From the NCBI RefSeq assembly GCF_900110915.1, contig NZ_FOFG01000002.1, positions 310,001 through 374,000 of the forward strand: a stretch of 64,000 nucleotides of DNA, read 5' to 3'. Position numbers and translations under genes: made by a program. Shown piece by piece: positions 1 through 64,000 of the stretch; the first letter of the stretch is position 1; every line of letters starts with the position of its first letter. The stretch comes from Faunimonas pinastri. GTDB taxonomy: Bacteria; Pseudomonadota; Alphaproteobacteria; Rhizobiales; Afifellaceae. The notes beneath the pieces were generated by a model. It was not told the origin of the DNA, did not search any database, and saw nothing but the letters and a program-made list of their open reading frames with translations.

Positions 1-1387
1 GGCACTGCTTCAGGTCGCCGGAGAGATTGTTGATCAGGTCCTCGCGCTCCCAGTCCTGGAAGGAGCGATAGCGATCGCCGGCCTGCTTGTAGTCGTCCAT
101 GGCGCGGCTGGTCTGATACCGGCCGAGATGCCCCTCGATGTACTGGTGGTACTCCTTGGAGGACTTCGGCGCTTCCTTCAGGCCGCGTCCGAGATAGCTG
201 GGCTCGTAGTTGACGTGGTCGCTTTCACCACCCTTGTCGACGTAGAACGCCATCTGGCCGTCGCGCTGGTTGGTCGCGTAGGGGCACTGTACCTGCGGCG
301 CGTTGATCGGCAGCTGCAGATAGTTCGGACCAACGCGGTAGCGTTGCGTGTCGGAGTAGGACAGCGTGCGGCCCTGCAGCATCTTGTCGTCGGAGAAGTC
401 GATGCCGTCGACGAGCACGCCCGTACCGAATGCCGCCTGCTCCACTTCCGCGAAGAAGTTGGACGGCGCGCGATCCAGCACCATGCGGCCGACCGGCAGC
501 AGCGGGAACTGGTCTTCCGGCCAGCGCTTCGTGTCGTCCAGCGGATCGAAGTCGAGCTCGGGATGCTCGCCGTCGCTCATGAGCTGGACGCAGAATTCCC
601 ACTCCGGGTAATCGCCGCGCTCGATGGCGTCATAAAGATCGCGCGTGGCGTGGCCGACATCCTTGCCCTGGATCTCCTGCGCCTGCGGCGTGGTGAGATT
701 GCGGACGCCCTGCTTGGGCTGCCAGTGGAACTTGACGAGGTGGGCGACGCCATCGGCGTTCACCAGCTTGTAGGTGTTGACGCCCGAGCCTTCCATCTCC
801 CGGTAGTTCGCCGGAATGCCCCAGGGCGACTTCAGCCAGGTCACCATATGGATCGATTCCGGGTGCGCGGCGATGAAGTCGTAGAAGCGCCAGGCTTCCT
901 GCCGATTGGTGACCGGATCGGGCTTGAAGGCGTGGATCATGTCCGGGAACTTGATGGCGTCCCGGATGAAGAAGACCTTGAGGTTGTTGCCGACGAGGTC
1001 CCAGTTGCCTTCCAGCGTCTTGAACTTGACGGCGAAGCCGCGCGGGTCGCGCTCCGTCTCCGGGCTTTCCTTGGCGCCGGCCACGGTGGAGAAGCGAACG
1101 AACATGGGCGTCTTGACGCCGGTCTCGTTCAGCACGCGGGCGCGGGTGTACCTGGAAGCCGGCTCGTCGCCGATCTTCCCGTAGGCTTCGAACCAGCCAT
1201 GCGCGCCGGCGCCGCGCGCGTGGACCACGCGCTCTGGAATGCGCTCGCGGTCGAAATGTGTGATCTTCTCGATGAACTGGTAGTTTTCCAGGGTTGCCGG
1301 ACCGCGCTCGCCAACCGAGCGCAGGCTCTGGTTGTCGTGGACCGGATGACCCTGCCGGGTCGTCAAAGTGCGGGTTTCATCACTCAT
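1..1387 (-). CDS. katA: Haem catalase, partial (runs off left edge)
   Basis: Cytoplasmic haem catalase that disproportionates hydrogen peroxide to water and oxygen. 462 residues are visible and the C-terminus lies beyond the left edge; the small-subunit family is usually about 480-510 residues, so little is missing. The start ATG at 1387 gives [13 protein letters not shown]. The distal-haem signature [17 protein letters not shown] carries catalytic His56, and the proximal haem-ligand signature RTLSYSDTQ (residues 340-348) carries the iron-ligating Tyr344. The gene is monocistronic as far as can be seen. Its upstream region holds a motif resembling an Irr iron-control element (separate entry), which suggests iron- or haem-linked control; no oxyR is adjacent. 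Function is certain from the two signatures; the symbol katA rests on family length and is a little less sure. Confidence 0.97.
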
Positions 1388-1496
1388 CGTGATCTCTCCA
1401 TGGACGGCTACTGAGCGCTCGCACCGGCATCCGGCGCAAGGAACGACCCTCAGGAAGAGGGCCGTCATGCTGATCGCGAGGCTATGGAGAGCTTAT

Positions 1497-1513
1497 TTTA
1501 GAATTAGTCTAAG
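1497..1513 (-). promoter_or_regulatory. Candidate Irr iron-control element (ICE-like) upstream of katA
   Basis: The inverted repeat TTTAGAA-TTA-GTCTAAG lies 110-126 bp upstream of the katA ATG. The rhizobial ICE consensus bound by Irr is TTTAGAA-N3-TTCTAAA; the left arm matches fully and the right arm at five of seven positions. A TTGACT -35-like hexamer on the katA strand (1517-1512) touches it, so a bound regulator could block RNA polymerase. The motif is seen; Irr binding is inference. Confidence 0.4.
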
Positions 1514-1668
1514 TCAAGTTCTCGATTCTGATCTTCAGGATTACCCCGCTCCCCTCGGCCAGCTGCCGTTCACAGCCAGTCGGGAGCCTCCGACCGGCAG
1601 GGAAACGCGCAGGAGGTCGCGCGGGTTACGTTTGTTCCCGTCTTTTTCGCCCGCGCACCGAAGCGATG

Positions 1669-2958
1669 TCAGCCGATCCTGTTCAGCGCCTGTTCGAGGT
1701 CGGCGATGATGTCCTGCGGGTCTTCCAGTCCCACGGACAGGCGGATCACGTCAGGCCCCGCCCCGGCGGCCGTCTTGATCGCGTCCGGCACCTGCGCATG
1801 CGTCGTGGACGCCGGGTGGATGATCAGCGAGCGCGTATCGCCGATATTGGCGAGATGGGAGAGCAACTGGACGTTCTTCACCAGCGAGATGCCCGCCTCG
1901 TGTCCGCCCTTGAGGCCGAAGGTAAAGACGGCCCCCGCCCCCTTGGGCGTGTATTTCTGGGCAAGGTTGTAATAGCGGTTGCCGGCCAGGCCGGCATAGC
2001 TGACCCACGATACGGCCTCGTGCCGGGACAGCCATTCGGCCACGACCTTGGCGTTGTCGGAATGGCGCTGCATGCGCAGCGGCAGCGTTTCGATTCCCGT
2101 CAGGATCAGGAAGGCGTTGAAGGGTGAAATCGCCGGTCCGAGATCGCGAAGGCCGAGCACCCGACAGGCGATCGCGAAGGCGAAGTTGCCGAAAGCTTCG
2201 TGCAGCACCACGCCGTTATATTCCGGCCGCGGCTCCGACAGGGCCGGGTAGCGCCGCTCGCGCGACCAGTCGAAGGAACCCGCATCGACGATCGCCCCGC
2301 CCAGCGAATTGCCGTGCCCGCCCATGAACTTCGTCAGCGAGTGGATGACGATGTCCGCCCCGTGCTCGATCGGGCGGCAGAGATAGGGGCTCGCCAGCGT
2401 GTTATCGACGATGAACGGCACCCCCGCGCGCTTCGCCACCTTCGCGATGGCTTCGAGGTCCGTGATGATGCCGCCGGGATTGGCGATCGATTCCACGAAG
2501 ATCGCCTTGGTCTTCGGCGTGATCGCCCGCTCGAAGGTGCCGATATCGTCGGTGTCGGCCCAGACGACGTTCCAGCCGAATCCCCTGAAGGCGTTGCCGA
2601 GTTGGTTGATCGTCCCGCCATAAAGCTTCTTCGCGGCAACGATTTCGTCGCCGGGCTGCATGAGCGCCTGGAACGCGATGAGCTGCGCCGCGTGGCCGGA
2701 GGCCACCGCGAGCGCCGCCGTGCCGCCTTCCAGCGCGGCGATGCGCTCTTCCAGCACCGCCTGTGTGGGGTTCATGATCCGGGTGTAGATATTGCCGAAG
2801 CTCTGCAGGCCGAACAGCGAGGCCGCATGTTCGGGATCCTCGAAGACATAGGCCGCCGTCTGGTAGATCGGCGTGATCCGCGCGCCCGTCGTCGGATCCG
2901 GCTGGGCTCCGGCATGGATGGCCAGCGTCTCGAAGCTCAGCGTGCGCTCGTCGGACAT
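1669..2958 (-). CDS. metY: O-acetylhomoserine sulfhydrylase (PLP enzyme)
   Basis: PLP-dependent Cys/Met-metabolism enzyme, probably forming homocysteine from O-acetylhomoserine and sulfide in methionine synthesis. At 429 residues it matches the MetY class rather than the roughly 400-residue MetZ/MetB types. The PLP-binding lysine is Lys210 in ADIVIHSLTKFMGGHG; the upstream SGHAAQ and YGGT segments, which bind PLP phosphate and ring, are present. The ATG at 2958 is preceded by a GAGGGAGTGAGAG ribosome-binding region. I looked in the 190-bp leader for the conserved core of a SAM-II riboswitch, common upstream of alphaproteobacterial met genes, and did not find it. An O-succinylhomoserine-using enzyme is the main alternative. 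Confidence 0.93.
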   Translation of the reverse strand: MSDERTLSFETLAIHAGAQPDPTTGARITPIYQTAAYVFEDPEHAASLFGLQSFGNIYTRIMNPTQAVLEERIAALEGGTAALAVASGHAAQLIAFQALMQPGDEIVAAKKLYGGTINQLGNAFRGFGWNVVWADTDDIGTFERAITPKTKAIFVESIANPGGIITDLEAIAKVAKRAGVPFIVDNTLASPYLCRPIEHGADIVIHSLTKFMGGHGNSLGGAIVDAGSFDWSRERRYPALSEPRPEYNGVVLHEAFGNFAFAIACRVLGLRDLGPAISPFNAFLILTGIETLPLRMQRHSDNAKVVAEWLSRHEAVSWVSYAGLAGNRYYNLAQKYTPKGAGAVFTFGLKGGHEAGISLVKNVQLLSHLANIGDTRSLIIHPASTTHAQVPDAIKTAAGAGPDVIRLSVGLEDPQDIIADLEQALNRIG

Positions 2959-3150
2959 CTCTCACTCCCTCAGCGAATGCATTCTAGCGGGTTGCGGCGG
3001 CCCCGCGCAAAGCAGGTCATTCCTCTTTCCGCGCGATTACGCCACGGTTTTCCCGCGTGTCGATTGGTTCTATAGAATGCTGGTGAACGGCCCGGCGGAA
3101 TTTCGCCCGGCAAGCTGAATCGGTTCCGCGTCGCGGACAGGAGATCAGAC

Positions 3151-4233
3151 ATGTTGAATCGTCGCCGATTTCTTCTCAATGCCGGCGCTGCCTCCCTTGC
3201 CGCCCCCCTTGCCAGCATGATGCTGTCCCGAGCTGGAACCGCATTCGCGGCGGAAGCCGGGAAGCCCGGCGAGCCGGGTTGGCGGGCCTTCGAGGTCACC
3301 ACCAGGGTCGATCTGGCCGACGCCGAGGGCGCCGCACAGCTCTGGTTGCCGGTGATCCAGTCGGCGGAAGGCTACCAGAAGGCTTCCGCCCCGAAATGGT
3401 CCACGGCAGCCGACAGCGCGCGTCTCGCCCAGGACCCGACCTATGCCGCCGGCATCCTGCACGTGAACTGGAGCGGCGAGGCCTCCCCGAGCGTGGAGAT
3501 GAAGCAGATCGTATCGACGCGCGATCGGGACGCCTCGCAAGGGCTGAAGGCGACGGCGGACGAGCTCGCGCTGGAACTGCAGCCCACGCCCAGCATGCCG
3601 ACCGACGGGATCGTGAAGGCGACGGCGATGAAGATCGTCGGCGATCGTACCCGCCCCGAGGACCGCGCCCGCGCCATCTACGACTGGGTCGTCGACAACA
3701 CCTTCCGCGACGCCAAGGTTCAGGGCTGCGGCAGCGGCAACGTCCGGCAGATGCTGGAGACCGGCTATTTCGGCGGCAAGTGCGCCGATATCAGCAGCCT
3801 CTTCGTGGCGCTGTCCCGTGCCGCCGGCATTCCGGCCCGCGATGTCTTCGGCATCCGCGTCGCCGATTCCGGCACCTTCAAGTGCATCGGCAAGAGCGGC
3901 GATATCAGCAAGGCCCAGCATTGCCGCGCGGAGATCTACCTGGAGCCGCAAGGCTGGGTCCCGGTGGATCCCGCCGACGTGCGCAAGGTCGTGCTGGAGG
4001 AAAAGCTGCCGCTCGACAATCCCGCGGTGCAGGCCTTCCGCGCGAAATCCTTCGGCAACTGGGAAATGAACTGGGTCGGCTTCAACAGCGCCCGCGACAT
4101 CGTCCTGCCCGGCGGGCACGAGCGCGAGGATTTCCTGATGTATCCCTGCGCCCTTACCAAGTGGGGCACGCCGGATTGCCTCAATCCCGCGACCTTCGCC
4201 TATTCCATCACCTCGCGCGAAATCACCGCCTGA
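3151..4233 (+). CDS. Tat-exported transglutaminase-like cysteine protein
   Basis: Transglutaminase-fold protein of 360 residues with a twin-arginine type N-terminus: NRRRFLL at residues 3-9, then an Ala/Leu-rich stretch ending near AFAAEA (residue 35). Export to the periplasm by Tat is therefore likely. The papain-like triad is visible: Cys211 in YFGGKCADISSLF, His257 in KAQHCRAEIYL and Asp273 in GWVPVDPADV. Bacterial relatives are mostly proteases or peptide-processing enzymes rather than true cross-linkers, so the substrate is unknown. A clear AGGAG precedes the ATG. It is divergent from metY and downstream of nothing on its strand, so it probably has its own promoter in 2959-3140. Confidence 0.88.
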   Translation: MLNRRRFLLNAGAASLAAPLASMMLSRAGTAFAAEAGKPGEPGWRAFEVTTRVDLADAEGAAQLWLPVIQSAEGYQKASAPKWSTAADSARLAQDPTYAAGILHVNWSGEASPSVEMKQIVSTRDRDASQGLKATADELALELQPTPSMPTDGIVKATAMKIVGDRTRPEDRARAIYDWVVDNTFRDAKVQGCGSGNVRQMLETGYFGGKCADISSLFVALSRAAGIPARDVFGIRVADSGTFKCIGKSGDISKAQHCRAEIYLEPQGWVPVDPADVRKVVLEEKLPLDNPAVQAFRAKSFGNWEMNWVGFNSARDIVLPGGHEREDFLMYPCALTKWGTPDCLNPATFAYSITSREITA

Positions 4234-4313
4234 GGCACGCACCCGGCCGGCACCTCCGGCCGGGTCGCTCACGCTTTCGTCCCCGCCCGCTCATCGCACG
4301 GGCCCGAAGTGTG

Positions 4314-4742
4314 TTAGCGCTTCATCACGCGCGGGTAATCGATCTTCGGGCAGCGGTTCATCCCGACCTTGATCCCTTCCGCCTCCGCCCGAGCCGCCGC
4401 CTCGTCGTTGCGCACGCCGATCTGCATCCAGATCAATTTCGGCAGTTCAGGCATGGCGAGCACCTCGTCCACCACGCCACCGACCGCATCGGAGTTGCGA
4501 AAGACGTCGACCATGTCCACCGCCGGAACGTCGGCGAGCGAGGCATGGACGGTCTGCCCCAGGATGGTCTTGCCGGCAAACCCCGGATTGACGGGGATGA
4601 CCTCATAACCGCACGCGATCAGGAACTGAATGACGCCGTAGCTCGGCCGCTCCGGCTTCGGGCTCGCGCCCACGACGGCGATCGTCCGGGTCTCGCTGAG
4701 GATGTCGCGGAGATAGTCGCTGGTATAGGAATCGTGGTTCAT
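4314..4742 (-). CDS. CoA-binding domain protein (YccU type)
   Basis: Small single-domain protein of 142 residues with a Rossmann-type CoA-binding fold. The N-terminal nucleotide-binding segment IAVVGASPKPERPSYGV (about residues 21-37) is typical of the CoA_binding_2 family, and the chain ends just after the last fold element (CPKIDYPRV). Relatives bind coenzyme A, but no reaction is established. It is convergent with the transglutaminase-like gene and divergent from rplM. The long dyad at 4802-4823 lies 60-82 bp upstream of its ATG and could control it. Confidence 0.9.
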   Translation of the reverse strand: MNHDSYTSDYLRDILSETRTIAVVGASPKPERPSYGVIQFLIACGYEVIPVNPGFAGKTILGQTVHASLADVPAVDMVDVFRNSDAVGGVVDEVLAMPELPKLIWMQIGVRNDEAAARAEAEGIKVGMNRCPKIDYPRVMKR

Positions 4743-4801
4743 CGTGGCCTGCTCTTTCTCGCCCCATGAGATAGAGGCCGGGGCCGCTTCGGCAAGCTTG
4801 T

Positions 4802-4823
4802 CACAGGTATCCTGATACCTGTG
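4802..4823. promoter_or_regulatory. Perfect 10-bp-arm dyad, candidate operator
   Basis: CACAGGTATC and its exact complement GATACCTGTG are separated by only two bases (CT). A 20-of-22-bp symmetric site with so short a spacer looks like a dimeric repressor operator rather than a terminator; no T-run follows on either strand. It lies between the divergent CoA-binding gene and rplM, about 55 bp upstream of the rplM -35 hexamer. I do not recognise the regulator. Confidence 0.6.
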
Positions 4824-4877
4824 TTCTAAGACACTGTTTTTGCGGGATAATTTCCGCGCCTGGCGGCACTGTCCTGC

Positions 4878-4906
4878 TTGACAGGAAGCGCCCTCGCCGT
4901 TATTTA
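4878..4906 (+). promoter_or_regulatory. Sigma-70 type promoter of rplM-rpsI
   Basis: TTGACA (4878-4883), a 17-bp spacer and TATTTA (4901-4906) form a near-consensus housekeeping promoter. Transcription would begin near 4913, leaving a leader of about 78 nt before the rplM ATG that opens with the hairpin described next. Confidence 0.7.
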
Positions 4907-4919
4907 CCGCATCACTCGA

Positions 4920-4941
4920 GCCCGCTCTCTGCAGAGCGGGC
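4920..4941 (+). promoter_or_regulatory. Leader hairpin at the 5' end of the rplM mRNA
   Basis: GCCCGCTCT pairs with AGAGCGGGC across a CTGC loop: nine perfect pairs followed by CCTTTGTTTG. It begins only a few bases after the predicted start site. It has the shape of an intrinsic terminator or attenuator, or of an r-protein target for feedback by L13 or S9. The hairpin is seen; a regulatory role is inferred. Confidence 0.55.
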
Positions 4942-4990
4942 CTTTGTTTGCCTCGATCGGGTTCCGTCGGGGCCCTCCCGAGAGGACAGA

Positions 4991-5455
4991 ATGAAGACCT
5001 ATTCCGCGAAAGCGTCGGAGATCCAGAAGAAGTGGATCCTGATCGACGCCGAAGGCCTGGTCGTTGGCCGTCTGGCCGCGATCGTCGCCAACCGCCTGCG
5101 CGGCAAGCACAAGGCGTCCTTCACGCCGCATGTTGATGACGGCGACAACGTCATCATCATCAACGCCGACAAGGTGGTGCTGACCGGCCGCAAGCTCGAC
5201 CAGAAGAAGTACTACTGGCACACGGGCCATATCGGCGGCATCAAGGAGCGCACGGCGCGCAAGATCATCGAGGGCCGCTTCCCCGAGCGCGTCGTCGAGA
5301 AGGCCGTCGAGCGCATGATTCCGCGTGGCCCCCTCGGCCGCCAGCAGATGAAGAACCTTCGGGTCTATGGCGGTGCCGAGCACCCCCACGAGGCCCAGCA
5401 GCCGGAGACGCTCGATGTCGCAGCGCTCCACAAGCGTAATGCACGGAGCGCCTGA
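4991..5455 (+). CDS. rplM: 50S ribosomal protein L13
   Basis: L13 binds 23S rRNA early in large-subunit assembly. The protein is 154 residues, the normal alphaproteobacterial length, with the family segments [27 protein letters not shown] and [18 protein letters not shown]. It starts at the ATG after GAGAGGACAG and is followed by rpsI after two bases, the usual L13-S9 pair. The strong promoter and leader hairpin upstream suggest the pair forms its own transcription unit. Confidence 0.98.
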
Positions 5456-5457
5456 TC

Positions 5458-5943
5458 ATGGCTCAGTCTTTTGAAGATCTCGGCGCCCTGACGGCCGAAA
5501 ACGACGACACCGCCCAGGCCTTCGAGGCCCCGGTTCACGTCCAGAAGCTCGACGCCTACGGCCGCGCCTATGCCACCGGCAAGCGCAAGGACGCCGTCGC
5601 CCGCGTCTGGATCAAGCCCGGCACCGGCAAGATCGTCGTCAACGACAAGGACTACACGGCCTATTTCGGCCGCCCGGTTCTGCAGATGATCATCGAGCAG
5701 CCGATCCGCCTGACCGAGCGCGACGGCCAGTTCGACATCATGGCGACCGTCGCCGGCGGCGGCCTTTCCGGCCAGGCCGGTGCACTCCGTCACGGCATCT
5801 CCAAGGCTCTCACTTACTATGAGCCGGGCCTGCGTACCATTCTGAAGAAGAACGGCTTCCTGACCCGCGACTCCCGTACGGTCGAGCGCAAGAAGTACGG
5901 CCGCGCCAAGGCTCGCCGGAGCTTCCAGTTCTCCAAGCGCTAA
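5458..5943 (+). CDS. rpsI: 30S ribosomal protein S9
   Basis: S9 sits at the small-subunit head, with its C-terminal tail reaching the P-site tRNA. The protein of 161 residues has an acidic N-terminal extension of about 30 residues typical of alphaproteobacteria, then the core from [14 protein letters not shown], and the invariant basic tail ending in SFQFSKR. The ATG lies two bases after the rplM stop, so the two are translated together. A UUCG-looped terminator follows 22 bases after the stop. Confidence 0.98.
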
Positions 5944-5965
5944 CAGTCGCTTTCATTCGATGGGG

Positions 5966-5996
5966 AAAGGGCGGGCTTCGGTCCGCCCTTTTCTTT
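5966..5996 (+). terminator. Intrinsic terminator of rplM-rpsI
   Basis: AAAGGGCGG pairs with CCGCCCTTT; the loop closes further as a G-U pair and C(TTCG)G, a stable UUCG tetraloop. TTTTCTTTT follows, so this is a strong rho-independent terminator on the plus strand. Confidence 0.92.
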
Positions 5997-6084
5997 TGCG
6001 CCTCCTGTCACATCTCCGTGCTGGACGCCGCCTTGTGACCCTCGTCACCCTGAACACCCCCTTCCCGTTTCCCGGATCATCACG

Positions 6085-7044
6085 ATGGATATCCCCGGCA
6101 AGCCGCCGATCGACCATGCTTTCCGTGCCAGTGACCTGAAGGGCGGCGCCGCCGACCCGACCTATGCCGGCGTGCTTTCCTTCATGCGCCGCCGCTACAG
6201 CCGGGACCTGACCGGCGTGGATCTCGCGGTGCTCGGCATCCCGCTCGACGTGACAGTGACGAACCGCCCCGGCGCCCGCTTCGGGCCGCAGGCGATCCGG
6301 CGCGCCTCGGCGATCTTCGACGGCGACCCGCAATATCCGTTCGGGATCGACATCTTCGGCGAACTCGCGGTGGTGGATTACGGCGACATCGCTTTCGACC
6401 TTCACGACCCCGCGACCATCCCCGGCGCGATCGAGGCCGAGGCCCGGACGATCCTCGATGCCGGTGCGCATCTCTTCGCGATCGGCGGCGATCATTTCGG
6501 CACCTGGCCGCTCCTCAAGGCCCATGCCGAGAAGCACGGACCGCTCGCGCTGGTCCAGTTCGACGCCCATCAGGATACCTGGCCCGACGACGGCAAGAAG
6601 CTGTCGCACGGCTCCTTCGTCACGCGCGCGGTTCGCGAGGGCGTCATCGACGCCACACGCTCCATCCAGATCGGCATCCGCACCCAGGCGCCGGATACTT
6701 GCGGGCTGGAGATCGTCGACGGCTATTCCGTCCACCGGCTCGGCCCGGATGCGGTGGCCGAACGAATCCGCCAGCGCGTCGGCCCGGCGCCGGCCTACAT
6801 GACGTTCGATATCGACTGCCTCGATCCGGCCTTCGCCCCGGGCACGGGAACGCCCGTTGCGGGCGGGCTCTCCTCGGCGCAGGCCCTGATGATCCTGACC
6901 GGGCTCGGCGAGGTGAACTTCGTGGGAGGCGACGTCGTGGAAGTCTCCCCGCCCTACGACCATTCCGACATCACGGCCATCGCGGCCTCCACCGTGGCAC
7001 AGCACTATATCGGCCTCTACGCCAAATGGAAAAAGGCAGCCTGA
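6085..7044 (+). CDS. speB: Agmatinase-family ureohydrolase
   Basis: Mn-dependent ureohydrolase of 319 residues, most likely agmatinase (agmatine to putrescine plus urea). All metal ligands of the arginase fold are present: His137 in FAIGGDHFG, Asp160, His162 and Asp164 in QFDAHQDTW, and Asp242 and Asp244 in MTFDIDCLDPAFAPGTGTP. The SHGSFVTRA segment and the overall length fit agmatinase rather than arginase, but guanidinobutyrase or another guanidino substrate cannot be excluded. No other polyamine gene is nearby. The stop codon lies inside the loop of the terminator at 7032-7055. Confidence 0.9.
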   Translation: MDIPGKPPIDHAFRASDLKGGAADPTYAGVLSFMRRRYSRDLTGVDLAVLGIPLDVTVTNRPGARFGPQAIRRASAIFDGDPQYPFGIDIFGELAVVDYGDIAFDLHDPATIPGAIEAEARTILDAGAHLFAIGGDHFGTWPLLKAHAEKHGPLALVQFDAHQDTWPDDGKKLSHGSFVTRAVREGVIDATRSIQIGIRTQAPDTCGLEIVDGYSVHRLGPDAVAERIRQRVGPAPAYMTFDIDCLDPAFAPGTGTPVAGGLSSAQALMILTGLGEVNFVGGDVVEVSPPYDHSDITAIAASTVAQHYIGLYAKWKKAA

Positions 7045-7055
7045 TGGCTGCCTTT
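7032..7055. terminator. Bidirectional terminator overlapping the agmatinase stop codon
   Basis: AAAGGCAGCC pairs perfectly with GGCTGCCTTT around a TGAT loop that contains the agmatinase stop codon. The minus-strand side carries the longer U-run (CTTTTTCC), so it best serves the TadG-like gene that ends at 7081. The plus-strand side has only three T residues. Confidence 0.8.
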
Positions 7056-7080
7056 CACGTCCGTCCCGATTGAAACGGGC

Positions 7081-8487
7081 TTAGTGGATCAGGGCGACTG
7101 TCGTCACCTGGGTTGACGTGCCGCTCGACGAGCCTGTCGTGCTGCCGGTCGTTGTCGTGCCGCCGGTGGAATTCGCGACCGTCGTGACCTTGCCTGACGT
7201 GGTGATGCCGCCGGGCGCGGGAGCCGTCTCGAAGTTCCACGTCGTATCGTTGAGCGTCAGCCGGTTGAAGACCATGGTGATGTGGTCGGTCGTCGTCGCC
7301 GTGCTGCCGGAGTTGAAGGTGACATTGCGGCTCGGGAGATAGATCAGCCCGGTCAGGTCATGGCCCTGGGAATCATCGAAGATGAAGTCGCTGGTCGACA
7401 GGTTGCCCGCCTCGGCGAACAGGATGCCGTTGTAGTCGCCCGAGGTCGGCGCCGAGAGCGTCGCGTTCACCCCGCTGTTGAACTGGATCTTGGAAGTATC
7501 CGCGAAATAGAAGGTCACGCCGGAGCCCGTCCAGGTCCCGCCATTCACGTTCCAGCCGCCATTCTTGATGACGTAGACGCCCGGCTGGAAAGTCACCGTC
7601 GGTCCGTTGTTGAAGCTGAACCAGCCGCAATAGGTGCCGGGCGACAACGTCACGGAGCCCTTGTCATAATTACCGGCGCTGACGGTGCAATCGGTCGATG
7701 TCGGAACCTTGATCGTGCCGGCGAAAGGATCGGCAACGGTCGAGCAGTTCAGCGTGTAGTGGCCTTGGTAGCTCGCATTGTCCGTGACGCTGTTGGACTC
7801 GATGCAGATCTTGGAAAAGTTCAGCGAAATACCGGGATTGAAAGTCGCCGCGCGTCCGGAGGTGGACTTGACGTCCATCCGGCAGTTCGGCGCGGTCACG
7901 CTCGCGCCGCTGTTGGCGAGAAAAGCCGGCGAGGCAGATTTGTCGAGCAGCAGGACGCAGATGCCACCTGCGCTCGCCGACGAGTCGGTGCTGCTTTCCG
8001 TACCCGTGCCGTCGCCGGTCGATGCGCCGCCGGAGGTGGCCTCGTCCGTGGAAGTGCTCGTCACGGTTTTCACGGATGCCGTCGCGCTGGCACTCACGAC
8101 GTAGGAGCTGCGGCCCATGATGCCGCCGAAAAGCGTCGGGACGGTAACGCTGGCCGAGCCGGTATAGGTGCCGTCGCTCGCCGGGGCGTCCGCGGGGAAG
8201 TTCGTCGTCGCGCCGGAGCCGTCCGTGAAATTCGACGAGAAGTAGATCTGTGCCGTGTCGCCGCCTTTGCGCGCGCCCTGGAGCACGGCTTCGTCGACGC
8301 TGCTCTGCAGGTTGGCCTGCACGCGGGAGATGTGCGTGTAGTCGGCGGTGAAGCCGGCAGCAACGATCAGCGGCACCGCGCTCAGACCGAAAATCGCCGC
8401 CGTAGCGCCGCGCGTATCCGCCAGCCAATTCCGCAGCCCTCCCCGCACGCGGCGCGCTGCACTGCGAAGGACATTGTTCCTGCTCAT
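7081..8487 (-). CDS. TadG-like pilus-assembly family protein, orphan
   Basis: Single-pass envelope protein of 468 residues. Residues 24-70 are a classic TadE/TadG N-terminus: TRGATAAIFGLSAVPLIVAA membrane anchor, then the Flp-family helix (FTADYTHISRVQANLQSSVD). The exported part has a Ser/Thr/Gly-rich linker (about 130-165), then a long region rich in short beta repeats, N, G and T with several Cys, resembling a beta-helix passenger, and a Thr/Ser/Gly tail. I chose ATG 8487 (MSRNNVLRSA) because an in-frame extension to 8715 would remove the whole leader and divergent promoter region. No other tad or flp gene is in the window. It may attach to a pilus or act as a surface or matrix protein; function unproven. 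Confidence 0.8.
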   Translation of the reverse strand: MSRNNVLRSAARRVRGGLRNWLADTRGATAAIFGLSAVPLIVAAGFTADYTHISRVQANLQSSVDEAVLQGARKGGDTAQIYFSSNFTDGSGATTNFPADAPASDGTYTGSASVTVPTLFGGIMGRSSYVVSASATASVKTVTSTSTDEATSGGASTGDGTGTESSTDSSASAGGICVLLLDKSASPAFLANSGASVTAPNCRMDVKSTSGRAATFNPGISLNFSKICIESNSVTDNASYQGHYTLNCSTVADPFAGTIKVPTSTDCTVSAGNYDKGSVTLSPGTYCGWFSFNNGPTVTFQPGVYVIKNGGWNVNGGTWTGSGVTFYFADTSKIQFNSGVNATLSAPTSGDYNGILFAEAGNLSTSDFIFDDSQGHDLTGLIYLPSRNVTFNSGSTATTTDHITMVFNRLTLNDTTWNFETAPAPGGITTSGKVTTVANSTGGTTTTGSTTGSSSGTSTQVTTVALIH

Positions 8488-8690
8488 TGGCTGGAGGCCT
8501 GCATTCTTAAGAAACGAAGAAACGTATGATCCTTCTATACTATCCCTTGTTGTTCGTTGCACTGCCGAAGAAGCGAAACGTACAGAAAAGTTAACGGGTG
8601 CACGCTTTTCTCGGGCCGAGACGATTGCTGCGGTGCGAAAGCGTCCCGCAGGTGCTTGAATGCAGCGCTCGGGGTGCCTAGAGCATTCCC

Positions 8691-10586
8691 ATGCTTCAGA
8701 TTTCCGATTTGACATTGCGGGTCGCCGGCCGGCCCCTGATCGAAGGCGCGAGCGTCTCCATCCCAGACGGGGCCAAGGTGGGGCTTGTCGGCCGCAATGG
8801 CGCCGGCAAATCCACCCTGTTTCGCGCGGTCAGCGGCGAGATCTCGCCGGATGGCGGCACGCTTTCCCTGCCGAAGGGCATGCGGCTCGGCCGCGTCGAG
8901 CAGGAGGTGCCGAGCGGGCCGATCAGCCTGATCGACACCGTTCTGTCCGCCGATCGCGAGCGCACCGCCCTGATGGCGGAGGCGGAGACCGCGACCGATC
9001 CTCACCGCATCTCCGAAATCCACACCCGGCTTTTCGACATCGGCGCGCACGAGGCGGAATCCCGCGCCGCTCGCATTCTGCACGGCCTCGGCTTCAGCAC
9101 GGAAGCGCAGCAGCGGCCCTGCTCGGATTTCTCCGGCGGCTGGCGCATGCGCGTGGCGCTCGCAGGCGTGCTCTTCTCCGAGCCGGATCTGCTGCTCCTG
9201 GACGAGCCTACCAACTATCTCGATCTGGAAGGCACGCTCTGGCTGGAGCGCTACATCGCGCGCTATCCGCGCACCGCGCTGATCATCAGCCATGATCGCG
9301 ACCTCCTGAACAATGCGGTCGATTCCATCATCCACCTCAGCGACCGCAAGCTGACCTTCTGGCGTGGCGGCTACGACCAGTTCGAGCGCCAGTTCCGTGA
9401 GCAGCAGCTTCTGCAGGGCAAGCAGAAGGCCAAGCAGGACGCGCAGCGCAAGCACATGGAGGCGTTCGTCGAGCGCTTCCGGGCAACGGCGAGCAAGGCC
9501 CGGCAGGCGCAGTCCCGCCTCAAGGCGCTGTCCAAGCTCCAGCCGATCGCTGAAATCTCATCCGATTCCGTGCTGCCCTTCCGCTTCCCCGACCCGGAGC
9601 GCAAGGCGGCGCCGCCGATCATCCGCATGGAGAACGTCACCGTCGGCTACGAGCCGGGCAAGGCGATCCTTTCCAAGCTCAACATCCGCATCGACGATGA
9701 TGACCGCATCGCGCTGCTCGGCACCAACGGCAACGGCAAGTCCACTTTTGCCAAGCTGATCGCCGGTGCGCTCGAACCGCAGGCCGGCGACCTCACGCGC
9801 GCCACCAAGCTGAAGATCGGCTTCTTCGCGCAGCATCAGATGGAATCGCTGATCCCCGGCGACAGCGCCGTCGACCATGTGCGCCAGCTGATGAAGGGCT
9901 CGTCGGAGGCGCAGGTTCGTGCCCGCGTCTCGCAAATGGGGCTTGCGACGCAGAAGATGGATACCGCGGCGCGCGACCTCTCCGGCGGTGAGAAGGCTCG
10001 GCTGATGATGGGCATCGCCGCGTTCGACAGTCCGCATCTGCTGATCCTGGACGAGCCGACCAACCACCTCGATATCGACAGCCGCGAGGCGCTGGTGCAT
10101 GCGCTCAACGAATACAACGGCGCCGTTATCCTGATCAGCCACGACCGGCATCTGCTGGAAGCCTCGGCCGATCGGCTCTGGCTTGTCGCCAATGGCGGCG
10201 TCTCCGCCTATGATGGCGATCTGGAGGATTATCGGCGGCTGATCATCAGCGGCGCCGACGGCAAGGACAGCGGCAAGAGCAAGGGGTCGAAAGGCTCATC
10301 GCAACAGGATGCGCGACGCGAGGCGGCAGAAAAGCGCGAGCAGCTGGCGCCGTTGCGCAAGTCGCTCAAGGACCGGGAAACGCAGATGGAGCGGGTCCGC
10401 AAGGAGATCGCGAAGCTCGATGGCGAACTCGCCGATCCGACGCTTTACGATCGCAACCCGCACCGCGCGGCGCAGGCCGCGAAACGCCGGGCTTCGCAGG
10501 TAAGCCTGCTGGAAGAGATCGAGGCGGAGTGGCTGGAGATCTCCGAGCAGATCGAGAGGGCCGAGGCCGAGCTCACCGCCGCCTGA
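8691..10586 (+). CDS. ABC-F family ATPase (YheS/Uup type)
   Basis: Soluble tandem ABC ATPase of 631 residues with no membrane segments, the hallmark of ABC-F translation factors that act at the ribosomal E site. The first cassette has Walker A GRNGAGKST (34-42), signature SGGWRMRVAL (148) and Walker B LLLLDEPTNYLD. The charged inter-domain linker (about 225-285, rich in Q, R, K) is the ABC-F P-site tRNA interaction motif. The second cassette has GTNGNGKST (344), SGGEKARL (431) and LLILDEPTNHLD. A basic, coiled-coil C-terminal domain (about 520-631) resembles that of YheS or Uup. Resistance-type members cannot be excluded, but the sequence looks housekeeping. It is convergent with holC, with six bases between. 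Confidence 0.95.
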   Translation: MLQISDLTLRVAGRPLIEGASVSIPDGAKVGLVGRNGAGKSTLFRAVSGEISPDGGTLSLPKGMRLGRVEQEVPSGPISLIDTVLSADRERTALMAEAETATDPHRISEIHTRLFDIGAHEAESRAARILHGLGFSTEAQQRPCSDFSGGWRMRVALAGVLFSEPDLLLLDEPTNYLDLEGTLWLERYIARYPRTALIISHDRDLLNNAVDSIIHLSDRKLTFWRGGYDQFERQFREQQLLQGKQKAKQDAQRKHMEAFVERFRATASKARQAQSRLKALSKLQPIAEISSDSVLPFRFPDPERKAAPPIIRMENVTVGYEPGKAILSKLNIRIDDDDRIALLGTNGNGKSTFAKLIAGALEPQAGDLTRATKLKIGFFAQHQMESLIPGDSAVDHVRQLMKGSSEAQVRARVSQMGLATQKMDTAARDLSGGEKARLMMGIAAFDSPHLLILDEPTNHLDIDSREALVHALNEYNGAVILISHDRHLLEASADRLWLVANGGVSAYDGDLEDYRRLIISGADGKDSGKSKGSKGSSQQDARREAAEKREQLAPLRKSLKDRETQMERVRKEIAKLDGELADPTLYDRNPHRAAQAAKRRASQVSLLEEIEAEWLEISEQIERAEAELTAA

Positions 10587-10592
10587 TGCCGG

Positions 10593-11042
10593 TCAGCCCG
10601 CCTTGCGCCAGCGGCCATCCTCGTCCTGCCGCCAGTAGGTGACGTCGCAGCCGACCGCCTTGGCTTCCTTCCAGCTGGTGCGAGCCAGCTGGATGCCTTC
10701 CGCATCGCCGCCGTCGAAGAGGAAGACGAAGCGCTCGTAGCCTTCGAAGGCTTCCGGGCGCGCGCCGTCCACGAAGAAGCGCACCTGCGCGGCATTCGGA
10801 TTGTCGCTGCCGGTCGTCAGCCAGATCGGCTGCAGTTCGGCGTGGCCGTCGGCCGACGTCCCGTGCGGCAGGAAAGAGGAATCGTCAAACGTCCAGAGAT
10901 GGCCGTCCAGCACCTGCAGACGCTCGTCGGACCCGACCTGGATTCCGACGTTCCATCCCCTCTGCAAACTGCGGGCGAGGAGATCCGGCAGAACGCGCTC
11001 CAGCGGAACGCGCTCCAGATGGTAGAACAGCACTTCAGCCAT
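10593..11042 (-). CDS. holC: DNA polymerase III chi subunit
   Basis: Chi subunit of the clamp-loader complex, which links DNA polymerase III to single-strand binding protein. The 149 residues show the family pattern: FYHLERVPLERVLPDLLARS at the start, the LWTFDDSSFLPHG segment, and a C-terminal FLFDGGDAEGIQLAR. It lies 66 bp downstream of pepA on the same strand, the usual alphaproteobacterial pepA-holC pairing, so the two are probably cotranscribed. A GGAGGGGCC ribosome-binding region precedes the ATG. Confidence 0.95.
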   Translation of the reverse strand: MAEVLFYHLERVPLERVLPDLLARSLQRGWNVGIQVGSDERLQVLDGHLWTFDDSSFLPHGTSADGHAELQPIWLTTGSDNPNAAQVRFFVDGARPEAFEGYERFVFLFDGGDAEGIQLARTSWKEAKAVGCDVTYWRQDEDGRWRKAG

Positions 11043-11108
11043 TCAGGCCCCTCCCCGGAACCGGGCGCCTGCCCCGCGAACGGAGCGCCGGTTCGGCGCC
11101 CTGCCGCC

Positions 11109-12611
11109 TCAGCCCTGCTTCTCGAAACGGTCGCGCACATACTGGTCGAGCAGGCGCACGCCGAAGCCCGAGGCCCAGGACGTGTTCACCTCGTCGGCGG
11201 GAGAGCCCATCGCCGTACCCGCGATGTCGAGATGCGCCCAGGGCGTTTCGTTCTTGATGAAACGGTGCAGGAACTCCGCCGCCGCGATCGAGCCGCCCCA
11301 GCGCGGGCCGACATTCTTCATGTCCGCGAACTTGGAATCGATGAGCTTGTCGTATTCCGGGCCGATCGGCAGGCGCCACAGCTTTTCGCCGGTGATGCGG
11401 CCGGCCCTGGCGAGATCTTCCGACAGGGCGTCGTCATTGCTGAACATGCCGGCGTAGAAATTGCCGAGCGCCACGATGATCGCGCCGGTCAGGGTCGCGA
11501 GATCGACGATCGCGACCGGCTGGACCACGTCCTGAATGTAATCGAGGATATCGGCCAGCACGAGACGGCCTTCGGCGTCCGTGTTGATGACTTCGATGGT
11601 CTGGCCGGAGCGCGAGGTGACGATGTCGCCCGGGCGCTGCGCATTGCCGTCCGGCATGTTCTCCACGAGGCCGACGATGCCGACCGCGTTCACCTTGGCC
11701 TTGCGGGCGGCCAGAGCGCGCATGACGCCGGAAACCGCCGCCGCGCCGCCCATGTCGCCCTTCATGTCCTCCATGCCGGCGGCCGGCTTGATGGAGATGC
11801 CGCCGGTATCGAAGACGACGCCCTTGCCGACGAAGGCGACCGGCTTTTCGCCGGAAGCGCCGCCGTTCCACCGCATGACGACGACGCGCGCCGGACGGAC
11901 GGAGCCCTGCGCGACACCCAGCAGCGCGCCCATCTTCTCCTTGGCGAGCGCGTTTTCGTCCAGTACCTCGACCTGCAGCCCGACTTCGGAGAGCGCGGCG
12001 AGGCGATCGGCGAATTCCACCGGACCGAGGATGTTGGAGGGCTCGTTGACGAGGTCGCGCGCGAGATAGACGGATCTGGCCATCTCGGCGGAGACCGTCC
12101 AGGCGGCGCCCGCCGCATCCGGGTCCGCCAGGGCGATCGTCACCGTGCGCGCGCCGGAGGTTTCGTCCTCGTCCTTTTTCTTCGTCTTGTAGAGGTCGAA
12201 GGAATAGGCGCGCATCGCGAAGCCGAGCGCGACTTCCGCCGCCTGTTCCGCCGTGATGGCTTCGCCATCCGGCCGTTCCAGCACCAGCGTCAGATCGCCG
12301 GTGGAAAACGTCCCGGCGATGACGCCGCCGAGCTTCAGCCATTCCACCGGCTTGGCGGCCGAGGGCTCACCGATGCCGATTGCCACCAGCCGGTCGATGC
12401 CGCCGTCGCCGGGAGCCAGCAGCTGCAGCGTCTTCAGCGCGTTGCCGGTGAATTTGGAGGCGACGGCGGCCCGTTTAACCCGCTCGGCAAGGCCTGCCTG
12501 AAGCCCGGACGCACTGTTTGCCAGCGCAAGGTTTCCATTCGTCAAGACGGCGAGCGAGCCCGTGGCGGCACCGCCGAGTTTCACGAATTTGACATCAGGA
12601 AGCACGGCCAT
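11109..12611 (-). CDS. pepA: Leucyl aminopeptidase (M17)
   Basis: Cytosolic two-metal aminopeptidase of 500 residues that removes N-terminal residues from peptides. The catalytic C-terminal half contains VGKGVVFDTGGISIKP, the metal-binding GMEDMKGDMGGAAAV and the M17 signature NTDAEGRL at residues 343-350. The N-terminal macro-like domain is normal in length. In some bacteria PepA also acts as a DNA-binding regulator; nothing here tests that. It is divergent from lptF, an arrangement conserved widely in proteobacteria. Confidence 0.97.
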   Translation of the reverse strand: MAVLPDVKFVKLGGAATGSLAVLTNGNLALANSASGLQAGLAERVKRAAVASKFTGNALKTLQLLAPGDGGIDRLVAIGIGEPSAAKPVEWLKLGGVIAGTFSTGDLTLVLERPDGEAITAEQAAEVALGFAMRAYSFDLYKTKKKDEDETSGARTVTIALADPDAAGAAWTVSAEMARSVYLARDLVNEPSNILGPVEFADRLAALSEVGLQVEVLDENALAKEKMGALLGVAQGSVRPARVVVMRWNGGASGEKPVAFVGKGVVFDTGGISIKPAAGMEDMKGDMGGAAAVSGVMRALAARKAKVNAVGIVGLVENMPDGNAQRPGDIVTSRSGQTIEVINTDAEGRLVLADILDYIQDVVQPVAIVDLATLTGAIIVALGNFYAGMFSNDDALSEDLARAGRITGEKLWRLPIGPEYDKLIDSKFADMKNVGPRWGGSIAAAEFLHRFIKNETPWAHLDIAGTAMGSPADEVNTSWASGFGVRLLDQYVRDRFEKQG

Positions 12612-12663
12612 GTTCTCGCCTCAACGGTCATAGACAGGGATTTTCAAGCACTTACACCAAGGG

Positions 12664-12692
12664 GATACACTGCCACCCACTCTCTGCGTCAA
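12664..12692 (-). promoter_or_regulatory. Candidate promoter of pepA-holC
   Basis: On the minus strand TTGACG (12692-12687), 17 bp and TGTATC (12669-12664) precede pepA, with a predicted start about 45 bases before its ATG. The -35 is good and the -10 is only moderate. Confidence 0.4.
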
Positions 12693-12790
12693 GGCAATTC
12701 CATGCTAGGACGCATTCAGGGAATGTTAGGTATGAGTCCCCATCGTCGCCCCTTCCAGGGAGGCGACGGCCTTCTGAAGCAGGATAGCGG

Positions 12791-13990
12791 ATGTCACTGT
12801 TCGAGAGATATGTCTTCAGGCGGGCAACGAGCATCTTCATGCTCACGCTTTGCGCGCTCGTGGGCACGCTCTGGATGACGCAGGTCCTGCGCGAGCTGGA
12901 CGTTGTCACCGCCAAGGGCCAGACCATCTGGATCTTCCTCGTCATGACGCTGCTCGCCATGCCGGCGATCATCCAGGTCATCGCGCCCATCGCGTTCCTC
13001 GTCGCCTCGCTGGTGACCCTCAACGGGCTGAACGGCGACAGCGAGATGGCCGCGATCTCCGCCGCGGGCGCCTCGCGAAAGGTCGTGATCAAGCCGATCG
13101 TGACGCTGGCGGTCATCGTGATGATCGGCGTGGCGATCCTTCACCATTTCGTTGCGCCCGGGAGCCTGCAGGGGCTGCGCGGCGTCGTCACGCGCGTTCG
13201 CGCCGATCTCATTTCCACGCTCGTGAAGGACGGCGGCTTCCGCACCGTGGAAGAAGGCCTGACGATGCATATCCGCGAAAAGGCGCCGGACGGCAGCTTT
13301 CGCGGCATCTTCGTCAGCGACGACCGCAGCCCCGACGAGTCGCTGCAATACACGGCCCAGCAGGGGCTGCTGGTGGAAAACGACGACGGCTCGTTCCTTA
13401 TCCTGAAGGACGGCGATCTCATTCGCGAAAACCGGCAGACCGGGTCCAACAGCGTGGTCGACTTCCAGACATACGCGCTCGACCTCAGCGAGTTGACGGC
13501 CAGCAACTCGGCGACGCAGAGCTACAAGCCGCGCGAGCGCATGACGACCTATCTCCTGCACCCGGATCCGGATGACGCCTATCTGAAGCGCTATCCCGAG
13601 CGGTTCGACGCCGAGCTGCACGACCGCATCACGGCGCCGCTCTATACGCTCGCCTTCGCCTTCATCGTTCTGACCTTCTTCAGCCGCCCGCGGACCAACC
13701 GGCAGGACCGCAGTCTGGCACTCGCCTCCGCCGTGGTGATCGCGCTGATCCTGCGCGCCATCGGCTTCGCCCTCGTCGCATCCGCGAATTCCTCCACGGC
13801 CGTGATCCCGCTGATGTATATCGTGCCGCTCGCAGGCATCGCACTCTCGTTCTTCACCATGGTAAGCGGTCGCGCGATGCCCATGCCGGCCTTCCTCTCC
13901 CAGACGCTGGACGCCATCGGGCGCGTCGGTCAGCGGGTTGCAGCGCGGCTCGGCCTGACGCGGCCACGCCTCGCCGGAGAGGGCCGCTGA
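12791..13990 (+). CDS. lptF: LPS export ABC transporter permease LptF
   Basis: Inner-membrane permease of the LptB2FG complex that extracts lipopolysaccharide from the membrane and drives it along the Lpt bridge. The 399 residues show the expected topology: three membrane helices near the start (SIFMLTLCALVGTLW; LVMTLLAMPAIIQVIA; VTLAVIVMIGVAILHHFV), a periplasmic beta-jellyroll domain (about 130-270), and three more helices at the end (TLAFAFIVLTFFSR onward). It overlaps lptG by one base, so the pair is translationally coupled. Confidence 0.97.
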   Translation: MSLFERYVFRRATSIFMLTLCALVGTLWMTQVLRELDVVTAKGQTIWIFLVMTLLAMPAIIQVIAPIAFLVASLVTLNGLNGDSEMAAISAAGASRKVVIKPIVTLAVIVMIGVAILHHFVAPGSLQGLRGVVTRVRADLISTLVKDGGFRTVEEGLTMHIREKAPDGSFRGIFVSDDRSPDESLQYTAQQGLLVENDDGSFLILKDGDLIRENRQTGSNSVVDFQTYALDLSELTASNSATQSYKPRERMTTYLLHPDPDDAYLKRYPERFDAELHDRITAPLYTLAFAFIVLTFFSRPRTNRQDRSLALASAVVIALILRAIGFALVASANSSTAVIPLMYIVPLAGIALSFFTMVSGRAMPMPAFLSQTLDAIGRVGQRVAARLGLTRPRLAGEGR

Positions 13991-15072
13991 TGCTGCCGGG
14001 TATCCTCAATCGCTACATCGCCCGCCGCTTCATCTCGTATCTGCTGCTGGTGGTGATCTCCGTCTACCTCATCATGTTCCTGGTGGATTTCCTGGAGCTG
14101 GTCCGCCGGCTCAGCGACAAGCCGAACTTCGGCGCCTTCGAGGCGATCCTGATGTCGTTGATGCGGACGCCGCAGCTTCTGGAGCTGCTGCTGCCCTTTA
14201 TCTTCCTGTTTTCCTCGATGCTGTGCCTGTTCAGCCTGTCGCGGAAGCTGGAACTCGTGGTGGCCCGGGCAAGCGGCATTTCCGCCTGGGGTTTCCTCGC
14301 CGCGCCGTTCATGATCGCCATCGCGGTCGGCCTGTTCTCCAGCCTCGCCCTGAACCCGATCGCGACGACGCTCAAGGATCGGGCCGATGCCATGGAAGCC
14401 ACCATGGACAATTCCACGGATTCGCCTGACCAGGGCGGCGTCTGGTTCCGGCAGGACGGCTCGGCTGGCCCTTCCATCGTCTATGCCAAGCATTTCGATG
14501 CCGACACGCTGACGCTGCAGGGCGTGGTGGTCTTCCTGCTGGAGCGGAGCGGCGCCTTCCGGCAAAAGCTCGTCGCCCCTTCCGCGACCTACGCCGACGG
14601 CGCCTGGACGATCCACAACGCCACGGTGAGTTCCGCCTCCGCCGCGCCGACCGGCGTTTCCAGCTTCACCCTGCCGACGAACCTGTCGACCACGGAACTG
14701 CAGCACACGCTGTCCGAGCCGGATGTCTACTCCATCTGGTCGCTGCCGGACGCGATTCGAACCGCCCGGCGGACCGGCCTCAACACCGATCGCGTGCGCC
14801 TCGCCTTCCACCTTTTGCTGGAGCGGCCGCTCTATCTTCTGGCAATGGTGGGGATAGCCGCGACCGTCAGCCTGAGACTTGTCCGCTACGGCGGGACGGG
14901 ACGTCTCATTCTCACTGGCGTGGGTGCCGGCTTTCTGCTTTATGTCGCTACGAAGATCGTGAACGATCTGGGGGGGAACGGTATCATCAACCCGGCTCTT
15001 GCCGCTTGGTCACCAGCCGTGATCGCGCTTGTCTTCGGCGCAACGGCCCTGCTCCATCAGGAGGACGGATGA
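13990..15072 (+). CDS. lptG: LPS export ABC transporter permease LptG
   Basis: Second permease of LptB2FG, 360 residues. It has three N-terminal membrane helices including YLLLVVISVYLIMFLVDFLE, a cytoplasmic coupling region SLSRKLELVVARASGISAW, a periplasmic domain, and C-terminal helices beginning PLYLLAMVGIAATVSLRL. The ATG shares a base with the lptF stop (TGATG) and the gene overlaps lptD by four bases. The ATPase lptB is not in the window, as is usual. Confidence 0.97.
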   Translation: MLPGILNRYIARRFISYLLLVVISVYLIMFLVDFLELVRRLSDKPNFGAFEAILMSLMRTPQLLELLLPFIFLFSSMLCLFSLSRKLELVVARASGISAWGFLAAPFMIAIAVGLFSSLALNPIATTLKDRADAMEATMDNSTDSPDQGGVWFRQDGSAGPSIVYAKHFDADTLTLQGVVVFLLERSGAFRQKLVAPSATYADGAWTIHNATVSSASAAPTGVSSFTLPTNLSTTELQHTLSEPDVYSIWSLPDAIRTARRTGLNTDRVRLAFHLLLERPLYLLAMVGIAATVSLRLVRYGGTGRLILTGVGAGFLLYVATKIVNDLGGNGIINPALAAWSPAVIALVFGATALLHQEDG

Positions 15073-17402
15073 CCGGCTCAGCACTCCCCGTGAACCGCAT
15101 TCCCCGGATGACCTCGCGCGTGTTCCGTACCCTTCTCCTGGCCTGCTCCGCGCTGGTCCTCGCCACGGCTCCGCTGCAGGCGCAAAGCCTCGGCCCCTCG
15201 CTCGGCGCGCCGAACGTGAAGCCCGGCGAGAAGATGCTGCTGGAAGCCGACCAGCTGGTCTACGATTTCGATCGCAAGCTGGTTTCCGCCGTAGGCTCGG
15301 TGGAGATCTATTACGGTCCTTATGTCGTGGATGCCGGCAAGGTCACCTATGACCAGAACAGCGGCGTGCTGATGGCGTCCGACGGCGTGCGCATCACCGA
15401 TGCGACTGGCAACGTGACCACGGCCCAGACCGCCGACCTGACGGACAACTTCGCCAACGGCTTCATCCAGAGCATCAACGTCGAAACGACGGACCAGGCG
15501 CATTTCTCGGCGGCGTCGGGCGAGCGGCGCGACGGTAACCTGATGATTTTCCGCAAGGGCGTCTACACGGCCTGCGACGAATGCCGGAAGAACCCCGCGC
15601 GTCCGCCGCTCTGGCAGATCAAGGCGACCCGCATCGTCCAGGACAACAACTCGCATACGATCTATTATCGCAATGCGCGGCTGGAATTCTGGGGCATTCC
15701 GGTGGCCTATTTCCCCTACTTCTTCAGCCCCGACAACACGGTGAAGAAGAAGACCGGCTTTCTCGCGCCGACCGTGCATAATTCCAGCTCGCTCGGCTAT
15801 GGCGTCACCACGCCGTTCTTCTGGAATCTCGCGCCGAACTACGACGTCACCTTCTCGCCCAGCGTCTATTCCAAGCAGGGCGTGATGGGACAGTTCGAGT
15901 TCCGCCAGAAGGTCCTGGGCGGCTCCTACATGATCCGGCCGTCCGGCATCATGCAGCAGGACAAGGAAGAGTTCGCGGGCTATAGCGGCGACCGCGATTT
16001 CCGTGGCGGCGTGCAGACGAAGGGCGATTTCAACATCACCCCGCGCTGGGCGTTCGGCTGGGATCTCGCCGCCACCACCGACCGGACCTTCACCCGCGAC
16101 TATCATATCGAGGGCGCGGACACGACGGACCTGACCGAGCAGATCTATCTGACCGGCCGCAGCAACCGCAACAATTTCGCAGCCCGCGCCTACTACTTCA
16201 AGGTGCAGCGCGAGAATACGGTCGATACCGTCAACGGGGTTTCCTACGAACATGACGATCAGGCCGAGCAGGCCATCGTTCATCCCGTCATCGACCATAA
16301 CTATATTCTGAGCCACCCCATCCTGGGCGGCGAGGTTTCTTTCGATTCCAACGTCACGAGCGTGACGCGGGACAAAAGCGATATCCACCACACCACCGAC
16401 GGCAATTTCGTCAGCGGTGCAGCCGGCAATTTCAATCGCGCCGGTACGGATATCACCTGGAAACGCACTGTGATGGGCCCTGCGGGCCAGGTGTTCACGC
16501 CCTTCGCGTACCTGAAGACGGACGTGAACTGGGAGGATTCTTCCGACGACACGACAGGCGTGGGGAACGGGCTCTACCCGCGCGCCATGCCGGCGATCGG
16601 ACTGGACTACCAGTATCCGTTCCTTGCGACCACGAGCTGGCTTACCCAGACGATCACGCCCCGGGCGCAGATCATTGCGCGGCCTAACGAGCAGCACGTC
16701 GGCAAGATCGCCAACGAGGACGCACAAAGCCTCGTCTATGACGACACCACTCTTTTCGAGTGGGACAAGTTCTCCGGCTACGATCGCCAGGAAGGCGGAA
16801 CCCGGGCCAATCTCGGCCTGTCCTACGACGGCGTTCTCTCGAACGGTTACAGTCTTAACGCTTTGTTCGGACAATCGTTCCAGCTGGCCGGCGCGAATTC
16901 CTTCGCGCTGGATGACCAGAACCTAACGGGCATCGATTCAGGCCTCGATACCGACCAGTCCGACTATGTCGGCCGCGTCACGCTCGACAGCGGCCGCGGT
17001 GTCTTCCTGACCACGCGCGGCCGGTTCGACCATGAGGACATGGAGATGAACCGTGGTGAAGTCAGCGCCACGGCTGCTTATGGCCGCAGCAACGCAACCA
17101 TGAGCTACATCTACATGCGCGAGCAGCCGGGTCTCGGCATTCTTGAGGATCGACAGGAAGTGGCGGGGTCGGCCAGCCTGGCCCTCACGAGAAACTGGTC
17201 TGTGCTGGGCGGTCTTACCTACGACCTGAAGAACGACGAGCGTGTGAAGCAGTCGTTCGGCGTCGCCTTCAATAATGACTGCCTGGACCTGAAAGCGACA
17301 TATTCGCAGACTTTGAAAGACTACACCGATCTGGAGGCGGACTCGACGTTCTACCTCCAGCTCAGCCTGCGAACGCTGGGCCAGGTCAGCAGTTCGCAAT
17401 AA
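15069..17402 (+). CDS. lptD: LPS-assembly outer-membrane protein LptD
   Basis: Outer-membrane beta-barrel that inserts lipopolysaccharide into the outer leaflet. I start at ATG 15069, which overlaps the lptG stop as ATGA and gives 777 residues; a second ATG at 15108 sits closer to the signal peptide (FRTLLLACSALVLATAPLQA) and is possible. The periplasmic OstA/LptA-like domain covers about residues 50-150 (LLEADQLVYDFDRKLVSAVG). The LptD C-terminal barrel domain begins near IYYRNARLEFWGIPVAYFPY and continues with many alternating aromatic strands. The Cys pair in CDECRKNP may form a disulfide. The protein should need BamA for insertion and LptE as a plug; neither is here. Confidence 0.97.
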   Translation: MTGSALPVNRIPRMTSRVFRTLLLACSALVLATAPLQAQSLGPSLGAPNVKPGEKMLLEADQLVYDFDRKLVSAVGSVEIYYGPYVVDAGKVTYDQNSGVLMASDGVRITDATGNVTTAQTADLTDNFANGFIQSINVETTDQAHFSAASGERRDGNLMIFRKGVYTACDECRKNPARPPLWQIKATRIVQDNNSHTIYYRNARLEFWGIPVAYFPYFFSPDNTVKKKTGFLAPTVHNSSSLGYGVTTPFFWNLAPNYDVTFSPSVYSKQGVMGQFEFRQKVLGGSYMIRPSGIMQQDKEEFAGYSGDRDFRGGVQTKGDFNITPRWAFGWDLAATTDRTFTRDYHIEGADTTDLTEQIYLTGRSNRNNFAARAYYFKVQRENTVDTVNGVSYEHDDQAEQAIVHPVIDHNYILSHPILGGEVSFDSNVTSVTRDKSDIHHTTDGNFVSGAAGNFNRAGTDITWKRTVMGPAGQVFTPFAYLKTDVNWEDSSDDTTGVGNGLYPRAMPAIGLDYQYPFLATTSWLTQTITPRAQIIARPNEQHVGKIANEDAQSLVYDDTTLFEWDKFSGYDRQEGGTRANLGLSYDGVLSNGYSLNALFGQSFQLAGANSFALDDQNLTGIDSGLDTDQSDYVGRVTLDSGRGVFLTTRGRFDHEDMEMNRGEVSATAAYGRSNATMSYIYMREQPGLGILEDRQEVAGSASLALTRNWSVLGGLTYDLKNDERVKQSFGVAFNNDCLDLKATYSQTLKDYTDLEADSTFYLQLSLRTLGQVSSSQ

Positions 17403-17440
17403 GGCTTGAGCGAAGACGGACATTCAAGAGGTTGAAGATC

Positions 17441-18445
17441 ATGTGGCCGAAGGCCCTGTCAGCAAGAGTTTCGGCGACTTCCCCGAACAGCGTTCGAAAC
17501 GCCCCCCGCCTGTCGCGCCCGCGGACGTTGCTCGCCTTCGCGCTGGCGGCCTCCGCTCTCGTCGGCATGCATTCCGCTCCGGCGATGGCGCAGTCCGCCA
17601 TCAAGGTGATCGTGAACAATCAGCCGATCACCAGCTACGACGTGTCCGCCCGCGCCAAGCTCCTGAAGCTGACCAGCCACGGTAAGGCCGGCGAGAAGCA
17701 GGCCGTCGATGAACTGATCGACGAGACGCTGCAGATGCAGGAAGCGCAGAAGCGTGGCATCAAGGTCTCCGATCAGGAACTCGCCCAGGCTTTCGGCCAG
17801 ATCGCGCAACGCACCAAGCTGCCGCCGGAAAAGCTCGAAATGGCGCTCCGGCAGTCCGGCGTCGATCCGCAGTCGCTGAAGAACCGGATCAAGGCCCAAC
17901 TGCTCTGGAGCCAGGTGGTGCGCGCCCGCTTCCGCGCGACGGTTCAGATCTCCGACCGCGATATCTCCCAGGCTCTCGCCAAGAAAGGCGACGCGGCCGA
18001 GGAGAACAAGAAGGAGAGCATCTCCTCCTACGACGTGCAGCCTGTCGTCTTCGTCGTGCCGAAGCAGAACGGCAGCGGCGTCGAGAGCCAGCGGCAGCAG
18101 GAGGCGAATAGTTTCCGCGCGCGCTACAAGGGCTGCGACACCGCCCTGGCGGTCGCGAAGGCATTTCCCGGCGCTGTCGTCCGTCCGACCGTTCGCCGCG
18201 ACGAAACGGAAGTGAACCCGGATACGGCCAAGGAGCTTGCCGCTACCCCCATCGGCGGCGTGACCAAGCCGGTTCGCATCGACACCGGTTTCCAGGTGCT
18301 CGGCGTCTGCGCCAAGCGCAGCGTGCCCGGCCAGAGCAAGGCAGCCGACAAGGTCAAGGACGAACTCGCCAACGAACAGGGCGACCTTCTTGCCCGCCGC
18401 TACCTCCGCGACCTCCGTGCCGACGCGGTGATCCAGTATCGCTGA
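17441..18445 (+). CDS. surA: SurA-type periplasmic chaperone/peptidyl-prolyl isomerase
   Basis: Periplasmic chaperone expected to escort outer-membrane proteins, possibly LptD itself. I chose ATG 17441 ([10 protein letters not shown], 334 residues) because AAGAGG lies nine bases upstream; the TTG at 17432 adds three residues but has no spacing for an SD. A long signal peptide ends at about APAMAQ. The SurA N-terminal chaperone domain covers about 40-165 ([20 protein letters not shown]). A single rotamase-like domain (about 185-300) is weakly conserved, so isomerase activity is less certain. The gene lies 38 bp after lptD and 13 bp before rsmA, forming one operon. Confidence 0.88.
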
Positions 18446-18458
18446 CGCACACTCGTCC

Positions 18459-19316
18459 ATGGACGCGCTGGAAAAGCTCCCGCCGCTGCGGGAGGTCATA
18501 GCGGCTCATGACCTTTCCGCCCGCAAGGCGCTGGGTCAGAACTTCCTTCTCGACATCAACCTGACCCGCCGGATCGCACGATCCGGCGGTCCGCTTTCCG
18601 GCGCGCACGTGATCGAGGTCGGTCCCGGCCCCGGCGGTCTCACGCGTGCGCTGCTCCTGGAGGGCGCGTCCCATGTCACCGCCATCGAGCGCGACGCCCG
18701 GGCCCTGCCCGCTCTCGCGGAGATCTCGCAAGCGGCCCCGGGCCGGTTGACCGCGATCGAAGGAGACGCGCTGGCGACCGATTACGCGGCGCTGGCAGCC
18801 GACAAGCGCGTCCGCATCGTGGCCAACCTCCCCTACAATATCGCAACACCGCTGCTGACGGGCTGGATCACCTCCTCATCCTGGCCGTCCTGGTGGGACA
18901 GCCTGACGCTGATGTTCCAGCTTGAAGTGGCGGAGCGGATCGTGGCGACCCCCGGCTCCAAGAACTATGGCCGGCTCGCCATCCTGGCGCAGTGGCGCAC
19001 GCGACCGCATCTCCTTTTCGAGGTGCCTGCGCGTGCCTTCACGCCGCCGCCCAAGGTCACCTCCGCCATCGTGCGACTGGAGCCGCGCACCGACGCGGTT
19101 GCCCTCGTGCCCCGCTCTCTGGAGACCGTCACGGCCGCAGCCTTCGGCCAGCGCCGGAAGATGCTGCGATCCAGCCTGCGCTCCCTCTGGAACGAGCCGG
19201 AGCCCGTTCTGGAAAGAGCCGGGATCGATCCGCAGATGCGGGCGGAGCAGGTGCCCGTGGAAGGATTCCTGACGCTGGCCGGGATCTGGGAAGAGCAACT
19301 CGGCAAACGCGCCTGA
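18459..19316 (+). CDS. rsmA: 16S rRNA dimethyladenosine transferase (KsgA/RsmA)
   Basis: SAM-dependent enzyme that dimethylates two adjacent adenosines near the 3' end of 16S rRNA late in 30S assembly. The 285 residues include the N-terminal ALGQNFLLD, the SAM-binding [14 protein letters not shown] (about 53-66), and motif [13 protein letters not shown] (NLPY 123-126) that positions the target base. The C-terminal RNA-binding lobe is complete. It is the last gene of the lpt operon. pdxA, usually between surA and rsmA in proteobacteria, is absent. Confidence 0.97.
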
Positions 19317-19328
19317 CCGCTCCCGCGT

Positions 19329-19553
19329 CTAGTGCATGACCTCTCGGCGCAGCGGCTCGACATTGTCGATCAGCGCGTAGAGACGCTGACGGACATTTAC
19401 GTCATCGCCCGCCAGGCGTTTGGTCAGTGACGCCATTTCCAGCCAGATCTTTTCCAGCTCGAGGCAGGAGCGCCGAATCTCGTCGTTCCCCATCTGCTCG
19501 CCCATACGGGCGTACCGTGCCGCCATCGCGCGACACCGCTCCGGATCGCTCAT
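19329..19553 (-). CDS. Conserved small Arg/Glu-rich protein, unknown function
   Basis: A 74-residue charged protein (MSDPERCRAMAARYARMG...) predicted to be helical and cytoplasmic. I chose ATG 19553 because GAGGAC lies about six bases upstream; longer in-frame versions reach 19616. The DPERCR...RYARM pattern, followed by a second helix, resembles short proteins common in rhizobial genomes, but I know no function. It is convergent with rsmA, with 12 bases between the stops, and is separated from gpt by the gpt terminator. Confidence 0.6.
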   Translation of the reverse strand: MSDPERCRAMAARYARMGEQMGNDEIRRSCLELEKIWLEMASLTKRLAGDDVNVRQRLYALIDNVEPLRREVMH

Positions 19554-19667
19554 GACCGTCCTCATGAAGAGAGTGCGACGGCGCAGGCCAGAGATGCGGC
19601 GAACCGCTTCCGGCACCTTGCCGATGCGCGACGGAGTACAGGAGCCGCATGACAGCGCGTTGACAAC

Positions 19668-19695
19668 AAAAAGGCCAGGTCGTGACCTGGCCTTT
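19668..19695 (-). terminator. Intrinsic terminator of gpt
   Basis: AAAGGCCAGGTC and GACCTGGCCTTT form twelve pairs around a two-base centre (in practice a four-base loop). Reading on the minus strand, TTTTTGTTG follows. It lies 36 bases past the gpt stop. Confidence 0.88.
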
Positions 19696-19730
19696 CGACG
19701 TTTCCGGCAGGAAGAGGAACGGTGCCGGGC

Positions 19731-20228
19731 TCAGCCCTTGCCGCCGGAGATAGGCGGCTGGAAGCTCAGGCCGAGATCCCAGGGGAAATAGATCCAGGTG
19801 TCCTGCGAAACCTCGGTCACGAAGGTATCGACGAGCGGGCGCCCCTGCGGCTTGGAGTAGACGGTCGCGAAATGCGCGTTCGGCAGCATCTCGCGGACGA
19901 GCCGCGCGGTCTTTCCGGTGTCCACGAGGTCGTCGATGATCAGGACGCCCTTGCCGCCTTCTCCGATTTCTTTGACCTTGGAATCGATCTCCTTGAGAAC
20001 CGCGCTCGTACCCTGGGTCTTGTACTCGTGGTAGGAGGCGATGCAGACGGTATCGATCAGGCGGACTTCCAGTTCCCGACAGACGATCGCCGCCGGGACC
20101 AGACCGCCGCGGGTGATGCAGACGATGGCCTGGAAAGGCCCCTGCCCAGCCAGCCGCCACGCCAGCGCGCGCGCATCCCTGTGGAATTGCTCCCAGGAGA
20201 CCGGGAAGGCCTTCTCCAGATTTTCCAT
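19731..20228 (-). CDS. gpt: Xanthine phosphoribosyltransferase
   Basis: Purine salvage enzyme transferring phosphoribose from PRPP to xanthine, and usually guanine. I start at ATG 20228, giving [15 protein letters not shown] and 165 residues, the family's usual length; a GGCGGAG element lies upstream. In-frame sequence upstream to 20363 has no family resemblance. The PRPP-binding loop is [14 protein letters not shown] (95-108) and the purine-site region YFPWDLGL is near the C-terminus. Its own terminator follows. It lies in the same strand run as purB and purC. Confidence 0.95.
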
Positions 20229-20384
20229 CACATTCTCCGCCTGATCGGCAAGATGACCATCATCGGTGGCCAACGGTTTCACATGCGCGAACGGCGCGCT
20301 CATCTCTGGAATGTCGGAGAGAATGCCGGTTGGCAAGGGATCGAGCCCGCTGTTCCCCGGCATTCAATCGTCCGAACCGGGAAA

Positions 20385-20789
20385 TCAGCAGCCGCTGCCG
20401 CCGGCGATCCACTTCTGCAGGTTCTGCGTGATGGTCGGACCTTCCGAGGTGCCGAGCAACGGGCCGTAGGCGCGCACCTGCGTGCCGTTGATGTCCACCA
20501 CGAGCTTCGGCAGACCCGTCGGGTCCGAGCGCGGCACGATCAGCACGCGCGGATGATTGGCGTACGATTCCGGCGTATAGGACAGGCCGGCGAAGGCCGG
20601 GCGATTGCCCTGGAACCAGCAGGCGCGAATGTTCTCGACGACGTTGTCGGTCGGATCGCTGGCGGCCGTATATTCAAGGTAGTCCTTGGCGCCCTGTCCG
20701 CCGGCGCCGTGCGGCGACACGCATCCGGCCAGCATTGCAGCCAGGACGGCTGCGGCACCGAGGCCTCGCTTGTGGGTCGAACTGATCAC
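20385..20789 (-). CDS. Putative lipoprotein, unknown function
   Basis: 134-residue protein with a lipoprotein signal: lipobox LAGC with Cys at about residue 23, so it should be lipid-anchored in the envelope. The start is GTG 20789, with GGAG eight bases upstream. The mature part carries NIRACWFQGNRPAF and a C-terminal GSGC, giving a possible Cys-Cys bridge. The pattern resembles short uncharacterised lipoproteins conserved in Hyphomicrobiales; I do not recognise a function. It lies between purC and gpt on the same strand. Confidence 0.75.
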   Translation of the reverse strand: MISSTHKRGLGAAAVLAAMLAGCVSPHGAGGQGAKDYLEYTAASDPTDNVVENIRACWFQGNRPAFAGLSYTPESYANHPRVLIVPRSDPTGLPKLVVDINGTQVRAYGPLLGTSEGPTITQNLQKWIAGGSGC

Positions 20790-20907
20790 GGCTCACGCTC
20801 CATTCTGTTTTGGTCTCGGCGGTTGTTTGTTCCGCGCAGCACTCATCGCGGACGATATCGGCGATATGGCGGCGACGCCCATCCTCAGATGCCGCGCGCC
20901 GCCCCCG

Positions 20908-21678
20908 TCACTGCACCAGCGTGGGGCCGGAGCTGACAATACGCTCGTTGGTGTTGAGGATGCCGAGCCGGCGCGCGACTTCCTGATAACCGGCGAGCAC
21001 GCGGCCGTTTTCGCGCGAGGCGTCCTTGGAGAACTTCTCGCTGCTGGTCAAATCCCAGAGGCGACAGGAATCGGGGGAGATCTCGTCGGCGATGATGATG
21101 CGCATCATCTCGTTTTCATAAAGACGGCCGCATTCCAGGCGGAAGTCGATCAGCCGAATGCCGACGCCGAGGAAGAGGCCTGACAGGAAATCGTTCACCC
21201 GGATGGCGAGCGACATGATGTCGTCGATCTCCTGCGGGCTTGCCCAGCCGAACGCGGTGACATGCTCCTCGGAGACCATCGGATCGCCGAGCTCGTTGTT
21301 CTTGTAATAGAATTCGATGATGGAGCGCGGCAGCGGCGTGCCTTCTTCGATTCCCAGCCGCTTGGCGAGGGATCCGGCGGCGACATTGCGGACGACCACT
21401 TCGAGCGGAATGATCTCGACTTCGCGGATCAACTGCTCGCGCATGTTCAAGGTCCGGATGAAATGGGTCGGGATGCCCATCGCATTCAGGTTGTTGAAAA
21501 TGTACTCGGAAATCCGGTTGTTGAGAACGCCCTTGCCGTCGACGACTTCGTTCCGGCGCTTGTTCTCTCCGGACGCGTCGTCCTTGAAATGCTGAATCAG
21601 GGTGCCGGGCTCGGGCCCTTCGTAAAGGATCTTGGCATTGCCTTCGTAGATGCGACGGCGACGGTTCATAGTGCTCAT
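20908..21678 (-). CDS. purC: SAICAR synthetase (PurC)
   Basis: Phosphoribosylaminoimidazole-succinocarboxamide synthase, the ATP-dependent step of purine synthesis that joins aspartate to CAIR. The 256 residues cover the whole family: [33 protein letters not shown], the ATP/metal site [10 protein letters not shown] and [13 protein letters not shown]. Oddly, the N-terminal EGKAK motif reads EGNAK here, with Asn14 replacing a usually invariant lysine. The purS-purQ-purL genes that normally follow rhizobial purC are absent, so this may be a second copy. Start ATG 21678 or ATG 21669; no clear SD favours either. Confidence 0.9.
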
Positions 21679-21830
21679 ATCGGATATGTTGGACAGACTC
21701 AGCTTGAAGCAAGGCGCGCCGCAGGCTCTCGGAGCGCGGAACCTATAGGAAACCCGCCTTCAACTCAATCGCAGCCGCACGCGCACGCTGCAAGCCTGCC
21801 CCGCCCGGCGTGACGCCCCCGGTGAAGAAC

Positions 21831-22253
21831 TCACGGGGACGTCGATTGCGTTCCCGACTGGCCGGATGAACCGGTGGCGCCGACCGACCCACTACCGGGC
21901 ACGTCCGTGCCGCTCGGAGCGGGCGTGGCACTTCCATTGTTGCTCGTCTGAGACTGCCCGGTTCCTTTCGTATCCTTGTCGAAGGCCGACTGGTTCGTGC
22001 CGGTTTGCGGACTGGTGGCGCTGGGCCGGTCGGTATACTGGGCGCTGCCGCCGGTCTTGCCGGCATTGAAGACGGAATAAGCCAAGGCGAGGATCAGGAC
22101 GACAGCGCAAGCCAGAATGCCGAAAAGCATTCCCTTGCCGCTGGTGACCGGTGGTCGACCACGGGGGGTCGGTGCGGTCGCTGAAGGATCGCTGCTTGCG
22201 GAGCGGAGCCCCGGAGCGGCCGGGCCTGGTTGGTTGCGATCGTTCGAGGCCAT
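21831..22253 (-). CDS. Small single-pass membrane protein with Ser/Thr/Gly tail
   Basis: 140 residues from ATG 22253, preceded by GGGGGAAAC. It has a short polar, Pro-rich N-terminus (about 45 residues), one membrane helix GMLFGILACAVVLILALAYS, and a low-complexity tail rich in Ser, Thr, Gly, Asn and Gln that would be outside the membrane. No enzymatic motif. The same plan recurs in the next gene upstream, suggesting a related pair. Function unknown. Confidence 0.6.
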   Translation of the reverse strand: MASNDRNQPGPAAPGLRSASSDPSATAPTPRGRPPVTSGKGMLFGILACAVVLILALAYSVFNAGKTGGSAQYTDRPSATSPQTGTNQSAFDKDTKGTGQSQTSNNGSATPAPSGTDVPGSGSVGATGSSGQSGTQSTSP

Positions 22254-22370
22254 GTTTCCCCCCATCTTTTCGGGAGAGGAACGAGTCTGGTCCAGGCTTC
22301 GTTCCGCGGGTCCGTCAGCCGAGCCCGCCCGGGTCGTGGCGAAAGGGGCCGGCGAACCGGCCCCCATGCA

Positions 22371-22625
22371 TTACGGACTTGCGGCGCCGTTGCCCGCGCC
22401 CCCAGTGGTATTCGACGGGGCGTTTTCCGGCGCGGTTTCCCGGTTGCCGGTCGTCGTCCCGGAACCGCCGATCTGTGCCTGACCGCCGGACGATCCTTCC
22501 GGGCGCGTAGACGAAAAGTAAAACGCGAAAACGGCAGCTATAACGATCAGGATAACTGCTATCCAGTACAAGCTCGTCCGAGACCTGTTCGGCTCGATCG
22601 GCGATGAACTCCCTCTATTGACCAT
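22371..22625 (-). CDS. Small single-pass membrane protein with Gly/Asn/Thr tail
   Basis: 84 residues with a strong AGGAGGGG ribosome-binding site before the ATG. Residues 1-18 are polar and basic, 19-39 form a membrane helix (YWIAVILIVIAAVFAFYF), and the remainder is a Gly/Ser/Thr/Asn-rich tail. It lies 117 bp upstream of a gene of the same design (21831-22253). I do not recognise a family. Confidence 0.65.
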   Translation of the reverse strand: MVNRGSSSPIEPNRSRTSLYWIAVILIVIAAVFAFYFSSTRPEGSSGGQAQIGGSGTTTGNRETAPENAPSNTTGGAGNGAASP

Positions 22626-22710
22626 GCTTCCCCTCCTAGATCGACGCCTTAACGATCTCTACACCGTGAAGTTCCTGCCAATAAACTACACGGAAGGGGG
22701 GCGTTTCGCC

Positions 22711-23259
22711 TTAGAGGTTCGACATAAAGCGGGCGAAGACCATTAAGCCTTCCGGCCACGGACCGTGGCCACTCTCCGAATTGATATGCCCGGATTGGCC
22801 GGCATCGAGCAGAAAGGCGCCCCAGTCGCGGGCGAGTTCTTCCGCGCGGGGATACTCGCAATAGGGATCGGACTGGCTGGCGACGAGAAAGCATGGAAAC
22901 GGCATCGGCTCGCGGCTGATCGGCGCGAAGTCGCGGATGCTGTCCGGGATGCGCGCCTCCTCCGTATCAGGCGGGGCGACGAGGAAGCCTCCAACCACAT
23001 TGCCGGAAGGCAGATGGTCGGCGGCGTCCGTGACGCTGATGCAGCCGAGACTGTGGGCGATCAGCACGACCGGCCGCTCCGCCTGCCCAACCGCCTCGAC
23101 GATGGCGTCGCGCCATTCCTTCCGGTCTGGCGCATCCCAATCGCGTTGCTGCACCCGGCGGGCACTCGGCAACCGGTTTTCCCAGCGGGTCTGCCAGTGC
23201 TCCGAACCCGAGCCGCCGAGCCCGGGCACGATGAGGATATCGACGTCGCGTGTCTTCAT
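22711..23259 (-). CDS. RBBP9/YdeN-type alpha/beta hydrolase
   Basis: Small serine hydrolase of 182 residues in the RBBP9/YdeN family. The N-terminal ILIVPGLGGSGSEHWQ oxyanion-loop signature, the nucleophile Ser70 in LIAHSLGC, Asp131 in SQSDPYC and His158 in GHIN form the triad. Substrates are unknown for most bacterial members. Its ATG overlaps the purB stop as ATGA, so it is translated from the purB message, though no metabolic link to purines is established. Confidence 0.92.
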   Translation of the reverse strand: MKTRDVDILIVPGLGGSGSEHWQTRWENRLPSARRVQQRDWDAPDRKEWRDAIVEAVGQAERPVVLIAHSLGCISVTDAADHLPSGNVVGGFLVAPPDTEEARIPDSIRDFAPISREPMPFPCFLVASQSDPYCEYPRAEELARDWGAFLLDAGQSGHINSESGHGPWPEGLMVFARFMSNL

Positions 23260-24572
23260 GCTGCCCCGTCGCCCCCGAAGACGCGCGCGAAGATCGTGTC
23301 CACCTGCCGCGTATGATAGCCGAGATCGAACTTCTCGCGGATCTCGTCCTCGCCCAGCGCCGCGCGCACATCGGGGTCGCCGAGGAGCTCGGTCAGAAAG
23401 TCGGCGCCCTGCTCCCACACCTTCATCGCGTTGCGCTGCACGAGACGGTAGGCGTCCTCGCGCGAGATGCCGGCCTGCGTCAGGGCCAGGAGCACACGCT
23501 GGGAATGGACCAGGCCGCCCAGCCGGTCGAGATTGCGCTGCATGTTCTCGGGGTAGATCAGGAGCTTGTCGATGACGTTGGCGAGCCGCACCAGCGCGAA
23601 ATCCAGCGTCACGGTCGCGTCGGGCCCGATCATCCGCTCCACCGAGGAGTGGGAGATATCGCGCTCGTGCCAAAGCGCCACGTTTTCCATGGCGGGCATG
23701 GCATAGGAGCGAACCATGCGGGCGAGACCGGTGAGGTTTTCCGTCAGCACCGGATTGCGCTTGTGCGGCATGGCCGAGGAGCCCTTCTGCCCCGGCGAGA
23801 AATATTCCTCGACCTCCAGCACTTCCGTGCGCTGGAGGTGACGCACTTCGGTGGCGAGACGCTCGATGGACGACGCGATCACCCCGAGCACGGAGAAATA
23901 CATGGCGTGGCGGTCGCGCGGGATCACCTGGGTGGAGACCGGCTCGGGCTTGAGGCCGAGCGCGGCCGCGACATGCTCCTCCACGCGGGGATCGATATTT
24001 GCGAAGGTGCCGACCGCACCGGAGATGGCGCAGGTCGCGACCTCCTCGCGAGCGAAGACCAGCCGCTGACGCGCCCGTTCGAACTCGGCAAAAGCGCCGG
24101 CGAGCTTGACGCCGAAGGTGGTCGGCTCCGCGTGGATGCCGTGCGAACGACCGATCGTCACCGTGTTCCGGTGCTCCAGTGCCCGCCGCTTCAGCGCGGC
24201 CAGGAGCAGGTCGAGATCGGCCAGGAGCAGATCGGCGGCACGCACGAGCTGGATGTTGAAGCAGGTATCGAGCACGTCCGAGGACGTCATGCCCTGGTGG
24301 ATGAAGCGCGCATCCGGGCCGACGAACTCGGAAAGGTGGGTCAGGAAGGCGATCACGTCGTGCTTCACCTCGCGCTCGATCTCGTCGATACGATCGACAT
24401 CGAACTCGGCGGCGTTGCCCTTCTCCCAGACGGTGGCGGCGGCTTCCTTCGGCACCACTCCGATTTCGGCCAGTGCGTCAAGCGCATGCGCCTCGATCTC
24501 GAACCAGATCCGGAACTTCGTTTCCGGCGACCAGATCGAAGCCATCTCCTTGCGGCTGTAACGCGGTATCAT
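23256..24572 (-). CDS. purB: Adenylosuccinate lyase
   Basis: Homotetrameric lyase acting twice in purine synthesis, releasing fumarate from SAICAR and from adenylosuccinate. I start at ATG 24572 (MIPRYSRKEMASIW, 438 residues), with GGAG eight bases upstream. The fumarase/aspartase-superfamily signature GSSAMPHKRNP carries the flexible catalytic loop; MTSSDVLDTC and RSHGIHAEPTTFG hold the other active-site residues including the general-acid His. It is the head of a coupled pair with the RBBP9-like hydrolase. Confidence 0.97.
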   Translation of the reverse strand: MIPRYSRKEMASIWSPETKFRIWFEIEAHALDALAEIGVVPKEAAATVWEKGNAAEFDVDRIDEIEREVKHDVIAFLTHLSEFVGPDARFIHQGMTSSDVLDTCFNIQLVRAADLLLADLDLLLAALKRRALEHRNTVTIGRSHGIHAEPTTFGVKLAGAFAEFERARQRLVFAREEVATCAISGAVGTFANIDPRVEEHVAAALGLKPEPVSTQVIPRDRHAMYFSVLGVIASSIERLATEVRHLQRTEVLEVEEYFSPGQKGSSAMPHKRNPVLTENLTGLARMVRSYAMPAMENVALWHERDISHSSVERMIGPDATVTLDFALVRLANVIDKLLIYPENMQRNLDRLGGLVHSQRVLLALTQAGISREDAYRLVQRNAMKVWEQGADFLTELLGDPDVRAALGEDEIREKFDLGYHTRQVDTIFARVFGGDGAA

Positions 24573-24626
24573 CTGTGGCTCCGATTTTGAAACAAGTCCG
24601 CGCCATAGCAAGCCCGGCTGCGGGCT

Positions 24627-25088
24627 TCAACGCCGCCGACGGGCAAAAAGCGCGGAGAACACGACCAGCGACGGAATTCCGAGGGGAAGCAGCAGCCGCG
24701 CCTCGATAACGAGAAAGGTATAGACCGCCGTCCCCGCCGATATCAGGCTCCAGTAAAAGAGACCGGTGCGGGTCCAGCGTTCAGGCAAGGCGTCCGGCTG
24801 AAGGCCGATCGCCAGGGTCAACCCACAACAGATGATGCAGGCCGAGATCACCGCGAGCAGAACGAACGCCGTAGCAAAGCGAGACGAAAAGGGGCGCGCC
24901 GTGGCGTTCGGCACCAGCCATTTCGTCGCGAGAGCCGCCACCAAAGCGCCGACGGCGGCAATTCCCTCGTTCAGCCAAAAGGACGAGGTCGGCGAGCGGC
25001 CATCGGTGAACCAGCCGATCGCCAGCGACAGCGAAATCGAAAGAGCAAAGACCGGAACGAGCCAGAAGCGGCGTCCGGCGTCACCCAA
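24627..25088 (-). CDS. Multi-pass membrane protein, unknown function
   Basis: 153 residues with four or five predicted membrane helices (FWLVPVFALSISLSLAIGWF; IAAVGALVAALATKWL; FVLLAVISACIICCGLTLAI; YWSLISAGTAVYTFLVIEA; LPLGIPSLVVFSALF) and a basic C-terminal RRRR. No in-frame ATG or GTG serves; the TTG at 25088 directly abuts the rpe stop codon (TGA-TTG), which indicates re-initiation after rpe. No family recognised. Confidence 0.65.
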   Translation of the reverse strand: MGDAGRRFWLVPVFALSISLSLAIGWFTDGRSPTSSFWLNEGIAAVGALVAALATKWLVPNATARPFSSRFATAFVLLAVISACIICCGLTLAIGLQPDALPERWTRTGLFYWSLISAGTAVYTFLVIEARLLLPLGIPSLVVFSALFARRRR

Positions 25089-25772
25089 TCAGGCGCGCTC
25101 GCCGCGTTCGAGTTCCGCCACGGCGCGGATCGCCTCGATATTTCCCCTGTAGGCGGACGCGCCGCCCCGGAACACGGCATTGCCGGCAACCAGCACATTC
25201 GCCCCGGCGGCAACGACCGAGCCGGCGGTTTCCGCCGTGATGCCGCCATCCACCTCGATATCGACCGGACGGTCGCCGACCAGCGCCTTGACCTGCCGGA
25301 TCTTCTCCACCATCGCGGGGATGAAGGCCTGGCCGCCGAAGCCGGGATTGACCGTCATCACCAGCACGAGATCGAGGCGATCGATCACATGCTGGATCGC
25401 GGAGACCGGGGTCGCCGGGTTGAGCGCCACCCCGGCGCGCTTGCCGAGCTTGCGGATGGCCTGCAGCGAACGGTCGAGATGCGGCCCCGCTTCCGCATGA
25501 ACGGTGATCGTATCCGCCCCCGCCGCAGCAAAGGCCTCCAGGAACGGATCGGCTGGCGCGATCATCAGGTGGACATCGAAGTGCCGCCTGGAGGCCGGCC
25601 GCGCCATCGCGATGACCGGTGCGCCAAAGGTGATGTTCGGGACGAAATGCCCATCCATCACGTCGAGATGGATCCAGTCCGCCCCCGCATCCTCGACGGC
25701 TGCGATTTCCTCGCCCAGGCGGCTGAAATCGGCGGACAGAACGGAGGGGGCAATCAGGAGCGGCCGATTCAT
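25089..25772 (-). CDS. rpe: Ribulose-phosphate 3-epimerase
   Basis: TIM-barrel metal enzyme interconverting ribulose 5-phosphate and xylulose 5-phosphate in the pentose phosphate pathway. The 227 residues contain [32 protein letters not shown] with catalytic and metal residues, [17 protein letters not shown] and the phosphate-binding EVDGGI and [10 protein letters not shown]. The ATG is clear. A small membrane protein is coupled to its stop. Confidence 0.97.
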
Positions 25773-25826
25773 GCGCCCGTCATGGCAGGAGTCCGGCGTC
25801 GCGGCAAGACGGGGGATGCCGCTCTA

Positions 25827-26849
25827 TCATCCCTCAACCCCGACGCTGTAACGATCGCGCCAGGCAGGCAGCCGGTCGCCGGCTGCGGCGCTTGCTTCAT
25901 AGACACCACGCGCGACGGCCCGAGTCATGGCGGTGACCGCGCCCGTGCACAGATCCGCGAGCGCCGCAGCGGGATCGTCCGGGACGATGCGGCCGGTGGA
26001 AAGGACGAAAACCGTGTCCCCATCCATCGGCGTATGTGCCGGGAAGATAGCGAGGGCAAAGCCGTCATGAGCGGCGATCGCCACGCGCTTCGCCTGCGCC
26101 TTGCCGATAGCTACATCGGTCGCGATCACGGCGATGGTGGTATTTCCGGCAGCGCGGGCGTTCATCTTGGTGACCGCCGCGGCGGCATCGGGCGGGAACG
26201 GCCGGGGATAGCCGAGGCCGCCGAATTCGTCGTCGATCTCGAAAGGCGCCGCACGGAAATGCGCGGTCGAGCCGAGCGTCACCCGCCCCACTGCATTCAC
26301 CCCGACATGAGCGACGACGCTGCCGCCGCCGGGCAGCATGGCCGAGGCCATGCCGAAGCCGCCCTTCAGATCCGCGATGGTTGCCCCGATGCCCACGCCG
26401 GCGGAGCCAAGCTCGACCTCCGCCGAGGCAGCCTCGCAGGCCGCCCGGCCGAGCCCCGCATAGGGCGAATGCGTAGCGGAGCCCATGCCCGGAATGCTTG
26501 CCTTGTCGCCGCCGTTCAGGAGATCGAAGAGGATCGCGGCCGGAACGATCGGCACCCGCGCCGGGCCGATGGCGAAGCCCCGCCCCCGGGCGGCGAGCCA
26601 CGCGGAAACCCCGTCGGCCGCCGCCAGCCCGAAAGCCGAGCCGCCGGAGAGGACGATGGCGTCCACCCGGTCCACAGTGTTTTCCGGCACCAGCAGGTCC
26701 GTCTCGCGCGTCCCCGGCGCGCCGCCCGCCACGTGAACGGCGGCCAGCGCCGGTTCGTCCGGCAGGAAGACGGTCGTGCCGGATTTCAACCGTCGGTCGG
26801 AGGCGTGACCGATCCGCAGGCCCGGCAGGGTGCGATGTGTCCAGCTCAT
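25827..26849 (-). CDS. P1 family (DmpA-like) self-processing aminopeptidase
   Basis: Ntn-type hydrolase of 340 residues in the DmpA/BapA (P1, S58) family. These are made as one chain and cleave themselves in front of a Ser or Thr nucleophile. The expected junction here is Asn236-Thr237 in ARAAGNTTIAVIATDVAI. Family features include LSGGSAFGLAAADGV near residue 68-82, GVGIGATIADLKGGFG and the C-terminal HTPMDGDTVFVLSTGR. Known members remove D-amino acids or beta-alanine from peptides; the substrate here is unknown. It lies 54 bp upstream of rpe on the same strand. Confidence 0.92.
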   Translation of the reverse strand: MSWTHRTLPGLRIGHASDRRLKSGTTVFLPDEPALAAVHVAGGAPGTRETDLLVPENTVDRVDAIVLSGGSAFGLAAADGVSAWLAARGRGFAIGPARVPIVPAAILFDLLNGGDKASIPGMGSATHSPYAGLGRAACEAASAEVELGSAGVGIGATIADLKGGFGMASAMLPGGGSVVAHVGVNAVGRVTLGSTAHFRAAPFEIDDEFGGLGYPRPFPPDAAAAVTKMNARAAGNTTIAVIATDVAIGKAQAKRVAIAAHDGFALAIFPAHTPMDGDTVFVLSTGRIVPDDPAAALADLCTGAVTAMTRAVARGVYEASAAAGDRLPAWRDRYSVGVEG

Positions 26850-26877
26850 GGCCTGAACGCGAATTCGGCCGCCGGGA

Positions 26878-27030
26878 TCAGTGCAGGAGGTTCGGGAAGA
26901 TGCCGAGCACGCCGATGATGATGAGATAGATCGCCACGATGAAGTTGAGGAGGCGCGGCATGACGAGGATCAGCACGCCGGCGATCAGGGCGATGGCGGG
27001 CTGGAGCGAGAGATGGGCGCTGATATGCAT
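26878..27030 (-). CDS. DUF3096-type small membrane protein
   Basis: A 50-residue protein read from ATG 27030: MHISAHLSLQPAIALIAGVL at the start, then ILVMPRLLNFIVAIYLIIIG and a short VLGIFPNLLH end. It has two hydrophobic helices with PAIALIAGVLILVMPRLLN, the pattern of DUF3096 proteins, which are widespread and uncharacterised. An AGGAG-like element (AGGAGGAAACA) lies just before the ATG. It is followed directly by the P1 peptidase gene. Confidence 0.75.
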   Translation of the reverse strand: MHISAHLSLQPAIALIAGVLILVMPRLLNFIVAIYLIIIGVLGIFPNLLH

Positions 27031-27095
27031 CGTTGTTTCCTCCTGGGGAACATCGATCTAGCTGATTCCGGCTCCCTCGCCAAAAAGCGGCCGGA

Positions 27096-27122
27096 CAAAA
27101 ACCCCGGCCGATGGCCGGGGTT
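27096..27122 (-). terminator. Intrinsic terminator of livK
   Basis: AACCCCGGCC and GGCCGGGGTT pair perfectly around a GAT loop; on the minus strand TTTTTGTCC follows. It lies 31 bases beyond the livK stop. Confidence 0.9.
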
Positions 27123-27152
27123 CCTGAGCGTTCAAGAAAGCTGGAGAGCCGA

Positions 27153-28262
27153 TCAGCTCTTCGGGTTCAGGTAGTCGTACTTGCCGTCGTGCCACTTGTA
27201 GAAGACGTAGCCCGGCAGCGCGACGTCGCCCTTGCTGTCGAACTTCACCGGGCCGATCACGGTTTCGGCCGTGTCGGTGTTCAGGGCATCGACCACCTTG
27301 TCGAAGTCCGTGGCGCCGGCCTTCTTCACCGCGTCGACCCACGCCTGGATCGCCGCATAGGTGTAGAGCGTGTAGCCCTCCGGCTCGATCTTCTTGGCGT
27401 GGAACTCGTCCACGACCGGCGCGGCGGCGGGGTTCTTGCGCGGATCGGGAGAGAAGGTCATCAGCGTGCCTTCGCCGGCCGGACCGGTGATCGCCCAGTA
27501 TTCGTCGGTCACGAGCGCGTCGCCGGAGACGATCACGACGTTCATGCCCTGCTCTTTCATCTGGCGGGCCATCAGGCCGGCCTCGGTGTAGTAGCCACCG
27601 ACATAGAGCACGCCGATGCCCGCCTGCTTCAGCTTGGAAACGAGAGCGGTGTAGTCCTTCTCGCCGGCCGTGTAGGATTCCACGACATCGGGCTTCTTGC
27701 CGGCCGCTTCCATCGCCGCCTGCGTCTGGTCGGCAAGCCCCTTACCGTAGGCGCTCTTGTCATTGATGATGGCGATCTTCTTGTCCTTGAACTCGGACGC
27801 GAGATAGCCACCCGCGACCTTGCCCTGCTGGTCGTCGCGACCGCAGACGCGGAAGACGCCCTTGCCGGCGCGCTCGTCGGTGAAGGTCGGGTTGGTGGAA
27901 GCCGGAGAGATCTGCACGATGTTTTCATCGGCATAGACCGAGGAAGCCGGGATGGACGAACCGGAGCAGAAATGCCCGGCGACCATCTTCACGCCCTTGC
28001 TGGCCATGTCGTTGGCAACGGCGACCGCCTGCTTGGGATCGCAGGCATCGTCGCCGACGACCAGCTGCAGCTTCTGCCCGAGCACGCCACCGGCCTTGTT
28101 GATGTCTTCGACCGCCTGCTGCGCGCCGTTCTTCATCTGGGCGCCGAAGGAGGCGTACTGACCGGTCATGGGCCCCACGGTCGAGACCAGAATGTCGGCC
28201 CAAGCGCTGCCAGCGGCCAGGGTGAAGGTCAGGGCGACGCCTGCCAGCAAAGCTTTCTTCAT
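27153..28262 (-). CDS. livK: Branched-chain amino-acid ABC transporter, binding protein
   Basis: Periplasmic solute-binding protein of 369 residues with a Sec signal peptide (MKKALLAGVALTFTLAAGSA, cleaved near AWA-DI). The mature chain begins VSTVGPMTGQYASFG and has the ligand-loop SPASTNPTFT and the conserved Cys pair (DDACDPKQ with GHFCSGSS) of LivK/LivJ type receptors. An AGGAG precedes the ATG. It lies downstream of the permease and ATPase genes but behind a terminator-like hairpin, so expression may differ from theirs. The exact amino acid is not predictable. Confidence 0.95.
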   Translation of the reverse strand: MKKALLAGVALTFTLAAGSAWADILVSTVGPMTGQYASFGAQMKNGAQQAVEDINKAGGVLGQKLQLVVGDDACDPKQAVAVANDMASKGVKMVAGHFCSGSSIPASSVYADENIVQISPASTNPTFTDERAGKGVFRVCGRDDQQGKVAGGYLASEFKDKKIAIINDKSAYGKGLADQTQAAMEAAGKKPDVVESYTAGEKDYTALVSKLKQAGIGVLYVGGYYTEAGLMARQMKEQGMNVVIVSGDALVTDEYWAITGPAGEGTLMTFSPDPRKNPAAAPVVDEFHAKKIEPEGYTLYTYAAIQAWVDAVKKAGATDFDKVVDALNTDTAETVIGPVKFDSKGDVALPGYVFYKWHDGKYDYLNPKS

Positions 28263-28308
28263 GATATCTCCTCAGCTCCCCGCCCGACCGTCCCTCAACG
28301 ACGGGCTC

Positions 28309-28339
28309 AAAAAGGCGGCAAGCCTAGAAAAGGCTCGCC
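28309..28339 (-). terminator. Terminator or attenuator between DUF6867 and livK
   Basis: On the minus strand GGCGAGCCT pairs with AGGCTTGCC (one G-U) around TTTCT, and four bases later comes TTTTT. It ends the livH-DUF6867 transcript or attenuates reading into livK, whose ATG is only 46 bases further. A second hairpin, CCGGCGC-GAGCT-GCGCCGG on the plus strand (28389-28407), lies upstream without a T-run. Confidence 0.65.
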
Positions 28340-28416
28340 TGTCGGCATCTAAGACCATATTTCGGTCCTTGAAAATGCCTATTCGCCTCCGGCGCGAGCT
28401 GCGCCGGCAGCGTGGT

Positions 28417-28782
28417 TCACGCGCGTTCGCGCCAGCCGACCGGCCCCGCCTTGTCGTAGGCGAAGCTGTATTGCTCGGCCATCTGCCCGGCGCGGGTAGC
28501 CCGGCGCCCAAGCCAGGCCAGCACCATCAGCACGACGAAATCCACCAGCGCGTAGTGCAGCGCGGTCCCGAACGTGGCGGGAGGCAGGAAGAAGCTGCCG
28601 CCGAACAGCGCGTAATGGATGAACCGCACAGCCACGGTGAGCAGCACGATATAGACGACCAGCGACGGGAAGGCCCCCCATGAGCGGGCGGTCGCGCGGC
28701 CGGCCATCCAGGCGGCACCGCCGCCGAGGATCACCGTGATGATGAGAAAATCCAGAAAGGACACCTGCCAGATCAGGTTCAT
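28417..28782 (-). CDS. DUF6867 membrane protein linked to Liv transporter
   Basis: 121 residues with three predicted membrane helices (FLDFLIITVILGGGAAWMAG; FPSLVVYIVLLTVAVRFIHY; LVDFVVLMVLAWLG) and a charged C-terminus GQMAEQYSFAYDKAG. It matches the DUF6867 pattern that I know from rhizobial liv clusters. It starts three bases after the livF stop, so it is coupled to the transporter. Its position suggests an accessory role in the permease complex, but no function is known. Confidence 0.8.
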   Translation of the reverse strand: MNLIWQVSFLDFLIITVILGGGAAWMAGRATARSWGAFPSLVVYIVLLTVAVRFIHYALFGGSFFLPPATFGTALHYALVDFVVLMVLAWLGRRATRAGQMAEQYSFAYDKAGPVGWRERA

Positions 28783-28785
28783 GGC

Positions 28786-29522
<737 letters not shown>

Positions 29523-29526
<4 letters not shown>

Positions 29527-30464
29527 GCCTGCACCTCCGCTTCCAGAACGGCTTCCACCTGCTCCACCTCGGTATCCTCGACGCCGAGATAGGCGGCGAT
29601 GACACTGGGGTCGTTGCGCACTTCGAAGGCCGTTCCGTCGGAGATCTTCACCCCGTAATCCAGGACGACGATGTGGTCGGAAATTTCCATCACCACGCCC
29701 ATGTCATGCTCGATCAGCAGGATGGAGGTGCCGCATTCGCGGCGAATATAGTGCAGGAGATCGTTCAGCTCGGCGGATTCGCGCGGGTTGAGGCCCGCCG
29801 CCGGTTCGTCGAGACAAAGGAGATGCGGATCCGTGCACATGGCGCGGGCAATCTCCAGCCGGCGCTGGTCCCCGTAGGGAAGATCCGCGGCCGGATCGTC
29901 GGCGCGGTGAAGCAGGTTGACCTGGCGGAGCCAGCCGATCGCCTTTTCCATCGCGGCCTCGCGGGCGCGGCGATAGCCCGGCAGGTTGAAGATGCCGCCG
30001 ATGGTGAAGCCGGAGGCCACCATCAACCGGTTGTGCTGGGCGACCAGCAGGTTCTCCAGCGTCGTCATGCCGCCGAAGAGGCGGATATTCTGGAAGGTGC
30101 GCGCCACCTTGGCATGGTGCGAGATGCGGAAATCCGTCATCCGCTCCAGCAGGAACAGCGCCCCGTCGGCGGACGTGGCCGACTGCCGCCCTCCTCGCGT
30201 CAGCGCGGCGATGTCGTCCGCCTTCCCCGCCTTGCCGTGGCGCATGACGATGCGCCCCTCGGTCGGTTTGTAGAAGCCGGTGACGCAGTTGAAGACCGTC
30301 GTCTTGCCCGCGCCGTTCGGACCGATCAGCGCGGTGATCTCGCCGCGCCCGACGTTGAAGGAGAGGTCGTTCACGGCGACCAGCCCGCCGAAGCGCATCG
30401 TCAGATGCTCGACGGTGAGCACCGGGTCGCGCTCCCATACGGGATAGTGAGACGTATCGCTCAT
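29523..30464 (-). CDS. livG: Branched-chain amino-acid ABC transporter ATPase LivG
   Basis: Second ATPase of the importer, 313 residues from ATG 30464 ([13 protein letters not shown]). Walker A GPNGAGKTTVFNC, Q-loop ARTFQNIRLF, the LivG-type LPYGDQRRLEIARAM signature and Walker B LLCLDEPAAGLNP are present. It is longer than E. coli LivG because of an insertion (about 80-115, GGRQSATSADG) and an acidic tail, VEQVEAVLEAEVQA, both seen in rhizobial versions. It shares a base with the livM stop (TGATG). Confidence 0.96.
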
Positions 30465-31939
30465 CAATGCCCCTCGCCCTGCGCGACCATGTCCGCGCCG
30501 ATGCGGGTTTTTCGTTTGTAGATCGCCGTCGGCGAGCGGCTGGAAACCAACCCGCGCGGCTTCCACACCATGATCACCACCATGGCGAGGCCGAAGATCA
30601 GCATGCGGTACTGCGTCGGATCGAAGTCGGGGCCGAAGATCGCCTTGAGGAAGGTGAGGTTCCGCAGGAGTTCGATGCCGCCGATCATCACCACGGAGGC
30701 GATGACGACGCCGATCTGCGAGCCGAGGCCGCCGAGAACCACGATGGCGAGGATGATCGCCGATTCCAGGAAGGTGAAGCTTTCCGGCGAGATGAAGCCC
30801 TGCCGCGTCGCGAAGAACGAGCCGGCGAAGCCGCCGAACATCGCCCCGGTGGCGAAGGCCGTCAGCTTGGTGTTCGTCGTGTTGATGCCGAGCGAGCGGC
30901 AGGCGATCTCGTCCTCGCGCAGCGCTTCCCACGCCCGGCCGATCGGCAGGCGGCGCAGACGCAGCGTCACGAAGTTTGTGAGCAGCGCCAATACCAGGAT
31001 GATGTAGTACAGGAAGATGAAGCGCTGGATCGGGCTGTAGTGAATGCCCAGCAGATCGGCGACGCCGCCCGCCCCGCTCTTGAACTCGTAGCCGAACAGG
31101 GTCGGCTTCGGCACGCCGGAAATGCCGTTCGGGCCGCCGGTAAAATTCGACCAGTTCAGCAGGATCACGCGAATGATCTCGCCGAAGGCGAGCGTCACGA
31201 TGGCGAGATAGTCGCCGCGCAGCCGCAGCACGGGAAAGCCAAGGATCATGCCCCAGCAGGCGGCGAGGATGCCGGCGAGCGGCAGGCAGGTCCAGAAGCC
31301 GAGGCCCAGATATTTCGCCAGAAGCGCGAAGGAATAGGCGCCCACCGCGTAGAAGGCGACGTAGCCGAGATCGAGCAGGCCCGCGAGGCCGACCACGATG
31401 TTCAGCCCCCAACCCAGCATCACGTAGGTGAGGATCAGGATGGAGAGGTCGATGTACTGGCGGCTCTGCTGCGGCGCGCCCCAGATCATCAGGAAGGGAA
31501 AGGCAAGCGCCACGAGGAGAAGAACCGGCGCGATCGCCTTGCTGAAGCGCGCATAGGTTTCGCCCCGCGACGTGGTCGCCTTGGGGGCGCGAGCTTTCGG
31601 CGGGGCGGAACGCCGGCGCTTGTAGACGAAGAGGTTGAGCAGCAGGCGGCCGACGAAGACGATCGCCACCGCGATGACGAGGGCGCCCCAGCGCTGGGTG
31701 AGGGCAAGGCCCCCTGGCGCGATGTCGCTCCTGAGGCCGATGAAGAAGAAGCCGAGGGCGGCGGCGAGAGCGCCGGCCACCACCGCATCGACGAGGGATG
31801 CGGAAAGTTGGCTTTTCGCTCCCCCACGACGGGGGGATATGGCCGGCGGTTCCCCGGACAGGCCGGAGCGGAGGTTCTCCAGTTCGACCTGCTCGCCCGC
31901 TCCGTGATTGGAGGAGGCGCTGGCTTGCGGATCGGCCAT
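30464..31939 (-). CDS. livM: Branched-chain amino-acid ABC transporter permease LivM
   Basis: Permease of 491 residues. The conserved LivM core starts at about residue 165 ([20 protein letters not shown]) with the family's [19 protein letters not shown] and the EAA-like loop [18 protein letters not shown]. The N-terminus is unusually long: a polar segment of about 45 residues, then two extra membrane helices, similar to the long LivM form seen in Hyphomicrobiales. It starts one base after livH. Confidence 0.96.
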
Positions 31940-31940
31940 G

Positions 31941-32870
<930 letters not shown>

Positions 32871-32952
32871 TTAAACGTCCCCCTGCGCGGCAGCCGCGCC
32901 GCTTTTGCGCGTGTCGTCACGCTGCCGCGTTCAAGGAACGTTAGCAATGCTT

Positions 32953-32986
32953 TTGTGCGCGCACAATACTTGTGCACTGCACAAGT
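32953..32986. promoter_or_regulatory. Two tandem dyads, candidate operator array of the liv operon
   Basis: TTGTGCGCGCACAA (32953-32966) is a perfect palindrome. After one base comes a 19-bp dyad with arms ACTTGTGCA and TGCACAAGT around one C (32968-32986). Both contain the same TTGTGC...GCACAA half-sites, with centres about 17.5 bp apart. They sit 83-116 bp upstream of the livH ATG, and the other neighbour (33053-33841) only ends here. I do not recognise the regulator; GntR-family sites have a comparable TTGT...ACAA form. Confidence 0.65.
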
Positions 32987-33052
32987 GACGGTTGCATGGG
33001 GAGAGCCGCCTCGATAGCAGCCCGGCCGGATGCGATCCAGACCGGCTCCCAG

Positions 33053-33841
33053 CTATTCCGACTGGGTGAGAAAATCCATCACGGCCTTGTTGAAGGCTTC
33101 CGGCTGCTCGACGTTCAGAAGGTGCGCCGCCTGCAGCGTCCTGCTTTGCGAGCCCGGGATGCGCTGCAGCACCTGCTCGGCCATCTTGGCGGGCGTCACC
33201 GGATCGCGGTCGCCGATCAGCACCATGACCGGCGATTCCACCAGCCCGAGCTTGTCGCGCAGGTCCATGTCGCGAAGCGCCCCGGCGGCGTTGCAATAGC
33301 CCACGGGATCGTTGGCGGCGACCATGTCGTGGAGGCGGGCGACAATCTCCGGCTGCGCCTGCCGGAACTCAGGCGTGAACCACCGCTCCATGTTTGAGTC
33401 AGCTATCGGCTCCAGTCCTTCGTCGCGGATGGTCTGGATGCGCTCGTCCCAGTCTTCCTTCGGCGGCAGGAAGGGCGAGACGCTGGCCAGCACCAGCCGG
33501 GTGAACCTTCTGGGATGGTTCATGCCGAGCCAAAGTCCCGTCATGGCGCCCATCGAGATACCGACATAGGAAGCCTGGCTGATGCCGAGTGCGTCCATCA
33601 GGTCGAGCACGTCCGCACCCAGCCGCTCGATCGTGTAGTCGCCTTCCGGCGATTCCGACTCGCCGTGCCCCCGCTGGTCGTAGCGAATGACGCGGAAATG
33701 CGCGTCGGCGGACTGGAGCTGCGCGTTCCAGAGACGGAGGTCCGTGCCGAGGGAATTGGAGAAGATCAGGACGGGGCCATCCGCGCGGCCGCTTTCCTCA
33801 TAGCGGATCGCGATGCCGTCGCTGGTCTGAAACTTTGACAT
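33053..33841 (-). CDS. pcaD: 3-oxoadipate enol-lactonase type alpha/beta hydrolase
   Basis: Alpha/beta hydrolase of 262 residues from ATG 33841 (MSKFQTSDGI), with GGGAG nine bases upstream. The triad is Ser96 in VGISMGAMTG, Asp213 in IGDRDPVTP and His240 in AAHLLNVEQP. The pattern SNSLGTDLRLWNAQ and RYDQRGHGESE closely fits PcaD, which opens the enol-lactone of the beta-ketoadipate pathway. No other pca gene (pcaB, C, G, H) is near, so the assignment to that pathway is tentative; a general carboxylesterase is the alternative. Confidence 0.82.
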   Translation of the reverse strand: MSKFQTSDGIAIRYEESGRADGPVLIFSNSLGTDLRLWNAQLQSADAHFRVIRYDQRGHGESESPEGDYTIERLGADVLDLMDALGISQASYVGISMGAMTGLWLGMNHPRRFTRLVLASVSPFLPPKEDWDERIQTIRDEGLEPIADSNMERWFTPEFRQAQPEIVARLHDMVAANDPVGYCNAAGALRDMDLRDKLGLVESPVMVLIGDRDPVTPAKMAEQVLQRIPGSQSRTLQAAHLLNVEQPEAFNKAVMDFLTQSE

Positions 33842-33953
33842 GGATACTGCTCCCGGTGCTTTCCCAGAGGCGACCCCGACCGGGGCCTCCCCTATCCCAC
33901 GTTGCCCGCGCGATCCTTCTCTATACCAGCGGGAGCGCGTAAGGTTCCGCTCC

Positions 33954-34916
33954 ATGAGCGAGTTGCCCCTCCCCCGTTCGGTCGAAGAAACGCAGGCCTT
34001 GCTGGCGCGCGGCCACTATGTCGCCGACCGCGCGCTGGCGCTCGTGCTGTTCCTGAGCCTCATCATGGGGCGACCGCTTTTCCTTGAGGGAGAGGCCGGC
34101 GTCGGCAAGACGGAGATCGCCAAGGTGCTGGCCAGGGCGCTCGGGCGGCGGCTGATCCGGCTGCAATGCTACGAGGGCCTCGACATATCGAGCGCCGTCT
34201 ACGAGTGGAACTACGCCGCGCAGATGGTCGGTATCCGGCTGGCGGAAGCGACGGGCGAGCGGGATCGCGAGCGGCTTTCCGCCGATATCTTCTCCGAGCG
34301 CTTCCTGATCCGCCGCCCCATCCTGCAGGCGCTTGAGCCCGACATGGCGGGGCCGCCGATCCTGCTGATCGACGAACTCGACCGGGCGGACGAAGCCTTC
34401 GAGGCCTTTCTGCTGGAAGTTCTCTCCGAGGCGCAGGTGACGATCCCCGAGCTCGGCACGATCCGCGCCGAACGTGCGCCCATCGTGATCATCACCACCA
34501 ACCGCACGCGCGAGATCCACGACGCGCTGAAGCGGCGCTGCCTCTATCACTGGGTCGATTATCCCGACGCCGGGCGCGAACGGGAAATCGTGGAGGCGCG
34601 CCTGCCCGGCATCGGCGAGCGGCTTGCGGCGGAGGCGGTCGGCTTCGTGCAGCGATTGCGGCGCGAGGATCTTTTCAAGAAGCCGGGCGTGGCGGAAACG
34701 CTGGACTGGGCGACGGCCCTCGGCGCGCTCGGCAGTTCCGCCGTCGATCCGGCCTCGGTGGCCGACACGCTGGGCGTCCTCCTGAAATACCAGGACGACA
34801 TCGCCGCGATGACGCCGGAGCGCATCGCCGCGCTGCTGGCGGAAGAGCCCTCTTCGAACGAGGCAGCCGCAAACGAGACAGCCACCACCGAGATAGCCAC
34901 CACCGAGACAGCATGA
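33954..34916 (+). CDS. MoxR-family AAA+ ATPase (CoxD-like)
   Basis: AAA+ ATPase of 320 residues from ATG 33954 (MSELPLPRSV). Walker A is GEAGVGKT (46-53) and Walker B ILLIDELDRA (136-145); sensor 1 is IITTNRTREIHDAL. MoxR ATPases act with VWA proteins as metal or cofactor insertion chaperones, and in Cox/Xdh clusters (CoxD) they help mature the Mo-Cu or Mo active site. The tail carries a 15-bp tandem repeat (separate entry). The stop overlaps the VWA gene as ATGA. In-frame sequence further upstream to 33840 lacks family similarity and would run over the pcaD-like start. Confidence 0.93.
   Translation: MSELPLPRSVEETQALLARGHYVADRALALVLFLSLIMGRPLFLEGEAGVGKTEIAKVLARALGRRLIRLQCYEGLDISSAVYEWNYAAQMVGIRLAEATGERDRERLSADIFSERFLIRRPILQALEPDMAGPPILLIDELDRADEAFEAFLLEVLSEAQVTIPELGTIRAERAPIVIITTNRTREIHDALKRRCLYHWVDYPDAGREREIVEARLPGIGERLAAEAVGFVQRLRREDLFKKPGVAETLDWATALGALGSSAVDPASVADTLGVLLKYQDDIAAMTPERIAALLAEEPSSNEAAANETATTEIATTETA
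34875..34912 (+). repeat. 15-bp tandem repeat in the MoxR C-terminus
   Basis: GAGACAGCCACCACC (34875), GAGATAGCCACCACC (34890) and a partial GAGACAGC (34905) encode ETATT-EIATT-ETA at the very end of the MoxR protein. Units keep the frame, so slippage would only change tail length by five residues. Confidence 0.85.
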
Positions 34917-36118
34917 GCGGAGCCGCCGACATCGTGGGCAGGCTCATCGACTTTGCGGGCCTGTTGCGAAAGGCGGCCATGACGGTCGGACCCGCAAGCG
35001 TCCTCGACGCGCTCCGCGCGCTGGAGATCGCTGGTCTGGACTCGCGGGAGGATGTGTTCTCGACGCTTCAGGCCGCCATGGTGACCCGGCGCGAGGACCG
35101 CGCCGTCTTTGCCGCCGCATTCGATCTTTTCTGGCGGGAAAACCCGGTTTCTGGCGGCTCACCGCGAACCCATCGGGAAAACGGTGCCGAGGCGATCTCC
35201 CGCCCTGCCGAGCAGCGCGTGCGGGAGGCGCTGGCCGCGCTCAGCGGCGGTGCGGAAGACGAGTCGCCCTTCGAACGACTGGAGGCACGGCGCACCGCCG
35301 CCACCGGGGAGCACCTGAAGCATCGCGATTTCGCCGGCATGAGCGCGGCCGAACTGCGGGAAGCCCGGCGCGCGATCGAGCGGCTGGCCCTGCCCCACGA
35401 TGAAATCCGGCTGCGACGCCTCAGGCCGTCGCCGCGCGGCAGGATAGATCCGCGACAGACCTTCCGTGCCGCGCTGCGCACCGGCGGCGATTTCGTCGCC
35501 CCCTCCTTCCGCGCGCCGGATCGCACTGCTCCTACGATCGTGGCGCTTTGCGATATCTCCGGCTCGATGGGAGCCTATTCCCGCGTGCTGCTCTTCTTCC
35601 TCCATGCGATCGCCGCGCGTCGCCCGGTGCAGAGCTTCGTGTTCGGCACGCGGCTCACCAACATCACGCGCTCGCTTCGCACCCGCGATCCGGACGAGGC
35701 GCTGGCCGCCTGTGCGGCCGAAGTGCCGGACTGGTCCGGCGGAACGCGGATCGCCCCGGCGCTGCACGCCTTCAATCGAGACTGGTCGCGGCGCGTGCTG
35801 GGCCAGAAGGCGACCCTGCTGCTGATCACCGACGGGCTGGAGCGGCAGGTTGATGGGAACGAACGCGGGCCGGACCTTGCCCGCGAGATGGACCGCCTCC
35901 ATCGTTCCTGCCGGCGGCTGATCTGGCTGAACCCGCTGCTTCGCTTCGACGCATTTCAAGCCAGGGCGTCTGGCATCCGCGCGATGCTTCCCCATGTAGA
36001 CGAATTCAGGCCGGCGCATTCGCTCGCTTCCGTCGAGCAGCTTGTGGCGGCACTTTCTTCCGGCAAAGACGCGGCCCGTGCGGACCCGCGGAATTATCTC
36101 CGGGCTTCGCGAGGATGA
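34913..36118 (+). CDS. VWA-domain protein (CoxE-like)
   Basis: 401-residue partner of the MoxR ATPase. The C-terminal half is a von Willebrand A domain with an intact MIDAS DISGSMG (214-220) and later TLLLITDGLE; the N-terminal half is a helical, charged region typical of CoxE. MoxR and CoxE together are thought to remodel apo-molybdenum hydroxylases during cofactor activation. It is coupled by four-base overlaps to both neighbours. Confidence 0.92.
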   Translation: MSGAADIVGRLIDFAGLLRKAAMTVGPASVLDALRALEIAGLDSREDVFSTLQAAMVTRREDRAVFAAAFDLFWRENPVSGGSPRTHRENGAEAISRPAEQRVREALAALSGGAEDESPFERLEARRTAATGEHLKHRDFAGMSAAELREARRAIERLALPHDEIRLRRLRPSPRGRIDPRQTFRAALRTGGDFVAPSFRAPDRTAPTIVALCDISGSMGAYSRVLLFFLHAIAARRPVQSFVFGTRLTNITRSLRTRDPDEALAACAAEVPDWSGGTRIAPALHAFNRDWSRRVLGQKATLLLITDGLERQVDGNERGPDLAREMDRLHRSCRRLIWLNPLLRFDAFQARASGIRAMLPHVDEFRPAHSLASVEQLVAALSSGKDAARADPRNYLRASRG

Positions 36119-36450
36119 CGATGAACGACGCGGTTTTGGCGGGCGATGTGCTGGAATATGCCGAGCGCTGGCTTGGCGAGGGCCGCGAGGTGGCGCTTGC
36201 CACGGTGGTGGAAACGTGGGGTTCGGCCCCCCGTCCCGTCGGCAGCCATCTGGTGGTGGATGCGGAAGGAAATTTCGAGGGATCCGTTTCCGGCGGCTGC
36301 GTCGAGGGCGCGGTGGTCGGCGAGGCTCTCGACGTGATCGGTTCCGGCGCCCCCCGGATGCTCGAATTCGGCGTGGCGGACGAGACGGCGTGGCGAGTGG
36401 GCCTTTCGTGCGGCGGCCGCATCCGGGTCTTTGTCGAGAAGATCGCCTGA
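36115..36450 (+). CDS. XdhC-type N-terminal domain protein
   Basis: 111-residue protein resembling the first half of XdhC/CoxI: VALATVVETWGSAPRPVGSH, then SVSGGCVEGAVVG and the closing LSCGGRIRVFVEKI. XdhC binds molybdenum cofactor and delivers it, sulfurated, to xanthine dehydrogenase-type enzymes. The second half is encoded separately by the next gene. The start may be ATG 36115 or 36121; the first overlaps the VWA stop. Confidence 0.9.
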   Translation: MTMNDAVLAGDVLEYAERWLGEGREVALATVVETWGSAPRPVGSHLVVDAEGNFEGSVSGGCVEGAVVGEALDVIGSGAPRMLEFGVADETAWRVGLSCGGRIRVFVEKIA

Positions 36451-37160
36451 TGGATCGAAATCTCCTGCACGAACTCAATCGCGCCCGTGCGGCGCGCCGG
36501 GCCGCCGCGGTCGTCACAGACACGCAGACGGGCGAGCAGCGTCTCGTGCCCGAGCGCGATGCGAGCGGCGATCCTCTGTCGGACGAGTTGCAGCGCCGCT
36601 TCCGCTCCGGCCGCTCCGGCCTTCTGGAGGATGGCCGCACCTTTCTCACCGTTTCCGTGCCTCCGCCCCGGCTGGTGGTGATCGGCGCGGTTCATATCAG
36701 CCAGGCGCTGGTGCCGCTCGCGGCCGTCGCCGGGCTGGACGTCAGCATAATCGATCCGCGAACCGCCTTCTCCACGCCCGAGCGATTCCCGGGCGTCGAG
36801 CTCATCGCGGACTGGCCGGAGGAAGCGCTGCGAGAGCACCCGCTCGACGATTACACCGCACTGGCGGCGCTGACGCACGATCCGAAGATCGACGACGTGC
36901 CGCTTGCCGAGGCGCTGAAGGCTGGCTGCTTCTATGTCGGCGCGCTGGGCAGCAGGAAGACGCACGCGAAACGCGTCGAGCGACTGGGCGCGATGGGCTT
37001 GGCGCCGGAGCAGATCGCCCGCATCCATGCGCCGATCGGCCTCGACATCGGGGCCCAGTCTCCTGCCGAAATCGCGGTTGCCGTGCTGGCGCAGGTGATT
37101 CAAACGCTGCGGAGGGGACGCACCGTCGCCGAACCGGCCGAAGCGAAGACCGCCGCTTGA
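36450..37160 (+). CDS. XdhC-type Rossmann domain protein
   Basis: 236 residues. The Rossmann part begins RLVVIGAVHISQALVPLAA (about 74-92) and continues with SIIDPRTAFSTPERFPG, the YVGALGSRKTHAKR segment and GLDIGAQSPAEIAVAVLAQV, all characteristic of XdhC/CoxF family C-terminal domains. It shares a base with the preceding gene's stop (TGATG). The two split XdhC proteins probably act together as the cofactor carrier. Confidence 0.9.
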   Translation: MDRNLLHELNRARAARRAAAVVTDTQTGEQRLVPERDASGDPLSDELQRRFRSGRSGLLEDGRTFLTVSVPPPRLVVIGAVHISQALVPLAAVAGLDVSIIDPRTAFSTPERFPGVELIADWPEEALREHPLDDYTALAALTHDPKIDDVPLAEALKAGCFYVGALGSRKTHAKRVERLGAMGLAPEQIARIHAPIGLDIGAQSPAEIAVAVLAQVIQTLRRGRTVAEPAEAKTAA

Positions 37161-38782
37161 AGTTCGGCCTCATCTCCGTCGCGCAGGCAGATGGCGCGAT
37201 CCTCGCGCATTCGATCCGCCTCGCCTCCGGCGTCCTGAGGAAAGGCACCCGGCTGGGCCGCGAGGCCCTGCGCCGCCTCGCGGAAGAGGGCCATACCGAG
37301 ATCGTCGTCGCCCGCCTCGCCCCCACCGACATTTCCGAAGACGAAGCGGCAGCCGCCATCGCGAACCTGCTCGTGGGGGCCAACGTGCGCCGCGACCTCG
37401 CCGGAACGGGCCGCTGCAACCTCTTCGCCGAGCGCGCGGGCGTCTTCCAGGTCGACCGTGCCGCTATCGATGCGCTGAACCGGCTCGATCCCGGCATCAC
37501 GGTGGCGACCCTGCCGGAGTTCGCTGCGGTCGAAGCCGGCCGCATGATCGCCACCGTGAAGATCATCCCCTTCGCCGTACCGGCAGCCGCCCTCGTCAGT
37601 GCGCGGGGCACTCTGGACGACGGCGTGAAGCTGGCGGTGGCGCCGTTCCAGCCTCTCCGCGTCGGACTGGCCGCGACGATACTGCCCGGCCTCAAGCCCA
37701 CCGTCATGGAGAAGACGCGGAGAGCGCTGGAGGACCGGCTCCGGCCGGCCGGCGCGACGCTGACACGCGAGATCCGCGTGCCGCACGAGCCGGCGGCGCT
37801 GGCCTCCGCGCTGCGGAGCCTGCGGGAAGACGGCGCGGATCTTCTCATCGCCTTCGGCGCATCCGCCATCACAGACCAGGCCGACGTCATTCCCGATGCG
37901 ATCGGGCGAGCGGGCGGCAGCGTCCGGCATTTCGGCATGCCGGTGGATCCCGGCAATCTGCTGCTGGTCGGCGACCTCGCCGGCGCTGTCGTGCTCGGCG
38001 CGCCCGGTTGCGCCCGCAGCCCGCGCGAGAACGGTTTCGACTGGGTTCTCAATCGCCTGCTTGCCGGTATTCCCGTTACGTCTCACGATCTGACCGGCAT
38101 GGGGGTCGGAGGGCTGTTGATGGATATCGTGTCGCGACCGCAGCCGCGCGAGGGCGGACACGCTCCCTCCGGCAAGACAGCCATCGTCATTCTCGCGGCC
38201 GGGCAGGCCCGGCGGATGGGCGGCCCCAACAAGCTGCTCGCGACCTTCCAGGGCGTGCCTCTGGTCCGCCGCATCGCCGAGGCGGCGCGGCACTCGTCCG
38301 GCCACCCGGTATTCGTGGTGACGGGCCACATGGAGGCGGAGATCCGTGCGACGCTTGCCGGCCTGGACGTGCAGTTCGCGCATAATCCGGACTATGCCGA
38401 GGGGCTCGGGACCTCGGTGCGGACCGGCATCGCGGCCCTGCCGGAGGATTGCGACGGCGCGCTCGTCACCCTTGCCGACATGCCGGGCGTCACGACCGAA
38501 CTAATCGACAGGCTGCTTGCCGCTTTCGGCGAGGCGGACGGGCCGGCGATCGTGCTGCCCACCGTGGACGGGAAACGCGGCAACCCCGTGCTCTGGTCGT
38601 CGCATTTCTTCGGCGAGTTGCGACGGCTCACCGGGGACACCGGCGCCCGGCATCTCCTGGCCGAGCACGGCGAGAGCATCGTCCGCATAGAGGTCGGCGA
38701 AGCGGCGGCCATCGACGTCGATACGCCGGATGCGCTGCACGCAGCCGGCGGCACCCTGCCCGAAGCGGCGGGCCAGGCCTAA
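37157..38782 (+). CDS. Molybdopterin-binding / MocA-type nucleotidyltransferase fusion
   Basis: 541 residues in two parts. Residues 1-330 have a MoaB/MogA-like molybdopterin-binding fold with GAPGCARSP (281-289). Residues 340-541 are a MobA-like nucleotidyltransferase opening [19 protein letters not shown] and containing LVTLADMPG. The second domain would make the dinucleotide form of the cofactor; CTP-using MocA (for the Xdh/Cox family) is likelier than GTP-using MobA given the neighbours. The start is TTG 37157, overlapping the XdhC stop as TTGA. The gene ends tail to tail with radC, the stop codons overlapping. Confidence 0.9.
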
Positions 38783-39519
38783 AGCAGCCCCAGGCCGCGG
38801 AAGCTCGAGTGCCCGTCGCGTCCCATGATGATGTGATCGTGCACGATGATGCCGAGCGGCTTGCCCACGGAAGCGATGGTCGTGGTCATCTGGATATCCG
38901 CCCCGGAGGGGGTCGGGTCGCCGGAGGGATGGTTGTGCACGAGGATCACGGCGCTGGCGGACAGTTCCAGCGCCCGCCGCATGACTTCGCGCGGATAGAC
39001 GGGCGTGTGGTCCACCGTCCCGGTCTGCTGCACCTCATCGGCTATCAGCGCGTTCTTCTTGTCGAGAAAGAGCACGCGGAACTGCTCGCGCTCCTCATAG
39101 GCCATTGCCGTCCGGCAATAAGTCAGCAGCGACGACCACGACGAGAGCACCGTGCGCTCGCGAAGCTCCTCCAGCCCGAGCCGGACGGCGAACGCCTTGA
39201 CGAGCCGGAATTCGCTGACCACCACGTCGCCCACGCCGGGGATCTCCTTCAGGAGATGCGCCGGGGCGGAAATGACGCTGTTCAGCGTGCCGAAGCGCTT
39301 CATCAGCGCCTTGGCGATCGGCTTGGTGTCGCGACGCGGCAGCGCCCGGAACAGCGCCATTTCCAGGAGTTCGTAGTCGGCCAGCGCCGAGGAACCGCCC
39401 GCCTGGAAGCGCTGCCTCAGCCGCTCGCGATGGCCGAGATAATGCGCGGCCGGCGCGACCGGCGCCGAAGCGGGAGTTGAATCCGGCGCGTCCTCGCCTT
39501 CCGACACGGGCTGCCTCAC
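38779..39519 (-). CDS. radC: RadC-type JAMM domain protein
   Basis: 246-residue member of the RadC family. The N-terminal helix-hairpin-helix-like part holds [15 protein letters not shown]. The JAMM metalloprotease-like motif is complete: His195, His197 and Asp208 in [17 protein letters not shown]. Despite the name, a direct repair role is not established. The start is GTG 39519, just behind map; the map stop and this start lie in the two copies of a 13-bp repeat. Confidence 0.93.
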
Positions 39520-39538
39520 GCCGCCGCCTCACGCCGCC
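39513..39538. repeat. Perfect 13-bp tandem duplication at the map-radC junction
   Basis: GCCTCACGCCGCC occurs twice in direct succession on the plus strand. On the coding strand the first copy contains the map stop (GTGA context) and the second contains the radC GTG start in the identical context. A single copy would place both signals on one overlapping GTGA. Confidence 0.9.
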
Positions 39539-40317
39539 ATTGAAACGGGGCGCATCAGGTCGGCCGGCGAGAGGGTGAAGACTTCCGCGCCGGTCTCGGT
39601 GATGCCGATCATGTGCTCGTACTGCGCAGAAAGCGACCGGTCGCGGGTCACCGCCGTCCAGCCGTCGGAGAGGAGCTTCACATAAGGCTTCCCGATATTG
39701 ATCATCGGCTCGATCGTGAAGATCATGCCGGGCGTCAGAACGTGCCCCTCGCCGGGCCGGCCGTAATGCAGGACGTTCGGCGCCTCGTGGAAGCCCCGGC
39801 CGATGCCGTGGCCGCAGAAGTCGCGCACCACCGAGCAGCGCTCGCTTTCCGCGTAGCTCTGGATGGCGTAGCCGATATCGCCGAAATGGTTGCCGGGCCG
39901 GGCCGCCGCGATGCCGCGCATCAGCGATTCGTAGGTGACTTCCAGCAGCCGCTCGGCGGAGCGCTTGATCGGCCCGACCGGATACATGCGGCTGGAATCG
40001 CCATGCCAGCCGTCGCTGATGAAGGTCACGTCGATGTTGACGACGTCGCCTTCCTTCAGCGGCTTCTCATTGGGAATGCCGTGGCAGACGACGTGGTTGA
40101 TGGAGGTGCAGACGGTCTTGCGATAGCCGCGATAGTTCAGGTCGGCTGGCAGCGCGTCGTGCTTCAGTCCGAACTCGAAGACGAAATCGTCGATTTCCTG
40201 CGTCGTCAGGCCGGGCTTGATCATGGGTACGAGTTCGTCGAGACACAGGGCCGCGATGCGGCCGGCGCGGCGCATGCCCTCGAAAGCCTCGTCGTCGTAG
40301 AGGATGATGGATTTCAT
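39529..40317 (-). CDS. map: Methionine aminopeptidase type I
   Basis: Removes the N-terminal methionine from nascent proteins. In its 262 residues every pita-bread metal and active-site residue is found: His79 (VVCHGIPNE), Asp96 and Asp107 (NIDVTFISDGWHGDSSR), His170 (FCGHGIGRGFHEAP), Glu203 (TIEPMI) and Glu234 (YEHMI). Residue spacing matches class I without the SH3-type N-terminal extension. It is divergent from bolA and upstream of radC. Confidence 0.97.
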   Translation of the reverse strand: MKSIILYDDEAFEGMRRAGRIAALCLDELVPMIKPGLTTQEIDDFVFEFGLKHDALPADLNYRGYRKTVCTSINHVVCHGIPNEKPLKEGDVVNIDVTFISDGWHGDSSRMYPVGPIKRSAERLLEVTYESLMRGIAAARPGNHFGDIGYAIQSYAESERCSVVRDFCGHGIGRGFHEAPNVLHYGRPGEGHVLTPGMIFTIEPMINIGKPYVKLLSDGWTAVTRDRSLSAQYEHMIGITETGAEVFTLSPADLMRPVSMAA

Positions 40318-40492
40318 CTGTCCGAATTCATCTGTTCAAAGGGTTCGGCGGAGCCGATTACCCTCTATGTATCGCATCGCGGCCGCGCTTTTAAGCGGCA
40401 ATCGCCCTTCCCTCGGCGTCCGGCACGATTGACGGCGGCGGGGAGGTCACCCACATTTGCACCAGAGCCGGACATCGGCGGGAGAACGACGA

Positions 40493-40726
40493 ATGCCCAT
40501 GCAGGCCCGTGAGATCGAGGAATTGATCAGGGAGGCCCTGCCGGACGCGCAGGTTTCGATTCGCGAACTCGCGGCTGACGGCGATCATTATGCGGCGACC
40601 ATCGTGGCGGAAGCGTTTCGCGGCAAGACCCGCGTGCAGCAGCACAAGATGGTGTATGACGCACTCAAGGGGAACATGGGTGGCGCACTGCACGCATTGG
40701 CGCTGCAGACCAGCGCGCCCGAATGA
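40493..40726 (+). CDS. BolA/IbaG-family protein
   Basis: 77 residues from ATG 40493 (GGGAG eight bases upstream). The BolA fold signature GDHYAATIVAEAF and FRGKTRVQQHKMVYDAL with the conserved His51 are present. These proteins pair with monothiol glutaredoxins to bind a shared [2Fe-2S] cluster through that histidine. The glutaredoxin gene follows 48 bp downstream, supporting this role. Confidence 0.93.
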   Translation: MPMQAREIEELIREALPDAQVSIRELAADGDHYAATIVAEAFRGKTRVQQHKMVYDALKGNMGGALHALALQTSAPE

Positions 40727-40774
40727 AACCAGAGCGGCGCGCGCCACGAGGATGGCCGGCCAAGGAGTCAAACG

Positions 40775-41104
40775 ATGAGCGCAATGAACGAGTGGATCGA
40801 CAGCCAGGTCAAGTCCAACGACGTGGTCCTGTTCATGAAGGGCACGCCGGACTTTCCGCAGTGCGGCTTCTCCGGTCAGGTCGTGCAGATCCTCGATTAC
40901 CTCAACGTGCCCTATAGCGGCGTCAACGTGCTGGCGGATCCGGAACTGCGCGACGGCATCAAGGAGTATTCCAGCTGGCCGACGATCCCGCAGCTCTACG
41001 TCAAGGGCGAGTTCATCGGCGGCTGCGACATTATCCGCGAGATGTTCCAGGCTGGCGAGCTGCAGGGCATGCTGGCCGAAAAGGGCGTTGCCGCGGCGGC
41101 CTAA
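40775..41104 (+). CDS. grxD: Monothiol glutaredoxin (Grx4 type)
   Basis: 109-residue CGFS-class glutaredoxin: the active-site Cys30 sits in [17 protein letters not shown], and the glutathione-binding [20 protein letters not shown] is complete. These proteins carry and transfer Fe-S clusters. AAGGAG lies eight bases before the ATG. It is the partner of the BolA gene just upstream and is followed by a strong terminator. Confidence 0.97.
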
Positions 41105-41112
41105 GACGACAG

Positions 41113-41144
41113 GGGCGCGCCACACCGGCGCGCCCTTTTTCTTT
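41113..41144 (+). terminator. Intrinsic terminator of bolA-grxD
   Basis: GGGCGCGCC and GGCGCGCCC pair perfectly around ACACC and are followed by TTTTTCTTT. It lies only 11 bases before the first possible start of the rhodanese gene, so that gene needs read-through or a very close promoter. Confidence 0.92.
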
Positions 41145-41155
41145 AGCGAGCAGTA

Positions 41156-41542
41156 ATGAACGAGAGCGGAAACAGCATGTCTGCCAGCCCTTCAGCCGCC
41201 GTCGAGCGGATCACGCCGGAACGCGCGCGCGAAATGGTGGAAGCGGGCAACGCCGTGCTCGTCGACATCCGCGAGCCGGAGGAACTGCGGCAGACCGGCA
41301 AGGCGGAAGGGGCGCTTGCCATTCCGAGCGGCCTCCTCGCGTTCAAGGCCGATCCTGAAGACAGCATGGTCGACCCGAATTTCAGCACGGACAAGCCCGT
41401 GATTCTCTACTGCGCCGCCGGCGGCCGCGCGGCGCGGGCGGGCGAGATGCTGAAGGACATGGGATACGTCCACGTCTTCAACATGGGCGGATTCAAGGAC
41501 TGGGCTGCGGCCGGTCTTCCCGTGGAGCCTGCCGGCGAATAG
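41156..41542 (+). CDS. Rhodanese-like sulfurtransferase domain protein
   Basis: Single-domain rhodanese of 128 residues. The domain begins ITPERAREMVEAGNAVLVDI and the active-site Cys86 is in VILYCAAGGRAARAG, the loop that would carry a persulfide. Substrates are unknown. Start at 41156 or, with 7 fewer residues, at ATG 41177 (MSASPS). No signal peptide. It sits just behind the grxD terminator and is convergent with ttcA, another sulfur-transfer gene, with 29 bp between. Confidence 0.88.
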   Translation: MNESGNSMSASPSAAVERITPERAREMVEAGNAVLVDIREPEELRQTGKAEGALAIPSGLLAFKADPEDSMVDPNFSTDKPVILYCAAGGRAARAGEMLKDMGYVHVFNMGGFKDWAAAGLPVEPAGE

Positions 41543-41571
41543 CCGAGCGGGGCCGCATTCGGGGTCCTCTG

Positions 41572-42465
41572 CTAGACCTCTTCAGCCATCGCCGCCTGCG
41601 GCCAGAGCCCCGCGAAATCGTGGATACCGGGATCCAGCAGATGCGAGGGGCGCGTGTTGGAAAGCGCGCGGAGCATGCTGCGCTTCACGCCCGGCCGCTC
41701 CTTGTCCCAGGTTTCCAGCAGGTTCTTGATCCGCACCCGCTCCATGCCGTCCTGCGAGCCGCAGAGATTGCAGGGGATGATCGGAAAGGCCATGGCGTCC
41801 GCGAACTTCGCGATGTCCGCCTCGGCCGAGCCCGCGAGCGGGCGCAGCACCAGCAGGTCGCCCTCCTCGTTCAGCAGCTTCGGCGGCATGGAGGCCAGCC
41901 GGCCACCGTTCATGAGGTTCATCATGAAGGTTTCCAGCACGTCCTCGCGATGATGCCCGAGCACGACGGCGTCGCAGCCCTCCTCCCGCGCGATGCGATA
42001 GAGAATGCCCCGGCGCAGCCGCGAGCAGAGCGAGCAATAGGTGCTGCCCGCCGGCGTCTTCTCCTTGACGATAGAATAGGTGTCGCGCCGCTCGATCCGG
42101 TACGGGATGTCGTAGCGGGTCAGGAACTCCGGCAGGATGTGCTCGGGAAACCCCGGCTGCGCCTGGTCGAGATTGCAGGCCAGCAGTTCGACCGGCAGCA
42201 GCCCGCGCCATTTCAGATCGAGCAGCAGCGCCAGGAGCGTGTAGGAATCCTTGCCGCCGGAAAGGCAGACCAGCCACTTGGCGCCGGGCTTCACCATGCC
42301 ATAGACCGACATGGTCTCGCGCGCCTCGCGTAGCAGGCGCTTGCGCAGCTTGCGGAAATTGACGCTGTCCGGCGCGTCCAGGAACAAGGGGTGGCAAGCG
42401 CCCTCGTCCAGCGGCTCATGCTCGTCGGACGCCTCTTCGGCCTTGTGGCGGAGGATCAGTTCCAT
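41572..42465 (-). CDS. ttcA: tRNA 2-thiocytidine biosynthesis protein TtcA
   Basis: ATP- and Fe-S-dependent enzyme thiolating cytidine 32 of some tRNAs. I start at ATG 42465 ([15 protein letters not shown], 297 residues), because the in-frame sequence upstream crosses the minisatellite and is Ala/Pro/Arg low complexity. The PP-loop SGGKDS (69-74), the cluster cysteines Cys144 and Cys147 in [12 protein letters not shown] and the later Cys232 and Cys235 in PCNLCGSQ are present, all features of TtcA. The rhodanese gene opposite could supply sulfur, an inference only. Confidence 0.94.
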
Positions 42466-42546
42466 GGTGCTGCCAACCGGGATTTCGTTCGCCTCTAATG
42501 TCCCGGTTGCGCCGCGATTACAATGCGGGTCTTCGCGTTCCGCCAA

Positions 42547-42600
42547 GGCGGCAGGCGGCAGGCGGCGGCAGGCGGCGGCAGGCGGCGGCAAGTGGCGGCA
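42547..42600. repeat. 7/10-bp G+C minisatellite upstream of ttcA
   Basis: Two copies of GGCGGCA (42547, 42554), three of GGCGGCGGCA (42561, 42571, 42581) and one variant AGTGGCGGCA (42591) stand in direct succession. The 10-bp unit is close to one helical turn. It lies between the hypothetical gene at 42633 and ttcA, in the probable 5' leader or promoter of ttcA. Confidence 0.92.
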
Positions 42601-42632
42601 GGGGCAGCCGAAGCAGCCCCCGCCTTCTCCGT

Positions 42633-42944
42633 TCAGTCGCAGGAATCGGTGTGCGTCGTCGTGGTCGTGGTGCTCACACCGTCGCTCGTGGTGGTCTGCT
42701 GGCGGCTGTCGCAGTTGACCACGGGCGGCGGGGGTGCAGGCGTCACGACCACGGCGGGCGGCGCCACCGGAACGGTGGTCACGACGGTGGGAGACGGCGC
42801 CGGCACGGCTATCACCGGGGCCGGATCGGTCTGCTGGATAATCGTGGTCTGCGCCGAAGCCAGCGTCGGCAGGACGGCACCGGTGGCCAGGGAAGCTGCA
42901 ATGGCCGCGATGGAAGCCGCGGTGCGAATCGTGATGGTCTTCAT
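42633..42944 (-). CDS. Exported Pro/Val/Thr-rich protein, unknown function
   Basis: 103 residues from ATG 42944 with GAGGGAG upstream. Residues 1-32 form a Sec signal peptide ([20 protein letters not shown], cleavage after LASA). The short mature part is rich in Pro, Val and Thr ([17 protein letters not shown]) with two Cys near the end, NCDSRQ and HTDSCD, which may bridge. No family recognised. Repeat-like composition makes homology searches unreliable. Confidence 0.65.
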
Positions 42945-43054
42945 TGAAACTCCCTCCTCAGAAGTCGGGGCATCAACGAAGCATCGCGGGCCGGCGTTCC
43001 GGCTGCTTGCGAAAGCCATGGGCGGAAGCTGCGGGCCCGTGGCAAACGCGCAAC

Positions 43055-43076
43055 AAAAAAGCCGCCCGAAGGCGGC
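43055..43076 (-). terminator. Intrinsic terminator of rpsD
   Basis: On the minus strand GCCGCC and GGCGGC enclose a TTCG loop, followed by TTTTTTG. It begins 24 bases beyond the rpsD stop. Confidence 0.92.
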
Positions 43077-43099
43077 CTTTTCGGATCACGAGGATCGGA

Positions 43100-43717
43100 T
43101 CAGCGCGAGTAGAACTCGATGACCAGGTTCGGTTCCATCTGCACCGGATACGGCACATCGGCGAAAGCCGGCTGGCGAGCGAAGCGGGCCGTCATCTTGG
43201 TGTGATCCGCTTCGATGTATTCCGGCACGTCACGTTCGGCGAGATCGACCGCTTCCAGCACGATCGCGAGCTGGCGCGAACGCTCGCGCACCTCGACCAC
43301 GTCGCCCACCTTGCAGCGGTAGCTGGAGATGTTCACCCTCGTGCCATTCACGCGGATATGGCCGTGGTTGATGAACTGGCGCGCGGCGAACGGGGTCGGC
43401 ACGAACTTGGCGCGATAGACGATGGCGTCGAGGCGAGCCTCAAGCAGGCCGATCAGGTTCTCCGAGGTGGAGCCCTTCATGCGCGAAGCTTCGTCGTAGA
43501 CGCGACGGAACTGCTTTTCGGAAATATTGGCGTAGTAGCCCTTCAGCTTCTGCTTGGCGCGCAGCTGCGTGCCGAAGTCGGAAACCTTGGACTTACGGCG
43601 CTGACCGTGCTGGCCGGGGCCGTATTCGCGCTTGTTGACCGGGCTCTTGGGACGGCCCCAGATGTTCTGGCCGAGGCGCCGGTCAATCTTGTACTTCGCC
43701 GATTGGCGCTTGCTCAT
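43100..43717 (-). CDS. rpsD: 30S ribosomal protein S4
   Basis: Primary 16S rRNA-binding protein that starts 30S body assembly. The 205 residues include the N-terminal [19 protein letters not shown], the S4 RNA-binding domain with [40 protein letters not shown] and the C-terminal [15 protein letters not shown]. The gene stands alone, as usual in alphaproteobacteria. AAGGA precedes the ATG and a hairpin sits just upstream of that site. Confidence 0.98.
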
Positions 43718-43730
43718 GTGTTGTCCTTAC

Positions 43731-43749
43731 CGTTTCGATCGTCGAAACG
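43731..43749 (-). promoter_or_regulatory. Leader hairpin 13 bases before rpsD
   Basis: CGTTTCGA and TCGAAACG pair perfectly around TCG, directly upstream of the AAGGA ribosome-binding site (about 43723-43728). S4 represses its own operon in several bacteria, so this could be a translational operator. It could also be a DNA-binding site; the short sequence does not decide. Confidence 0.45.
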
Positions 43750-43956
43750 CGCCCTCCTCTGCCCGCGCTGACGAAGCACGAGACGACAGGGGTTCCGGCA
43801 GAGCTGCCGAAAGTTCCGATCATGAATGTCCGGAAACACCCCACGGGTGCGCAGGCGCATGCGGGTTTCCGCCGCGCCGTGCCTGTGACCTAATGCCTTC
43901 GCGTCCGGATGTCAAACCTCGGACGCACGCAAACGACCCCTATCCTGAAGGCGAAA

Positions 43957-43985
43957 TAGAAAAGGCCCGGCGCGGCCGGGCCTTT
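43957..43985 (-). terminator. Intrinsic terminator of the sensor kinase gene
   Basis: AAAGGCCCGGC and GCCGGGCCTTT form eleven pairs around GCG; on the minus strand TTTCTATTT follows. It lies 24 bases past the stop of the kinase at 44010. Confidence 0.9.
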
Positions 43986-44009
43986 CGGATCTCGGATGGG
44001 GCGTCCCAC

Positions 44010-45587
44010 TCAGGCGGCGGGATGCCAGCCGCCCTCCACTGCCTCGTCGCTCGGAATACGCACCTCGAAGCACGCACCCGGCTGCAGGCGGGAGGTCTGG
44101 ATGGTGCCGGACAGCTGCCGCACCATCGCCGAGATCAGCCGCGTACCGAGGCTGGAGGTGGAGCGCGAGAGATCGAAGCCGTGCGGCAGTCCCACGCCGC
44201 GATCGGAGACGGACATGACGATCGAGCCATCCTCTTCCGTCGCAAGCGACACGCGCACCTGCCCGCCGCCCCCTTCGGGATAAGCGTACTTGAAGGCGTT
44301 TGTGACGAGTTCGTTGACGAGAATGCCGATCGGAATCACCCGGTCGGTGCGGATGGATACAGGCTCGCCCTCGAACTGGATCCGGTGTTCCAGCGAGGTT
44401 TCCTGCAGCTTGACGCAGAGGCCCTGCAGGAAGCCGGCAAGATCGATGTTGTTGGCATCGTAGCGGCGCCAAAGCTGGTCATGCACCTGCGCGATGGTCT
44501 GTACGCGCGTCTGCGCATCCGCGATCGCGCGGCGAACCTCTTCGTTGGCCACCACGCGGCTTTGCAGCCCGAGCAGGCTCGCCACCATCGCCAGGCTGTT
44601 CTTGACGCGGTGACTGACCTCCTGGCTCAGCATCTTCTGCCGCTCTTCCGCCTCGCGCTGCTCCGTGATGTCGGTGTTGGTGCCGAACCAGCGAACCACG
44701 CGACCGTCGCCGTCCTTGAACGGCATGGCGCGCGACAGGAACCAGCGATAGACGCCATTCGCTCCGCGCAAGGGGAACGTGTCTTCCCAGGGCTCGCCCG
44801 TGTCCCACGACTTTTGCAGCCGGGCCGTCACCCGGTCCCGATGCTCCGGATGCAGGAGCTCCATCCAGCCGCCTTCCTTCATGGCGTCGGAATCGCTGCC
44901 GGTGAAATCGTACCAGCGCTGATTGAACCAGAAGAGCGAGCCGGCCGCGTCCGCCATCCAGACGAGTTGGGGAATGGAGCCGGCGAGCAGCCTGAACTGG
45001 CGCTCGTTTTCCGCCAGCTTCGCGTGGACGCGCTTTTCCTCGATCGCCACGCCCAGCAGATTGGCCATGCTCTGCAGGAAATAGATATCCGGCTCGTCGA
45101 ACTTGCCGCTGTCGCCGGAATCCGTTTCCAGCACGCCGTAAGGCTGATGTTCGCCCGCGATAAGCACGTTCATCGCGCGCTTGATGCCGTGCTCGGCCAG
45201 CATCAGCGGCGTGCGGAATCGGGTCTCCCCCTCCAGATGGTTGGAGATGACCGGCTCACCCGTATGGAAGGCATAACCCGCCGGCGATTCCAGGTCGCCG
45301 CCGACGGTGGCGCAGCCGACCAGGCCGGGCCGCCAGCCCACCCCCGCCTTGACGAGGAAACGATTCTCCCCCGGCATGTATTCCAGAACCTTGCAGAACG
45401 GCGTCTGCATGGCTTCCGCGCAACTGGCGGAGGCTGCCTGCAGCAGGGCGCCGATATCGTCGCAGCGAAACGCGAACAGGCCGAATTCGGCAAGGATCTG
45501 CTGCTGTCGCAGACGCCGCTTCAGCTCTTCGGCGGTGCCGTCGACCTGCAGCGCCGTACTTCTCTGAATCTGGGTAGGCCTGATCAC
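44010..45587 (-). CDS. HWE/HisKA_2-type sensor histidine kinase, orphan
   Basis: Cytoplasmic kinase of 525 residues, no membrane helix. A GAF domain covers about 40-185, a PAS domain about 195-310 (RLLAGSIPQLVWMADAAGSL to GTNTDITEQ), then the HisKA_2 dimerisation helix with phosphorylated His326 in EVSHRVKNSLAMVASLLGLQ and a HATPase domain (about 415-515, NELVTNAFKYAYP). This class is typical of alphaproteobacterial general-stress and light or redox sensing. No response regulator, phyR or nepR is adjacent, so the partner is unknown. The start is GTG 45587 with GGAAG upstream. The gene has its own terminator. Confidence 0.92.
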   Translation of the reverse strand: MIRPTQIQRSTALQVDGTAEELKRRLRQQQILAEFGLFAFRCDDIGALLQAASASCAEAMQTPFCKVLEYMPGENRFLVKAGVGWRPGLVGCATVGGDLESPAGYAFHTGEPVISNHLEGETRFRTPLMLAEHGIKRAMNVLIAGEHQPYGVLETDSGDSGKFDEPDIYFLQSMANLLGVAIEEKRVHAKLAENERQFRLLAGSIPQLVWMADAAGSLFWFNQRWYDFTGSDSDAMKEGGWMELLHPEHRDRVTARLQKSWDTGEPWEDTFPLRGANGVYRWFLSRAMPFKDGDGRVVRWFGTNTDITEQREAEERQKMLSQEVSHRVKNSLAMVASLLGLQSRVVANEEVRRAIADAQTRVQTIAQVHDQLWRRYDANNIDLAGFLQGLCVKLQETSLEHRIQFEGEPVSIRTDRVIPIGILVNELVTNAFKYAYPEGGGGQVRVSLATEEDGSIVMSVSDRGVGLPHGFDLSRSTSSLGTRLISAMVRQLSGTIQTSRLQPGACFEVRIPSDEAVEGGWHPAA

Positions 45588-45731
45588 GGGGGTCTTCCGG
45601 GTAGATAGCGCTCCCTTGTCTCAAAACCGGGCAAGGAACGCCAGCTTTCTTGCGCACGGCGAGGCAACCGCCGCCTGCGGCATGCTGCACCTGGACGCTT
45701 CCGGATCGGGGCCGCTGTCTCGGACGGAAAT

Positions 45732-46532
45732 TCAGGCCGCTTCCATCAGGTGCAGACCATATCCCTCCAGCACATGCATCAAGGGTGCGGAGACGGGCCG
45801 GTGCGCCGTGAAGAAGGCCTTCCCGTCAGGAGCGGTGCTACGGCCGAGGATCGGCGGCACCAGCGAACCGACCCGCCGCGCGATGGCAGGCGCGGGATCC
45901 AGCCAGCCGACAGGCCAGGGCGCGATCTCGGTCATCAGGTCCACGAGGAAAGGATAATGCGTGCAGGCGAGCACGACGATGTCGCTGCGCCGTCCCTCCA
46001 TCTCGAAGAAGCAGGGCTCGATCTGGCTCCGCAGGAGATCCCGATCGACGGCCTCGCCGCGCAGATGCGCTTCCGCGAGCGCCGCGAGATCGGGCGAGCC
46101 GACCAGTCGAACGTGGCAGGACTGGGCAAAATCGGAAATGAGCTGGCGCGTATAGTCCCGTTTCATGGCACCGGGCGTGCCGAGCACGGCGACGACGCCG
46201 CTCTGCGTCTGCTCCGCCGCCGGCTTGATCGCGGGAACTGTGCCGACGAAGGGGATGGCGAAACGCTCCCGCAGGGGTGGCAGGACGATCGTGGAAGCCG
46301 TGTTGCAGGCGATCACCAACACCTGCGGGTCGTGCCGCGCGATCAGGCCGCCCATCAGCTCGACGATATGCTGGACGAGCGCGCCCTCCTCCCAGTTGCC
46401 ATAGGGAAAGGCCGCGTCATCGGCGACATAGACCAGATCCTGCTCCGGCAGCTTGTTGCGGATCGCCCGCAGCACCGAAAGGCCGCCGACGCCGGAATCG
46501 AAGATCAGGATCGGCTTCGGCGTATCAGCCAT
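45732..46532 (-). CDS. murI: Glutamate racemase
   Basis: Makes D-glutamate for peptidoglycan. In its 266 residues the two catalytic cysteines are Cys76 in [11 protein letters not shown] and Cys190 in [13 protein letters not shown], and the substrate loop is [11 protein letters not shown] at residue 11. The ATG (46532) lies inside the last codons of the methyltransferase gene upstream, an eight-base overlap, so the two are coupled. Confidence 0.96.
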
Positions 46533-47340
46533 TCGAAGAGCCTCGCGGCCGCTGATGGCGAAGCTCCAGGGCGGCCACGACACCGCGCAGAAGCTTCACT
46601 TCCGCCTCGCTGAACCCGGCACGCTGGATCAGCGCCCGCAGGTTCTGCACCATGGCCGGCTTCTTCTGCTCCGTGCGGAAATAACCCGTGGGATCCAGGG
46701 CCGTTTCCAGATGCTGCATGAGGCCGAGAATGTTTTCCTTGGCCGCCGGCTCTGTGTCCAGCGGCTGCACCGCGACGCGCGTCGGCAATTCGCCTTCCGC
46801 CAGCCCCGAATTCATCCACTCGTAGGACATGAGCAGCACGGCCTGCGCGATGTTCAGCGACGCGAAGGCCGGATTGACCGGAAAAGTCACGATCTCGTCG
46901 GCGAGCGCCACCTCCTCGTTGGTGAGCCCCCAGCGCTCGCGGCCGAACAGGATGCCGGTGCCCGCGCCCGGCACGCCCTCGGCGTTCACCCGCTGGCGCA
47001 GGAGCTGTACGGCTTCGCGCGGGCCGCGCACCACCTTCTTCACGTCGCGGGTGCGCGCCGTCGTCGCCTGCACCAGGTTCAGGTCGGCTATCGCCTCCGG
47101 CAGCGTATCGAAGACCTTCGCGGCCGCGATCACGTGGTCCGCCCGGCTGGCGGCGGCGATCGCGCGCTCGTTCGGCCAGCCATCGCGCGGCGCGACCAGA
47201 CGGAGATCGGACAGGCCGAAATTCGCCATGGCGCGCGCGGCGGCACCAATGTTTTCGCCCATCTGCGGTTCGACAAGAATGACAGCCGGCCCTTGCGTGG
47301 ACAGCTGGAGGTCTTCGACGTCCAAGATGCAACCCTTCAT
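46525..47340 (-). CDS. TrmH/SpoU family tRNA methyltransferase (TrmJ-like)
   Basis: 271 residues from ATG 47340 ([13 protein letters not shown]). SPOUT-class SAM enzyme: motif 1 [18 protein letters not shown], the central [16 protein letters not shown] and motif 3 [17 protein letters not shown] form the knotted SAM site. The long C-terminal extension and overall length fit TrmJ, which methylates ribose 32 of tRNA; other 2'-O-methyltransferases of the family are possible. It overlaps murI by eight bases. An in-frame upstream Met at 47388 is less likely. Confidence 0.9.
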
Positions 47341-47411
47341 GCAGCGCCGCCGAGGTAGCAGTTCTGCGACGTTCCGAACAGTGTGCACAAGATCGGGAGC
47401 CCCGCGGGCGC

Positions 47412-47450
47412 GGCCAAAGCATTGGCCATGCCGGGCGATCTTGCTATAGG
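47412..47450 (+). promoter_or_regulatory. Promoter of icd with a dyad over the -35
   Basis: TTGGCC (47422-47427), 17 bp and TATAGG (47445-47450) form a plausible housekeeping promoter with a leader of about 53 bases. The -35 is the right arm of a perfect dyad, GGCCAA-AGCA-TTGGCC (47412-47427), which could bind a regulator that competes with polymerase. Confidence 0.55.
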
Positions 47451-47509
47451 GACGGCATTGCCGGCCAGTCCTTCCGATGCCGGCCTCTGTTCAATCAAGG
47501 AATTCATCC

Positions 47510-48721
47510 ATGGCGAAGATCAAGGTGGCCAATCCGGTCGTCGAGCTGGACGGCGACGAGATGACCCGGATTATCTGGCAGGAGATCAAGGACAAGCTGA
47601 TCCACCCCTATCTCGACGTGGATCTCCATTACTACGATCTCAGCGTCGAAAACCGCGACGCCACCGACGACAAGGTCACGGTGGACTCCGCCGAGGCGAT
47701 CAAGAAGTACGGCGTCGGCGTCAAGTGCGCCACCATCACCCCGGACGAGGCCCGGGTGAAGGAATTCAACCTCAAGAAGATGTGGAAGTCGCCGAACGGC
47801 ACGATCCGCAACATCCTGGGCGGCGTCATCTTCCGCGAGCCGATCATCTGCCAGAACGTACCGCGCCTGGTGCCGGGCTGGACGCAGCCGATCATCATCG
47901 GCCGTCATGCTTTCGGCGATCAGTACCGCGCCACCGATTTCGTGGTGCCCGGCAAGGGCAAGCTGACGATCAAGTTCGTCGGCGAGGACGGCAAGGAAAT
48001 CGAGCACGAAGTCTTCGATTTCCCCGGTGGCGGCGTCACCATGGCGATGTACAACCTCGACGAGTCGATCCGCGAATTCGCCCGCGCCTCGATGAACTAC
48101 GGCCTGAACCGTGGCTACCCGGTCTATCTCTCCACCAAGAACACGATCCTGAAGGCCTATGACGGTCGCTTCAAGGACCTGTTCCAGGAAGTCTTCGAGG
48201 CCGAGTTCCGCTCTCAGTTCGAAGCCAAGAACATCACCTACGAACACCGCCTGATCGACGACATGGTGGCCTCCGCCCTGAAGTGGTCCGGCGGCTATGT
48301 CTGGGCGTGCAAGAACTATGACGGCGACGTGCAGTCCGACACGGTCGCGCAGGGCTTCGGCTCGCTCGGCCTGATGACTTCCGTGCTGATGACGCCGGAC
48401 GGCAAGACCGTGGAAGCGGAAGCCGCCCACGGCACCGTGACCCGTCACTACCGCCTGCACCAGCAGGGCAAGGAAACCTCGACCAACTCCACGGCCTCGA
48501 TCTTCGCCTGGACGCGCGGCCTCGCCCATCGCGCCAAGCTTGACGAGAACGCGGAACTCGCCCGCTTCGCGGCCACGCTGGAGAAGATCACGGTCGACAC
48601 GATCGAGCAGGGTCACATGACAAAGGACCTCGCCCTTCTCGTCGGACCGAACCAGAAGTGGCTCTCCACCTCCGGCTTCCTCGACAAGGTCGACCAGAAC
48701 CTTCAGGCGGCCATGGCCTGA
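47510..48721 (+). CDS. icd: NADP-dependent isocitrate dehydrogenase
   Basis: TCA-cycle enzyme converting isocitrate to 2-oxoglutarate with NADPH. At 403 residues, opening [20 protein letters not shown], it is the eukaryotic-like homodimeric class (subfamily II), standard in rhizobia, not the E. coli type. Substrate and metal residues fall in [12 protein letters not shown] and in the Asp-rich [20 protein letters not shown]; the NADP loop is HGTVTRHYR. It starts at an ATG after AAGGAATTC and ends in a strong terminator. Confidence 0.98.
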
Positions 48722-48745
48722 TCGGCCTTCTCCGCTGAAAACACG

Positions 48746-48775
48746 AAGCCCGGCCATTCGGCCGGGCTTTTCTTT
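48746..48775 (+). terminator. Intrinsic terminator of icd
   Basis: AAGCCCGGCC pairs perfectly with GGCCGGGCTT around ATTC, followed by TTCTTT. A near copy facing the other way (49072-49096) ends alaS. Confidence 0.93.
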
Positions 48776-49071
48776 GCGCGATGGTATCAAAGGCCGGTCC
48801 GGCGCGATCACGGGCTTCCATATATCCCACCGCTTCGTCTCCACTCCGGCGCACGCCCCGCCCATGGCGGCAAGCCCGACGACGATACCGGACCCGCGCG
48901 CTCCGTATGCAGGCTGGAGGATTGGCGCGCTCACGATCGAGCGGGATCACACGGCCGAAAACCCCGCCCAACTGCGACGCGATCCAGAGGGGGTTCTCTA
49001 CCCCGGCTCTCTCGACATGGTGACCAGCCTCTGCAGGCCGGGGGCAGATCGCCCCCCTCGCCATAAACGAA
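48776..49071. other. Gene-free spacer between icd and alaS terminators
   Basis: About 300 bp with no supported gene. Open frames on both strands here have no ribosome-binding site, and the longest run into the antisense of icd or alaS. I see no tRNA, no repeat of note and no mobile element. One GC hairpin, GGGGGC-AGATC-GCCCCC (49040-49056), lacks a T-run. A small RNA cannot be excluded by eye. Confidence 0.5.
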
Positions 49072-49096
49072 AAAGCCCGATCATTCGACCGGGCTT
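49072..49096 (-). terminator. Intrinsic terminator of alaS
   Basis: On the minus strand AAAGCCCGGTC pairs with GATCGGGCTTT (one G-U) around GAAT, then TTTTTCG. It lies 87 bases past the alaS stop and resembles the icd terminator. Confidence 0.85.
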
Positions 49097-49182
49097 TCCT
49101 TATCCGTTTCGATGGGAACGATGGTCCGGCGTTTTGACCGAAGCACGGACTGGGTCGGAAACGAGCCGGATCCAGCCCGTTT

Positions 49183-51864
49183 TCATCCCGTTCCGGCTGA
49201 GGCCGCGAGCTGTTCCAGCTTCGCCGCAATGGCCTTCAGCGCGTCTTCCGCCTTGTCGCCATCCGGGCCGCCGGCCTGAGCAAGGTTCGGCTTGCCGCCG
49301 CCGCCCGTGCCGCCGAGCGCCTCGGCGCCGACGCGAACGAGATCCACGGCGCTGAACCGCCCGACGAGATCGTCGGTCACGCCGATGACGAGCCCGGCCT
49401 TGCCCTCGTTGACTCCGATGATGGCGATAACGCCGGAGCCGACCTGCTGCTTGCCCTGGTCGACGAGCCCGCGCAGATCCTTCGGCGCGACACCTTCAAC
49501 GGCACGCGCCAGGAAATTGACGCCGCCCACCGCCTGGATGGCGGGGGCCGCGGCACCGCTGCCGCCCATGGCGAGCTTGCGGCGCACATCCGCCAGTTCG
49601 CGCTCGAGCTTTTTGCGCTCCTCCAGAACCGTATCCAGACGAGCCAACGCCTCCTCGGGCCGCACCTTCAGCTTTGCTGCCATCTCGCGAACGCGCCGGT
49701 CCTGCTCGGCCAGATAATGCCGGGCGGCATTGCCGGTCAGCGCCTCGATGCGGCGCACGCCGGCGGCAACAGCGCCTTCGGACACGACGGCCACCAGACC
49801 GATCTCACCAGTCCGCCCCACATGCGTCCCGCCGCAGAGCTCGACCGAATAGGTCTTGCCGGACTTCTCGCCCTGCAGTGCCTTACCCATGGAGACCACG
49901 CGGACCTCGTCTCCGTACTTTTCGCCGAAAAGCGCCATGGCACCCGAGGACATCGCCGCTTCCCGGTCCATCAGCCGCGTGTCGACCGGCGAGTCCTGCA
50001 GCACGATGGCATTCGCGATCTCCTCGACCTCGACAAGCTCCTCGTCCGAGATGGGCTTGGGATGCGAGAAGTCGAAGCGCAGACGTTCCGGCGCGACACT
50101 GGAGCCCTTCTGCGCGACATGCGTGCCGAGCTTCTCGCGAAGCGCTTCGTGCAGCAGGTGCGTCGCGGAATGGTTGGCGCGGATCGCCGCGCGCCGGCTT
50201 CCGTTCACGAGAAGGCTGACCGACACGTCCCGCTGGAAGCTGCCGGCCTCGACGACGCCATAATGAACGAAGAGGCCATTGCCCTTCTTAAGCGTATCCG
50301 TCACGCGGAAGCGGCTGCCATTCTCCGTCTCGATGATGCCGGTGTCGCCGACCTGACCGCCGGATTCGCCGTAGAACGGCGTCTGGTTCACGACCATCGC
50401 ACCTTCGTCGCCGCCCTTCAGCATCTCGACCTCGGCGCCGTTCACCACCAGCGCCTGCACGACGCCCTCGGCGGTTTCCGTATCGTAGCCCAGGAACTCG
50501 GTCGCCGGGAGGCGGTCGCGCAAGGTCAGCCACACCGTTTCGGTCGCGGATTCGCCCGAGCCTGCCCAACTGGCGCGGGCTTCGGCGCGTTGACGCTCCA
50601 TGGCGTCCGAGAAGCCGGCGAGATCGACACCGATGCCGCGCGACTTCAGCGCGTCCTGCGTCAGGTCCAGCGGGAAGCCATAGGTGTCGTAGAGCTTGAA
50701 CGCCGTCTCGCCGTCGAGGATCGCACCGTCACCGAGCGTGCCGGTCGCGTCTTCCAGAAGCGACAAACCGCGGGACAGAGTGCGAATGAAGCGCCCCTCC
50801 TCCAGCTTCATCGTTTCTGAGATCAGCGCCTCGGCGCGGCGAAGCTCCGGATAGGCCTGCCCCATCTCGCGCACCAGCGTCGGCACGAGCTTGTAGATGC
50901 TGGGCTCCTGCGCGCCGAGAAGATGCGCGTGGCGCATGGCGCGCCGCATGATCCGGCGAAGCACGTAGCCGCGGCCCTCGTTGGAAGGCAGGACGCCATC
51001 GGCGATCAGGAAGCTGGATGCGCGAAGATGGTCGGCGATGACGCGGGGGCTCGCGGCCGTCTGGGCGTTGTGCGAGCGGCCGACAGTCTCCTCGACGGCC
51101 GCGATCAGCGTCCTGAAGAGGTCGATATCGTAATTGTCGTGAACGCCCTGCAGCACGGCGGCGACGCGCTCGAGGCCCATGCCGGTGTCGATCGACGGAC
51201 GCGGCAGCGGGACGCGGTCGCCCGGCGCACGTTGCTCGAACTGCATGAACACGAGATTCCAGATCTCGATGAAGCGGTCGCCGTCCTCATCCGGCGAGCC
51301 GGGCGGGCCACCGGGGATGTGGTCGCCGTGGTCGTAGAAGATCTCCGAGCACGGACCGCAGGGCCCGGTGTCGCCCATCTGCCAGAAATTGTCGCTGGTC
51401 GCGATGCGGATGATCTTGCTTTCCGGCAGGCCCGCGATCTTGCGCCAGAGGCCGAATGCCTCATCGTCATCGGCATAGACGGTGACCAGCAGCTTGTCCT
51501 TCGGCAGGGCGAACTCGCGGGTGATCAGGTTCCACGCAAGCTCGATCGCCCGTTCCTTGAAGTAGTCGCCGAACGAGAAGTTGCCGAGCATCTCGAAGAA
51601 GGTGTGATGCCGGGCGGTGTAGCCGACATTGTCGAGATCGTTGTGCTTGCCGCCGGCGCGAACGCATTTCTGGGCCGTCGCGGCACGCGGCCAGGGAGAT
51701 GCCGACTTGCCGGTGAAGTAGTCCTTGAACTGGACCATGCCGGCATTGGTGAACATCAGCGTCGGGTCGTTGCGCGGCACCAGCGGGCTGGACGCCACCG
51801 GCTCGTGGCCCTGATCGGCAAAATATTTCAGAAACTGGGCGCGGATGTCGTTGACGCTGGCCAT
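49183..51864 (-). CDS. alaS: Alanyl-tRNA synthetase
   Basis: Charges tRNA-Ala. The 893 residues include the class II catalytic core ([50 protein letters not shown]), the tRNA recognition domain, an editing domain that hydrolyses Ser-tRNA-Ala with zinc residues His565 and His569 ([10 protein letters not shown]), Cys677 and His681 ([13 protein letters not shown]), and a C-terminal DHHA1-type domain ending in [16 protein letters not shown]. All lengths are normal. It lies downstream of recA on the same strand, separated by the recA hairpin. Confidence 0.98.
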
Positions 51865-51942
51865 CGGTAAACTCGAGCTTGAAGGACGGCCGGACGGCCG
51901 CTTGTGCGGGATTTAGACTGCCGTTCTACCGCTGTCCAGCAA

Positions 51943-51966
51943 ACGGCCGGCCCGAAGGCCGGCCGT
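51943..51966 (-). terminator. Hairpin terminator after recA
   Basis: On the minus strand ACGGCCGGCC pairs perfectly with GGCCGGCCGT around TTCG. Only TTTG follows, so termination may be partial and some transcripts could continue into alaS. Confidence 0.7.
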
Positions 51967-52054
51967 TCTGCTTCTCGATGGCTCCGAAGACCCTCCATAC
52001 CTGCTGGATGGACAGGCCGGACCGCTTCGTCGAGCTTTCCCGAAGGAAGACGGA

Positions 52055-53143
52055 TCAGGCTTCCATCGCCTCGTCGTCGTCTTTGGAGCTTTCCTCACCA
52101 CCCAGGATCTGGCTGGAGATCAGACCGGCATTCTGGCGAACCGCCGCCTCGATCTGGTTCGCCACGTCCGGGTTGTCGCGAAGGAACTGCTTGGCGTTTT
52201 CGCGTCCCTGCCCGAGCCGCTGGCTGTTCCAGGAGAACCACGCGCCCGACTTCTCCACGATGCCCGCCTTGACACCGAGATCGACCAGCTCGCCAAGCTT
52301 GGAGATGCCTTCTCCGTACATGATGTCGAACTCGATCTGCTTGAAGGGCGGAGCAAGCTTGTTCTTCACGACCTTCACGCGGGTCTGGTTGCCCGTCACC
52401 TCGTCCCGGTCCTTGATCGAGCCGATGCGGCGAATGTCAAGGCGGACCGAGGCATAGAACTTCAGCGCGTTGCCGCCCGTCGTCGTTTCCGGGCTGCCAT
52501 ACATGACGCCGATCTTCATGCGCAGCTGATTGATGAAGATGACCATCGTGTTGGAACGGGAGATCGACGCCGTCAGCTTGCGGAGCGCCTGGCTCATCAG
52601 GCGGGCCTGCAGGCCGGGCAGCGACTCGCCCATTTCGCCTTCGAGCTCGGCCTTCGGCGTGAGAGCCGCCACGGAGTCGATCACGAGCACGTCGATCGCG
52701 CCGGACCGCACAAGCGTGTCGGTAATCTCAAGCGCCTGCTCGCCGGCATCGGGCTGCGAGATCAGGAGATCGTCCAGATTGACGCCGAGCTTGCGGGCAT
52801 AGGCCGGGTCGAGCGCGTGTTCCGCATCGATGAAGCCACAGACGCCGCCACGCTTCTGCGCTTCGGCGATGGTGTGCAACGCCAGCGTGGTCTTGCCGGA
52901 GGATTCCGGCCCGTAGATCTCCACGATTCGCCCGCGCGGCAGGCCGCCGACACCGAGAGCGATATCGAGCCCGAGCGACCCGGTCGGGATCGTGGCGATC
53001 TCCACCACCTGGCCGTCACGACCGAGCTTCATGATCGAGCCCTTGCCGAAGGCGCGCTCGATCTGGCTCAGCGCCGCATCCAGCGCCTTGGACTTGTCCG
53101 GTCCGTTCTTGCTTGTATCGACCACCTTGAGCGAATTCGACAT
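52055..53143 (-). CDS. recA: RecA recombinase
   Basis: ATP-dependent strand-exchange protein that also triggers LexA self-cleavage. The 362 residues contain Walker A GPESSGKT (78-85), the [19 protein letters not shown] region, [18 protein letters not shown] with loop L1, [21 protein letters not shown] with loop L2 and the usual acidic C-terminal tail ([10 protein letters not shown]). GGAGGGCAGC precedes the ATG. A LexA-box-like site lies upstream. Confidence 0.99.
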
Positions 53144-53197
53144 GCTGCCCTCCAGGCCCCCTGCGACTGAAACTATTCAGGAAATGTTGGAACGTTC

Positions 53198-53212
53198 GTA
53201 CTTCATTTGTTC
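53198..53212 (-). promoter_or_regulatory. Candidate LexA (SOS) box of recA
   Basis: On the minus strand GAAC-AAATGAA-GTAC matches the alphaproteobacterial SOS consensus GAAC-N7-GAAC at seven of eight positions, 55-69 bp upstream of recA. A TTGTCG hexamer 17 bp before CAAATG would place the box over the -10. Binding is inference. Confidence 0.45.
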
Positions 53213-53259
53213 TCGCCTGTAAACGGCGACAAGCCCCTCCCCGCGAATTTCAGCAGACC

Positions 53260-55845
53260 CTATCCACCGGACAGGGTCTTCTTCACGGCCGTGGCCAGTT
53301 CCTTCAGCGAGAACGGCTTCGGGAGGAAGTGGAAATCCTCATTTTCAGGCATGTGCTTTGCGAACGCCTCCTCTGCGTAGCCGGAGATGAAGATGAACTG
53401 CACGTCCGGAAGCGTCTTGCGAATCTCGCGAAGCAGGGTCGGGCCATCCATCTCCGGCATGACCACATCGGAGATGACGAGGTCGAGCTTCACGTCGGTG
53501 TTGGCTATGAGTTCCAGCGCCTCGGGGCCGGAGGCCGCCGCATGCACCTCGTAGCCGCGAGCGGCAAGCGCGCGCGAGGCGAAGGCACGCACGGCCTCCT
53601 CGTCTTCCACCAGCAGGATACGCTGACTGCCCGTGAGGTCGGCGGAACTCGTCGTCTCCGGCTTCGGCTCCTCCTCGACGATCTCGGACGGCTCCAGCAC
53701 GTGGCGCGGCAGCAGGATGCGGAACGTCGTGCCGCGTCCGACCTCGCTGTCGACGTAGATATAGCCGCCGGTCTGCTTGACGATTCCGTAGACGGTGGAA
53801 AGCCCGAGTCCGGTGCCCTTGCCCACTTCCTTGGTGGAGAAGAACGGCTCGAAGATCTTCTCCAGCACGTCCTGCGGCATGCCCGTGCCGTTATCCACCA
53901 CCTCGATCATCACGTAGTCGCCGAGGCGGAAGCCCTGCTCCCGAAAGCGGTCGCTCTCCGCCTGCGGCACGTTGCGCGTGCGGATGGTCAGCGCACCACC
54001 TTCCGGCATGGCGTCGCGCCCATTCACCGCGAGGTTCACGATCACCTGTTCCAGCTGGTTGAGATCCGCCTTGATCGGCCAGAGATCGCGGCCATGCTCG
54101 ACATTGAGATGGATCTTCTCGCCCAACAGCCGGTCGAGCAGCACGGACAGGTCCGACAGCGCGTCGCCGAGCTCGATGACGCGCGGACGCAAGGTCTGGC
54201 GGCGCGAGAACGCCAGCAGCTGCCGCACCAGGCCGGCGGCCCGGTTGGCGTTCTGCTTGATGTTCATGATGTCCTGGAAGGACGGATCGGTCGGCCGATG
54301 GCTCGTGAGCAGCAGGTCGGAGAAGCCGATGATCGCGGTCAGGACATTGTTGAAATCGTGCGCGATGCCGCCGGCAAGCTGGCCGACGGCCTGCATCTTC
54401 TGGCTCTGGGCGAACTGCGCCTCCAGCGCGCGCTGTTCCGTCGTCTCGATCGCGTAGATGACGGCGGCGTCCTCGCCGGAATTGCTTTCCAGAATCGGGC
54501 TGACGAAGAAGCGAGCGCTGCGGTCCGGCGCTTCCGCGAAGGCTGCGTCCACGGCCTCGATTTCGCTCTGGCCGGCGAGCGCCGCATTGATGGCAGCAGC
54601 CAGCGCCCCGCGGTCCGATGGCTGGACGATGTCGACCGGGCGGGCATGCGGCCCCTTGGAGGAGCGGCCGAACAGCATGACGAAGCGGGCGTTGGTGAGG
54701 CCCAGCCGCCCTTCGCGGTCGACCGAGGCGATTGCCATCGGCGTGTTATTGAAGAAGCGCGCGAAGCGGATCTCGGCAATGCGGCCCGCTTCTTCGCCGC
54801 TGGCGGAGCGGATGTCGAGCACCAGCGTGCGGGATGCGCCGACCGTGCCGTCCGGCGCCACGGGAACGCGATGGATCAGACGCACGGGGACGCGGCGGCC
54901 ATCGATGCGCACGAGATCCACATCAAGCAGCTCGGACGTCGATTCGGTTTTGTTGGAATAGGCCTGGAGCACGGAAAGGCTCTCGCCGCTGACGAGATCG
55001 CGAATGTGGGTCTCGCCCGGCTCGAACTCGGCGAGATCGATGCCGATCCATTCCGCCAGCGTGGCATTGAGATACCGCACCCGGCCGTCCGGCTCGAGCG
55101 AGAAGAAGCCGGCCGGCGCGTGATCCAGATAGTCGATCGCGTTCTGCAGCTCCTGGAAGATGTTTTCCTGGTGCTCGCGTTCTCGGGTGATGTCGGCCAC
55201 GAACCAGCCGACGAGATTGGCGACGGCTCCGTCTCCCGCGATCGGGTTCACCCGCACGCGGTACCAGCGCGCGCCGCTGGCGCGACCGCCGATGCCACCC
55301 GGCATCCGGATTTCCTCCGACGCGCGACGGCCCTGCTCGGCCGCGGTGGAAAGCCGGAAGATCGCCTCCGAGGCGTCGGGATTGTCGGAGAACAGCCGCT
55401 CGATGGAATGGACCTGATCCTCCCCCCCATCTCCCGCGCTTCTGTCTCCCGCGAGGCGGCGATAAGCGGGATTCGCCCAGAGAGGATGCCCGGCAGAGTT
55501 CGCCAGCAAGGCGCCATCGGAGAAGGCTTCGAAAAGCGCGAAAGCCTGAACGGCGTGGTCGCGCGTGGCCTCCCCGGACTGCCGGAGATGGACCATTCCG
55601 GTCGCCGCCGCGAACAGGGCCACCACCCCGACGGTCGCGAGGAGCCCGAGGCAGACCAGCACCAGCGCGCTGGCCAGGGTCGCGGGCAGAAAGGCATAGC
55701 CAGCAACGGCCGCAACGAGGACGACGCCCACCACGATCACGGGCGCAAATCCCCGATCCGGCCGGACACCGTCCGTCGGATCGGTGTTCCCGCTCCCGGA
55801 TTGTCCCGTCGGCCGTCTTCCCGGCCCGGCGTCACGTAGCTGCAT
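53260..55845 (-). CDS. cckA: Hybrid histidine kinase CckA
   Basis: Membrane-bound hybrid kinase of 861 residues at the head of the CckA-ChpT-CtrA cell-cycle relay. I start at ATG 55845 (MQLRDAGPG), with AGGAG eight bases upstream, over the GTG at 55863. Two adjacent membrane helices cover about 33-80. PAS-type sensing domains follow (about 100-220, 230-345 and 355-470), then the dimerisation helix with His496 in [14 protein letters not shown], the HATPase domain ([28 protein letters not shown]) and a receiver domain with Asp793 in [12 protein letters not shown]. Domain order and the HDFNN motif match CckA. Its promoter region is shared divergently with the FliO-like gene. Confidence 0.95.
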
Positions 55846-56034
55846 GTCAGTCACTCCTGGCACTCCAGGCTAAGCGATTCGCCCGACGAGCCGCAGGTCT
55901 CGCCGCTCGCGCTTTTCCGACGCGCCGCCGAACTTCACAAGAGTTTCCCGCTCTTGCTTTGAAAAAGTTGACGATTTGTTTATCATCTCCGCAACTTTCG
56001 GGAATGGCCGCAGCAACGCGCGTCAGGAGTATGC

Positions 56035-57960
56035 ATGCGCAGTTTTTTGGAAGCTCTCTCGGGACAGCTTGGATCCACGGCCGTGGCCGTGATCGCGGTT
56101 GTCGTCGCCCTGGTGGTCCTGGCGCTGATCGTCATGGCCGCCCGGCGTCTGACCGGGGGCGTCTCGGCACAGCCTCGGGGTAAGCGGCCGCGGATCGCAG
56201 TGCTTGAGGCGGCGATCGTCGATTCCAAGCGCCGCCTCATCCTGATCAGCCGCGACGAGGTGGAACATCTCGTCATGATCGGCGGCCCCTCCGACGTGGT
56301 GATCGAAAGCCGCATCGGCGCGCCGGTCCCGCGTGAAAACGGGGGCTATGCACCCCGCCCGATGCAGCGTGCGCCCGAGCGCGAGGCGCCCCCCCGCGAC
56401 ATGTCCGGCCGTGAGGTTTCCAGCCGTGAGGTTTCCGGGCGCGAAACGCCGATGCGGGACGTGCCCGATGCGCGCGCCGATGCGGATTTCTCCGCCGCGC
56501 GTCCGGGGCGCCCGAGCGAAGGCGAGAACGGCCGGAACGATCCGGCGATGCGCCGGGGCACTCCGCCGGCCCTTTCCGCGATCGCCGGCAGCGCCGTGGC
56601 GCCTGTCGTGCCGGTTCCCTCCGCGACGTCCCAGCGCGGCGTTTCCCAGCTTCGTGCGGAAGCCCCCACTGCTCCCGCTCCGCGCTCCGAGCGCTCCATT
56701 CCCCTCGCGCCAGTGCCGGATCGAGCCGCCTCGCAACCGGAGAACGCTTTGGGCGGTTCCGGACGGGCAACGGGTTCGGCTCCGGAGCGCAACGGCGGCG
56801 AGGCCAGGGCTGAGCGCCAGTCACCCCTGACACTTCCATCCTCCCGCGTGCGTGATGCGCTTGCGCGTCGTTCGACCGCGCCGACGGCTTCGCCCGAAGC
56901 CGCTCCTGAACCGGCCGTCACCGAGCCTTCCGTCGTGGACGCTCCCGCCAACGTCGAAAACGCCGGGGAAACGGTTCTCGCAGCCGATCGCCGTCCGCAG
57001 CCGGCGACGCCATCAACGCAGCCGGTCGTTGCCGCGCCTCTCGGGGAGGACGCGCATAACGTTGCATCGTCGGATACGCCTTCTGCCCCGGAAGAGCATG
57101 AGCCTCGCCGTTCCGGGTCTCTGGGCAGCCGCTTCTTCCAGCGAGCGCATCAATCCAGTGCAGAAGCCGGCGCCCCCTCGGCCCCCGATGCCGGCGTCCC
57201 GTCCCGCGATAAGGGTCCGGCCGCAGAAGAGCCCGTTGCCCAAGCCCCGACCCAGCCTGAGCCCCAGCCCGCCCCGAAGGCTCCCTCGGCTCCGGAACGC
57301 CCTGCTCCTTCTCCCGGCCCGGCTCGCACGTCCCTGCTGCAGCAGTTGCGTGGCGGTGCCCCGGCCCAGCGGGCCGAGCCCGCTCCCGCGCAACCCGAGC
57401 CCGCCACTCAGGCAGCCGAGACCGAGACGCTGTCTCAGCCGGAACACCCCGCGACGCCTGACGTGGAGGCCGGCCGGCCGGAAAGCGCCCCGCGCGCAGA
57501 CCGTCCGCAGCCCACTCCGGCCGCCGGCATGAAGACCCTGGACGATCTGGCTGCGCGGCTGGAAGCCGCTATTGCCGAGCGTTCCGCGAACGAGGCGACC
57601 CGTCCGCAGGTTGCCGCACCCGAGGTCTCTCGTCCGGCCGAACGCCGCGCTCCCTCCGTCGAAGCTCCCGCGATGGGCGCATCGAACGCGACTTCGGCGA
57701 CCGCGCCGATTGTCGAGGCACCCCGCGTTGCGCCCGTGCAGAATGGCGACCTCACCGCCGTGCGTCCCATGGCTCCTTCGCCGGCCGGCGAGCGCTCAGC
57801 GCCCGCACCGACCGTGGCTGGCCGCTCCGCTTCCGCTCCGGCGCGCGCCGAGCCGCAGGTGGAACGTCCCGCCCCGAGTAGGCGCGACACCGCCGATTCG
57901 CTGGAAGAAGAGATGGCACGCCTTCTCGGCGAACTCAGCACCGAGACAACCCGGCGCTAG
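56035..57960 (+). CDS. FliO-like membrane protein with very long disordered tail
   Basis: 641 residues. A single membrane helix (about 15-36, VAVIAVVVALVVLALIVMAA) is followed by the compact FliO-type domain, RPRIAVLEAAIVDSKRRLIL and HLVMIGGPSDVVIE (51-90). The remaining roughly 540 residues are Pro/Ala/Glu/Arg-rich low complexity with an internal heptad-like repeat GREVSSREVSGRET (124-137). FliO supports assembly of the flagellar FliPQR gate, but no flagellar gene is near. The same FliO-like plus cckA pairing is common in Hyphomicrobiales. Function beyond the fold is unknown. Start ATG 56035 follows AGGAG. Confidence 0.75.
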   Translation: MRSFLEALSGQLGSTAVAVIAVVVALVVLALIVMAARRLTGGVSAQPRGKRPRIAVLEAAIVDSKRRLILISRDEVEHLVMIGGPSDVVIESRIGAPVPRENGGYAPRPMQRAPEREAPPRDMSGREVSSREVSGRETPMRDVPDARADADFSAARPGRPSEGENGRNDPAMRRGTPPALSAIAGSAVAPVVPVPSATSQRGVSQLRAEAPTAPAPRSERSIPLAPVPDRAASQPENALGGSGRATGSAPERNGGEARAERQSPLTLPSSRVRDALARRSTAPTASPEAAPEPAVTEPSVVDAPANVENAGETVLAADRRPQPATPSTQPVVAAPLGEDAHNVASSDTPSAPEEHEPRRSGSLGSRFFQRAHQSSAEAGAPSAPDAGVPSRDKGPAAEEPVAQAPTQPEPQPAPKAPSAPERPAPSPGPARTSLLQQLRGGAPAQRAEPAPAQPEPATQAAETETLSQPEHPATPDVEAGRPESAPRADRPQPTPAAGMKTLDDLAARLEAAIAERSANEATRPQVAAPEVSRPAERRAPSVEAPAMGASNATSATAPIVEAPRVAPVQNGDLTAVRPMAPSPAGERSAPAPTVAGRSASAPARAEPQVERPAPSRRDTADSLEEEMARLLGELSTETTRR

Positions 57961-57980
57961 CCGCTCGCGCTATTCTGCCC

Positions 57981-58010
57981 GGTCCGGTTGTGCTACGGAG
58001 CAACCGGACC
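57981..58010. other. Hairpin downstream of the FliO-like gene
   Basis: GGTCCGGTTG and CAACCGGACC pair over ten bases around a 10-base loop, 21 bases after the FliO-like stop. No T-run follows on the plus strand, so it is either a factor-dependent terminator element or a leader structure of the glycosyltransferase that begins at 58067. Confidence 0.6.
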
Positions 58011-58066
58011 GGTTCCCGGAGTCGGGTGACGGGTTGCCCTCCCGGGCAGAGCCTCAGGCGGACTTC

Positions 58067-59356
58067 ATGCGCATCCTCTTCGTTCATCAGAACTTCCCCG
58101 GCCAGTACAAGCACATCGTCGAGGCCCTGGCGCGGGAACCCGGGCACGAGCTGGTCGCGCTGACGATCAACAACCATCCGGTGCCGCAGGCCGTCCGCAA
58201 GGTTCTCTACAAGCCTGCCCGGTCGAGCTCGACAGAGATCCACCCCTATGCCGTGGATTACGAAGCGAAGCTGATCCGGGGCGAGGCTGCCGCCCGCGCC
58301 GCGATGGATCTCAAGGCCAAGGGCTTCAAACCCGACATCATCTGCGGTCATCCCGGCTGGGGCGAATTGCTGTTCCTGCGCGATATCTGGCCCGACGTTC
58401 CGATCCTCAGCTATCTGGAATTCTACTATCGGGCGATCGGTGCGGATCATAATTTCGATCCGGAGTTCGCCGACCAGAGCCTCGAAGGCGCCTGGCGCCT
58501 GCGCGCCAAGAATGCCGGTTTCCTGATCGACCTGGAAGCGATGGACTGGGGCGTGAGCCCGACGAAATGGCAGTGGCAGCAACTGCCGGAATTCGCCAAG
58601 GCGCGGACAACCGTGCTGCATGACGGCGTGGACACCGACCATGTCCGGCCCAGTCCTGATGCGCGCATCCAGCTTGGTCGCGCCGGCGAGTGTCGGCCGG
58701 GCGACGAGATCATCACTTTCGTCAACCGGAACCTGGAGCCCTATCGCGGCTACCATTCCTTTATCCGCGCATTGCCGGAAATCCTGAAACGCCGGCCCAA
58801 GGCACGCGCGGTGCTGGTCGGCGGCGATGCGGTGAGCTACGGCAAGAAGGCGCCGGAAGGACAGAGCTGGAAGCAGATCTTCCTGAACGAGGTGAAGGAC
58901 AGCCTCGATCTCTCCCGCGTCCACTTCGTCGGCAAGATCCCCTACGGCACCTACCTCAACCTGCTGCAGGTTTCGGCCGCGCACGTCTACCTGACCTACC
59001 CCTTCGTGCTATCCTGGTCGATGCTGGAATCCATGGCCGCCGGTTGCCTGCTGATCGGCTCGGATACGCCGCCCGTCCGCGAGGTTCTCGATCCCGGCCG
59101 GAACGGGCTCCTGGTCGATTTCTTCTCGCCCGGCGACATCGCCGAAACCGTGGTGAAGGCGCTGGAAAATCCGGGGGACTATCGCGACATGCGGCGGGCC
59201 GCTCGCGCGACCGTCGTGGAGCAATACGACCTGAAGCGCGTCTGCCTCCCAGGCCACCTCAAGCTTATCCGAGACGTGGCCGCCCACCGGGCTCCCCAGG
59301 TCGCAAGCACGTCGGCAACGGTGCCGGCCGCGCAAGCCGAGCGGCTTACCGCCTGA
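58067..59356 (+). CDS. GT4-family glycosyltransferase
   Basis: GT-B fold transferase of 429 residues that would move a sugar from a nucleotide donor to an unknown acceptor. The N-terminal Rossmann half opens MRILFVHQNFPGQYKHIVEA; the C-terminal half has ITFVNRNLEPYRGYHSFIRA and the donor-binding region SWSMLESMAAGCLLIGSD with the conserved Glu. It is close to the family of rhizobial surface-polysaccharide or glycoprotein transferases. It ends tail to tail with the second glycosyltransferase, and a type I secretion pair follows, suggesting a surface or secreted product. Confidence 0.9.
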   Translation: MRILFVHQNFPGQYKHIVEALAREPGHELVALTINNHPVPQAVRKVLYKPARSSSTEIHPYAVDYEAKLIRGEAAARAAMDLKAKGFKPDIICGHPGWGELLFLRDIWPDVPILSYLEFYYRAIGADHNFDPEFADQSLEGAWRLRAKNAGFLIDLEAMDWGVSPTKWQWQQLPEFAKARTTVLHDGVDTDHVRPSPDARIQLGRAGECRPGDEIITFVNRNLEPYRGYHSFIRALPEILKRRPKARAVLVGGDAVSYGKKAPEGQSWKQIFLNEVKDSLDLSRVHFVGKIPYGTYLNLLQVSAAHVYLTYPFVLSWSMLESMAAGCLLIGSDTPPVREVLDPGRNGLLVDFFSPGDIAETVVKALENPGDYRDMRRAARATVVEQYDLKRVCLPGHLKLIRDVAAHRAPQVASTSATVPAAQAERLTA

Positions 59357-59357
59357 A

Positions 59358-60560
59358 CTAGAGCAAGGCTCCAGCCGCCTGCACGACGCGGCCGACCGGA
59401 TCCGGGTCGCGGCGCCGATGCAGTTCTGCCGCCGCGTCCAGCGCCGCCGCCTGCATCTGACCGTCTTCCAGAGCGCGTGCGAAGGCGGACGTGAGCTTCG
59501 GCGCATCGAGTTGGGGCGGCAGTGGCAGGTGGGTTGCGACCCCGAAAAGCGCGAGGCCGCGAGCGGTCAGCGTGTGCTCCAGATTCACCGGCAGCACGAT
59601 CTGCGGAATGCCGGCCATCAGTCCAGCGGAGGCCGTTCCCAGACCCGCATGATGGATCAGCACGCCCGATGACGGCAGCACCTTGCCGAAATCGGCGGGA
59701 CGACGGTGGATGCCGACCGAGCGGCCGGCGCCCTTTGCCATCTCAACGGGATCCGCGCCTTGCACGTAGATTTCCGAACGCCGGCCAAGCGCGCTCAGCG
59801 ACGCCATTACCTGGCCGAGCGCCGGATGGTTACGCTGGAAATAGGCGAAAGCCGCGGGTCCCTGCCGCTCGGAAAGCGGGCCGCCGCTTTCCACCGCGGG
59901 AATGTTGAAGGGCCAGAGCACGGGCGCCTGGCGGCGATCGCCATAGGGGTCGAACTCGGCGATCGTGCAGACAAAGGTTTCCTCGCCTTGGAAGAGATCG
60001 GCGAAGTGATCGACGGCCGCGCCCTTCAAGCGGGCCCGCGCCTCGTTGACACCCCCGAGAAGGCGTCCTTCGTGCGCCCGGCTCAACGGCGGGATCACCG
60101 TCTCCCAGGGACGCAGCCTCGGCAGCGGCTGGCTTCCCGGCGGCACGGTGTAGCCGTTGCCGACGATAATCGTGGGAATGCGGCCACCGCTCGCCAGCCT
60201 CAGGGTGGGCGCGAAATCCGCAACGATGAGGTCCGGCTTCACCTCCGCCAGCAGGGTCAGCCAGCGCTCCGCATTGCCGACCAGTCGCTCCACGTCGTCG
60301 AAGCCGAAAAGCCGGATCACGTCGGCGAAGGTGTGGGTCGGTATCTTCCGCGCATTCGCATCGGTTGGCGGCGGCCAGTGGACGCCTTCCCGGATTTCCG
60401 CGTCGTCGCCGAAGTCGCGGCGAAGACCCGCCGCAAGGCTCATGTCGGGAAGCGCGAAGACAAGCCGGTGCGAGCCTCTCAGCCTTGCCGCCACAGCGCT
60501 CAGCCGATTGAGGTGCCCCAGCCCGGCACCGAACTCATATGCCAGGAGTACCGTCGCCAT
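59358..60560 (-). CDS. UGT-like (GT1/GT28-type) glycosyltransferase
   Basis: 400-residue GT-B transferase of a different family. N-terminus MATVLLAYEFGAGLGHLNRL has the glycine-rich loop; the C-terminal donor site is VLIHHAGLGTASAGLMAGIP followed by QIVLPVNLEHTLTARGLALF, like UDP-glucuronosyl and MGDG-synthase type enzymes. Acceptor and donor are unknown. The ATG follows AAGGG. It lies on the same strand as, and downstream of, the HlyD and ABC genes, but a strong terminator stands between. Confidence 0.88.
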   Translation of the reverse strand: MATVLLAYEFGAGLGHLNRLSAVAARLRGSHRLVFALPDMSLAAGLRRDFGDDAEIREGVHWPPPTDANARKIPTHTFADVIRLFGFDDVERLVGNAERWLTLLAEVKPDLIVADFAPTLRLASGGRIPTIIVGNGYTVPPGSQPLPRLRPWETVIPPLSRAHEGRLLGGVNEARARLKGAAVDHFADLFQGEETFVCTIAEFDPYGDRRQAPVLWPFNIPAVESGGPLSERQGPAAFAYFQRNHPALGQVMASLSALGRRSEIYVQGADPVEMAKGAGRSVGIHRRPADFGKVLPSSGVLIHHAGLGTASAGLMAGIPQIVLPVNLEHTLTARGLALFGVATHLPLPPQLDAPKLTSAFARALEDGQMQAAALDAAAELHRRRDPDPVGRVVQAAGALL

Positions 60561-60609
60561 CCCTTGCCCTCGTCAGGAATCGAGGTCGCGACGAGCGCCG
60601 GACCAACAT

Positions 60610-60639
60610 GAAAATGGCGCCGGCCTCAGCCGGCGCCAT
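60610..60639 (-). terminator. Intrinsic terminator of the type I secretion pair
   Basis: ATGGCGCCGGC and GCCGGCGCCAT pair perfectly (11 bp) around CTCA; on the minus strand TTTTCATG follows. It is 26 bases past the HlyD stop. Confidence 0.88.
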
Positions 60640-60664
60640 CGGCGTTTCGGAGTAAAGCGGGCGG

Positions 60665-62128
60665 TCAGCGCTCGTGACCGGACTGCGAGGTCGTTTCCGT
60701 CAGCGACGAGAAGAGATAGCTCAGCACCCGCCTGCGCCCGGTCTGCACATCCACCGTCGCCGTCATGCCCGGCAGCAGCTGAATGTTCCGGCCGTCGATA
60801 TCCATGGCCTGGTGATCCAGTTCGAGCGTGACGGGATAGACGAGGTTCCGGATCTCCGGCGTCGCCGTGGTGGACGCCTGGTTCTGCGACTTGGTCTGCG
60901 TCACGTCGCTGGCACCGCTGTCCCGGCTGTCGACCGCGTCCCGAGAGATCTGCGTGATCTTGCCCTTCAACGTGCCGTAACGGGTAAACGGAAAGGCGTC
61001 GATCTTGATCACGGCTTCCTGCCCCACATCGAGGAAGCCGATATCCTCGTTGGGAACCAGGGCCTCCACCTCGATAGGACCTTCGGACGGCACGATGACG
61101 AGAAGCGGTTGTCCGCTGCTCACGACCTGGCCGACCGTCGTCACGGCAAGCTGCTGGACCGTGCCGTCGATGGGGGCGGTCATCCGCGTGCGCGCGACCT
61201 TGGCGCTGGCTTTCACCAGGTCCTCCGCCCGCTGGTCACGCTTGCGCTGAGCATCGCTCAGCTTCTGCGACTGATCGGCCACGAACTGCGTCTGCAGCTG
61301 ATCGATGCGCCGGTTCAACGAATTGATCGCCGCGTCCGCCTCGTGGACCTCGCCCTCGTCCGTCGCCTGATAGGTCGCGTATTCGCCAAGATCCTGCTGG
61401 GCGTCGATCACCGAGGACAAGGTGCCGGCCTGCTTCTTCCGCAGTTCCTCGCGAATGTTGTAGCGCTGGGTCAACACGCCGAGGAGCTGCCCGCGGGTGG
61501 CGATGCTCGCCTCCAGCTTGGACTTGGTCGCCTGCTTCTCATCGCGCTGGGCGAGCAGGCTCTGGCGCGACGCCGTGAACTGGTTCACCTCGGCCTTGAG
61601 CACGCCGTCCTCGCGCGCCTTCATGCCGTCGCCGACATTGGCGGGATAGCCGACCACAGGTATCGCCGTCGCGCCGCTCAGGACGGCCGTGATCTCAACC
61701 TTGCGGCGCGCGATCTCGGCGTCCAGCGCTTCGACATCGCGCCGCGCCGCGTCACGCTCGGCCGTGGCGTCGGTGCTGTCCATCTCGATCAACAGATCGC
61801 CGGCCTTCACGTGGTCGCCGTTGGCGACCAGCACCTGCTTGACCTTGCCCGTTTCAAAAGGCTGGATGAACTTCGATCGGCCGCTCGGCTGGATGCGGCC
61901 GGTCGCCGTCGCATAGATGTCCAGCTTGGCGAAAGCGCTCCAGGCGAGCCCCGCCGTGAGCATTCCGCAGATCAGCCAGATCATGGCGACGCTTTTGGGC
62001 GAAGCGGGTGTCTGCAGGATTTCCAGCGCGGCGGGCAGGAACTCCTGATCCTCCGCCTTGGCGAACATGGTCTGCGCGCGCGTGCTGATCGCGCCTACCG
62101 GATTGAACCTGACGACGTTGGTGCTCAC
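60665..62128 (-). CDS. HlyD-family membrane fusion protein (type I secretion)
   Basis: Periplasmic adaptor of a type I secretion system, 487 residues. One N-terminal membrane helix (about 48-67, AMIWLICGMLTAGLAWSAFA) is followed by the lipoyl/barrel halves (GRIQPSGRSKFIQPFETGKV; RTRMTAPIDGTVQQLAV), a long alpha-hairpin and a C-terminal barrel domain with the HlyD family LVIVPSEGPIEVEALVPNED and LLPGMTATVDVQTGRRRVLS. It starts at GTG 62128, overlapping the ABC stop by four bases (GTGA). Confidence 0.94.
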   Translation of the reverse strand: MSTNVVRFNPVGAISTRAQTMFAKAEDQEFLPAALEILQTPASPKSVAMIWLICGMLTAGLAWSAFAKLDIYATATGRIQPSGRSKFIQPFETGKVKQVLVANGDHVKAGDLLIEMDSTDATAERDAARRDVEALDAEIARRKVEITAVLSGATAIPVVGYPANVGDGMKAREDGVLKAEVNQFTASRQSLLAQRDEKQATKSKLEASIATRGQLLGVLTQRYNIREELRKKQAGTLSSVIDAQQDLGEYATYQATDEGEVHEADAAINSLNRRIDQLQTQFVADQSQKLSDAQRKRDQRAEDLVKASAKVARTRMTAPIDGTVQQLAVTTVGQVVSSGQPLLVIVPSEGPIEVEALVPNEDIGFLDVGQEAVIKIDAFPFTRYGTLKGKITQISRDAVDSRDSGASDVTQTKSQNQASTTATPEIRNLVYPVTLELDHQAMDIDGRNIQLLPGMTATVDVQTGRRRVLSYLFSSLTETTSQSGHER

Positions 62129-64000
62129 GCTGCAGCCTCCTGCCCGGCCTGCATGCGCCACAGCCGGCCGTAAAGGCTGGAGGAGCGGGCCAGCAGTTCG
62201 TTGTGCGAACCATCTTCCACGATCACACCGTCCTGCATCGCGATGATGCGGTCGCAATCGCGCACGGCCATGAGGCGGTGGGCGATGATGATCACGGTGC
62301 GTCCGCGCACGATGTGACGCATGTTGTCCTGGATGATCTTCTCGCTCTCATAATCGAGCGCGCTGGTCGCCTCGTCGAAGATGAGGATGCGGGGATTGGT
62401 GGCAAGCGCACGCGCGATCGCGAGACGCTGGCGCTGTCCGCCGGACAGGTTCGCGCCGCGTTCCTCGATGCGCGTGTCATAGCCCAGCGGCAGGCGGTTG
62501 ATGAACTCGTCGGCACCGGCGAGGCGAGCGACCCCGATCACCTGCGCGCGCGACATGCCGGGATTGGCCAGCGCGATGTTGTCGTGGACAGTGCGGTTGA
62601 AGAGCAGGTTTTCCTGCAGGACCACGCCGATCTGGCGACGCAACCACGCCGGATCGACCTGACCGATATCGATGCCGTCGACGAGGACCTGACCGCGCTC
62701 GGGCGTATAAAGGCGCTGCAGGAGCTTGGTGAAGGTCGACTTGCCCGAGCCGGACGGCCCGACGATACCGATGACCTGCCCGGCGCCCACCTCGACATTG
62801 ACGTTCTTCAGCACTTCCGGCGTGTCCGGCCGGTAACGGAAGGTGACGCCGCGCACGGTGACCGCGCCGCGGGCCGGCGGCAGATTGGCCTGTCCGAGCG
62901 CCCGGCTCTCGGTCGGCGAGTTCAGCACGTCGCCGAGCCGGTCGACAGAGACCTTGACCTGCTGGAAGTCCTGCCACAGCTGCGACAGGCGCAGAATGGG
63001 GGCGGTGACCTGGCCCATGATCATGTTGAAGGCGACCAGCGAACCCACGGTCAGGTCGCCGTTGATCACGGCGCGCGCGCCGAAGAACAACACCAGCGCG
63101 GAGGCCACCTTGTTGATGTACTGGATCGAGTTCTGCCCGAGGCTCGCAAGCATCACGCTCTCGAACGAGGCGCGGACATAGGAAGCCTGCTTCTCTTCCC
63201 ACTCGTTGCGCAGGTTCGGCTCGACCGCCATCGCCTTCACGGTCTGGATGCCGACGATCGATTCCACCAGGAACTGGTTGCTGGCCGCGCCCCGGTTGAA
63301 ACGCTCCTTCACCTTCTCGCGAAGCAGCGGACGAAGCATCATCGCCACGCCCATGTAGCAGGGGATCGAAATCAGCACGATCAGCCCGAGCAGCGTGGAA
63401 TAGACGAAGAGGATCGCCAGGAAGATGAAGGTGAAGAGCAGGTCGAGGGCGGAGGTCAGCCCCTGCCCGGTCAGGAAATTGCGGATGGTCTCCAGCTCGC
63501 GCACGCGTGCCACCGTCTGTCCGGCGGGTCGCGTCTCGAAATAGGCCAGCGGCAGGCGCAGCAGATGGTCGAACAGCTTGCTGCCGAGTTCCACGTCCAT
63601 GCGCGACGTGGTGTGCGAGAGGATGTAGGTCCTCAGGTATTGCAGTACGATATTGAAGAAGCCGAGCACGAGCAGGCCGACGACAACCAGCGTCAGCGTC
63701 GAATAGCCCTTGTGCACCAGCACCTTGTCGATGGTGATCTGGAAGAAGATCGGCGTGATCAGCGCGCAAAGCTGCACGAAGAGAGACGCGATCAGAACGT
63801 TGGCGAGCGGCTTGCGGTAGCGCCAGATGGACGGACGAAACCAGCCGATACCGAACTCGCGCGGCGCCTCGTCCATCTTGAGGCGCTTGGTGGAGAGGAT
63901 GATCGTGCCGTTCCAGCGCTCGACGAAGGCGTCGCCCTTCTCCATTTCCACGCCACGCGTGGCGGGATCGATGATGCGCCATGTGCCGTCATCGTGCCGG
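62125..64000 (-). CDS. Type I secretion ABC transporter with C39-like N-terminus, partial
   Basis: 625 codons visible; the N-terminus lies beyond the right edge. The visible start, GTWRIIDPATRGVE then VERWNGTIILST, is the end of a C39 peptidase-like domain, with the Asp of the DP motif. The six-helix exporter domain follows (PLANVLIASLFVQLCALITP onward), then an ATPase with Walker A GPSGSGKST, signature LSGGQRQRLAIARAL and Walker B ILIFDEATSALD. HlyB/LapB-type exporters keep the C39 fold without its Cys. The Cys is not visible, so peptidase activity is undecided. It is coupled to the HlyD gene. The outer-membrane TolC and the substrate are not in the window. Confidence 0.93.
   Translation of the reverse strand, partial: RHDDGTWRIIDPATRGVEMEKGDAFVERWNGTIILSTKRLKMDEAPREFGIGWFRPSIWRYRKPLANVLIASLFVQLCALITPIFFQITIDKVLVHKGYSTLTLVVVGLLVLGFFNIVLQYLRTYILSHTTSRMDVELGSKLFDHLLRLPLAYFETRPAGQTVARVRELETIRNFLTGQGLTSALDLLFTFIFLAILFVYSTLLGLIVLISIPCYMGVAMMLRPLLREKVKERFNRGAASNQFLVESIVGIQTVKAMAVEPNLRNEWEEKQASYVRASFESVMLASLGQNSIQYINKVASALVLFFGARAVINGDLTVGSLVAFNMIMGQVTAPILRLSQLWQDFQQVKVSVDRLGDVLNSPTESRALGQANLPPARGAVTVRGVTFRYRPDTPEVLKNVNVEVGAGQVIGIVGPSGSGKSTFTKLLQRLYTPERGQVLVDGIDIGQVDPAWLRRQIGVVLQENLLFNRTVHDNIALANPGMSRAQVIGVARLAGADEFINRLPLGYDTRIEERGANLSGGQRQRLAIARALATNPRILIFDEATSALDYESEKIIQDNMRHIVRGRTVIIIAHRLMAVRDCDRIIAMQDGVIVEDGSHNELLARSSSLYGRLWRMQAGQEAAA

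Follow-up and report, generated by a model that had tools for sequence, protein, structure and literature searches.

PhaR is a regulator that senses stored PHB (bioplastic). In Sinorhizobium meliloti, according to the accessible portion of the published work (PMC12542648), the PhaR consensus reads WNWD2NYGCRNYGCRNH2WNW, and the phaP1 promoter carries TTATTGTGCACTGCACAAATT, where His6-PhaR binds. Shifts were abolished when the phaP1 palindromes were excluded or mutated, and either copy of the box sufficed for binding in vitro (PMC12542648). In Bradyrhizobium diazoefficiens, for which the source (PMC10888616) was likewise accessible in part, the PhaR box is given as GCN3GC. Branched-chain amino acid (BCAA) metabolism is a known PhaR theme, since the promoter of blr6331 (bkdA1) is among those verified by EMSA in B. 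diazoefficiens and genes of valine catabolism are raised in the mutant (PMC10888616).

The locus described here, a pair of inverted repeats upstream of livH, resembles both systems. With S. meliloti phaP1 it shares a 15-base core and an arrangement of two boxes flanking the -35 element (the phaP1 centres lie 18 bp apart by the coordinates printed in the accessible text; PMC12542648). Unlike phaP1, where both boxes are N3-spaced and the target is a phasin, the putative second box at livH is N2-spaced and the target would be a BCAA importer. With the B. diazoefficiens PhaR regulon it shares a GCN3GC box and a link to BCAA metabolism; unlike the livH case, no BCAA transporter was found among the direct targets in the accessible part of that paper (PMC10888616). 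The features of the locus, numbered within the window (the whole analysed stretch of 64,000 nucleotides), are given below with their support.

32968..32986, no strand assigned: dyad 2, predicted distal PhaR box, with core TTGTGCACTGCACAA at 32970-32984 (15/15 identity with the phaP1 site; PWM)
32953..32966, no strand assigned: dyad 1, putative proximal PhaR-like box, one central base short (TGC-N2-GCA), overlapping the predicted -35 (register; PWM)
32961..32966, minus strand: predicted -35 hexamer TTGTGC of the livH promoter (TTGTGC in 9/10 family livH upstreams)
32938..32943, minus strand: predicted -10 hexamer TAACGT (separated from the -35 by 17 bp and following a conserved TTGC)
31941..32870, minus strand: livH, branched-chain amino acid permease (PF02653)
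30464..31939, minus strand: livM, branched-chain amino acid permease (PF02653 and DUF3382)
29523..30464, minus strand: livG, ATPase (PF00005 and PF12399; start 30464 taken from the reading frame, Pfam-scanned piece 29523-30437)
28786..29526, minus strand: livF, ATPase (PF00005; liv name from context)
27153..28262, minus strand: livK-type periplasmic binding protein (PF13458)
33053..33838, minus strand: upstream alpha/beta hydrolase gene, ending before the dyads (PF00561; start provisional)

By Pfam, livH is followed in order by livM, livG, livF and the livK-type gene. The dyad pair sits in the 182-bp gap between the stop of the hydrolase gene (33053) and the start of livH (32870), both on the minus strand, and lies 83-116 bp upstream of that start. 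Because the dyads fall between the stop of the upstream gene and livH, the earlier proposal that they serve only the livH operon fits the gene layout.

A sequence-only reading of the window had reported two dyads with shared half-sites at this place, and direct reading of the sequence bore this out. Dyad 1 (TTGTGCGCGCACAA, 32953-32966) is perfect, with 7-bp arms and no spacer base; dyad 2 (ACTTGTGCACTGCACAAGT, 32968-32986) has 9-bp arms around a 1-base centre. The half-sites TTGTGC/GCACAA are common to both, and the centres, at 32959.5 and 32977, are 17.5 bp apart. Singly, neither dyad is surprising, because the counts in the window match the means of 40 dinucleotide shuffles: 20 perfect dyads when arms ≥7 bp and a loop of 0-1 are required (shuffle mean 20.3), and a single one when arms ≥9 bp are required (shuffle mean 1.7). 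The adjacency of dyads 1 and 2, unlike each dyad singly, is beyond the chance level. The window contains a dyad with arms ≥9 bp no more than 5 bp away from another of the class, a configuration seen in 0/40 shuffles in a test that did not require shared half-sites. The suggestion that the dyads stand nearly two helical turns apart, on one face of the DNA, did not survive the arithmetic: at 10.5 bp per turn, 17.5 bp amounts to 1.67 turns, which sets the centres some 120 degrees away from a shared face, and same-face phasing was rejected.

A literature search with the 15-base core of dyad 2 led to the PhaR/AniA paper on S. meliloti, in whose accessible part (PMC12542648) the same 15 bases, 15/15 identical to TTGTGCACTGCACAA, form the EMSA-tested phaP1 site bound by PhaR/AniA. 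Dyad 2 has the PhaR-box core YGCRNYGCR (TGC-N3-GCA), while its flanks differ from the W positions of the S. meliloti consensus at three places. A PWM was built from 16 S. meliloti sites of efficiently bound promoters, as given in that part of the paper. Dyad 2 scores 20.2, the top of the window (next best 12.4), compared with a best of 18.8 and a mean of 12.2 in shuffled windows (n=40); it falls inside the training-site range of 18.0-29.5, the limits of which are self-scores of the 16 training sites. Elsewhere in the window, at 8552-8643, two weak PhaR-like matches (12.4 and 9.7) lie 71 bp apart inside an ORF and are probably due to chance.

The present genome encodes a phaR with both PhaR Pfam domains, divergent from a thiolase gene and a short-chain dehydrogenase gene, which were read as phaA and phaB. 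A phaC was also found, so the genome holds both PhaR and genes for PHB synthesis, and phaR is present in 11/11 family genomes. No phasin was detected in the present genome with PF09361, TIGR01841 or an alignment of the relatives' phasins, the last run without a positive control. The relatives carry phasins (PF09361) with PhaR-type boxes; the present genome carries PhaR, PhaC and PhaA/PhaB-like genes.

The strict N3 motif TKBTGCRNYGCAVMA was found at 8 sites in the own genome against 1 in the reversed control, and at 109 against 14 in the 11 family genomes, own included. The pattern drew on PhaR half-sites already known and on what a looser pattern had matched in the own genome; because it was written after that looser search, the own-genome count is not blind, and the ten other genomes provide the cleaner test. 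The looser pattern itself (TTGTGCRNYGCACAA, at most two mismatches) gave 17 sites against 13 in the control in the own genome and is too loose for enrichment. Family site loci were fetched at 55 places, and at 12 of these the same motif stands beside a gene identified through Pfam as belonging to PHB (8 phasins, 2 PHB depolymerases, 1 Esterase_PHB and 1 PhaC), some of the 12 being orthologues from one genus. The 12 loci were hand-picked by ORF reading and confirmed by Pfam in 12/12 cases; the number is a floor, because the Pfam scan covered those 12 only and left out the other 43.

Besides livH, strict sites of the own genome lie near ppdK and near genes for a Rieske protein, an HlyIII-type protein, a DUF1127 protein, DGOK and an inositol-monophosphatase-family protein. 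One of the eight (L037) falls within an ORF that looks, by reading, like a mechanosensitive-channel gene, and is probably due to chance. The ppdK promoter is bound by PhaR in S. meliloti too, according to the accessible text (PMC12542648). When own-genome and PHA proteins were used as queries against the 55 family loci, only PhaB-like and PhaC-like matches were returned; the own-genome targets were thus not met again, and within those sites targets beyond the PHB genes seem to turn over. Other paired PhaR-like boxes of the own genome were seen 31 bp apart near DGOK and a sugar-binding protein (L134, G000:C36), 19 bp apart near the inositol-monophosphatase-family gene (L135, G000:C21) and 43 bp apart near the Rieske protein gene (L137, G000:C28).

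Across 62 loci, box pairs within 120 bp are spaced by 18-20 bp in 9/22 cases and by 29-31 bp in 6/22. The eight phasin promoters are not independent, because several are orthologues from one genus. In five of them (L183, L194, L201, L210 and L221) a distal box is followed after 9 nt by a proximal TGC-N3-GCA, with centres 18 bp apart; one (L216) has a 10-nt gap and centres 19 bp apart, and in two (L187 and L225) the boxes lie 29-30 bp apart, not 18. A TATA-like hexamer follows 12 nt beyond the proximal box in six phasin promoters (13 nt in L183); these -10 hexamers were chosen by eye, and a script taking the first TA hexamer gives nearer candidates in L183 and L210. The livH promoter has the same register, namely distal box, 9 nt, TGC-N2-GCA, 12 nt and TAACGT. 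It differs from the six phasin promoters of this layout in two respects: their proximal box is N3 in all six, and their -10 is TATA-like. The register (two boxes, a 9-10 nt gap and 12-13 nt to a TATA-like hexamer; 6/8 phasin promoters) may provide a template with which the PhaR regulons of related bacteria can be interpreted.

The dyads lie at a predicted sigma-70 promoter with a conserved TTGTGC-17-TAACGT core. Upstream of livH, TTGnnn-N13-TTGCTA occurs in 10/10 family genomes that yielded a livH (G005 did not); the first hexamer is TTGTGC in nine of these, own included, and TTGTAT in the tenth. Since TTGTGC is kept without the palindrome in 8/9 other family livH promoters, the livH-strand half-site of dyad 1 can be equated with the -35 hexamer. 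Counted from the predicted start of the livH transcript, at about 32931, the centres of dyads 2 and 1 fall near -46 and -28.5, respectively. A strict E. coli-type sigma-70 promoter scan found 0 promoters, despite the conserved core. In a wider sample of 105 unique livH upstreams, 28 contained TTGnnn-N12-14-TTGCTA, most of them alphaproteobacterial, against an average of 0.25 over 20 mononucleotide shuffles.

On these grounds we consider it probable, with good confidence, that the dyads are a PhaR operator of the liv promoter. The reading is based on the identity with a tested site, the presence of phaR and PHB genes, the enrichment of the motif in the clade with its adjacency to PHB genes, and the promoter register; from these we infer PhaR binding, repression rather than activation, and a response to PHB. 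The sequence-only reading had offered no name for the regulator; the identity of dyad 2, the phaR gene of the genome and the clade motif allow PhaR to be proposed. Its broader idea, that the livH promoter carries a paired operator on which a dimeric regulator acts, remains the best reading of the sequence. Its treatment of the two as equivalent sites fared less well: dyad 2 has the PhaR spacing N3, dyad 1 has N2, and half of dyad 1 is the predicted -35. Dyad 1 alone lacks the core YGCRNYGCR (TGC-N3-GCA) because of this spacing. Its score with the canonical PWM is negative as found and becomes 18.7-18.8, within the training-site range, when one central base is added in silico. N2-spaced boxes as a class are not enriched in the family genomes (16 against 23 in the control), so dyad 1, which occupies the place of the proximal box one base short, is probably a weakened PhaR box and was not filed as a PhaR box alone. 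As a PhaR box in its own right it was rejected on spacing, by the N2, the negative PWM score and the lack of enrichment. The dyad 1 sequence had no match in the literature searched.

Several other explanations of the repeats were weighed. A hairpin function for them, for instance in terminating transcription of the hydrolase gene upstream, is extremely unlikely. The minus strand does fold into a hairpin spanning both dyads (z -2.33 for a 131-nt stretch, with 4/200 shuffles folding at least as well), but there is no T-run and the repeats overlap the conserved promoter core; an intrinsic terminator, defined as a GC-rich hairpin with a T-run, was rejected, with 0 such sites in 32860-33120. A different dimeric regulator, specific to liv or BCAA and treating the two dyads as equivalent sites, is also very unlikely. 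In its favour, dyad 1 is perfectly palindromic, has its half-sites in common with dyad 2 and has a spacing that does not fit PhaR; against it, the genome holds 2 matches to TTGTGCNNGCACAA at up to one mismatch, where the reversed control gives 8, and dyad 2 matches both the tested PhaR site and the clade motif. A more serious contender, to which we give a substantial though less than even chance, is that dyad 2 alone is the PhaR operator, dyad 1 being the conserved -35 hexamer joined to a chance GCACAA. It overlaps the preferred explanation and differs from it on dyad 1 only. The persistence of the -35 without the dyad in the other family genomes, the chance-level number of perfect 14-bp dyads in the window and the lack of enrichment of the N2 class speak for it. 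Conversely, the distance from GCACAA to the -10 is that of most phasin promoters, the spacing of 9 nt from the distal box matches as well, GCACAA stands at that place in 1/10 family livH promoters, namely in the present genome, which is also the one with dyad 2, and the adjacency of the dyads was absent from 40 shuffles.

Under the PhaR-operator reading, a PhaR oligomer would bind dyad 2, the canonical box, over a 21-bp site directly next to the -35 hexamer, and would contact dyad 1 more weakly; since dyad 1 contains the -35, PhaR there would cover it. Bound PhaR would most likely block RNA polymerase, so that livHMGFK is repressed, and when PHB accumulates, granules would sequester PhaR and BCAA import would rise. 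Within this reading we favour repression, a direction we infer with somewhat better than even confidence. The course we think likeliest, repression that is lifted when PHB sequesters PhaR, is suggested by the preponderance of repressed genes among those bearing the motif in S. meliloti: in the accessible text, the motif is enriched among the repressed genes of module 1 and found at only seven activated genes (PMC12542648). The opposite direction, in which PhaR on dyad 2 activates the liv operon from about -46 and loss of PhaR lowers BCAA import, is conceivable because PhaR activates bkd and many transporter proteins in S. meliloti (PMC12542648) and the phaR mutant of B. diazoefficiens showed lower expression of 107/121 affected ABC-transporter genes (PMC10888616), as far as the accessible parts of both papers go. 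It is nevertheless unlikely, given the predominance of repressed genes in module 1 and the position of the dyads, with dyad 1 overlapping the predicted -35 and dyad 2 abutting it, as do the boxes at phasin promoters.

A further, tentative idea, which we hold rather unlikely, is that the demands of promoter and operator conflict at livH, the conserved 17-bp -35/-10 spacer with its TTGTGC -35 keeping the proximal PhaR box one base short. livH would then be a weak, graded PhaR target, and BCAA import would be tuned by the PHB load rather than switched as are the phasins. With its proximal box one base short, the locus could serve as a natural experiment on the link between spacing and PhaR affinity.

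The sequence-only reading had staked the site on conservation upstream of orthologous livH genes. From 110 livH upstreams of 300 bp each, 105 unique ones were left after removal of 2 that were too short and 3 duplicates. Only the present one scores at least 18, followed by 15.4 and 15.2, so 0/104 others score like it and a conserved livH-specific operator was rejected. The PhaR-type box at livH looks lineage-specific in this sample, in which the relatives include no second genome of the same genus. The site itself is not thereby refuted, since PhaR-type boxes of this kind occur clade-wide and livH seems to have acquired one in the present genome.

If this reading is correct, the BCAA importer would be a new target of a known regulator. 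BCAA breakdown is already known to be under PhaR in two rhizobia (bkd in S. meliloti, bkdA1 and a valine operon in B. diazoefficiens), and no PhaR box on a BCAA importer or link between PhaR and livH was found in the literature searched, which was covered in part. PhaR would thereby be extended from BCAA breakdown to import, and an orphan operator would gain a named regulator. Through PhaR at the livH promoter, amino-acid uptake in this bacterium may be linked to its store of carbon, and uptake of BCAA, an acetyl-CoA source, is predicted to be coupled to the PHB store.

Beyond the hydrolase gene, at 33840-38782 of the window, lies a set of ORFs that read like MoxR-type ATPase, CoxE/VWA, XdhC-like and MobA-like proteins. 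By these names, which come from reading only, the set resembles a molybdenum hydroxylase accessory cluster.
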